IMG/VR virus record: IMGVR_UViG_3300021085_000115
Coordinates: 1 to 33,465 of that record
Source of the DNA: a virus
DNA: 33,465 nucleotides
Direction: 5' to 3' (one strand)
Shown: one piece after another, positions 1 through 33,465 of the stretch
How positions within the stretch are numbered: the stretch's first letter is position 1
Layout: every line of letters begins with the position of its first letter
The notes under the pieces: model-generated
What the model was told of the DNA's origin: nothing
Seen by the model: the letters and a program-made list of their open reading frames with translations, nothing else
The model's database searches: none
Position numbers and translations under genes: made by a program

Positions 1-3000
1 AAGCCCAGACCGAATTTTCCATCGCTTGTCAGACGCGCCCTCTCCGACGCGCCAAAGTGAAACTGCAAGTTAGAAACGCCATCGCTTCCGTCATGTTGCA
101 TTTTTATAGCAGCATCGTTAGAACCACCGTTTCTTCGACTAAATTGGATAGCGGAAGTTACACTACTAGAACCACCATCGGTTGCATCTCTAATGTGTAA
201 TTTAGCGTCAGGCGACGACTCAGAAATACCAACGTTGCCGTCATGCGTTATTCTCAATGCTTCCACAATAGCATTACTTCCATATTGAGAAGGATGAGTA
301 AAAATTGAAAAACCACATTGATCTTGATCTGAACCAGTTTGTACTGCAGCAAGAACTACTCGTTTATTTGTTTGTTCTGTCCCTGAACCACTTAATCCAA
401 TGGAGCCACCAAAATTTCCAGCTCCTGCTCCGGACGCACTATTCTCAATAAATAAATCATTTGAATAGCTATTATAGGTTGTATTAAAGGCTGTAGTTCC
501 TTTGATGTGAGTTTTATAGCTTGGTGAAGCTGTTCCGATACCAACGTTGCCATCACCACGAATAAAGAAATCAACATTACCTGACGTATCTTTTGTCCGA
601 AACTGATAGCCATCACCACCACTTCCACCACCACCAGTAACAGATAAGCCACACGAGGCTACAGTAGAGTTGGAAGTATTAGTAATATCAACTAGAGGTT
701 TAAGTGATGAAGATGCTCCAGACACATGCAACAATGAAGCTGGACTAGTTGTTCCCAGCCCGAATTTTCCATCGCTGGTTATCCGCGCCCTCTCTGCCGG
801 ATTAGCCGTGGACGCGCCTGTGTGGAACCTGATATCTGATCCGTCAGAAGTGTTGTTGCCACCCGACAATACTATTTTGCCGCCTTTGTTGGTAGCGCCG
901 CCATAAATCTCTAAAACACCAGTGGATGATGCGGTGTTGATTGTTGTTACGCCAGTGAGCGTTGGAACATATGCTTGCCCCGATAGCCACAGGTCTTTGA
1001 ATTTACGACTTGAACTACCCAAATCCACAGTGTTAGTTGATGTAGTCCCGTAATTATTGGTTGGCAAGATCGCGCCATCGCTAAAAGATAATCCACTATG
1101 GTTCGTAGTTGACGAATGTATTACAAGATCGTCTGATTTAGTAGATAACAAGCCAATAGTGCTGCCGTCCTTCAGATACTCAATAAGCGCACCGTCGCTA
1201 CTTTTGCGATTGACTAAGACAGGAGTCCCCTCTCTGGTAAATGCGGCGTAAGAACCACCACCGCGCAACTCATGCCCTGTATTTGCAAAACCGGCAGTAG
1301 TCTTGCCCAAAAGAAACGTGCCATCATTTGTCAGCCGCGCCCTCTCCGTGTCGTTAGTACCGAAACGCATGGCTCCGTTGCTGACATTCCATAGAAACGT
1401 TTCTGATCCGCTTCTAGCAAGATACATTCTTAGATTGCCTGAAGTGCCGCCAAAGTATAGTTGCCCATCGCCGCCAACCGGATTTATGACAACTGCGCCA
1501 TCCGGCATTATTCGCATGCGTTCTGTAAAAGATGAGCCATCTACTGAAGTTCTAAAAACGTGCGTAGGCGAACCTGCGTTTCCGTCAATAGCATCGTAAG
1601 TTAAGCCGTATGGATTGCTTGTTTGGCGAATTATTCCACCGATGTTTGTTCCTGTTCTTAAAAACTTTAACTGTGGAGTGCCGTCGGAACCCTCTAATTG
1701 CAATAAAGCACTAGGCGCAGCGGTACTTCCCACCATTAAGCCGCCATTGGGAATGTTGACGTTTTGACTAGAATCTATTGTCAGGGCTTCAGTTGATCCG
1801 TTTGAAGTTAATTTCATGCCACCTGCAACAGTGCCAAAAATTTGACCTTTTATTACTCCAGATGCTTGAAAATCAACGCCTCCAATGTTTCCTGAAGTAC
1901 GCGTGGAGTTTATGTTTAATCTGGTAAAACCAGAAGTTGAAATTGTTGCATCTGCGTTTGTAGTAAGCCCTGCGCTTGTCACGCTGCCCGCAAAAGTACT
2001 GGCGAGATTACTACCTATCGTTAAACCAACTCCTCCCACAGTGGCAAAGTGTAAACTTTGACCTGAAATTAAACTTTGAATATACATTGCACCGGGGGTG
2101 CTAGTTGTATAAATAGAACCAAAATGCGTTCCATTATCTTTAAATAGTACATCTCCACCGTCAGCATCAAGGATAATGTCTCCTGTAGCATCAATAGTAA
2201 AGTCACCTGTAGTATCCACAGTAGCATTGCTGCCGCTTTTATAGATTGAAGCGTACTGTGTGCCACCGTCTTTAAACCGAACGTGTCCAGTATCGTCCGC
2301 ATCTAGGTGAATGCTGCCAGCAACGTCTAGAGTCATATCGTTTGCGTAGACTTTTATTCTAGCTTCTTCGGTATTACCAGTTTGCTTTTTAAAGTAAATA
2401 TTTTTTGAGTTACCATCACCACCAACTAAGTTTATGGAGGGAGAAGCAACAACATCAATTCCCAAATCACCACCTAGAGTTGCACCTGCGTTGGCTGTAA
2501 CGGTAGAATTAAAAGTAACCGCACCTGCTTCCGAAGCGTCCAAAGTCATCATAGTGAAAGCACTTCCACCATCGTTGCCCTTGAATATGATGTCCGCATC
2601 TGAAACTTCAGACTTAATAGCTAATGAGCCAGAAGCCCTCGTTAGTGTGCCAAAAACTCCGTTGCCTGCCTCATGCAAACTAATTACACCAGTGGCCGCA
2701 TCTAGGATTAGACCTCCGGCAGAGTCTACTGTCATATCGCCAGAGGCGTTTGCTATATTTCCGGTGACCTGAATACCTGTGGAGCTGGTGGATAGTCTGG
2801 CTGCGTTGTCGTAGTAAAGAGTAACTGCGCCATTAGGCAACGCTGCAAGCATTGTTTCGCTAAGGGACGCTTGCATAACAATGCCATTACCATTTGTGCT
2901 GATATACATGTTTCCTGTACCAGCGTCGACAACGTAAGAATGACTAGCATCATGATAAATCTGTAAATCACCAGCGCCAAAAGTGGCCTTGACGTTATCA

Positions 3001-6000
3001 GCAAACTGGAATTCTTCAGATGTCGGATTCCAGACCAGCTTGGCGGTCGTTCCGGTATCCTCAAATAAGCTAATCCCGCCAAGTCCATCAACTCGCATGC
3101 GATTAACGTTATTTGTGCGCGTGACAACACCAGCGGAATTAGTCTCTGTGCCGCCAGACTTGCCAGAGTCTAAGATCAAATTTGTGTAGCTTGCATCATC
3201 AGCAGAATCGTTCGCTCTGATGATCAACTGGCCGCCCGTTGACAGCAGATATTCGCTATCGTCTTCAGTGCCAACGCTTGTGTTTCCGAATCTAACATTT
3301 CCAGTGAGGTTGCCACCGGCTAACGGTAGATGACCTATTTGCGAATAATCATATGCAGCTTCCCACTGAAGACTATTAGACGCAGCACCGTCCGCGAAGA
3401 TTGTGCCTGGCGCTAAGAAATTACCGTTGTTGACGAATGAGAAGTTAGTGCCGCCACCTGCATAGTTCAAATACATGTTTGACGTTGCTTGCGTGACATC
3501 AGCGTGGAGATGCCAAGCAGTTGCGTCTGACGCGCTGCTGTCTTTCCAGTAGATTCCTGCGTCACCGCCAGCGGATGAAAGCGTGAAATCCGACTGAGCT
3601 TTGATCGGGTGACTGAACTCAAAAGTATCTGTCGCGGTCTTCCACAGAAGCGTTGCATCAGTTGTTGAGTTGACTGCGTCTTGAACTGTTATACCGGCAT
3701 TATTCGCAGTAGACGAAGAATCACCGCTAGAGTAGTTGAGCGTTATGTTGTTGTCTTTAACCGTTAGATTATCAGTGTTAACGGTGGTGGTTGTACCGTT
3801 CACGGTCAGGTCGCCGCCAACAATTACATTGCCATCAGTGCTGATATTGCCATCTGCGCTTATGCTTGTACCGGTAGAACCATATCCACCACCAAAAGAA
3901 GCTGTCGAAGTGGTTACAGCACCAGCGCCTGAGTAGAAATCACCACCGATTAAAACGTTGCCGTTATCAACAAACGCAATCGGGCTCGTGCTGCCATTGT
4001 TAAATTTAAAATATAAAACGCCAGAACCGCTTTCTCCGTACCCGGTTAATCCCTCAATAGACCAGTTTTCATCATAAGTGTCACTGTCTCGCCATGAGAT
4101 AGTTCTTGCGCCGCTTGACCCTGACAAGATTACATCGCCAGTTAATAAGCTGCCCGGTGCTTGATCTCTGATAATGCTGCTGTCATCAATCGTGAAATAT
4201 TGAGTGGCGCTATTGAAGTATAGTGTCCTTTTAGATGATGAACTAGGATTGGCGCTAGTTGACCCGCTACCTGCAACATAGCTTACCTGCACCCTGACAG
4301 CTGTATCGCCAGCGACATAAACAGACGCGTCAGACATGCTAAGATTAAACTGTGCGTCTATCCCGTCTCTGTCTCTTATGTACCAACCATTGCCAGAATC
4401 ATTAACAGAATAGTAGTTGTCGTTTGACGCTTCGCTTCCGTTGTAGACTCTGCGTGTAAATGTTTTAGTCCCGCCATTCACATCCGAAAACGTGCCGGGA
4501 GTGCCAGAGGTGATGGTCGCTTTTTGTAGTTTTAACGTTATGCTGTCGGGAAAATCTTCTGCACTAGATATTGCAAAAGGCAAATAATTTAAAGGAAATA
4601 AAACTTTTATTGTCAGCGTTTGAGTTGTTGACAGAATCAATCGCGCATAGTCTGTGTTACTTGTCAGCTCATCAGCAACCTGTGCGACTGCATTATCTGA
4701 TTCTGCTGACAGGTTAGATAAACCAACTCCAACCAAACCGTCTTGTGCACTGTCAAATATTACTGCACTTGGGTCGTCCGGTCTTGTTATTACAATTCTA
4801 CTAGCTGTTACACCACCGTTTGCGTCAACCTTGAACGGCGAGTCTCCAAGCGCAGCAGCGCCAGCGTAAAACTTATAGTTTGCATCCGCACCATCCATTG
4901 TCGCTGATGTAGCGCCAGAACCCGCGACAAACTTTGAGCTTGTGCTAACGTTACCGGTAAATGCGCCAGCGTTTGCGTTGACAGTTCCTGTGAACGTTCC
5001 GCTCGTCGCTGTTATGTTACCAGTGACCGATAGGTTGCTACCGTCAAACGTTAATGCTTCTGATGTTGAGGTTCTTACGCTTAGTTTATATTTACTGGAG
5101 TCGTACCCCAGAAAAAATCCTTCTCCACTGTTGTAAGAAGTTTGACCGCCCCTGATGGAGCCGCCTTGGTTCATCCTGATGCCGCCTTGGGTGATGGTAA
5201 CGTCTTCTTCTATACCGCTAGTTGCTACTGCATTCCCGCTCGTGCTTGCTGTAGCGTCGCCAAGGTTGATTTTGATAGTGTCATCAGCATTCAGGTCAAC
5301 GCCGATAGTTGGATTTGCAACGTTGTCCCAGTTGACAGCAGTCGCTAAGACGGTAGCTGAAACGCCAGCAGTTGTGCCAGTGCTGAAGTCACTAACAGCG
5401 GTGCGATCGGCATCTGCACCAACGTTCTTTTTGCAGCGGATCCAGTAATAGCGCACATTTGTAACAACAATCGGGTCGAAAGCGTTGCCGCTATCATGCA
5501 CGAACTGCGTGCCATCCGTTTCACCGATTTTCTTTAGCGCAGTTGAGTTGCTGCGATCATTGACGGTTGACGCGTAGACTTCGACAGTTCCAAAATCACC
5601 CGGTCTACCAGGATTTTGCCAGTTCAAAAATACCTTTGCCTCGCCGCTTACTGCGCTCAACCCAGAGGGCGCTGGTACGCCTCTGAAAGCGTCTGTGATG
5701 TCGCCGGTTGCTGTAATCGTTGAATATTCATTATTTGCTGGATCTGGGTCATCGTAAGCATCCTGATCGTCTTCTCTGAGCGTTAGATTTACGCCGCCAT
5801 CATCTGCAAAAGTCCAGCCAACGCACTGAAATATTTTATTCGACCAGCTCAACTCCTCGATGCTGACGTTTACTCTATCACCCGCAATAATGCGCAACGC
5901 GCCAAGATTCGCCGGAAAGGTGATCACCTTCTGCTGGCTAGTTTTGTTGATCAACTTGTGGGCAAGTCGTTGCGCACCAAATGACGAATTTGTCATTGGG

Positions 6001-7253
6001 AACTGCATTTCCTTTTCAAGAACTAGCGCATTGTCTCGACTTAAAGCTGCGGCCAACTGCACCTTCGGAAATTCTGAGCTTTTATGATTCTGAGCTGGAT
6101 CGACGAAAACGCCTTTGACGGTGTTGAAGCGATCAGAGCGCTCAAACGATGTCTTGATGCCGATTGCGCCGATGAGATCATCTTCGTTTAAAGACTGCGT
6201 TGGCGCTTCGTAAATTCCAGCGCGCAGGATGTAAACGCCGTTGGAATAAACCAGCGTGCCGTTCATGCTGCTTAAAATCTTGTTGATGTTTGTACGGTGG
6301 CTATCAGTCCCAAAAAGCACGCCGTTGCAGGTAAATCGACTTTCAGTGCCGCCGGGAACTGTGACGCTAACATCACATCCATTTGCAGCGGTAACAATCG
6401 CCGCCCAATCGACTTTGTCAGCAGCAACGCCAAGTCCAAACTCGCTGTTAATCAGGTAGTCAGCAAGGCAGAGCGCCGGGTTAGTGGAGTATGCGATATA
6501 ACTTGCATCAGTCGGATTTGCACCGGCTGCGTTGCCAGCAGTAACGTCTAATCGCGGGTCATAGACCTTGCGTCCTTTTACTATTGCTTTGATATCGCTC
6601 GGGGCCAGTTGCTCCCATGTCTGTGCGCTGTCATCGTTTAGCGTCCACTTCATCGCAAGGTACGCAACGTTTTTGCCTTGATGCGCGCTGGTGTAATCGG
6701 AAAATGTGCTGACCATCATCGAGTCTGCTGCTTGCGTGGCAGTTCCAAGATGCTTGTTGATGACGCAGATCGTGCTGCCGCCCTTCGGGCCAAAGTCGCC
6801 AGCAATGACATTACCACCGGCAGCATTGCCGCTATTAATCTGCGCGTCACTGATCAGCTTGTTATCGAAGTGAACATCTCTAATGTCGGTCACTTCGTGA
6901 CCAGCAAGCGCAATAACGTGGTACAGATCCGCGTTGTCAGTTCCCGCCATGCCGATATATGTAATCGGCCCGCTGACTAGCGTCTCGCCATAGATAGTTT
7001 TGAAAGGTTCTGTCGTGCTTTTAACGGTGCGCTGTCTGCTTGCATCGCTGTCAACCTGCGGCATATCAACCGCAAACAAACTGTTGACCGCTTTAGTTGC
7101 GACCAGTGCGGCACCGGCCACAACAGCGCCGCCTAACGCGACCGCTGCGCCAATGCCTATACTAGCACCGGCAGCTAGACCGCCGACGGCACTAGCAACG
7201 GCGATACCAACACCCTGTAAAAATACTCCTGCCGCTGCAATTACTGGTGGCAT
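1..7253 (-). CDS. Giant tail-tip/fibre protein, N-terminal 2,417 residues (continues at 33465)
   Basis: The frame opens at an ATG at 7253 behind GGGGTGG and has no stop down to position 1; at the joint it continues in phase at 33465 (codon 2418 is split) and ends at 31053, giving about 3,221 residues. Residues 1-60 are Gly/Ala-rich and hydrophobic, as in tail-tip proteins of the lambda J class. Residues about 60-510 look like the tail-hub/receptor-binding base. A fibronectin-III-like domain lies near 520-610, followed by a DUF1983-like section containing GEGFFLGYDSSKYKLSV. From about residue 800 on the protein is a long Gly/Ser/Thr/Asn-rich repetitive shaft with phrases such as GNVGIG and ERARLTSDGKFGLG, probably beta-helical. 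It follows the DUF6950-like gene with a 13-bp overlap. Role inferred: distal tail hub fused to the host-recognition fibre. The family assignment is strong, the domain borders approximate. Confidence 0.9.
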   Translation of the reverse strand, partial: MPPVIAAAGVFLQGVGIAVASAVGGLAAGASIGIGAAVALGGAVVAGAALVATKAVNSLFAVDMPQVDSDASRQRTVKSTTEPFKTIYGETLVSGPITYIGMAGTDNADLYHVIALAGHEVTDIRDVHFDNKLISDAQINSGNAAGGNVIAGDFGPKGGSTICVINKHLGTATQAADSMMVSTFSDYTSAHQGKNVAYLAMKWTLNDDSAQTWEQLAPSDIKAIVKGRKVYDPRLDVTAGNAAGANPTDASYIAYSTNPALCLADYLINSEFGLGVAADKVDWAAIVTAANGCDVSVTVPGGTESRFTCNGVLFGTDSHRTNINKILSSMNGTLVYSNGVYILRAGIYEAPTQSLNEDDLIGAIGIKTSFERSDRFNTVKGVFVDPAQNHKSSEFPKVQLAAALSRDNALVLEKEMQFPMTNSSFGAQRLAHKLINKTSQQKVITFPANLGALRIIAGDRVNVSIEELSWSNKIFQCVGWTFADDGGVNLTLREDDQDAYDDPDPANNEYSTITATGDITDAFRGVPAPSGLSAVSGEAKVFLNWQNPGRPGDFGTVEVYASTVNDRSNSTALKKIGETDGTQFVHDSGNAFDPIVVTNVRYYWIRCKKNVGADADRTAVSDFSTGTTAGVSATVLATAVNWDNVANPTIGVDLNADDTIKINLGDATASTSGNAVATSGIEEDVTITQGGIRMNQGGSIRGGQTSYNSGEGFFLGYDSSKYKLSVRTSTSEALTFDGSNLSVTGNITATSGTFTGTVNANAGAFTGNVSTSSKFVAGSGATSATMDGADANYKFYAGAAALGDSPFKVDANGGVTASRIVITRPDDPSAVIFDSAQDGLVGVGLSNLSAESDNAVAQVADELTSNTDYARLILSTTQTLTIKVLFPLNYLPFAISSAEDFPDSITLKLQKATITSGTPGTFSDVNGGTKTFTRRVYNGSEASNDNYYSVNDSGNGWYIRDRDGIDAQFNLSMSDASVYVAGDTAVRVQVSYVAGSGSTSANPSSSSKRTLYFNSATQYFTIDDSSIIRDQAPGSLLTGDVILSGSSGARTISWRDSDTYDENWSIEGLTGYGESGSGVLYFKFNNGSTSPIAFVDNGNVLIGGDFYSGAGAVTTSTASFGGGYGSTGTSISADGNISTDGNVIVGGDLTVNGTTTTVNTDNLTVKDNNITLNYSSGDSSSTANNAGITVQDAVNSTTDATLLWKTATDTFEFSHPIKAQSDFTLSSAGGDAGIYWKDSSASDATAWHLHADVTQATSNMYLNYAGGGTNFSFVNNGNFLAPGTIFADGAASNSLQWEAAYDYSQIGHLPLAGGNLTGNVRFGNTSVGTEDDSEYLLSTGGQLIIRANDSADDASYTNLILDSGKSGGTETNSAGVVTRTNNVNRMRVDGLGGISLFEDTGTTAKLVWNPTSEEFQFADNVKATFGAGDLQIYHDASHSYVVDAGTGNMYISTNGNGIVMQASLSETMLAALPNGAVTLYYDNAARLSTSSTGIQVTGNIANASGDMTVDSAGGLILDAATGVISLHEAGNGVFGTLTRASGSLAIKSEVSDADIIFKGNDGGSAFTMMTLDASEAGAVTFNSTVTANAGATLGGDLGIDVVASPSINLVGGDGNSKNIYFKKQTGNTEEARIKVYANDMTLDVAGSIHLDADDTGHVRFKDGGTQYASIYKSGSNATVDTTGDFTIDATGDIILDADGGDVLFKDNGTHFGSIYTTSTPGAMYIQSLISGQSLHFATVGGVGLTIGSNLASTFAGSVTSAGLTTNADATISTSGFTRLNINSTRTSGNIGGVDFQASGVIKGQIFGTVAGGMKLTSNGSTEALTIDSSQNVNIPNGGLMVGSTAAPSALLQLEGSDGTPQLKFLRTGTNIGGIIRQTSNPYGLTYDAIDGNAGSPTHVFRTSVDGSSFTERMRIMPDGAVVINPVGGDGQLYFGGTSGNLRMYLARSGSETFLWNVSNGAMRFGTNDTERARLTNDGTFLLGKTTAGFANTGHELRGGGSYAAFTREGTPVLVNRKSSDGALIEYLKDGSTIGLLSTKSDDLVIHSSTTNHSGLSFSDGAILPTNNYGTTSTNTVDLGSSSRKFKDLWLSGQAYVPTLTGVTTINTASSTGVLEIYGGATNKGGKIVLSGGNNTSDGSDIRFHTGASTANPAERARITSDGKFGLGTTSPASLLHVSGASSSLKPLVDITNTSNSTVASCGLSVTGGGGSGGDGYQFRTKDTSGNVDFFIRGDGNVGIGTASPSYKTHIKGTTAFNTTYNSYSNDLFIENSASGAGAGNFGGSIGLSGSGTEQTNKRVVLAAVQTGSDQDQCGFSIFTHPSQYGSNAIVEALRITHDGNVGISESSPDAKLHIRDATDGGSSSVTSAIQFSRRNGGSNDAAIKMQHDGSDGVSNLQFHFGASERARLTSDGKFGLG
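763..795. repeat. 33-bp repeat in the fibre gene, copy 1
   Basis: These 33 bases are identical to 32332-32364. Both encode the ERARITSDGK-type phrase of the fibre shaft in the same frame. Shorter, diverged versions of the same box, centred on CGCGCCCTCTC, occur near 33-46, 1331-1346, 32886-32901 and 33350-33365, so the shaft carries at least six copies. Confidence 0.85.
1348..1446. repeat. 99-bp exact repeat in the fibre gene, internal copy
   Basis: Identical to 33367-33465, the last 99 bases of the contig. One mismatch (1347 C, 33366 G) separates it from a further 14 identical bases (1333-1346). Both copies code in the same frame and give residues starting GNLRMYLARSGSETFLW. The circular distance between copies is 1,446 bp, exactly 482 codons, so recombination between them would keep the fibre frame. 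Confidence 0.95.
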
Positions 7254-7633
7254 AAGATCCACCCCGCAGCGATGTAGTTAGCTGGAATTCTTGTTAAACC
7301 TTTCATTGTCAGACAGATCGCCTCTTCTCCCAACTTGATGCCCATCAGTTGACCTGATGGAAATTTTAATATCACCGGGGAGCCATCAGGCAGCTTAAAA
7401 ACATCTTCTGTTGATTCACCCAGCAGTGCCGTGACCGTGTCTTCAAGATCACCTTCTTTGTCGATGATCGCATACGCTTCTTTTTCGCTGCTGTAATCAA
7501 ACGCCGTTAAATAATCTTTGCCCGTGGTTTCTTTTGCGATGAAGTTAGCAAATTGCACGCAATCAGCATCGCCATATCCAAAGTCACGGCGCTGCCATTT
7601 GTTAAGTGCTTTCAAAACCTTCGATTTAATCAA
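7241..7633 (-). CDS. DUF6950 / NlpC-P60-like tail protein
   Basis: About 130 residues from a TTG at 7633 that overlaps the upstream stop (TTGA). The frame stays open to an ATG at 7714, but that would place 28 Arg-rich residues inside the upstream gene. The core WQRRDFGYGDADCVQFANF carries the Asp-Cys pair and aromatic surroundings of the DUF6950 family, a papain/NlpC-like fold; the Cys would be the nucleophile. In lambda-like phages the equivalent slot (gpK) encodes a tail-tip assembly protein with a peptidase-like domain, and this gene likewise sits directly before the tail-tip gene. Enzyme activity is not shown; the start codon is the least certain point. Confidence 0.7.
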   Translation of the reverse strand: MIKSKVLKALNKWQRRDFGYGDADCVQFANFIAKETTGKDYLTAFDYSSEKEAYAIIDKEGDLEDTVTALLGESTEDVFKLPDGSPVILKFPSGQLMGIKLGEEAICLTMKGLTRIPANYIAAGWILCHQ

Positions 7634-8262
7634 TTCCGTTTCTCGTGTTCGCCGTCTCTGCTGCCAGCGTTGCCGCCACCTGAGACTGATTGCCCCGGAG
7701 TTTTTGCACCCCAATCGAATTTGGCACCCTGCACATCTTGGATGTGACTGAAAAAAAGGTCGCCGCTATGACGCTGCTGCTGCGCCGCGTTGGTGTACAT
7801 CAAATTGCGACTGACGTTAAATCTCGACAGTTCCGATTCTGCAATAAGCTGGATCGCATCGCCGCCATCTGCGCCAACGCTGACGTTCATCTGATCCATA
7901 AACCCAGCCCATATTTGCGTTGGATCAGCGAGCAATTCGTCATCATCATTAAGCACGCCAAGATAGATCGTGACAGCGCGCATAAAGTAATTTTCAGTGA
8001 GCGCTGCGCTGCTCATGTCCGCGTCAAGTCCCGACAGCGTTAACGTGATCGCGTAAGGCGAAACGTCCATGCCTTCTTCCACTTTACTTATAGAACCCAG
8101 CGAGCCTACACCTAGCCAATCCTGGCTACCCCAGGTGTAAGTACCTATTGAGTTGTGCACATACACAGTGCCGCTTGGAAACTCTAGCTTTGCAAAGCTG
8201 ACGAGCGCAACATTCTGCTCCGCGAGTGCGTTTGCAACTGCTGTTGGAAATCCTCGACTCAT
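7630..8262 (-). CDS. DUF2163 / BR0599-type distal tail protein
   Basis: 210 residues, ATG start overlapping the previous stop by 4 bp. The first 150 residues are beta-rich (VSFAKLEFPSGTVYVHN, then PYAITLTLSGLD), fitting DUF2163. The end, RHSGDLFFSHIQDVQG followed by a DWG, matches the BR0599 C-terminal motif of the same tail family. Proteins of this class sit at the distal tail between tape measure and tip in many siphoviruses and gene transfer agents. Role: component of the tail-tip complex, by family and position. Confidence 0.75.
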   Translation of the reverse strand: MSRGFPTAVANALAEQNVALVSFAKLEFPSGTVYVHNSIGTYTWGSQDWLGVGSLGSISKVEEGMDVSPYAITLTLSGLDADMSSAALTENYFMRAVTIYLGVLNDDDELLADPTQIWAGFMDQMNVSVGADGGDAIQLIAESELSRFNVSRNLMYTNAAQQQRHSGDLFFSHIQDVQGAKFDWGAKTPGQSVSGGGNAGSRDGEHEKRN

Positions 8263-8906
8263 GCCAGCACATCCTCGATAGCTTCAACCGTGAAATTAGA
8301 AACGATGCCGGGCTGCGTATCCCACGATGTTGCGCTTGATAACATAAAAACCCCAAAAATAGGTTGCAGGTAATCAATCTGCTGATCGTTAACAGTTGGC
8401 TTTCTGATCGGAGGCGCAAGCGGCATGCCATTTGTAGTAGTAGTCGTACCGTCAGAATTTGGTTTTGCAAAACTCAGAGCGCCGCCAGAACTGTTTACAT
8501 CTTCTGTCACCATGTGCAACTCATTGTTGAAAGCAACATAATCTCCCGCCTTCAAATATCCGGTCGTTGTGCCAGATGCGCCGTCAACTATCAGGACAGA
8601 TCCCGTTTGGTTCGCGCCATCAACTAGCAAAGTGTCATCAGAAGGTGCAATACCGCGCTTTGTCGCCGAGTGATCGTACAGATACATCCGATGTTCCTGA
8701 CCATTCAACTTAGCCAGAAATGCTTGCATAATGGCACGATCATTTCCGGTGAGGTTGTTGAATTGCATGCTAACCTTCCAGAGGGATCCTTTGCGTCTCA
8801 CTGTCTGCACCGCATTAGTCAGAGGGCTTTGAAATGTCTTTGTGTTTGTCACAAGCTCGAATGTGCTTGAGGCCGGGATAATCGATGGGAACATATATAC
8901 TGTCAT
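8259..8906 (-). CDS. Distal tail / minor tail protein
   Basis: 215 residues, ATG start with a 4-bp overlap to the tape measure gene upstream and to the DUF2163 gene downstream. The N-terminus is beta-rich, and a segment near residues 60-85 (LAKLNGQEHRMYLYDHSA) resembles the region of DUF2460-like or distal-tail proteins that forms the ring beneath the tube. Near residue 130 a Gly/Thr-rich loop precedes GDYVAFNNELHMV. I can place it only as a small structural tail protein by its position directly after the tape measure; lambda gpM or a Dit-like role are the alternatives. Confidence 0.6.
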   Translation of the reverse strand: MTVYMFPSIIPASSTFELVTNTKTFQSPLTNAVQTVRRKGSLWKVSMQFNNLTGNDRAIMQAFLAKLNGQEHRMYLYDHSATKRGIAPSDDTLLVDGANQTGSVLIVDGASGTTTGYLKAGDYVAFNNELHMVTEDVNSSGGALSFAKPNSDGTTTTTNGMPLAPPIRKPTVNDQQIDYLQPIFGVFMLSSATSWDTQPGIVSNFTVEAIEDVLA

Positions 8907-10729
8907 GCAAATCTACCTCGTCGCATCAGATCCTGCACCGTTGCGATTGTCTGCTGCGATGACTGCTGCATTGCATTCCTTATCTTCATCTCAATGCCCG
9001 CGTCTGCGCCTTTAGCATCGATGTTGTTTACGATCGTAATTCCTCCAGCTTGCCCCTTAGTGTGATCAACTATCGTTTCCCTAGGGTGCAAAATTGCTGG
9101 AAAACCACCTTTGCCATCAACACCACCGCTTCGGCTTCCGTTTCCAGTGAAACCACCACCATCAAATGACTGCGCCTTTATCTGCGCAACCTGTCCGAGT
9201 CCAGACGCAATCGTTGCTGCGGCCATAATGAAATTGACGGGGGGAGGGTAGCTACTAAGTGCGAGCGTTGCCCCCTGGTATGTTTGCATCACCGCTTGCG
9301 CGATTTGGAAGCTCTTGTTGAGCTTAAACAGTTTTTCGTTGTTGCTTGCGATCGCACCAAACTGGTTGTTTAGTTCTCCGATAACAATTCCGGTTCGCTT
9401 TGTATCGCTTGCGGCCATGAAAGCATCGTACTTTGTTTGCGCGGCCATCTGTTGTTCTTGGAAAAACGTCATGCGTTGCAATGCTATTGCACCATTTTTG
9501 TCTGCGTCTTCCGCTGTTTTCTTTCCGGGTGCGGCTGCTGCTATTACTTCAGCAGTCTCTTCAACTTCTGCCCTCAGTCGCTGGTATGACAAAGTGAGTT
9601 GCTCACTAGGCAATGCAGTTTTCTTAAACTTTTCTATTTTGGCTATAATCGCATCGATAGCTTGCTGCGTTTCTTCAGCACCAACCACAACAGCATCGTT
9701 ACTGGTTAGCGTGCCATCATTCAACTTCTTTTGCAGTGCCATCTGCTTTTTGGTGAACTCACCAAAAGTGATCAAACCTTCATTACGCTGTTTTTGAAGC
9801 GCCATTTCTTGTTTGAAATATTCTGCCCTGCCCTGATCGGGTGCAAGCAGTTCTTCATACGCCTGTTGCGCTTTTAGCGCTGCGAGCTTAATAGACAGGA
9901 TGCCATGCTCGACCATCTGCACCGTGTCGAGAAATTTGCCGAAACCTGAAACTAACGCATCAGCAACGTCCTGCCCTATATTGCCAAATCCCGCAGTGTC
10001 GAGCGCCGCCTGATGAAAGTCAGTTGAAACGCCCTGAATGATTGGGGCAAATGCGGTTGCTAGTTGGTTACCAAGTCCAGTAAAAACGCCTTTTGACTTG
10101 GTAACGGCATCGTTAGCCATCTCGATTTTTGCAGCATCGACACGGTTTATAGTGACCCCTAACGTTTCAGCTTCCTTGGCCATTTCTTGCAGGCCAGTGG
10201 AACCCCCTGCGAGTGTCGAGACCAAACTCACGCCTTCAGAATCGAAAAGTTTCATAGCCAAACGAACTTTGTCAGATTGGCTTTTGACATCACCCATCGC
10301 GTCAGCGATGACTTCCATCTGTACATCGAGTGGTAGTTTTTCGAGATTTGAGGCGTTGATGCCTAACTCGATCAGCGCGTTCTTCGCCTCACCAGTGCCG
10401 TTGGCAGCTTCTGACACTCTACGCGTCAATCGCTGCATCGCCATATCAAGCGTGTCAGATCCAACGCCGGTGAGTTCTGCAGCGTGTCTCAGACCGCCCA
10501 GAGCTTCAGTGGTAACGCCAATTTTGTCAGCAGTTTTTGCAAGGCTGTCGATGTTCGACATCTGCATTTTTGTAAGAGCTGCGGCGGCTGCCGCTCCTGC
10601 CGTTGCAAACGCTAACCCGATTTTTGCGGCACTTGAAGCTAGACGACCTGCCGCTTGATTGACCGATTTAAACGCAGCAGCAGTTTTGTCTGTTGCGCTA
10701 ATCGGAATGTTGTACCTAGGGGCCGCCAT
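8903..10729 (-). CDS. Tape measure protein
   Basis: 608 residues. The N-terminus MAAPRYNIPISATDKTAAAF is the usual opening of lambda-H/TP901-type tape measures, followed by an Ala-rich hydrophobic stretch (about 33-52) and a helical region with TADKIGVTTEALGGLRHAAE (about 66-85). Gln/Lys/Glu-rich coiled coil fills 290-430, and the C-terminus is Gly-rich, with HPRETIVDHTKGQ as in many family members. It sets tail length and is packed inside the tube; by the usual rule of about 0.15 nm per residue the tail would be near 90 nm (inference). Its ATG lies inside the end of the frameshift extension of the tail chaperone, the standard arrangement. Confidence 0.9.
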   Translation of the reverse strand: MAAPRYNIPISATDKTAAAFKSVNQAAGRLASSAAKIGLAFATAGAAAAAALTKMQMSNIDSLAKTADKIGVTTEALGGLRHAAELTGVGSDTLDMAMQRLTRRVSEAANGTGEAKNALIELGINASNLEKLPLDVQMEVIADAMGDVKSQSDKVRLAMKLFDSEGVSLVSTLAGGSTGLQEMAKEAETLGVTINRVDAAKIEMANDAVTKSKGVFTGLGNQLATAFAPIIQGVSTDFHQAALDTAGFGNIGQDVADALVSGFGKFLDTVQMVEHGILSIKLAALKAQQAYEELLAPDQGRAEYFKQEMALQKQRNEGLITFGEFTKKQMALQKKLNDGTLTSNDAVVVGAEETQQAIDAIIAKIEKFKKTALPSEQLTLSYQRLRAEVEETAEVIAAAAPGKKTAEDADKNGAIALQRMTFFQEQQMAAQTKYDAFMAASDTKRTGIVIGELNNQFGAIASNNEKLFKLNKSFQIAQAVMQTYQGATLALSSYPPPVNFIMAAATIASGLGQVAQIKAQSFDGGGFTGNGSRSGGVDGKGGFPAILHPRETIVDHTKGQAGGITIVNNIDAKGADAGIEMKIRNAMQQSSQQTIATVQDLMRRGRFA

Positions 10730-11194
10730 CGTCTTTTATCCTAAAATATGCTTGCCATTCGAGTAATTCGATGTCAGAGATTTTTTCAATTTCGCGAACC
10801 GTTTTGTGCAAGTGTTCGGCAAGCTGAAACACAAACAAACGACCCCGATCCGCTCTTAGTTTCCCTCGAGATCCTCAGACTTAGGTTGGAGTTCCGCAAT
10901 TTCCCCGGCGACTCGAATCAAAGTATCTGGATCGACTGCGCGCAGCATCTCGAAGAGATCGCCCTTTGAGAAGATTGGTTTTCCAGATCCATCAATTAAG
11001 TAATAGATTAATGAAAGCGCAATGCCTTCATCCATCTTGTCACCGGTCAGCTTGCTCTGGATTTCCATCTTCTTTTTGACAGATATCTGAGGGCGCACAA
11101 AGAATTCACCACCCCATTCAGGAATGGTTAGCGGTTTCGGATCTACCGCAAGAATTTCTTGATAGTGCGCCTTTGCTGTATCGAGTACGCTCAT
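10716..11194 (-). CDS. Tail assembly chaperone, -1 frameshift fusion (gpGT-like)
   Basis: Ribosomes slipping -1 on GGGAAAC at 10865-10859 would leave the 112-codon frame and read 47 more codons (LRADRGRLFVFQ through IELLEWQAYFRIKDDGGP) to a TAG at 10718-10716, giving 159 residues. The extension has no start codon of its own, overlaps the tape measure start by 14 bp, and contains an EWQAYF-type phrase common in the T part of such chaperones. The fusion is known in lambda to link the tape measure to major tail subunits. Both the slippery heptamer phase and the gene order were read directly; frameshift efficiency is unknown. Confidence 0.85.
10856..11194 (-). CDS. Tail assembly chaperone, unshifted product (gpG-like)
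   Basis: 112 residues, ATG one base after the major tail gene stop. The protein is acidic and helical (TIPEWGGEFFVRPQISVKKK, then MDEGIALSLIYYLIDGSGKP), a pattern common in siphoviral tail chaperones. It ends SEDLEGN at a TAA that immediately follows the slippery sequence. By analogy with lambda gpG it coats the tape measure during tail assembly and is absent from the virion. Confidence 0.85.
   Translation of the reverse strand: MSVLDTAKAHYQEILAVDPKPLTIPEWGGEFFVRPQISVKKKMEIQSKLTGDKMDEGIALSLIYYLIDGSGKPIFSKGDLFEMLRAVDPDTLIRVAGEIAELQPKSEDLEGN
10859..10865 (-). promoter_or_regulatory. Programmed -1 frameshift heptamer GGGAAAC
   Basis: On the minus strand the zero frame reads GAG GGA AAC TAA, so the heptamer is in the canonical X XXY YYZ phase one codon before the stop. 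Lambda uses GGGAAAG at the same place. The alternative frame is open for 47 codons and ends inside the tape measure start. Confidence 0.88.
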
Positions 11195-11195
11195 C

Positions 11196-11591
11196 TTATG
11201 ATTGTCCTGTAGTCAGCGCTCCAGTACCCTGCAAGCTGATGCTCGCCTCAATCATGCCGTCATAAGACGAGTTACGACTGTGACCAGTGACTAGCGCGTT
11301 GCCGCTGTAGTAAGTATCACCGGTGGCAGTTCCGTTCATTTGAAACTTGACGGCGACCTGATCAATTCCGGGTTGCAATGCAACTTGCCCATCTGTATCC
11401 GCAGGATCGAATAGCACATCGACGCTTGCAGTCCAGCTTGTGATGGTAGGCACATGCGTTGCGGCGTATGAACCCATCGTGGTGGTTTCAGCGGTTGCTG
11501 CACTTGCCTCGATGCTGAATGATTTTACTTCTGCAACGGTGCCAGATCCTGCTACTTCAATAGATCCGTCATTGCCTTTATGAGTTGCCAT
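11196..11591 (-). CDS. Major tail protein (tail tube)
   Basis: 131 residues, Thr/Ser/Gly-rich and almost entirely beta. It contains VAEVKSFSIEASAATAETTT and TSWTASVDVLFDPADTDGQ, features of small tail-tube proteins in which a long beta hairpin packs into hexameric rings. It lies between the small neck genes and the tail chaperones, the expected place. It is shorter than lambda gpV (246 residues), consistent with loss of the extra Ig domain. Confidence 0.85.
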   Translation of the reverse strand: MATHKGNDGSIEVAGSGTVAEVKSFSIEASAATAETTTMGSYAATHVPTITSWTASVDVLFDPADTDGQVALQPGIDQVAVKFQMNGTATGDTYYSGNALVTGHSRNSSYDGMIEASISLQGTGALTTGQS

Positions 11592-11745
11592 CTTGTTTGT
11601 CCTCTAGTTTTTTAACTTTCTTCAGTGGCTTGTCTTTCTTGATAGCCACTTCGTCTGCTGGCTTGTAGCCAGAATTTAAATATGACTGCACATAGCTAGG
11701 ATGCACGCCGATTGTCACTTTGCCGCTAGGCGATACCATTTTCAT
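11578..11745 (-). CDS. Small basic protein between tail terminator and tail tube
   Basis: 55 residues starting MKMVSPSGKVTIGVHPSYVQ. A central SGYKPADEV is followed by a Lys-rich tail (KKDKPLKKVKKLEDKQ). An AGGT lies 8 bases before the ATG at 11745. The end overlaps the tail tube gene by 14 bp, a translational coupling arrangement. I do not recognise the family; small neck/tail proteins of unknown role are common here. The tail resembles that of the 63-residue protein at 12513-12704, but only in composition. Confidence 0.65.
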   Translation of the reverse strand: MKMVSPSGKVTIGVHPSYVQSYLNSGYKPADEVAIKKDKPLKKVKKLEDKQDGNS

Positions 11746-11753
11746 GTCAGTAC

Positions 11754-12200
11754 CTACAACGCCACATCAGGCGCATTGTTAGCAGTGCGGTATTGCACCG
11801 TATAACTCATCGTTACAATGCCGATGGGTTGCTCACCTTCACCGGTCAATTCAATTTCGGTTGCAGACAAATAGCTGTCTTTCGCTAGGCTATTAATTGT
11901 TGTATCTGCCGCCATTGCGATCTCGACCTCTTTAGATATCAAATCCAATACGTCATCAAGATTGCTTGCTGTCTTTGCGTAACCTTCGATTACGAGGTTC
12001 AGTTCTCTTTCCACTTCCGGTTGCGTGCCCATTACATCCGGCGCGCTTGACTCGCTTGTCGTATACACCAACAGCCCCGGTAGGTTGTTAGCTGCAAGAG
12101 GGTAGACGCGCGATTGATAAACCTTGCTGCTAGTCGTTGTTAGACCGGTCAACGTGGTTGCCACGCGCTCCCTAATTTGTCTGCGCACATGATTTGCCAT
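11754..12200 (-). CDS. Tail terminator-like protein (gpU/minor tail class)
   Basis: 148 residues, ATG abutting the upstream stop (TAGATG). The N-terminal helix NHVRRQIRERVATTLTGL, the strand PGLLVYTTSE and a later VERELNLVIEGYAK followed by a long helix (NLDDVLDLISKEVEIAM) match the alpha/beta layout of tail terminators that cap the tube at the neck. The position between the head-tail joining protein and the major tail protein agrees. Assignment is by layout, not by a catalytic or diagnostic residue. Confidence 0.65.
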   Translation of the reverse strand: MANHVRRQIRERVATTLTGLTTTSSKVYQSRVYPLAANNLPGLLVYTTSESSAPDVMGTQPEVERELNLVIEGYAKTASNLDDVLDLISKEVEIAMAADTTINSLAKDSYLSATEIELTGEGEQPIGIVTMSYTVQYRTANNAPDVAL

Positions 12201-12503
12201 CTACTGCGCCTCTAGCACGATCTCGCTAATACCAGTTCCGTCAGGGCGTACCCCGACAACGTTATAATTTGTGCTGTCGATCTCTATCAGATCACCGTGA
12301 GCGATGCCAGGAACCTTCGACGTTTGCACTGTAATCACGGCTTGTTGCGTCTCAACGCCAACAATGTTTCCAACGTCTTCAAGATAATAATCGTGACGAA
12401 AAATAACAGTGATCGCACTAGCACTGCCCCCGCTTGGCGTATAGTTTGCTCCGGTACCGTGTTCAGATACCTCAAAAAATTCAGCCAGTTCTTCGAGAGC
12501 CAT
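12201..12503 (-). CDS. Head-tail joining protein, gpFII-like
   Basis: 100 residues, beta-rich. It contains VITVQTSKVPGIAHGDLIEI followed by a short strand and turn (YNVVGVRPDGTG), the pattern of lambda gpFII-type connectors in which a strand, a small DxxxIDG/S-like turn and a final strand form the barrel. The genes on either side are capsid and tail terminator, the usual neck position. It would form the lower neck ring docking the tail. Confidence 0.65.
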   Translation of the reverse strand: MALEELAEFFEVSEHGTGANYTPSGGSASAITVIFRHDYYLEDVGNIVGVETQQAVITVQTSKVPGIAHGDLIEIDSTNYNVVGVRPDGTGISEIVLEAQ

Positions 12504-12512
12504 TGTTTTAGC

Positions 12513-12704
12513 CTACTTGCCGCGTTTAGTAGTTTTTGGCGCATCTTCTCTACCTGCACTTTTCTTTGCTGATGCCTCAACAGGCACCGCTTTTTTCATG
12601 CGAATAAGCATCAACGCATCTTCTTCCGTTAGGTCGTACTCACCACCGGCTTTGCAATCAAATCCAGAAGCGACAACGCCAACTAACACCTTAACCTTTG
12701 CCAT
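12513..12704 (-). CDS. Small Lys-rich neck-region protein
   Basis: 63 residues from ATG 12704, chosen over the upstream in-frame ATG at 12770 because AAAGGATC lies about 7 bases before it and the longer version would run through a GC-rich hairpin. The sequence KVKVLVGVVASGFDCKAGGE then YDLTEEDALMLIRMKKA reads like the small DUF7302/gpFI-type proteins that follow capsid genes, with a basic Ala/Lys/Arg tail. No function can be stated beyond a probable structural or assembly role. Confidence 0.6.
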   Translation of the reverse strand: MAKVKVLVGVVASGFDCKAGGEYDLTEEDALMLIRMKKAVPVEASAKKSAGREDAPKTTKRGK

Positions 12705-12731
12705 CTTGTTAGATCCTTTAGAGGGGGAGTT

Positions 12732-12750
12732 GCCCGGAACAAGTCCGGGC
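12732..12750 (-). terminator. GC-rich hairpin directly after the capsid gene
   Basis: Arms GCCCGGA and TCCGGGC (7 bp, perfect) around a 5-base loop, 20 bases past the capsid stop. No U run follows on the minus-strand transcript, so it is more likely an mRNA-stabilising or attenuating structure than a full terminator. Confidence 0.5.
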
Positions 12751-12769
12751 GCGTCCTTAGTGCTTATCA

Positions 12770-14560
12770 TTAAGCGCCTTTGGCAAATGATTCAGCGTGT
12801 CTTACGCCGATATCTACCATCGCGTGCAAACCTAGCGTGAGCTGTCCGGTTTGCGCGTTGCGCTCAGTGATCACTTCAATTGCACCAAACTGAGCAATCA
12901 TCAATTGGCTGAAATCGCCAAGTAAGATTGTGTTTGCTGTCATGCTTGAAGTTGGATTTACTGAGTAACCCATGATGCTGTTATCTTCGGAAACAAACCG
13001 ACCAGAACCGGAGTCCTTAGTGGTTGTTTTCAAAGTACCAGCCAAAGCGGGAGTTGTTACAAACGCCATGTTTTGACCCATCGCATTGTCAGCAGATATT
13101 GCAGACTCTATGCTAACGATCTCAGCAAAGGTTGGTGCGCCGGATGAGCTGAATGACACACTACCAATTCCGGTTGTGGCCAAAATGCCTGTAGGCTGGT
13201 TGCTAGAACCAGTGCCAGCAAGTGCGGCTGCGTCGATTGCAACAGCGATTGACTTAGTGATGTCATCGCGTATCACGCTTTCAACTGATGGATCAGACTG
13301 AACCAACAAGTTGCGGCTGATTTGCACAAACGATGCGAGGTTCTTAGGCGTAAGTGATACGCTTGCGAACACTGGCTGTCCTTCAGTTGGCGCGCCATCT
13401 TCAGCAACCCAGTAGGTTGAAGTTCCGGTTGCTAACTTTGGAATTGCAACGTTGCCCTGGAGGTTACTCATTACGCGAGCGCCCAATCGAGTCGTTACCA
13501 TCGCAGCGCGTAAAGCGTCGATGAACGAAGCACCGTCGTGGTCAGTTCCGACCAGAAACCCACCGGCGTTGTTAGTGCCAACAGTTAGATCACGCTGACC
13601 CCACTGCATATCGGCTGGCATGTAGAAACCACCTTGGCTGGCATTTCCAGAACGCTGACCAATTGTGTCGGAGATTTCTTTTTCCAGACCGGCTTTTGAC
13701 CAATCACCTGATGCTGATGCAGAGATCGCACGCAGCAAGCTGTAGCTTTCTTTTTCACGCTTGCCAAGATCAACATTCAGAGGGCTTGCAATTTCAGGTG
13801 CCGCTTCAGGTTTGCGCGCCAGTTCTTCCTTTGTCCGTAGAAACGCTTCGCGCTGAAAATGATCAAGTGCAAAACCTTCGTTCATTGCTTTGTCAGCAAG
13901 TTCACGCAGGTACGGTGCATCCTTTGCCATTTCGTTGATAGTTCTTACTCGCACTTGCTCTTCTCTCAGTGCAAGTTCACGCGCTTCGTTCTTTACTACT
14001 TCTATATCTAGATTTTGATCTTCCATTTTTGGAGATTCCTTTTTTGCTAAATTGATAACACGGGTTAAATTGTCGCCTTCAACAGCGTTAGACCTTCCGA
14101 CTCCTACCGCAACATCTGCGGGAGTGCTAACCAAACTAATTTCGTGAGGCATCCATCTGGTCGCTTCAAAAACTCGTTCGCTCCGCTCTTCCATTTCCTC
14201 GATAACATATCCAACCGAAACCCCGGTTCTTATGCCGTCTAAAACGTCTTGGTAATACTCTTCTGCTCTTTCGCTTTTTGAAAACCTGACCGTGGCAATG
14301 CCGCGACCGTCTTCGAGTTTGGCGTTTTCAATAACGCCGATTTGATCGTTCAAGTCATGATTCGCCAACAGTGCTGCTTTGGTGTTCAAGCGCGTCAGGT
14401 CAACAGATTCGGGGGAGTGCGAAAGCACCTCAGTCCCAAACCAACGTTCGACCGGAGCCTCGCTAGAAAAGCTCAAAGTGATTGTTCGGTTGTCTTCATC
14501 GACGTTCGCCCGCTCAAAATTCATGTGCCGGTTGAGTGTGCCGGTCTTTATTTCATTCAT
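12770..14560 (-). CDS. Prohead protease fused to major capsid protein (HK97 fold)
   Basis: 596 residues. Residues 1-155 are a U35/S78-type prohead protease: LLANHD supplies His68, GVSVGY supplies Ser115 and HEISLVSTPAD (139-149) is the third conserved block. Residues about 180-260 form a charged, coiled-coil delta-like scaffold. From about 285 onward comes the HK97-fold capsid protein, with NNAGGFLVGTDHDGASFIDA and the typical PTEGQPVFASVSLTPKNLAS. Fusing protease, scaffold and capsid in one chain implies that proteolysis releases the mature capsid. The start overlaps the portal gene by 8 bp. The exact cleavage site cannot be read, but it should lie in the 260-310 linker. Confidence 0.92.
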   Translation of the reverse strand: MNEIKTGTLNRHMNFERANVDEDNRTITLSFSSEAPVERWFGTEVLSHSPESVDLTRLNTKAALLANHDLNDQIGVIENAKLEDGRGIATVRFSKSERAEEYYQDVLDGIRTGVSVGYVIEEMEERSERVFEATRWMPHEISLVSTPADVAVGVGRSNAVEGDNLTRVINLAKKESPKMEDQNLDIEVVKNEARELALREEQVRVRTINEMAKDAPYLRELADKAMNEGFALDHFQREAFLRTKEELARKPEAAPEIASPLNVDLGKREKESYSLLRAISASASGDWSKAGLEKEISDTIGQRSGNASQGGFYMPADMQWGQRDLTVGTNNAGGFLVGTDHDGASFIDALRAAMVTTRLGARVMSNLQGNVAIPKLATGTSTYWVAEDGAPTEGQPVFASVSLTPKNLASFVQISRNLLVQSDPSVESVIRDDITKSIAVAIDAAALAGTGSSNQPTGILATTGIGSVSFSSSGAPTFAEIVSIESAISADNAMGQNMAFVTTPALAGTLKTTTKDSGSGRFVSEDNSIMGYSVNPTSSMTANTILLGDFSQLMIAQFGAIEVITERNAQTGQLTLGLHAMVDIGVRHAESFAKGA

Positions 14561-15947
14561 CTGTTTCGTCCTCGTTTTGCATAGGATTCACCGGCCCAAA
14601 CTCGAGGCCAAATTCTTGCATCAATTCTTTTTCCTTCGCGCGCTGGTCAAACACTTCTTCCAAGTCTTTGCCCTGTGACGCTGCGATTGCTGACAAGCTA
14701 GTAACGCCTAACTCGTAAGCCATTTGATGCGATTGAAGCTCTTTAACAGGATCGACCCACGACCAACCACGCGGCACAAACGTTGCGTCTGCTGCGGTGC
14801 TACTCAATCCCAGGCGATTACGATTAAACTCAAGCCAAGCTGCAAAAATGGGTCGAATAAGGTGACATACATAGAACTGCTGCCACTTGCGCCAGTTGTC
14901 GCGTTCCTCGATAGTGCCAGCTCTGATTGAGCTGAAATTAACGCTGGTTAGATCGCTTGATAGTGCGTGGTAAGTTACGTTTAAACCCGTTGCAACTCCG
15001 CGCAGCACGCCAGCAACATAATCGCTGTATGCGCTCACGGGATGATTGGGATCTAGCATGGCCAGTTCAGTGCCAGCAGGGAGCTCAGTAAATCCTACGC
15101 CACCGATTGAGGGCGGCAGACCGTAACCGTCTGCGCCGTCTTCGTCATCAAGATAGTCGCCGGTCGGAGTTTTGTAATAACCGACCTTGCTTGCCGCTAA
15201 CTCTGCCGCTTTCATTTCCGCGCGCTCGTATCTGTTGAGCATTAACAAGTGAATCATTACTGGCGCGAGCCATGTGGCACCACGAATCTGGTTAGGGCGA
15301 TCAGACTTGTATATGTGAATGATGTCTTCGGCTGGGACGCGCTCGTATGAATTGATATTTGGCGACTGAGTTGGCATGCCGAATATGCTTGGCACTTTGT
15401 TCGGTGGCATTTTCCAAAGGTAGTACGCAACAGGTTTACCCGCGCGATCAAGCTCGATGCCCTGAACGATCGCGTTGTTATCTCTTGTGGCTTCCCGATT
15501 GAGTTCGTAATCGAGAAAATCAGCATCGTACAGCGCGATTTTGAAATCATTCCCGCGCACGATTCTGACAATCACCTCACCGTCACGCGCAACCGATCTT
15601 GCGACCAGGCGCTGGATGTCTTCCCAATCGAGTCGCCCATCGCGCGAACAGTTTTCTGCGTAAGTCCATTTTTTAAACTCGCGCTCTATGGTGCGATTAA
15701 CTCGCATATCGAGCTTGCCGCGATTGGTGCGCGCTTTGCTTTGCAGCTTCACGCCTTCGCCTATCACGTTCGTTTCGACTAGGTTCAGATATCGCGCCAC
15801 ATAGTCATTGTTCTGTTCAAGATCCCGCGCGCGCGCTCGCAGCGTCTCGCCTTGGGTGCGCAAGTCTTCGTTGATGCTCTTTACTTCTGTTACCCAGCTT
15901 TTGACAACTTCGTTGCTTGCTGCGTCCCAGCGCCTTGCGCCTTTCAT
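14553..15947 (-). CDS. Portal protein (lambda gpB family)
   Basis: 464 residues. ARARDLEQNNDYVARYLNL and NVIGEGVKLQSKARTN are family hallmarks, as are WKMPPNKVP and VPAEDIIHIYKSDRPNQIRG in the wing/clip region. The long helical segment MIHLLMLNRYERAEMKAAEL follows. The dodecameric portal forms the DNA entry vertex and the terminase docking point. It is somewhat shorter than lambda gpB (533 residues). ATG at 15947 overlaps the previous gene by 4 bp (ATGA). Confidence 0.92.
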   Translation of the reverse strand: MKGARRWDAASNEVVKSWVTEVKSINEDLRTQGETLRARARDLEQNNDYVARYLNLVETNVIGEGVKLQSKARTNRGKLDMRVNRTIEREFKKWTYAENCSRDGRLDWEDIQRLVARSVARDGEVIVRIVRGNDFKIALYDADFLDYELNREATRDNNAIVQGIELDRAGKPVAYYLWKMPPNKVPSIFGMPTQSPNINSYERVPAEDIIHIYKSDRPNQIRGATWLAPVMIHLLMLNRYERAEMKAAELAASKVGYYKTPTGDYLDDEDGADGYGLPPSIGGVGFTELPAGTELAMLDPNHPVSAYSDYVAGVLRGVATGLNVTYHALSSDLTSVNFSSIRAGTIEERDNWRKWQQFYVCHLIRPIFAAWLEFNRNRLGLSSTAADATFVPRGWSWVDPVKELQSHQMAYELGVTSLSAIAASQGKDLEEVFDQRAKEKELMQEFGLEFGPVNPMQNEDETDE

Positions 15948-16495
15948 GATCTGACCCCGAAGCGCTTGCGTGTCTTGGTATTGATCTCGCCAGCAGTTTG
16001 ATCGCGCATTCTTTGCAGTTCCGGTAAGTCAACATAAGAGAAACTGCGCCCAGCGATCGAATAAGCACTCGCCGTTTTTGTAGTCAGTGTCAAAATAGCA
16101 GTTTCGAGGTTTTCGAGTCGCTGACGCAGATTAGTGATCGGGTTAGTGGTCGCCTCATCGCGGTTGGCAAGTAGCTCGATTTCGCCACCGCCGATTGTCA
16201 GACGTTCGCTGTCGCTGTTGCGCGTGATGTACGCTTGATAGGTGTAGCGTCCGACCGTGTAGGCGGCAGTCGTTGAGCTGCCCACTTCGACGATGTAATC
16301 AAGTCCAGATGCGCTTGCCGTTATAGCGATCTCAGTCGCGCCAGCTCCCTGGAGTCGCAGGGCGTATTTCAGCGTATATGCGGAATTCGCATATTCGGCA
16401 TTAAGGTCGGTGCGCTTCCATGCCCATCGGTCACCACTTACAAGTTCAGTGGGTTCAGAGGTCGGATAGTTAGCAGAATCAAACGCATTTGTCAT
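15944..16495 (-). CDS. gpW-like head-completion protein with an added N-terminal beta domain
   Basis: 183 residues. The last 60 (YSIAGRSFSYVDLPELQRMR and what follows) resemble lambda gpW/HK97 gp6-type connector proteins, whose short strand plus two helices cap the portal. The first 110 residues are beta-rich with an Ig-like look (ALRLQGAGATEIAITASASG, YTVGRYTYQAYITRNSDSER) and are not part of classical gpW (68 residues). A helix near 117-138 (ITNLRQRLENLETAILTLTT) links them. The gene lies between array and portal; its ATG at 16495 has no strong Shine-Dalgarno. Confidence 0.6.
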   Translation of the reverse strand: MTNAFDSANYPTSEPTELVSGDRWAWKRTDLNAEYANSAYTLKYALRLQGAGATEIAITASASGLDYIVEVGSSTTAAYTVGRYTYQAYITRNSDSERLTIGGGEIELLANRDEATTNPITNLRQRLENLETAILTLTTKTASAYSIAGRSFSYVDLPELQRMRDQTAGEINTKTRKRFGVRS

Positions 16496-16515
16496 CGCGC
16501 CATGATCCAGAATGC

Positions 16516-16547
16516 TTTGTAAAATTTTTAGAGAAAAACTTTACAAA
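16516..16547. promoter_or_regulatory. Near-perfect stem-loop upstream of the gpW-like gene
   Basis: Arms TTTGTAAA (16516-16523) and TTTACAAA (16540-16547), one A/C mismatch, then TTTTT/AAAAA around the loop AGAG: 13 pairs in all, AT-only apart from the G-C step in each arm. It sits 4 bases from the 9-mer array and 21 bases before the start at 16495. It could be a protein-binding dyad or an RNA hairpin; nothing in the sequence decides. Confidence 0.6.
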
Positions 16548-16550
16548 TTA

Positions 16551-16781
16551 GACCAAACAGGGAAAACAGACCAAACAGACCAAACAGACCAAACAGACCA
16601 AACAGACCAAACAGACCAAACAGACCAAACAGACCAAACAGGAAAAACAGGAAAAACAGACCAAACAGGAAAAACAGGAAAACAGGAAAAACAGACCAAA
16701 CAGGAAAAACAGGAAAAACAGGAAAAACAGACCAAACAGGAAAACAGGAAAAACAGACCAAACAGGAAAACAGGAAAAACA
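16551..16781. repeat. Tandem array of 9-bp units, 26 units, two alternating types
   Basis: Unit A is GACCAAACA, unit B is GGAAAAACA (sometimes 8 bp, GGAAAACA). Order from 16551: A, a G-variant of B, eight A, BB, A, three B, A, three B, A, two B, A, two B. The plus strand has no T in 231 bp. It fills nearly all of the 292-bp gap between the Mor-like gene (stop 7 bases away) and the gpW-like gene. The array is open in several frames on both strands, an expected result of the repeat, and no Shine-Dalgarno-led start points to translation. Confidence 0.95.
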
Positions 16782-16787
16782 GGTTTC

Positions 16788-17036
16788 TTAACTTTCGTTC
16801 AGTATCTGATAAACCCTTTGCCGCGTGATCTGAAAGCGCGCGCACAGATCATCAATATTCCTGCCGTTGAACTCAGCACGCAGCGCCTCACGATCGAGTT
16901 TGGGCTTTTTCAGAATGTAAACTGTGTCCCCACCCGCTTGCTTATGAAGGGCATCAACGATCGCATCGCGTAGCTCATCTGCTAGACCATTATCGACTTT
17001 TGAGTGCAAAACTTGCGTGATAATCGCCTCAATCAT
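16788..17036 (-). CDS. Mor-family transcription regulator-like protein
   Basis: 82 residues from ATG 17036, which overlaps the terminase stop (ATGA); a GTG two codons upstream is the alternative. The C-terminal helix-turn-helix, FNGRNIDDLCARFQITRQRV then YQIL, fits the DNA-binding half of Mu Mor/C-type activators, and the N-terminal helices with GLADELRDAIVDALHKQAGG fit the dimerisation half. It is shorter than Mu Mor (129 residues). It sits inside the packaging gene cluster and ends 7 bases before the 9-mer array. Late-gene activation is an inference from the family. Confidence 0.7.
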   Translation of the reverse strand: MIEAIITQVLHSKVDNGLADELRDAIVDALHKQAGGDTVYILKKPKLDREALRAEFNGRNIDDLCARFQITRQRVYQILNES

Positions 17037-18835
17037 AGCCACGCACCACTGGGTTGCGCGTTAATGCTCCACTTGCGCGCTTTTGGTTGCGTTTTGGCGC
17101 TCTCTGGCGCGTTCTCAGGCGTTTTTGGCTGCGGGTTAATGGGCCGCTTACGGGTGTTACGGGATAGCCTCAGAGCGCACAGATTGTAGACTCTCACATC
17201 CAGTGCTTCGTTGCGAGCGCGAGTGGTGACCCATTCTTGTCGGGGTCGCCCTTTTGAGTATCTGGTAACCAGTTTTTCGGCGGTTAATTGCGAAAAATAC
17301 TCATCGTCATACGCGACATCTGCCGGAAAGTGACAGTATCCTGGCCCTGGTTCCTGAATAGTCAGATAGCTGTATACGATCGACTTTGCTTGGTCAACGC
17401 CAATTGGTTCAGCGCTAATTGCCTTCTTCCTGCGGCGTGCAAGTCTTCTGGCGCGTTTCTGTGCGTCTTCGATCAGTCCAATTCCAAATCCAGAAACGCC
17501 CTTCACCGCATAGCACCACTTTCGCTTTGCGACGAAATCGTAGACCAATTGCGTGTTATATCCGCTGTCGATCGCGACCGCATCAGCGTTTAAGTCTTCC
17601 AGCACTTCAGATAACTCATCCCACACATCTGGACGAGCGGTATCACCGGCCAGAATAATGTAATCGAGCGACCAACTCTCTTCTGTCTTTGCATCCCATC
17701 CAACGTGTTCAAGCTCGAGGCGATCTTTTTGCACATCGATGCCGATGGTAGTTTTCCCGAATTCCAGATTTTCTGGATATTCTTCGCGGCGCGTAATCAG
17801 CGCACCGGGGTCTACTTGTTCACCTTGCTCTTGCCAGCACTCGCCAAGCACCGTATTCACGAACGTCTTTAGCTGTTCCTGCGATCCTTTCTTTGCGGCA
17901 ATGAAATCTGTCGCGGCATCGCTCCACGAGTACCATCCCAACGGCGAATATAAACTCGATAGGTGATATCCCTTATATCTGCCGGTAGCGGTTGCTCGCC
18001 ATTCGCCTTTGAGTAGCATGTTCGTCTTGTTTGATTCTGCAATTTCAGATCCGCATTCATTGCAAACCAGGCATGCGGTCATTGGGTCATTGTCTTGCCA
18101 TTTGATCCGATCCCATGTGATCGTAATGTATTCGCCACAGTGAGGGCAGGGCAGGTAAAACTGGCGCTTATCACTTTGTTCGTGATATTCCTGAATCGTG
18201 CAAAGCCCGTCGATCGTTGGAGTCGAGCATAAAAAAACCCGACGATTCCTTTTGAAAGTTGCTGTCCTGCGAATAGCCAACTGCACCGGCGAGCCTTCGC
18301 CGTCAACGTCTGATGGATAGCTCGAAACTTCATCAAGAAACAAATAACGCGCGGGCATAGATCGCAACCCAACGTTTGAATTAGATCCGGTTAGGATGAG
18401 CGTGCCGCCTGCGTAATCTTTCTGGAAAAGCGTATTGCCGGAGTCACGCGCGCGTGGTGCTGATATCTTGGCAGCGACTTCCGGTATCGAGTCAAGCATC
18501 GGCCCGATTCGCTGCTTTGACGCGCGCTTGGCGCTGTCAGCGGTAGGCATGACGTAAAGCATTGACCCCGGAGCATGATGGATCACATAGCCAAGCCAGT
18601 TATTACCACATTCGGTTGCGCCGATTTGCGCGCCTTTCATAAAGACCACGATATCGCTATCTGATTGCGCACTCAGCGAATCCATGATCTCGCGCAAATA
18701 GGGCGTGCGATCAGTGCGCCATTTGCCAGCCTCGCTGCTGCTTGCCTGATCCAGCACGCGATGACGGTCTGCCCACTCGCTAACTGTCAATTCCGGTTCT
18801 GGTCGCAGCGCTGCTGCGTAAACTTCACTGTACAC
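17033..18835 (-). CDS. Terminase large subunit (lambda gpA family)
   Basis: 600 residues. Residues 66-75 (MKGAQIGATE) are the deviant Walker A of gpA-type packaging ATPases and 164-170 (YLFLDEV) the Walker B. Paired cysteines CPHC (230-233) and CNEC (258-261) form a zinc-knuckle-like insert usual for the family. The C-terminal nuclease begins near residue 365 (TTIGIDVQKDRLELE). The start is a GTG at 18835 overlapping the small subunit stop by 11 bp. The enzyme cuts and translocates DNA into the prohead through the portal. The last 40 residues are Pro/Lys-rich and look variable. gpA-type enzymes usually package from cos sites. Confidence 0.93.
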   Translation of the reverse strand: MYSEVYAAALRPEPELTVSEWADRHRVLDQASSSEAGKWRTDRTPYLREIMDSLSAQSDSDIVVFMKGAQIGATECGNNWLGYVIHHAPGSMLYVMPTADSAKRASKQRIGPMLDSIPEVAAKISAPRARDSGNTLFQKDYAGGTLILTGSNSNVGLRSMPARYLFLDEVSSYPSDVDGEGSPVQLAIRRTATFKRNRRVFLCSTPTIDGLCTIQEYHEQSDKRQFYLPCPHCGEYITITWDRIKWQDNDPMTACLVCNECGSEIAESNKTNMLLKGEWRATATGRYKGYHLSSLYSPLGWYSWSDAATDFIAAKKGSQEQLKTFVNTVLGECWQEQGEQVDPGALITRREEYPENLEFGKTTIGIDVQKDRLELEHVGWDAKTEESWSLDYIILAGDTARPDVWDELSEVLEDLNADAVAIDSGYNTQLVYDFVAKRKWCYAVKGVSGFGIGLIEDAQKRARRLARRRKKAISAEPIGVDQAKSIVYSYLTIQEPGPGYCHFPADVAYDDEYFSQLTAEKLVTRYSKGRPRQEWVTTRARNEALDVRVYNLCALRLSRNTRKRPINPQPKTPENAPESAKTQPKARKWSINAQPSGAWL

Positions 18836-19148
18836 GATCGGCCACCATCTCTAGCGTTTCTTTGACTTCTTTGCGCAGCTCGAACAGGATTTCTTTTTCT
18901 GTGCGTCCGACCAAAATCGAACTAATCCTTTCTGGCAATGCCAGGAAAGCGTTTTTGACTTCCCTGGCTGCGCTGTCTGCCTCGCGCTTGACGCTTGCGA
19001 CTTCCACCAGCTCGCCTTCTTTTTCTTTGAGTACCAATTCCGCAAGTTCAGCATTCGCCGCTTCACGCTTGGCGCGCGCCGCGTTGTACTTGCCGTAATC
19101 TTCTGCGCCATCACTTTCAATGGCAGCTGTCTTGCGTCCTTGTTTCAT
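18825..19148 (-). CDS. Terminase small subunit (Nu1-like)
   Basis: 107 residues, helical. The N-terminal half is a charged coiled coil (YNAARAKREAANAELAELVL). The C-terminal block EVKNAFLALPERISSILVGR is typical of small terminase proteins that pair with gpA-type large subunits. It lacks the N-terminal winged helix of full-length Nu1 (181 residues), or it is a shorter member. ATG at 19148 has an in-frame stop just upstream and no clear Shine-Dalgarno. It should bind the packaging site and recruit the large subunit. Confidence 0.8.
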   Translation of the reverse strand: MKQGRKTAAIESDGAEDYGKYNAARAKREAANAELAELVLKEKEGELVEVASVKREADSAAREVKNAFLALPERISSILVGRTEKEILFELRKEVKETLEMVADRVQ

Positions 19149-19289
19149 ATAGTTATATCAATCCAGAATTTAATAACTTTTAGGAATACTCACTATGAAA
19201 AAATCGATCATCGAATCACCCGCAGACGCTTTAAGTCAGGAAGGACCCGCGACCCTTGTGCGGTGCAACAAGGATACATAGTAACCGGC
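19149..19289. other. Intergenic region upstream of the terminase genes; candidate cos region
   Basis: This 141-bp gap precedes terminase small on the minus strand, the place where lambda-type phages keep cos. The side next to the terminase is AT-rich; the other holds a GC-rich block near 19244-19268 (ACCCGCGACCC and GTGCGGTGC). No clear promoter or tRNA was found. The cos assignment rests on position only. Confidence 0.3.
19195..19281 (+). CDS. Possible 28-residue plus-strand mini-ORF
   Basis: ATG 19195 follows AGGAA at good spacing (8 bases) and opens a 28-codon frame beginning MKKSIIESPADALSQ. It is the only plus-strand frame with a proper ribosome site inside the minus-strand late block. 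No homology is recognised and it overlaps the candidate cos region, so it may be chance. Confidence 0.25.
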   Translation: MKKSIIESPADALSQEGPATLVRCNKDT

Positions 19290-19997
19290 TCATCGTTTCT
19301 TTGGATTCTTGATGACATATGCCAACGCCTTGCCCATGTGCTTGTTGAAGTTCTTATCAGCGCTGCGCTGCACGCCACCGTAGAAGTCAAAGCGTTTTCG
19401 GTACGATGGTTTCGCACCTTCAACCATGAAGGGGGTCACGTTCTTACCGTTGCGTTCCATGATGATCGTGCGCTGCCGTCTGGTGTTGATTGCAAAGTAC
19501 TTCTTCTTTTTGCGCTTGCTCTTCGTGTTCTGGGCTGGGTCAAAGTTCCTTCCGATGTCGCTGATGGCCTTAACTATCTGTGAAGGTTTTAGGTTGCCAA
19601 ACTTATCGCGTGCTGCGGTGCGGCTGGGGTACAGGTATCGACCGGGGCCAAGCAATAGCTTCTCTGATTTCTTTTGCCGTCTGTCACCACCTTCGATGTG
19701 AGGCTTCATGATGTCCCGGCGCGGCTGGCCTTTGTTGCCAAAGTTCTCAATGTCTACCCGCGCAAACATCCGATCAATGCCGTCTTTGCGCTTTGCTCTT
19801 TGATACCTGATACCGCCCACAAGATATTGCTTGATCGGGTCTTTGAAGCTGTCGCGCATTAGCTTACGCGTGTCGTACATTGCTTCTTCTGCTGTATCGT
19901 TTAACGCCATAGACAACGCGAACGGCAGCTCTTTGCGGTGTATCCGGCTTAATTGTTTCTTAAAGCCTTTGAGGTTAGTGCGCACATCGACTTGCAT
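19290..19997 (-). CDS. GpZ-like minor tail/virion protein
   Basis: 235 residues, very basic. MQVDVRTNLKGFKKQLSRI followed by PFALSMALNDTAEEAMYDTR is the pattern of the prophage minor tail protein Z family. The middle and end are Lys/Arg-rich (NTKSKRKKKKYFAINTRRQR, then GAKPSYRKRFDFYGGVQR). In lambda gpZ acts late in tail assembly at the head-tail interface. Unusually, this gene lies upstream of the terminase genes rather than between capsid and tail genes. Start ATG 19997 lies two bases from the DUF3310 stop. Family moderately sure; function here is inference. Confidence 0.55.
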   Translation of the reverse strand: MQVDVRTNLKGFKKQLSRIHRKELPFALSMALNDTAEEAMYDTRKLMRDSFKDPIKQYLVGGIRYQRAKRKDGIDRMFARVDIENFGNKGQPRRDIMKPHIEGGDRRQKKSEKLLLGPGRYLYPSRTAARDKFGNLKPSQIVKAISDIGRNFDPAQNTKSKRKKKKYFAINTRRQRTIIMERNGKNVTPFMVEGAKPSYRKRFDFYGGVQRSADKNFNKHMGKALAYVIKNPKKR

Positions 19998-19998
19998 G

Positions 19999-20322
19999 CT
20001 ATTTAAGCTCCCGGCCCGTTTGCAGATCCCATTCGCGTGATGTCTTCACGGCGTAACCGCTCGCAGACTCAGGCGCATGATCGTCCTTGTCCCGGTTGCG
20101 CGGGTCATCACCCAGCGCATAGGACAACCACCAATGCGCTTTGTGTAGGTTCTCATCCGCATCGCCCTTGGCTTTCCAACGCCACAACATCTCAAAGGCT
20201 TGAACCACGCACGCTGTCTTGACATCTTGAGCGCCAAATTGCTGCACCATCGCATCAATGCATTCAATATCGCCAGCGTAGTGAGACGGGGCGTTTACTG
20301 CTTCAGAATGGAATTTCGTCAT
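19999..20322 (-). CDS. DUF3310 protein
   Basis: 107 residues from ATG 20322, chosen because GGAGAG lies 6 bases before it; the frame is open to two earlier ATGs at 20340 and 20337 that lack such a site. The core VNAPSHYAGDIECIDAMVQQ then VVQAFEMLWRWKAKGDADEN is the DUF3310 signature, shared with T7 gp1.7-type proteins that have nucleotide-kinase activity. The start overlaps the upstream gene by 20 bp. A role in nucleotide metabolism is inferred from the family. Confidence 0.85.
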   Translation of the reverse strand: MTKFHSEAVNAPSHYAGDIECIDAMVQQFGAQDVKTACVVQAFEMLWRWKAKGDADENLHKAHWWLSYALGDDPRNRDKDDHAPESASGYAVKTSREWDLQTGRELK

Positions 20323-20791
20323 CGTAAAACTCTCCATCAAATTTTTTTAATTCAGATCCGGTAAATTGCAGCTTTAGCGCGATCACACCAGCCGGGATCA
20401 TCTTGATCAGCTCATCGACCGTAAACGTGGCAGCGTTCTTGTTCTGGACGCGCTTCACTTGTTCCGCTTCGCGCACGACATGGATCGTTGTTCCTCTTGG
20501 GCCACCTTTGCTCGTCCAGATCATAGGCGGCATTGGTTCATTGCCCAGCAGCTTCGCCTCGCTTTCCATTGCGGCAATTCCTGCCTCGATGGATTTCGCG
20601 TGAATCCGAACACTGGGCAAATGCTTCTCTGCAACTGCCTTTTCGTATCGCTCAACTTGAGCGTCCCATTTGAATCGCATTTCACTGCTCACTTTCAGTC
20701 GAAGATAGTCAGCACCCCATTTCCGATCGGCAGATTCTCTTAACGCATCAACTCCGTCTGTGATGCTTTTTAGTTCTAAATCTTTCTTCAA
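20303..20791 (-). CDS. Unknown replication-region protein with SSB-like C-terminal tip
   Basis: 162 residues from a TTG at 20791 (an in-frame TAA lies two codons upstream). The first 90 residues are helical and charged, including KWDAQVERYEKAVAEKH. A central GGPRGTTIHVVREAEQVKRV looks like a beta hairpin followed by a helix. The end, FDGEFYDDEIPF, matches the acidic Phe-terminated tip of bacterial single-stranded DNA binding proteins (DDDIPF in E. coli), which docks replication and repair enzymes. I see no OB-fold signature, so it is either a divergent SSB or a protein borrowing the docking tip. It lies next to the iteron-like region, upstream of DUF3310. Confidence 0.7.
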   Translation of the reverse strand: MKKDLELKSITDGVDALRESADRKWGADYLRLKVSSEMRFKWDAQVERYEKAVAEKHLPSVRIHAKSIEAGIAAMESEAKLLGNEPMPPMIWTSKGGPRGTTIHVVREAEQVKRVQNKNAATFTVDELIKMIPAGVIALKLQFTGSELKKFDGEFYDDEIPF

Positions 20792-20812
20792 TTCTTAAGC
20801 CCCGGTCATAGT

Positions 20813-20860
20813 ATTCATCATCACCTCCCCCCCTAAAGGGGGGGGGAGTGAGTGATGAAT
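20813..20860. repeat. Large inverted repeat with C7/G9 core
   Basis: ATTCATCA (20813-20820) pairs with TGATGAAT (20853-20860), TCAC with GTGA, and C7 (20827-20833) with the G9 run (20838-20846) around a TAAA loop. The structure is just upstream of the TTG start at 20791. No U run follows on the minus strand; on the plus strand a T6 run begins 6 bases past it (20867), so a plus-strand terminator is possible. Confidence 0.75.
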
Positions 20861-20883
20861 AATATCTTTTTTGACATTTGTCT

Positions 20884-21059
20884 GATGAATCGATGATGAA
20901 TCGATGATGAATCTTTGTTCATAAAACTCCAATTATCTATTAATATCAATGACATACGGGATTCATCACTCTGATGACTCGATGATGAAAAAAAAGTATA
21001 TTATTCATCATTTGGTGTCATCATTGAGTCATCATTCATCATCGCCAAATGATGACTAC
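20884..21059. repeat. Iteron-like GATGAATCGAT cluster (origin or operator candidate)
   Basis: GATGAATCGAT stands twice in tandem at 20884-20905 with a third partial copy to 20913, an 11-bp period of about one helical turn. A one-mismatch copy lies at 20973-20983, and inverted copies of GATGATGA/TCATCATC fall at 20961-20968, 21003-21011 and 21026-21043. The arms CATTTGGTG and CGCCAAATG flank the last group (21009-21051). An AT-rich stretch (about 20914-20955) separates the two halves. This is the layout of an iteron origin or a multi-site operator. It extends into the 3' end of the small ORF at 21001-21174. Confidence 0.6.
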
Positions 21060-21174
21060 TACTGGATGTGTATACAGTAGTTTTTAGCCCTTTTTCACGC
21101 CCAATTTCCAGCCGGATTTGATGCGCAATGGCCAATTCTTCAGCCGAATACCAGATGTCGAATGGGCTACTCAA
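21001..21174 (-). CDS. Small protein, uncertain
   Basis: 57 residues from a TTG at 21174 overlapping the upstream stop region and preceded by GGTGG; an ATG at 21216 in the same frame would overlap by 50 bp. The segment SPFDIWYSAEELAIAHQIRL then EIGREKGLK reads like a genuine short helical protein. The last 20 residues (SSSSHHLAMMNDDSMMTPND) are a translation of the iteron-like repeat and look low-complexity. No family recognised. Confidence 0.4.
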   Translation of the reverse strand: MSSPFDIWYSAEELAIAHQIRLEIGREKGLKTTVYTSSSSHHLAMMNDDSMMTPNDE

Positions 21175-21394
21175 CTGATCCACCAATCGCCGGTTTGACG
21201 ATTTCGCGCATCTCATTGGTCAATTCACCCATCTCTCGCAAAAGCGCTTTTTTTTCTGAATACAGTTCGTCAGCATGCTTTTGCAGCGCTTGTGCATTTG
21301 AAAGTAACTCATCCGCATGCTTTTGCAACGTTGCCAATTCCAACATCAAATCGGAAATGTCCTCATCGTTTAGCTCAATCGTCACGTTTGCCAT
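21167..21394 (-). CDS. Small coiled-coil protein
   Basis: 75 residues. ATG 21394 follows GAGGG at 6 bases and overlaps the end of the 378-residue frame by 13 bp; the frame is open upstream, but that part is a shadow of the preceding gene. After MANVTIELNDEDISDLMLEL comes an internally repeated heptad region, with LQKHADEL occurring twice 14 residues apart, then EKKALLREMGELTNEMREIV. It probably forms a parallel coiled coil. Function unknown; the position after the methyltransferase suggests the early/middle replication operon. Confidence 0.65.
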   Translation of the reverse strand: MANVTIELNDEDISDLMLELATLQKHADELLSNAQALQKHADELYSEKKALLREMGELTNEMREIVKPAIGGSVE

Positions 21395-22518
21395 AGTTGT
21401 CCCTCTAATACTGTCCACGCTTTCGCCGCTGTCTGCGGCACCACTCCATTTCCGAGAGCGCGAATACGATCTACGCGATTTTCGGTGTTTTCCGAAACGC
21501 GTGGTATTCCTGCTTCCCATGAAGCAGAGTCCCAACCATCTATAACTTCGTTGTTTGTCTCAGTTAAGGATGTCCAACCCACTGGAACTCCCATCAATTT
21601 TTCAACCCAATCCGGGTTCAGTTGCCCATTGGTCTGCGCTCTGCCGCCAGCCTGATCTATCACTACTGTTGTTAGCGACTTCTGAGTGCCTTTCTTTGTC
21701 GGATCGCTCCGGTCTTGATAACCGAGTCGAGCTTCGTGTGCTGCTGGAGTCGGCCAATTCCTGACCGCGCCGCCCAATGTCGTGCCGCGCTTGTCCTTGC
21801 CTTTCACTTGGTTGTTGTCCTGCGTTGTCGGAGTTGGCCACATTGACACGAACCTGTCTAAACTCACCGACTTGTTTGTGCTGTAGTTCAGCTCCCCATT
21901 CGACGCGCCCTGATTTGTTGATTTCCGAATGATGTGATCGCTCGCCGTTGGAGTTGGCACGCTGTGGGTAGGTTTCTGCGTCAATCCCATTTGATAGGCT
22001 GGAGTCTGCAAGGATGTAGACTCGCTTTCGTTGATGCGGCGCACCGACTTCACTCGCGCTAAATATTCCGAACGTCGTTTTGTAACCAAGGCTTTCCAGG
22101 TCTTCGATGACTTCTCTAAGTCCAAGCGTGATGTGTCCTTCGACGTTTTCAAAAAAGCATCGAACAGGTCGCATTGCTTGGATATGTTCTCTGATGTATG
22201 GCCAGAGATGTCTGGGGTCATCCTTTCCGGCGCGCTTTCCTGCGGCTGAGAAAGGCTGGCAGGGATAGCCAGATGTAAGGATGTCAACTCTGTCTCGAAA
22301 GAGATGTGACGGGAAGGTTTTAAGATTCGACCACACAGGTGCCGGATCCAGGGCACCCGCTTCCATCTTCTGGACCAGGTTGGCAACGGCGAAAGCTTCG
22401 ATCTCCACATAAGCGAGTGTTCTAAGTTCAAGCCCGGCAAGCTCAAGTCCTCGCTCGATGCCAGCGTATCCGCTACAAAAGCTGATGACGTTTCTAGGTT
22501 GTTTGGCAGTATCCACAT
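21382..22518 (-). CDS. Long frame overlapping the C5-methyltransferase; carries motif X
   Basis: 378 residues from ATG 22518, only 4 bases after the methyltransferase ATG and in another frame; 917 bp are shared. The shared part is Ser/Thr/Pro-rich with repeated TPT phrases (SVPTPTASD, MWPTPTTQDN, NWPTPAAHEA). Past the methyltransferase stop it reads LNPDWVEKLMGVPVGWTSL, then RVDRIRALGNGVVPQTAAKA (about residues 348-367), a clear motif X of cytosine-C5 methyltransferases that the other frame lacks. Either this is a second polypeptide completing a split enzyme, as the beta chain does in M.AquI, or a +1 frameshift joins the frames. From memory, similar out-of-frame ORFs accompany other phage C5 enzymes; I cannot verify this here. 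Its extreme N-terminus may be a shadow. Confidence 0.7.
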   Translation of the reverse strand: MWILPNNLETSSAFVADTLASSEDLSLPGLNLEHSLMWRSKLSPLPTWSRRWKRVPWIRHLCGRILKPSRHISFETELTSLHLAIPASLSQPQESAPERMTPDISGHTSENISKQCDLFDAFLKTSKDTSRLDLEKSSKTWKALVTKRRSEYLARVKSVRRINESESTSLQTPAYQMGLTQKPTHSVPTPTASDHIIRKSTNQGASNGELNYSTNKSVSLDRFVSMWPTPTTQDNNQVKGKDKRGTTLGGAVRNWPTPAAHEARLGYQDRSDPTKKGTQKSLTTVVIDQAGGRAQTNGQLNPDWVEKLMGVPVGWTSLTETNNEVIDGWDSASWEAGIPRVSENTENRVDRIRALGNGVVPQTAAKAWTVLEGQLWQT

Positions 22519-22522
22519 CCAT
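21602..22522 (-). CDS. DNA cytosine-C5 methyltransferase, motifs I to VIII
   Basis: 306 residues from ATG 22522 (overlaps the upstream stop, TGATG; an ATG 11 codons earlier is in frame but less likely). Motif I is ISFCSGYAGIERGLELAG (13-30), motif IV GYPCQPFSAAG with catalytic Cys88, motif VI ENVEG (125-129) and motif VIII QRKRVYILA (164-172). The C-terminal 130 residues are polar and end WATEPGLG at a TGA. In complete family members this point continues into a motif X of the RxxALGNxVVPQ type; here that motif is encoded in the overlapping frame. The enzyme would methylate phage DNA, perhaps against host restriction. The split could be real or a single-base error. Confidence 0.85.
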   Translation of the reverse strand: MDVDTAKQPRNVISFCSGYAGIERGLELAGLELRTLAYVEIEAFAVANLVQKMEAGALDPAPVWSNLKTFPSHLFRDRVDILTSGYPCQPFSAAGKRAGKDDPRHLWPYIREHIQAMRPVRCFFENVEGHITLGLREVIEDLESLGYKTTFGIFSASEVGAPHQRKRVYILADSSLSNGIDAETYPQRANSNGERSHHSEINKSGRVEWGAELQHKQVGEFRQVRVNVANSDNAGQQPSERQGQARHDIGRRGQELADSSSTRSSTRLSRPERSDKERHSEVANNSSDRSGWRQSADQWATEPGLG

Positions 22523-22767
22523 CACCACCAATCCGAATAATGCTGTCTGAACCAAAGCACCGGATTTGGTTGCACTTCTTCCGCAAATGCGATGTCCTCG
22601 CGCGCTTGCTCTGCCAGCGTTTCCATCAAATCACGCGCCTCGCGCAGCGTGGCAAAGTCCTGTTCACTCAAATCCAGCATGCCGCGAAGATGCGCTTCTT
22701 TAAGCAGTGCGCCTTGTTTGGCTAGCTCATAGGTCAGCAAATCTTGTTTAGCCCATGCTTCGTTCAT
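22522..22767 (-). CDS. Small helical protein upstream of the methyltransferase
   Basis: 81 residues from ATG 22767, which overlaps the primase-helicase stop (ATGA); its stop in turn overlaps the methyltransferase ATG. It is mostly helical and acidic (LSEQDFATLREARDLMETLA) and ends in an aromatic tail (PVLWFRQHYSDWW). No family recognised. The tight overlaps on both sides mean it is translated with the replication and modification genes. Confidence 0.65.
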   Translation of the reverse strand: MNEAWAKQDLLTYELAKQGALLKEAHLRGMLDLSEQDFATLREARDLMETLAEQAREDIAFAEEVQPNPVLWFRQHYSDWW

Positions 22768-24644
22768 TCGATTAACCAATGCTCGTCAGCGTGTTTCCCG
22801 ACCACCTCGCGCTCAACCAAGCGACTGACGCAGCGTCCGAATGCGGCGTACCAACTGCGCTTGCCCGTGTCCATCAGGTTGCGACCTTCTTCGCGCCATT
22901 CGTCCAGACTGACCACTAAGCGCATCCCTTGAACACGGTTGCTTTTCGGCGCTTTACCGCATCGCTCGACCGCATTGCGCAGCGCTTTCATGGTCAACCG
23001 CTCGTTGGTTGTCAGTTGGAATTTGTGTTTCTCTTCCGCGATAATGCTTGCCAATTCCAGTGCAACGCTTGCCTCACCGATCGCGCCATCGCCAACGTTC
23101 ACTTGCACCATGTCCAAATTAATCGGTTCTGCGATTTCGATATCTTTCTGCTTTTCGAAATTAAGCCGAATTTGATTCTCGTCTACTCGCTTGCACGACA
23201 TCGACGTATTAACCGCACCAAGCAGGCTGGAACTGCCACGCATGCCTTTAGCGACATCTTTGCCAGAGTGATGAATGCCTAACACGCTGGCGTTGTGATC
23301 GGTCTGCAAGCGTCCACAGGCGGCAATGAACTTGCCCATCTCTGTCGCTGAATTCTCTTCGGCACCGGCCAGCGCTCGCGCCACCGTGTCGATCACGATT
23401 AGGTCAAACTCGCCCATTTCGCGAATGGTATTGGTCAAGCGAAACATCGCCTCGTCATCGACCATTTCAACCGTCTGAGGCAAAATGAAAAAACTCTCAA
23501 CAGGATCGCAGGAATTGTGTGCATGCCACGCTTTGACGCGCGCAGGTAGGCCGCTAACACCTTCTCCAGCGATGTATAAAACGCGTCCGCCTTTGACAGT
23601 GTGATCGTTCCAATCTCTGCCAGCGGCAACGTGCAAAGCAAAATCCAACGCAAGGAACGTTTTGCCTTCGCCTGGAGGTGCGTACAACACCGTCAGCTCT
23701 TTTTCTGCTATCACGCCATCGATGAGCCATTGCGCGGGAGGCATGGCGTACAAATCCGCGATCGATAGCACCGGATAGCTCAAAGGCACGCCAGCATCGT
23801 CTTCGTCTTCAAATTCCAGTGGCGTATCGTCTACATCGGTCACGATCTCGCGTCTTTCATGCAGATCAACCAGATCATGCGTCAGCAAATAGTCTGCGAC
23901 ATCAAATTTGGCAGCGAATTCACGGAATTGCACAAGCTGAACGGTTGCAGCAAATGGCAATAACGTCTGGATGACCTTGCGCGCGTGCGCTTGCCCCTTC
24001 GCGTCATTGTCTTCATAGACCACGCAGTTGCGCCCTTTAAGGTAAGCCGAATGAACTTCAGACCATTGCCCGCCGCCACCTGAGTTAGTGGTCGCAAGCA
24101 AATCGCCTTCAGCGGCCAGCGCCTCTGCACATTTCTCACCTTCGCAGATGTGCACAACGTCATCTTGCCGGTTAACAATTTCGTGCAGCTTATAGGGGAG
24201 GGGGGTGATGCCTTTATTTTTGATGCCAGATTTGCCCTGCGCATCGAACTGCTTGAACCGCTTCGCACCGCTCGCACTTTCTTCGCGCGCTACCTGATAG
24301 CTGACTACGCCGTTTTCGTCGGTATAAAAATATCTCTGAACTTCGCGGAACTGTTCAGGACGCTTGCTCGTTTCTTCGCGCACCGGTTGCAGGCGAAAGC
24401 CAAAGTCATCGAGCTGCTGATAAATTGGCTTGCCATTTCCATGCAATTTCAGCAAGGAAATCGCGTTGCCGCCCTTATCCAATTCGTAATCGTAGAACTG
24501 CCCGTTATTGACCGATAAGCGCCGCGATCCATGTTTTCCCCAGCGATACTCGTCACCGCTAATCAAAGTCGGCTCGCCCCAGAGCGCTTTGCAGATAACA
24601 AGCATGGCATCGCCGCTCAAATCGTGTTCACGTTCTGCCATCAT
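22764..24644 (-). CDS. Bifunctional primase-helicase (TOPRIM plus RepA/RecA-like ATPase)
   Basis: 626 residues. The N-terminal 290 form a TOPRIM primase: ICEGEKCAEAL (166-176) gives the conserved Glu and YEDNDAKG (210-217) the Asp pair; no N-terminal zinc-finger cysteines are seen. Residues about 300-520 form a RepA-like hexameric helicase with Walker A APPGEGKT (322-329) and Walker B DLIVIDT (414-420), followed by GIHHSGKDVAKGMRGSSSL. A C-terminal extension follows. It would unwind and prime phage DNA replication. GAGGT lies about 8 bases before the ATG-ATG start. Confidence 0.9.
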   Translation of the reverse strand: MMAEREHDLSGDAMLVICKALWGEPTLISGDEYRWGKHGSRRLSVNNGQFYDYELDKGGNAISLLKLHGNGKPIYQQLDDFGFRLQPVREETSKRPEQFREVQRYFYTDENGVVSYQVAREESASGAKRFKQFDAQGKSGIKNKGITPLPYKLHEIVNRQDDVVHICEGEKCAEALAAEGDLLATTNSGGGGQWSEVHSAYLKGRNCVVYEDNDAKGQAHARKVIQTLLPFAATVQLVQFREFAAKFDVADYLLTHDLVDLHERREIVTDVDDTPLEFEDEDDAGVPLSYPVLSIADLYAMPPAQWLIDGVIAEKELTVLYAPPGEGKTFLALDFALHVAAGRDWNDHTVKGGRVLYIAGEGVSGLPARVKAWHAHNSCDPVESFFILPQTVEMVDDEAMFRLTNTIREMGEFDLIVIDTVARALAGAEENSATEMGKFIAACGRLQTDHNASVLGIHHSGKDVAKGMRGSSSLLGAVNTSMSCKRVDENQIRLNFEKQKDIEIAEPINLDMVQVNVGDGAIGEASVALELASIIAEEKHKFQLTTNERLTMKALRNAVERCGKAPKSNRVQGMRLVVSLDEWREEGRNLMDTGKRSWYAAFGRCVSRLVEREVVGKHADEHWLIE

Positions 24645-24714
24645 GGAAGTACCTCACGCCGACGGGTAGGGGGCGAGGGGGGCCAGAGTGACCCGCCAGC
24701 GCGAGGATTTGAAA

Positions 24715-25248
24715 CTACCATGATGCGGCAGGTGAGTCGGTGTATTTCAGGTTGGTTTCGTAGTCAACCTGTTCAAGCTCGATAGGTCTTTCGACCCAGC
24801 CTATAATTGACCACTTTGGAATTGACGTATTGCCTTTGCCCATCTGTTTTGCTTCAGCACCTTCCCACTTGAGTTCCGCTAATTTGTTGCCTTCTCGCGC
24901 CGCGCTCATTTGTTCAAACAAGGCATCAAATCCAATCAACGCGCCTTTTTGCGCACTTTCCCAAATTTTGCGCTCGCCGTTTAAGCTAAATTCGCAACTG
25001 AATGCCATGTCGAAATCGCGCCCCGGTGAAGCAACTTTTTCACCTAACGCGCTTGCCCAAAGTTTCTCCGGTGCGCCATTTTCGGGCCAATAAATCCAGC
25101 CGGTTTTGACTGAGTCCATATCGCATACGATTTTGCACTTGCCCATATCAAATTCGCCGTCTTTTTCACCCCAAACCCGCGCCTGAGCTTTATACTTGAT
25201 GTATAAACTTTGACCACTTTCGTCACCGACCAAACCTAATATCGACAT
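24715..25248 (-). CDS. Unknown replication-operon protein, possible ssDNA-binding protein
   Basis: 177 residues, AAAGGAAAAAATT before ATG 25248. It is beta-rich with Trp/Tyr/Phe-rich strands: SLYIKYKAQARVWGEKDGEF, then GWIYWPENGAPEKLWA and DFDMAFSCEFSLNGERKIWE. A helix (IGFDALFEQMSAAREGNK) follows. It lies between the resolvase and primase-helicase genes, where many phages carry a single-strand binding or annealing protein, and no other OB-fold or RecT-like protein is seen. That role is inference from position and the aromatic beta pattern; no family is recognised. Confidence 0.7.
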   Translation of the reverse strand: MSILGLVGDESGQSLYIKYKAQARVWGEKDGEFDMGKCKIVCDMDSVKTGWIYWPENGAPEKLWASALGEKVASPGRDFDMAFSCEFSLNGERKIWESAQKGALIGFDALFEQMSAAREGNKLAELKWEGAEAKQMGKGNTSIPKWSIIGWVERPIELEQVDYETNLKYTDSPAASW

Positions 25249-25263
25249 AATTTTTTCCTTTAG

Positions 25264-25677
25264 TTATTTAATTTCATTTATTTTGCTGTTTACTTCTTGC
25301 TCACGTACAACGTAGCACCACGTTTCAAAGGTCGTTGTAACAACCTCATCAAACTTGATTGCCATTGCTGGATTAATAACGTGAAGGGGAAACACACAAC
25401 GAATCGGGCGGCGGTCATATTTGTAAATCAGAACCGGATGCTCGCCATTTCTCGCGGCGTTGCAAGTCTGCGTCCACCATTCCGCTCTATGTAGAAAGGA
25501 TGAATTGTCTGCATACCGCTTACATTCAATCACCCAGCCATCAAGCCCTATCAGGTCGCCGTGCTGACTTTCACGGTATTGATCGAGGTCTCGCCGCACG
25601 CTAATGCCAAGGTGTTCATAGATCAAATGCGCGATTTCTCGCTCAAATCCAGCACCTTTTGCGCGACTGTCAACCAT
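25264..25677 (-). CDS. PDDEXK nuclease, Holliday-junction resolvase-like
   Basis: 137 residues, first gene of the leftward replication operon. AKGAGFEREIAHLI gives Glu12, GDLIGLDGWVIECKRY gives Asp41, Glu51 and Lys53: the E...D...ExK catalytic set of Hjc-like and phage PDDEXK resolvases. Full length for this class. It should cleave branched replication or recombination intermediates before packaging. The ATG at 25677 has no strong Shine-Dalgarno. Confidence 0.85.
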   Translation of the reverse strand: MVDSRAKGAGFEREIAHLIYEHLGISVRRDLDQYRESQHGDLIGLDGWVIECKRYADNSSFLHRAEWWTQTCNAARNGEHPVLIYKYDRRPIRCVFPLHVINPAMAIKFDEVVTTTFETWCYVVREQEVNSKINEIK

Positions 25678-25747
25678 CTAGATATGCCAATTTGTTGTTA
25701 TTACTGGGATTGGCTTACAAATACCGACCCCCCCTTACGCTTGCCAA

Positions 25748-25776
25748 ACCCTATTGATTAGATTATCGTGCGTCAA
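25748..25776 (-). promoter_or_regulatory. Candidate sigma70 promoter for the leftward replication operon
   Basis: TTGACG (25776-25771), a 17-base spacer, then TAGGGT (25753-25748). The -35 box is good, the -10 weak. Transcripts would start about 65 bases before the resolvase gene. The adjoining dyad would allow a bound protein to affect it. Confidence 0.35.
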
Positions 25777-25778
25777 CG

Positions 25779-25801
25779 TGGTTAATATATTGTTTTAACC
25801 A
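25779..25801. promoter_or_regulatory. Operator-like dyad TGGTTAA-N9-TTAACCA
   Basis: Perfect 7-bp arms, 16 bp between equivalent positions, within the divergent control region. A third partial half-site, TGGTAA, begins at 25805. It resembles a repressor or activator site controlling both operons. The binding protein is unknown; the winged-helix protein at 28255 or the recombinase-like protein are candidates. Confidence 0.5.
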
Positions 25802-25868
25802 AAATGGTAATTTTGTTGCAAAAGGTTACGAAGTATCGTTAAGTCCACACACATTTTGAGGGGGTCAG

Positions 25869-26774
25869 ATGAGAGCGATTATCTATTATCGAGATCGCAG
25901 AGGCGGCAAATCACTACAGTTTCAGCAAGACTTGGCGAACAGTTGGTGCCAACAGCGTGACATCAAAATCGTCGGTCAAGTCATTGAAAGCGAAGACGGC
26001 AGGAAGCGCAGCAAGCGCCCAGAGCTGGAAAGGGCGCTCAGACTTGCGCAACTCGCAAAGGCGATTTTGTTCATTCCCACGTTCGGCCAGATGAGCCGCA
26101 ACGCCGATGTGATTGGCAAGATGTTGAATCATGGCATCGAGGTTTGCACGCCAGACGTTGCCAGCTTGCGAGAACCAGGGGGCACAAAAAGCGTGCTGAA
26201 AGTCATGGCAAGCGTGGCAGAGTTTGAGGTCGAGGAAACAAAAGCGCGTGCGCGAAAAGCGTACAAAAAAATCCAGCAGACGATCAAAGAAACTGGCCAG
26301 CATGTCACCCGTAAAGGCAAGGTCATTCGATCGCTAGGCAATGCCAGCACGACCAAGATGGCCAGCGAAGAGGCCATCAAAACGCGGCTTGCGCAGAAAC
26401 TCGATTATACCGCTGAGATATTGCCGATGATGCAAGCACTCTATGATCGGGGGTGCAGATCGAGCGGCGAGTTTGCTAAAAGTCTGACCGCGAAAAAGAT
26501 TGTCAGTCCCAGAGGGCGCACGGTTTGGACAGCGAGCATGGCGCGCAACGTGATGGACAACTGCGGGATTAAATCTACGGCGCGCTTGGAATTTGTGCGC
26601 ACCGTCAAACCCGCGCCGCAGGTTGAAGCACCGGCAGCGGTTGATCAGACACTGAATGAATTGATCAAACAAATGCCGCACGAAAGCACAGAGATGCTAC
26701 GGCGCAAAACTGGCGCATCCTATGGCGACATCAAACGCGCAAGGGAGGCACTCGATGCCACGACCAACGACTGA
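25869..26774 (+). CDS. Serine-recombinase-fold protein lacking the catalytic serine
   Basis: 301 residues, GAGGGGG before ATG. The first 140 residues have the resolvase/invertase fold: MRAIIYYRDRRGGKSLQFQQ aligns with the usual YxRVSTxxQ opening, and FIPTFGQMSRNADVIGKML with the DRLSRN helix. Arg8 and the SR arginine are kept, but the nucleophile position 10 is Arg and the Asp-Arg of DRLSRN is Gly-Gln. A helical E arm follows (EFEVEETKARARKAYKKIQQ), then a recombinase-type DNA-binding region and a C-terminal helix-turn-helix-like end. Strand cleavage by the known chemistry seems impossible; a DNA-binding or regulatory role is likely. First gene of the rightward operon. Confidence 0.75.
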   Translation: MRAIIYYRDRRGGKSLQFQQDLANSWCQQRDIKIVGQVIESEDGRKRSKRPELERALRLAQLAKAILFIPTFGQMSRNADVIGKMLNHGIEVCTPDVASLREPGGTKSVLKVMASVAEFEVEETKARARKAYKKIQQTIKETGQHVTRKGKVIRSLGNASTTKMASEEAIKTRLAQKLDYTAEILPMMQALYDRGCRSSGEFAKSLTAKKIVSPRGRTVWTASMARNVMDNCGIKSTARLEFVRTVKPAPQVEAPAAVDQTLNELIKQMPHESTEMLRRKTGASYGDIKRAREALDATTND

Positions 26775-27009
26775 ATTTTTGTACGCACGCAAAAGCGTGC
26801 GGATTACCGTACCGTTGGCAAGTGATGAACATATCGCAACAGCGGCGATTGAATTACAACAACTCGCTCAAACATTGAGTGCCATTCACCAACAACAAAC
26901 ATGGAGGGTCAGCGAGCGCGTTTGGGACGCGCAAAATGAAGTGCAACGCAGTGCGATGCGATTAAAGCAAAACGTTGCTGATAATGAACATTTGAAAAAC
27001 TTACGATAG
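26755..27009 (+). CDS. Small helical protein of the rightward operon
   Basis: 84 residues. ATG 26755 follows a strong AAGGGAGG at 6 bases and overlaps the end of the recombinase-like gene by 20 bp. MPRPTTEFLYARKSVRITVP is followed by a helical part (ATAAIELQQLAQTLSAIHQQ). No family recognised. The good ribosome site and overlap support translation. Confidence 0.65.
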   Translation: MPRPTTEFLYARKSVRITVPLASDEHIATAAIELQQLAQTLSAIHQQQTWRVSERVWDAQNEVQRSAMRLKQNVADNEHLKNLR

Positions 27010-27037
27010 TTGTACAAAAAATAACCAAGGAAAAGTT

Positions 27038-27295
27038 ATGACTGTATTTGATACGGAAGCACGAACCGCGCGCATTGGGCCGCGTTATAACAGCGCTCGA
27101 TATGCGCATAATATATATACAGGTAAACCGCAGCGGCGCGTTTATTGTGATCCTGTGATCAGGGAGGGGGAACAAACACCGCGAGCTGCGGAATTTGTTA
27201 AGACGGTGGGCGAGATGACGATCATTTTCGTGATCGGCGCTGCCATCGCAGGCGCATTGTACACCATTTATTCACTGACCGCAGGAGGTGCATAA
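27038..27295 (+). CDS. Small membrane-anchored protein
   Basis: 85 residues, AAGGAAAAG before ATG. A basic, Arg/Tyr-rich N-terminal 55 residues precedes one hydrophobic segment near residues 60-80 (MTIIFVIGAAIAGALYTIYS), so it is probably a C-tail-anchored inner-membrane protein with a cytosolic head. No family recognised. Its position in an early operon suggests host takeover rather than lysis. Confidence 0.65.
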   Translation: MTVFDTEARTARIGPRYNSARYAHNIYTGKPQRRVYCDPVIREGEQTPRAAEFVKTVGEMTIIFVIGAAIAGALYTIYSLTAGGA

Positions 27296-27296
27296 C

Positions 27297-28265
27297 ATGG
27301 TTGGTAAAGTTACTCCAAACACGCAAGCATCAGCCTCAATTATCGCCGCGATAATGGCCCATGATCCTTACAAAACCCCCAACGAATGCCTGCGCAGTTG
27401 CATCAATGCAAACGCCGGAATTCCGGCAAAAGATTGGGTTCAGAGCAAGCAAGCTGCATTCGGCGATCGCATCGAGCCTTTTTTAGCAGAGTCCGCGTGC
27501 AAAGCAATCGGCGGGTCGAAGCTAAAAACGGATTACGATCAGGCGTTCCATCATAAAGAACTGCCGCTCGCATGCAGTCTCGATGCAACGTGCTTTGCAG
27601 ACACGACGATTGAGCATGATCCCGACAACGGCATTTTCGTAATGACCCCAGAGCGCAAGATTAAGCTGTACGGAACTGGCGTGATCGAGTGCAAAAACAC
27701 TAGCGTAAAACCCGACGAAGCTGGGCCAGCACCGTATCGCGGCCCACTCCAGCTCCAAGCGCAAATGATGTGTACGCAGCTCCAATGGGGCGTAGTGGCG
27801 ACTTTGTACGGCGGGTATGATTTAAGGCTGTACTTTTACGACAACGCCCTGTCGATGCAGGTACTGATCAGCAACCGCGTCAGAGATTTTCAGCGCAGGA
27901 TCGAGGATCACGATTTCTACGCGCCCGAAAACAGCGGTGACGCTAATACTATCTGGCCGGTGCCGTTGAACTTTGACACTAAAGAGCTGATCGATCTGCC
28001 CGATGATGTCGACGGCATCTGCGAAGAGATCGAAGATTGTAAGCGTCTGAAAAAAACTATGGATGCAAAGATCGACGCACTCCAAAGTTTGCTGAAGATC
28101 CATTTAGGCGATCACGAATCTGGGATTGCGAAACGCTATGCCGTTGAATGGAAAATGACCAATGGGCGCAAAGAGAAGACCGTGACGTATGAGGGCAAAG
28201 AACCGGAGCGCGCTAAAAGCGTCAAGATCAAAAAGCTGAAAGAGGTGACCACAAATGTTGCGTAA
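27297..28265 (+). CDS. YqaJ/lambda-exonuclease-like recombination nuclease
   Basis: 322 residues from ATG 27297, which follows AGGAGG at 9 bases; a GTG three codons earlier is less likely. GDRIEPFLAE (Glu60), CSLDATCF (Asp96) and VIECKNT (Glu131, Lys133) form the PDDEXK centre, followed by the family's LQLQAQMMCTQ helix (151-161). The C-terminal third is a charged coiled coil (ICEEIEDCKRLKKTMDAKID). Such enzymes resect DNA ends for phage recombination, normally with an annealing partner; none of the known types is encoded here. Confidence 0.8.
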   Translation: MVGKVTPNTQASASIIAAIMAHDPYKTPNECLRSCINANAGIPAKDWVQSKQAAFGDRIEPFLAESACKAIGGSKLKTDYDQAFHHKELPLACSLDATCFADTTIEHDPDNGIFVMTPERKIKLYGTGVIECKNTSVKPDEAGPAPYRGPLQLQAQMMCTQLQWGVVATLYGGYDLRLYFYDNALSMQVLISNRVRDFQRRIEDHDFYAPENSGDANTIWPVPLNFDTKELIDLPDDVDGICEEIEDCKRLKKTMDAKIDALQSLLKIHLGDHESGIAKRYAVEWKMTNGRKEKTVTYEGKEPERAKSVKIKKLKEVTTNVA

Positions 28266-28512
28266 ACAAAAACCAAAACCTGTGACTCCGCGCCAGTTTG
28301 AAGTGCTTGAATACATCCGGTTGTACGCTGCCAATCACGGCAAAAATCCAAGTCAGCTCGCCATCGCGCATGGAATTGACAGCACCCAAAACTCAGTGTT
28401 TCGGATGATGCAGTTGCTTCAGGATCGCGGCGTGATCTATCGCGAGCGCCTTTGTGCGCGTCAGTATCAAGTCATTTCCGATTACGAACTAAAACAAAAC
28501 TATCGCGCCTAA
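28255..28512 (+). CDS. Winged-helix DNA-binding protein, LexA-N-terminus-like
   Basis: 85 residues. The ATG overlaps the exonuclease gene by 11 bp. TPRQFEVLEYIRLYAANHGK, then PSQLAIAHGI and a recognition-like helix (STQNSVFRMMQLLQDRGVIY), match the winged-helix core of LexA-type repressors, without the S24 autoprotease part. It may control the divergent region at 25678-25868 (inference). Confidence 0.7.
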   Translation: MLRKQKPKPVTPRQFEVLEYIRLYAANHGKNPSQLAIAHGIDSTQNSVFRMMQLLQDRGVIYRERLCARQYQVISDYELKQNYRA

Positions 28513-28519
28513 TCCAACG

Positions 28520-28535
28520 CCCCGCGCGAGCGGGG
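28520..28535 (+). terminator. Short GC hairpin in the rightward operon
   Basis: CCCCGC and GCGGGG around a GCGA tetraloop, followed by TGCTATTTG. It lies between the winged-helix and zinc-ribbon genes. The short U-poor tail makes it a weak or leaky terminator. Confidence 0.5.
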
Positions 28536-28556
28536 TGCTATTTGAGGGAATCAATT

Positions 28557-28763
28557 ATGCAATGTAGAAACAGAGAATGCGGTGCAGAGCTGCCGAAACA
28601 AAAACACGGAGGCAGACGTTACTGCAACAGCGACTGCTACCAATTGAGTCGCAGGAAGCGCCAGAAAGTAAACAACAACACGTTTGAAATCGATTACGAG
28701 GACAAGTGGTATTTTGCGGAAAGTAAAATGTTGCTTGGAAGGTCGTGGATCGGAACCTATTAA
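28557..28763 (+). CDS. Small zinc-ribbon protein
   Basis: 68 residues, GAGGGAA before ATG 28557. CRNRECG and YCNSDC give four cysteines (C-x4-C, C-x3-C) around a basic loop, then an Arg/Lys-rich segment (QLSRRKRQKVNNN). Probably a nucleic-acid or protein binding zinc ribbon. Its stop overlaps the lysozyme stop of the opposite strand. Confidence 0.65.
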   Translation: MQCRNRECGAELPKQKHGGRRYCNSDCYQLSRRKRQKVNNNTFEIDYEDKWYFAESKMLLGRSWIGTY

Positions 28764-29176
28764 TATTTGCCAGTGCGGATCATTTCCGCAATTTCCTCAG
28801 ATCGGTTGCCCACTTGTTTCGCCCAGCGTGAATCCAGTAGCTCGATCTTAGCAGTAGACCACTCGCTGGCTTCAACAGCGGCGAGTGCCTTTTTAAAGCC
28901 CAACAGTCTAGTCAATCCCAGATTGAAACATAAATCTATCAGCGCTTCTCTGCGCACATCATCGAGGCGATGAAACCACGGCAGCGCGCGCGTCAGCTCT
29001 TTAATGCAGCGAACGATGTCGTTATCAAGCAGATAATCAATCTCATCGTCAGACAGTCCCAAGCTCCCTGGTGCAATGCAGCGCCCAACACCGATCGTCT
29101 GTAATCCCAGGTGATCTTTATAACAATGAGTTTCAACACCTTCGTGCCGCTTAATCATTTCGCGTAGACGTTCCAT
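28760..29176 (-). CDS. Endolysin, T4-type lysozyme (GH24)
   Basis: 138 residues. KRHEGVETHCYKDHLGLQTIGVG shows the E-8aa-D-5aa-T triad (first Glu of HEG, Asp of KDH, Thr of QTI), the catalytic signature of T4 and P22 lysozymes; it is quoted here by its two halves, KRHEGVETHCYKD and HLGLQTIGVG. ALPWFHRLDDVRREALIDLC and NLGLTRLLGFKKALAAV continue the fold. No signal peptide, so a holin should release it. The start overlaps the holin-like stop (TAATG). It cleaves peptidoglycan at the end of infection. Confidence 0.92.
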   Translation of the reverse strand: MERLREMIKRHEGVETHCYKDHLGLQTIGVGRCIAPGSLGLSDDEIDYLLDNDIVRCIKELTRALPWFHRLDDVRREALIDLCFNLGLTRLLGFKKALAAVEASEWSTAKIELLDSRWAKQVGNRSEEIAEMIRTGKY

Positions 29177-29661
29177 TACTTACCTTTGTGGTCATGGCTC
29201 GCGCCGTAGTAAAAGCTGATTATGGAGCTGACAATGCCGCCCAGATAACCAAGCACTAACGAAACGATCGTATCGGAATTGGCATCAGGCGGCAGAACCG
29301 TGACCAACGCTATGTATCCACCAAAAAACAAGACGCACGCAACCGCAATGAATTTCGGAGTCCAATCATTCCCGGTGCGGTACACTTCGCGCGCGTTCTG
29401 AACATCAGCAGTCTCAAGCGCAAAGACATCTACATCAAGCGCCTTCATTTGGATTTGGAAATCATGCTCTGCTGCCTTCAGTTCCGCTAATTGCTCGGGC
29501 GTGGCTTGTTGGATCGCTTGCTCAATTGCGCGCGGCTCGTTGGCAACGCCTAGCACCTTCGCGATCACTGAACCCGCTGCGCCTCCAACTGGGCCGCCCA
29601 AGGCTGCGCCGATCGTCGGTGCGACAGACCCCAGGATGTTTTTGATTGCGTCAAATTTCAT
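29176..29661 (-). CDS. Holin-like protein, 3TM family
   Basis: 161 residues. A small-residue segment near 14-35 (GAALGGPVGGAAGSVIAKVL), an amphipathic middle (EQLAELKAAEHDFQIQMKAL), then two hydrophobic helices near 103-122 (FIAVACVLFFGGYIALVTVL) and 129-152 (IVSLVLGYLGGIVSSIISFY). This resembles the 3TM holin family that usually precedes a lysozyme. It ends DHKGK in the cytosol. The start overlaps the next small membrane gene (ATGA). Confidence 0.75.
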   Translation of the reverse strand: MKFDAIKNILGSVAPTIGAALGGPVGGAAGSVIAKVLGVANEPRAIEQAIQQATPEQLAELKAAEHDFQIQMKALDVDVFALETADVQNAREVYRTGNDWTPKFIAVACVLFFGGYIALVTVLPPDANSDTIVSLVLGYLGGIVSSIISFYYGASHDHKGK

Positions 29662-29816
29662 TTGTCTTTGTCCTTTTGATTGAACAAGTCGAACAGCACC
29701 TTCACCTTTTCTTTAAGCACTTCCACATCACCAATAATCCGACTGATGGTGTAGATCAAAAGTGTGATACCTGCGAGCGGTGCCCACAGTTGCGCGATGA
29801 GTTCGACAGCTTCCAT
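29658..29816 (-). CDS. Small membrane protein of the lysis cassette
   Basis: 52 residues beginning MEAVELIAQLWAPLAGI. One hydrophobic helix (about 4-25) is followed by a short Lys/Glu coiled coil (DVEVLKEKVKVLFDLFNQKD). Its TGA overlaps the holin-like ATG. Candidates are an accessory holin or antiholin; no spanin lipobox is seen. Confidence 0.65.
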   Translation of the reverse strand: MEAVELIAQLWAPLAGITLLIYTISRIIGDVEVLKEKVKVLFDLFNQKDKDK

Positions 29817-29817
29817 T

Positions 29818-29991
29818 TCACTTGACCTTTCCGCGCCACTTGACCACGAGCGGATCCTGCCAGATGCGCAAGCTCATCCATACGATCGTTAGCAAGCTCG
29901 CGACAGGCGGCAGCCAGCCAGCTAGAGTGCTGACGGCTGCGCCTACGCTCAACCAGTCGAGTGCGTGCTTCGCGCTCTCTTCCATTTTCAT
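29818..29991 (-). CDS. Class-II-like holin candidate
   Basis: 57 residues. ALDWLSVGAAVSTLAGWLPP then VASLLTIVWMSLRIWQD gives one or two short membrane segments separated by WLPP, with a basic tail (KWRGKVK). This shape is frequent among small holins of marine phages. ATG 29991 overlaps the DUF6447-like stop (TAATG); a third-codon ATG at 29985 is possible. Confidence 0.65.
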   Translation of the reverse strand: MKMEESAKHALDWLSVGAAVSTLAGWLPPVASLLTIVWMSLRIWQDPLVVKWRGKVK

Positions 29992-30212
29992 TATCCTACT
30001 GCTGTCGCATCCGCAACCGAGTCCTTGAGTCGCGCAAAGAATGCTTCGCGTCCGACTTGCAATTGCTCGACGTTGAAACTTGCGGATCTGATTTTACGAT
30101 CCAAGTCCGCAACGTGATCTAGCAGCAAACGACTCTCGTCGCTCAGATCTTCAATTAGGTACGCTGTATCATCGATTGAAACTTGTGGTGGCGTTGTTTT
30201 TTTCTCAGCCAT
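29991..30212 (-). CDS. DUF6447-like small protein
   Basis: 73 residues, AAGGAAA before ATG. VSIDDTAYLIEDLSDESRLL then DRKIRSASFNVEQLQVGREA and the closing FFARLKDSV match the DUF6447 pattern: a short beta strand followed by a helical hairpin. Common in marine phages beside tail-fibre and lysis genes; function unknown. Confidence 0.65.
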   Translation of the reverse strand: MAEKKTTPPQVSIDDTAYLIEDLSDESRLLLDHVADLDRKIRSASFNVEQLQVGREAFFARLKDSVADATAVG

Positions 30213-30242
30213 TTTTCATTTCCTTTTGTGTTGAGTGAATTG

Positions 30243-30698
30243 TTAACGTTTAAAAATTAGCATGATCATTCCCATGATTACGCTAAAACTTATTATAGCT
30301 GACGAGAATATTAAGCCTATAGTTTTTGCGAACTTAATATTTTCGCGTCTGCGTATTTTTTTCAGCCTTATTTGCTTCTCATGCTCCAGCCTAGATTCCT
30401 CGACTCTGTTCATGATTTCGCGGTAATCAGATCCAAGTCCGGCCATAAGCATCTGATCTTTTAAGGTCTGGTTGAAATGTGCCAACTGCCGTTTTGCCAT
30501 TTGGATCTGCGTACTTTCTTTCACGCTCAGACGGCCAACATATTTGCTTTCAACTTCCTGGATCGCTTCGTTTGCTGTTGCATAGCGACCCATAACGCTA
30601 CTCAGATCCGTTGCATGACCGCTTGCCTCTTTGAGTGCACCAATCGCATCGTTTAAGCCTTTTACCACGCTTATAACTGTTGCGATTTCGGCAATCAT
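30243..30698 (-). CDS. Coiled-coil protein with C-terminal membrane anchor
   Basis: 151 residues. Residues 1-100 are helical (IQEVESKYVGRLSVKESTQI). A basic patch (QIRLKKIRRRENIKFAKT) precedes one hydrophobic segment near 127-148 (IGLIFSSAIISFSVIMGMIM). Tail-anchored topology with a cytosolic coiled coil is likely. No family recognised; it could be a lysis accessory or a virion membrane-contact protein. Confidence 0.65.
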   Translation of the reverse strand: MIAEIATVISVVKGLNDAIGALKEASGHATDLSSVMGRYATANEAIQEVESKYVGRLSVKESTQIQMAKRQLAHFNQTLKDQMLMAGLGSDYREIMNRVEESRLEHEKQIRLKKIRRRENIKFAKTIGLIFSSAIISFSVIMGMIMLIFKR

Positions 30699-30710
30699 AA
30701 AACAAGGCCA

Positions 30711-31049
30711 TTAAGCCCAAGGCGTACCGCTTGCCGTGGTCGGAGTAATCTGCGCGTCAATGTTTGCTTGCAAGTTAGTCTCCACTTCAGACTTTTCTAC
30801 GCCGTTAGCAAACACCCAATTTTTCACCATCTCTTCGGTCACATCCGCGTAAGGCGTGTAATCCGATGCAGTGGGGTCAGGTGTAAATGATACGGTGCCG
30901 TAGTTTGATGCGCTGTAGTTGACAGCATCATCCCCGGTGCCTTCCTGTGTCGCGGTACAATTCCAATGCGCTATCACTATCGCCCCGTTCATGTCCTCAG
31001 GTAATAAGTCCCGCTCTAGCTGTAATATCTGCCAGTTGAATGTTGCCAT
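30711..31049 (-). CDS. DUF7936-like protein after the tail fibre
   Basis: 112 residues, ATG three bases after the fibre stop. MATFNWQILQLERDLLPEDM, GAIVIAHWNCTATQ, NYGTVSFTPDPTA and TEEMVKNWVFANG follow the order of the DUF7936 family found in marine phages directly behind tail-fibre genes. Beta-rich front, helical end. It may be a fibre-associated or assembly protein; this is inferred from position. Confidence 0.75.
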   Translation of the reverse strand: MATFNWQILQLERDLLPEDMNGAIVIAHWNCTATQEGTGDDAVNYSASNYGTVSFTPDPTASDYTPYADVTEEMVKNWVFANGVEKSEVETNLQANIDAQITPTTASGTPWA

Positions 31050-31052
31050 TTT

Positions 31053-33465
31053 TTATTCCTCTTCTAAGTCTTTTACGCGCTTGCGTAGTTGTTGAATTTC
31101 TTTGATGAGCATTGGCACTAACTTTGAGTAGTCTACGCCCATCATTTCGTCAGGGTCTTCTGTTGCTGACACTGCTTCAGGTGCAACTTCAATTAGCTCT
31201 TGAGCAATCATGCCGTAGTCTTGATGCTGACCGTCTGCTTTCCAATCAAACTTACGCACCTGAATAGCGTCTACTTTGCTACCTGCGTCATCAGCGTCTG
31301 CAATGTTTTCTTTGAGGCGTTGGTCTGATGAGGTGTTGTAGGTTGTGGCTGTTGAAGAAACAGTGATCGACCCTTTTTCTTCTCCTGCTTTTCGGATAGA
31401 AAGCAAAATACCATCTGTGTTACGTCCCATTATGTTGTCTGCGCCAGCGTTATTAATCATCAGGCGGCCAGCAGATGAAATGGATGTGCCGACGTTAGTG
31501 TCGTTTTGCCCAGGGGTTACATCGTTAGTACCAACCAACAAATTCCCACCAGACAGCCTCATCTTTTCTGACCACGTTAACGCCGCACCAGCTCCAGAGG
31601 TGTTGTTGCCAGCCGATTGCCAGATGTAATCTGCGCCTGACATTACTAGCCGCGAAGCTGACCCGTTAGCGATATATTTCTCGCCGGAATTGTAATACCA
31701 GTTTTGAGATAAATGCGTAACGCCAGCGTATGCGGAAACCATGCCGCCAGATTGTAGCTGTAAAGCACCAGACGAGCCGTCAGGTAGAACGAATGCGCTT
31801 GGGGTAACGGATATGCCCACGTTGCCTGACGAGTCGATTTTTAAAACTTGAGTTGCTGTTGCACTATTCCCCGCTGTTCCACTGGGATATGTAAAAAATG
31901 TGTGGTTTCCGCTCTGTTGAACGTATTCACTGCCCGCGTCTGATTTGATGTATTTTGGGCCGGAATTATTAGTAATGTTATTAGATAGATATGTTGATGA
32001 CCCTGCTCCCACTCCCGGTATATGCGTATATAAATTTGCTTGCTCACCAATTTGCAAACTTTGGATATAGGCACCTGTTGCGCTAGGAACAACACCAATA
32101 CCCACGTTGCCGTCAGCTTTAAAAGTTACATTTGTTGTCCAACTACTACCGTATTGAAAAAGTTCTATATCACCAGTCGATACAAGTTTTAACAACCCCG
32201 AGCTACCTGAAGAACTGGTGCCAATTGTGAGATTGGTATTGGTTCCGTTTGGTTGTATGCTCGCGCTTCCGCTGAAACTTATATTGCCATTTACTTCAAG
32301 TCTCTCGCTGGCGGTGCTGGTGCCTAGCGCTAATTTTCCATCGCTGGTTATCCGCGCCCTCTCTCCGGTGCCACCATAAGCGCCAAATACTATAGGTGCT
32401 GCTGAACCGCTGGTCGCAGCTAAACCACCCTGGAAGTAAACTTGCCCTCCAGTTGCGACAATTCTTGCTGTTCCTCCGGTGCCAGTTGTTTCTTGATTTC
32501 CTAGGATGACATCAATGCCAACTCTTGCTGTCGACGATAAATGAAGGTCTTTGAATCGCGCTCCAGTAGAGCCAAGATCAATAGCATTATCAGCAGCAGA
32601 GCCATTATCTCTTGGTTCAATATAAGAACCAAAAAATGTTAAACCCGATTTACCAGTAGCGGGGTTTCCTTGAATGTACATACTGCCACTGGAAGTACCC
32701 AACGAGCCAACTTCAGATCCGTCTTTATAAAGCCCCAAGATTTTTCCGTCTGAGCCAGTTCGGTTCATTAAAACAGGTTCGGCGTTTGATCTTATGAACC
32801 TTGCGCCCCCATTACCAGCACGTAGCTCAATACCGTAGTTAGAGAATGTAGTATTCGTCTTGCCCACCAAGAAATTGCCATCATTTGTCAGACGCGCCCT
32901 CTCTATGTTGTTAGTGCCAAAAGCAATATGCGCGTTTGACGCATTCCACAAAAACGCACCGCTGGCATTATTGGCGTATACACCTCCTGACAGGTAAAGG
33001 TTACGAAACGCAAGACTAGAACTATGTCCCAGATCGACACTATTATGGGTCTCTGGGTAAAAGTGATTGGTATCCAGATTTGTTAACGCCGCGCCTCTAG
33101 CGCCTAGTTGTAGGTTACCGTTTGCACCATCAATTCTTAATTTGCCGCTGTGCGTACTTATGGAGCCCGCCAGTGAATTGTCGTTATATAGGTATAAAAC
33201 ACCACCGTCAGTTCCCTTTCTGTTGAGATACAAAACACCGCCGTTAGTTGGCCCGGTGATGTTGACAGCGCCAGTGCTGAACACTTCTAGTCCAGAGGTA
33301 GTGAAAGAATTGTCGACAGCTTTACCAACTAAAAACGAACCGCCACTTGTGAGCCGCGCCCTCTCGGTGTCGTTAGTACCGAAACGCATGGCTCCGTTGC
33401 TGACATTCCATAGAAACGTTTCTGATCCGCTTCTAGCAAGATACATTCTTAGATTGCCTGAAGTG
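31053..33465 (-). CDS. Giant tail-tip/fibre protein, C-terminal part with S74 chaperone
   Basis: Residues about 2,418 to 3,221 of the protein that starts at 7253; the ATG at 33446 is an internal Met, not a start. The repetitive shaft continues with ERARLTNDGNFLVGK-type phrases. Near residue 3131 SSDQRLKENI begins the S74-type intramolecular chaperone: Ser3131 would be the cleavage nucleophile and the Lys of RLK its partner. FDWKADGQHQDYGMIAQELI, then GVDYSKLVPMLIKEIQQLRK and the ending VKDLEEE are family-typical trimer helices. The domain helps the fibre fold and then cuts itself off. Stop TAA at 31055-31053. Confidence 0.92.
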   Translation of the reverse strand, partial: TSGNLRMYLARSGSETFLWNVSNGAMRFGTNDTERARLTSGGSFLVGKAVDNSFTTSGLEVFSTGAVNITGPTNGGVLYLNRKGTDGGVLYLYNDNSLAGSISTHSGKLRIDGANGNLQLGARGAALTNLDTNHFYPETHNSVDLGHSSSLAFRNLYLSGGVYANNASGAFLWNASNAHIAFGTNNIERARLTNDGNFLVGKTNTTFSNYGIELRAGNGGARFIRSNAEPVLMNRTGSDGKILGLYKDGSEVGSLGTSSGSMYIQGNPATGKSGLTFFGSYIEPRDNGSAADNAIDLGSTGARFKDLHLSSTARVGIDVILGNQETTGTGGTARIVATGGQVYFQGGLAATSGSAAPIVFGAYGGTGERARITSDGKLALGTSTASERLEVNGNISFSGSASIQPNGTNTNLTIGTSSSGSSGLLKLVSTGDIELFQYGSSWTTNVTFKADGNVGIGVVPSATGAYIQSLQIGEQANLYTHIPGVGAGSSTYLSNNITNNSGPKYIKSDAGSEYVQQSGNHTFFTYPSGTAGNSATATQVLKIDSSGNVGISVTPSAFVLPDGSSGALQLQSGGMVSAYAGVTHLSQNWYYNSGEKYIANGSASRLVMSGADYIWQSAGNNTSGAGAALTWSEKMRLSGGNLLVGTNDVTPGQNDTNVGTSISSAGRLMINNAGADNIMGRNTDGILLSIRKAGEEKGSITVSSTATTYNTSSDQRLKENIADADDAGSKVDAIQVRKFDWKADGQHQDYGMIAQELIEVAPEAVSATEDPDEMMGVDYSKLVPMLIKEIQQLRKRVKDLEEE
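32332..32364. repeat. 33-bp repeat in the fibre gene, copy 2
   Basis: Identical to 763-795; both copies lie in the same reading frame of the fibre gene and encode the same turn of the repetitive shaft. Confidence 0.85.
33367..33465. repeat. 99-bp exact repeat, copy at the contig end
   Basis: Identical to 1348-1446. The contig stops exactly at the last identical base: the next base would be A (position 1, circular) against C at 1447. A contig ending at a repeat boundary is what an assembler with a word size near 99 would produce, so the joint should be confirmed. Confidence 0.95.

Follow-up and report, generated by a model that had tools for sequence, protein, structure and literature searches.

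Among the closest described systems are two cytosine-C5 DNA methyltransferases composed of two polypeptides, M.EcoHK31I and M.AquI. In M.EcoHK31I, the gene of the small chain is a smaller internal open reading frame (ORF), read in a different frame from the large-chain gene that contains it; the genes of M.AquI are consecutive and barely overlap. It is generally rare for two genes on one strand to overlap at length when a single enzyme requires both products. According to PMC3404938, the conserved motifs of M.EcoHK31I (YGGCCR) are partitioned into I–VIII plus X on one chain and IX on the other (Lee et al. 1995), and those of the two-subunit M.AquI into I–VIII on the α chain and IX–X on the β chain (Karreman and de Waard 1990). 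C5-methyltransferases split between motif VIII and the recognition domain, either naturally or artificially, do complement (PMC5944983). No paper on the two-frame family described below came up in a literature search for phage methyltransferases whose subunit genes overlap.

The window (the whole stretch of 33,465 nucleotides that was analyzed) contains phage genes for a terminase, portal, major head protein, tape measure, integrase-like recombinase and RecE. The recombinase (25869–26774), which is similar to the integrase and DNA invertase families, is located near a RecE-like exonuclease (27288–28265), suggesting a temperate tailed phage. The first-pass annotation described a cytosine-C5 methyltransferase divided between two overlapping frames of this window, and its coordinates are exact to the base: the ATG of frame A (22522) and that of frame B (22518) are 4 bases apart and open frames that overlap by 917 bp. 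As it claimed, motifs I, IV, VI and VIII are seen in the sequence of frame A, which stops at 21602, and frame B runs 220 bp further, ends at 21382 and holds motif X; the stop of A is a TGA at 21604–21602. The motif set of a C5-methyltransferase is complete across the two frames, with I, IV (PC), VI (ENV) and VIII in A, and IX and X in B. The features of the locus are as follows.

21602–22522, minus strand: frame A, predicted α chain (306 residues), catalytic large domain with motifs I–VIII, without motif X
21382–22518, minus strand: frame B, predicted β chain (378 residues), +1 relative to A; N-terminal segment, WPTP modules, motifs IX and X
22460–22480, minus strand: motif I (FCSGYAG) in frame A, from the sequence
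22250–22270, minus strand: motif IV (GYPCQPF) with the catalytic Cys in frame A, from the sequence; PCQ is invariant in alignment A2
22142–22150, minus strand: motif VI (ENV) in frame A, from the sequence
22016–22033, minus strand: motif VIII (QRKRVY) in frame A, from the sequence
21622–21960, minus strand: three WPTP-type modules in frame B (starts at 21960, 21840 and 21756), putative target-recognition region
21571–21621, minus strand: motif IX (LNPDWVEKLMGVPVGWT) in frame B, from the sequence
21602–21604, minus strand: TGA stop of frame A, within motif IX, from the alignment with the closest relative, L008
21456–21604, minus strand: replaced IX–X segment, type-2-like, from the L008 alignment
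21433–21468, minus strand: motif X (RIRALGNGVVPQ), in frame B in the window and in frame A in its nearest relatives
22515–22526, minus strand: start region (TGATGGATGTGG) with the stop of the upstream gene, the ATG of A, the ATG of B and a GTG of A

A small gene (21167–21394, minus strand) lies directly past β; its start overlaps the end of β, and it contains a repeated LQKHADEL segment.

Each frame was searched separately against profile databases. Frame A matches the Pfam DNA_methylase family (PF00145, 6.5e-30) and phrog_363 (1.5e-48). The α chain resembles M.HhaI and M.HaeIII both by sequence and by fold: the predicted α part adopts a class I methyltransferase fold, with a match to M.HaeIII (9.2e-12) and also to M.HhaI. 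The tail of α (VANSD..., LADSS...) is the frame A reading of the DNA that encodes the WPTP modules of β. Frame B alone matches phrog_1008 (3.8e-26) over residues 76–369, including the part over the catalytic motifs of A; thus, its relatives are read in the frame of B even across those motifs. This family, annotated as 'DNA methyltransferase', is matched by all of the aligned β proteins (44/44).

The start codons of the two frames are closely interlocked. Frame B begins with ATGTG in 55 of 63 distinct starts, with GTGTG in 6 and with TTGTG in 2. The GTG inside ATGTG belongs to frame A and is the only nearby A start in about half of the loci, and in most relatives α is able to start at this GTG, two bases past the ATG of B. 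The stop of the upstream gene overlaps the start of B in 41 of the 63. In the window, it is the ATG of A itself, at 22522, that shares bases with this stop (TGA); such an in-frame ATG, four bases upstream of that of B, is atypical among the relatives. Most simply, these sequences would mean that each chain has a start of its own, the two lying two to four bases from each other, with coupling to the upstream gene.

When viral contigs were scanned with A and with B, about 110 loci with both frames emerged; they fall into two types. In type 1 (the majority, M.EcoHK31I-like), X belongs to A, which spans the overlap, while IX lies in B, which ends about 75 nt past the start of this motif; where B reads GWTDLG..., the reading of the same DNA stretch in A is RVDRLRLLGNGVVP. 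In type 2 (the minority, M.AquI-like), A stops just past VIII, ∼184 codons into its open frame, and both IX and X are in B. None of the 125 distinct motif-IX sites has IX in the frame of IV (0/125), and X is in frame A at 82; α always lacks IX, as well as X whenever B has it. The partition with X in β is found in the type-2 clade (L097–L112), in the distant locus L114 and in the window, which suggests more than one origin. In two further loci (L032 and L035), frame A breaks off past VIII, and X lies in another ORF of this frame further on; these are possibly broken genes or a second type of split.

The +1 placement of IX extends to bacterial contigs (Bacteroidota, Verrucomicrobiota, Planctomycetota, Alicyclobacillus and others) and to annotated phages. 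The latter include Paenibacillus larvae phages, in whose records the depositors marked both of the overlapping genes; in several other annotated records, just one of the frames is given. A search of plasmids gave three weak matches. A Sphingomonas plasmid locus (L201, 1726–2817) has a β-like frame annotated as a hypothetical protein; the overlapping α-like frame, which has motifs I, IV, VI and VIII, is absent from the gene table, which is incomplete.

Selection on both frames is evident in these relatives. The test region for stops in B comprised 167 codons over the catalytic part of A, whose synonymous codons were permuted while its protein was kept. Frame B has no stops in 47/47 non-redundant viral relatives, compared to 3.4 expected per sequence, and the third frame has 6–13 over the same region. 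The chance of B being open under permutation is P=0.05 for the window alone and averages 0.004 per sequence (geometric mean) over the 47 relatives, which share descent and are not independent, so that the values should not be combined into a single probability by multiplication. In the reverse permutation, with the protein of B kept, A is open across the tail of the window with P=0.001. The α tails that reach motif X (type 1) have no stops, versus 4.7 expected; in type 2, where A can do without this stretch, it has 15–33.

Substitutions give the same picture. The four-fold sites of A, which coincide with the second codon positions of B, differ at 0.31 in pairs with ∼30% amino acid divergence, compared to 0.58–0.61 in flanking genes of the same loci; in type-2 pairs, the value is 0.08–0.12. 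Along most of B, sliding four-fold values are 0.06–0.46, rising to 0.57–0.58 at A codons 85–108, which encode the linker of B. This neutral level serves as an internal control, indicating that the pairs are saturated and that the low values elsewhere reflect constraint. In the N-terminal part of B, M1, W2, P5, D17, W48, W52, R64 and P68 are invariant or nearly so. The first codons (MWILPKN) are conserved, and M1 and W2 are invariant, from which we infer that B is translated from its first codons on. The proposal that both frames are protein-like in the overlap is thus upheld by separate family matches and by codon-level constraint on both frames across the relatives.

These results bear directly on one option raised in the first-pass annotation, a programmed +1 frameshift, in which translation would start in A and shift into B past VIII to give one full-length methyltransferase. 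Type-2 loci lend themselves to this scheme, as A ends there soon past VIII, where the WPTP region of B begins, so that a shift at this point would produce a complete enzyme. However, a frameshift leaves the N-terminal half of B untranslated, yet this half is open and strongly constrained in both types; in type 1, it would lose X, since A itself continues to X; and an in-frame IV–IX fusion is absent from the 125 distinct sites. We consider a frameshift product very improbable.

The window itself is a hybrid of the two types. It is the sister of the type-1 locus L008 and is placed inside type 1. From 22600 to 21565, the two loci are 94.2% identical without gaps. Past 21565, 111 nt in the window face 8 nt in L008 (net +103), after which similarity resumes at 87.7%. 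The replacement segment is type-2-like: it encodes WVEKLMG, the IX–X distance is 153 nt (compared to 150 nt in type 2 and 50 nt in type 1), and the nearest relatives of the tail are of type 2, at about 60% amino acid identity. As the net difference of 103 nt is 1 mod 3, it places motif X in frame B. Frame A stops at GGT TGA in the window, where GTT replaces GTC in motif IX; L008 has GGT CGA at the same site, and its frame A reads on to motif X. An X in B together with an A still open to IX occurs at 1 of the 125 sites, the window, on one contig. The tail exchange looks recent, since the tail of A, which no longer reaches X, is still without stops before IX. A chimeric assembly is unlikely, as the two junctions lie within ∼150 nt of each other and no fetched locus matches the tail exactly over more than 14 nt.

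The absence from the A frame of the window of the motif X that its closest relative has there could also reflect a damaged methyltransferase gene, a single gene split by an indel, a sequencing error or decay, and the first-pass annotation had considered a missing or extra base that would merge the frames. However, two near relatives (94%) are open in both frames, the displacement of X is due to a segment with a net difference of 103 nt and not to a single base, and IX and X are intact in B. As the origin of the split, an indel, sequencing error or pseudogene is ruled out by the relatives, in which both frames are open and under selection. Damage to a single gene is thus highly unlikely, while a loss of activity in the hybrid of the window alone is possible.

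Frame B has no Pfam or NCBIfam match in the profile searches, and a search of PDB sequences with the β profile found no credible relative of the whole of B among solved structures. An AlphaFold2 model of β alone, based on 44 aligned sequences, has low confidence (pLDDT 54.6), and a viral structure search with this model found no credible match. A hypothetical α–β fusion, joined by one +1 step at TCCA and containing only the letters of the window, was modelled with mixed α and β rows: the α half folds, and the β part remains below about 45 and is not folded. Two mixed alignments (A3 and A5) were left out because their β rows were misplaced.

Between VIII and IX, β consists of 1–8 units that start with WPTP or a similar sequence (relatives L007–L120). 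The units, for example AHEARLGYQDRSDPTKKGTQKSL, which is found in otherwise dissimilar neighbours, recur in differing numbers, orders and combinations among phages, and in type 1 both frames stay open throughout. Judged from this pattern, they are probably exchangeable recognition units. It is also very unlikely that B is a separate overprinted protein with some other function (e.g. a regulator or an anti-host protein) and no methyltransferase subunit, an idea that agrees with the fruitless Pfam, NCBIfam and solved-structure searches and with an N-terminal half of no assigned function, but not with the presence of IX, X and shuffled recognition-like modules in B, nor with an α that always lacks IX, and X whenever B has it.

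The locus very probably encodes a two-chain C5-methyltransferase, with β overprinted on α and with motif X moved from A to B by segment exchange. The α chain would form the catalytic domain that binds AdoMet and the flipped cytosine, and β the small domain with the target-recognition region and IX, in the window also X. By analogy to M.EcoHK31I and M.AquI, the two chains may assemble into a heterodimer that methylates DNA as one active enzyme. Each would start on its own at overlapping ATGTG-type starts, behind the stop of the upstream gene, which would make the whole α gene dual-coding. In the recent ancestor of the window, X would have been read in frame A (the M.EcoHK31I partition); replacement of a short IX–X segment by a type-2-like one would then have put X in frame B (the M.AquI partition), leaving an α without motif X, which stops at motif IX after a remnant tail. 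The usual guess for the role of such an enzyme is that it shields the DNA of the phage from restriction by the host. Inspection of the larger ORFs of the window revealed no restriction gene, and the methyltransferase is apparently an orphan.

Beyond this locus, the balance of the data tilts, less firmly, towards a widespread phage and bacterial family in which obligate subunits are overprinted from end to end, beginning at a shared ATGTG, dual-coded recognition cassettes are shuffled, and tail exchange reassigns a motif between chains, with the window representing a stage soon after such an exchange. The two-frame reading is backed by selection tests over dozens of relatives. Loci with X in α, loci with X in β and the hybrid form a natural series for studying how a split enzyme tolerates a motif moving between its chains. 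The family is also suited to asking how start codons two bases apart set the ratio of the chains, and how target modules shuffle when each must stay open in two frames.

Of the other options raised in the first-pass annotation, the overprinted gene holds, as β is written over the α gene; it combines with the two-chain enzyme and is not an alternative to it. The proposed likeness to M.AquI stands in part. The two chains and the I–VIII/IX–X partition of the window agree with M.AquI, but the 917 bp overlap, the starts 4 bases apart and the partition of most relatives do not. M.EcoHK31I is similar in having two chains with IX only on a separate β chain, and the nearest relatives of the window have its exact partition; its small-chain gene also lies in another frame of the large-chain gene, corresponding to the +1 overlap in the window. 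In contrast to M.EcoHK31I, the window has X on β and an α that ends at IX, and its β frame (378 residues) extends back to the start of α. The Paenibacillus larvae phages (Diva gp49/gp50) share the nested +1 arrangement with IX in the inner frame, but their inner gene starts ∼180 nt inside α, whereas that of the clade of the window starts at the start of α. Two-chain enzymes of this kind are already known, and what is new is the full-length dual coding and a tail that switches frame.
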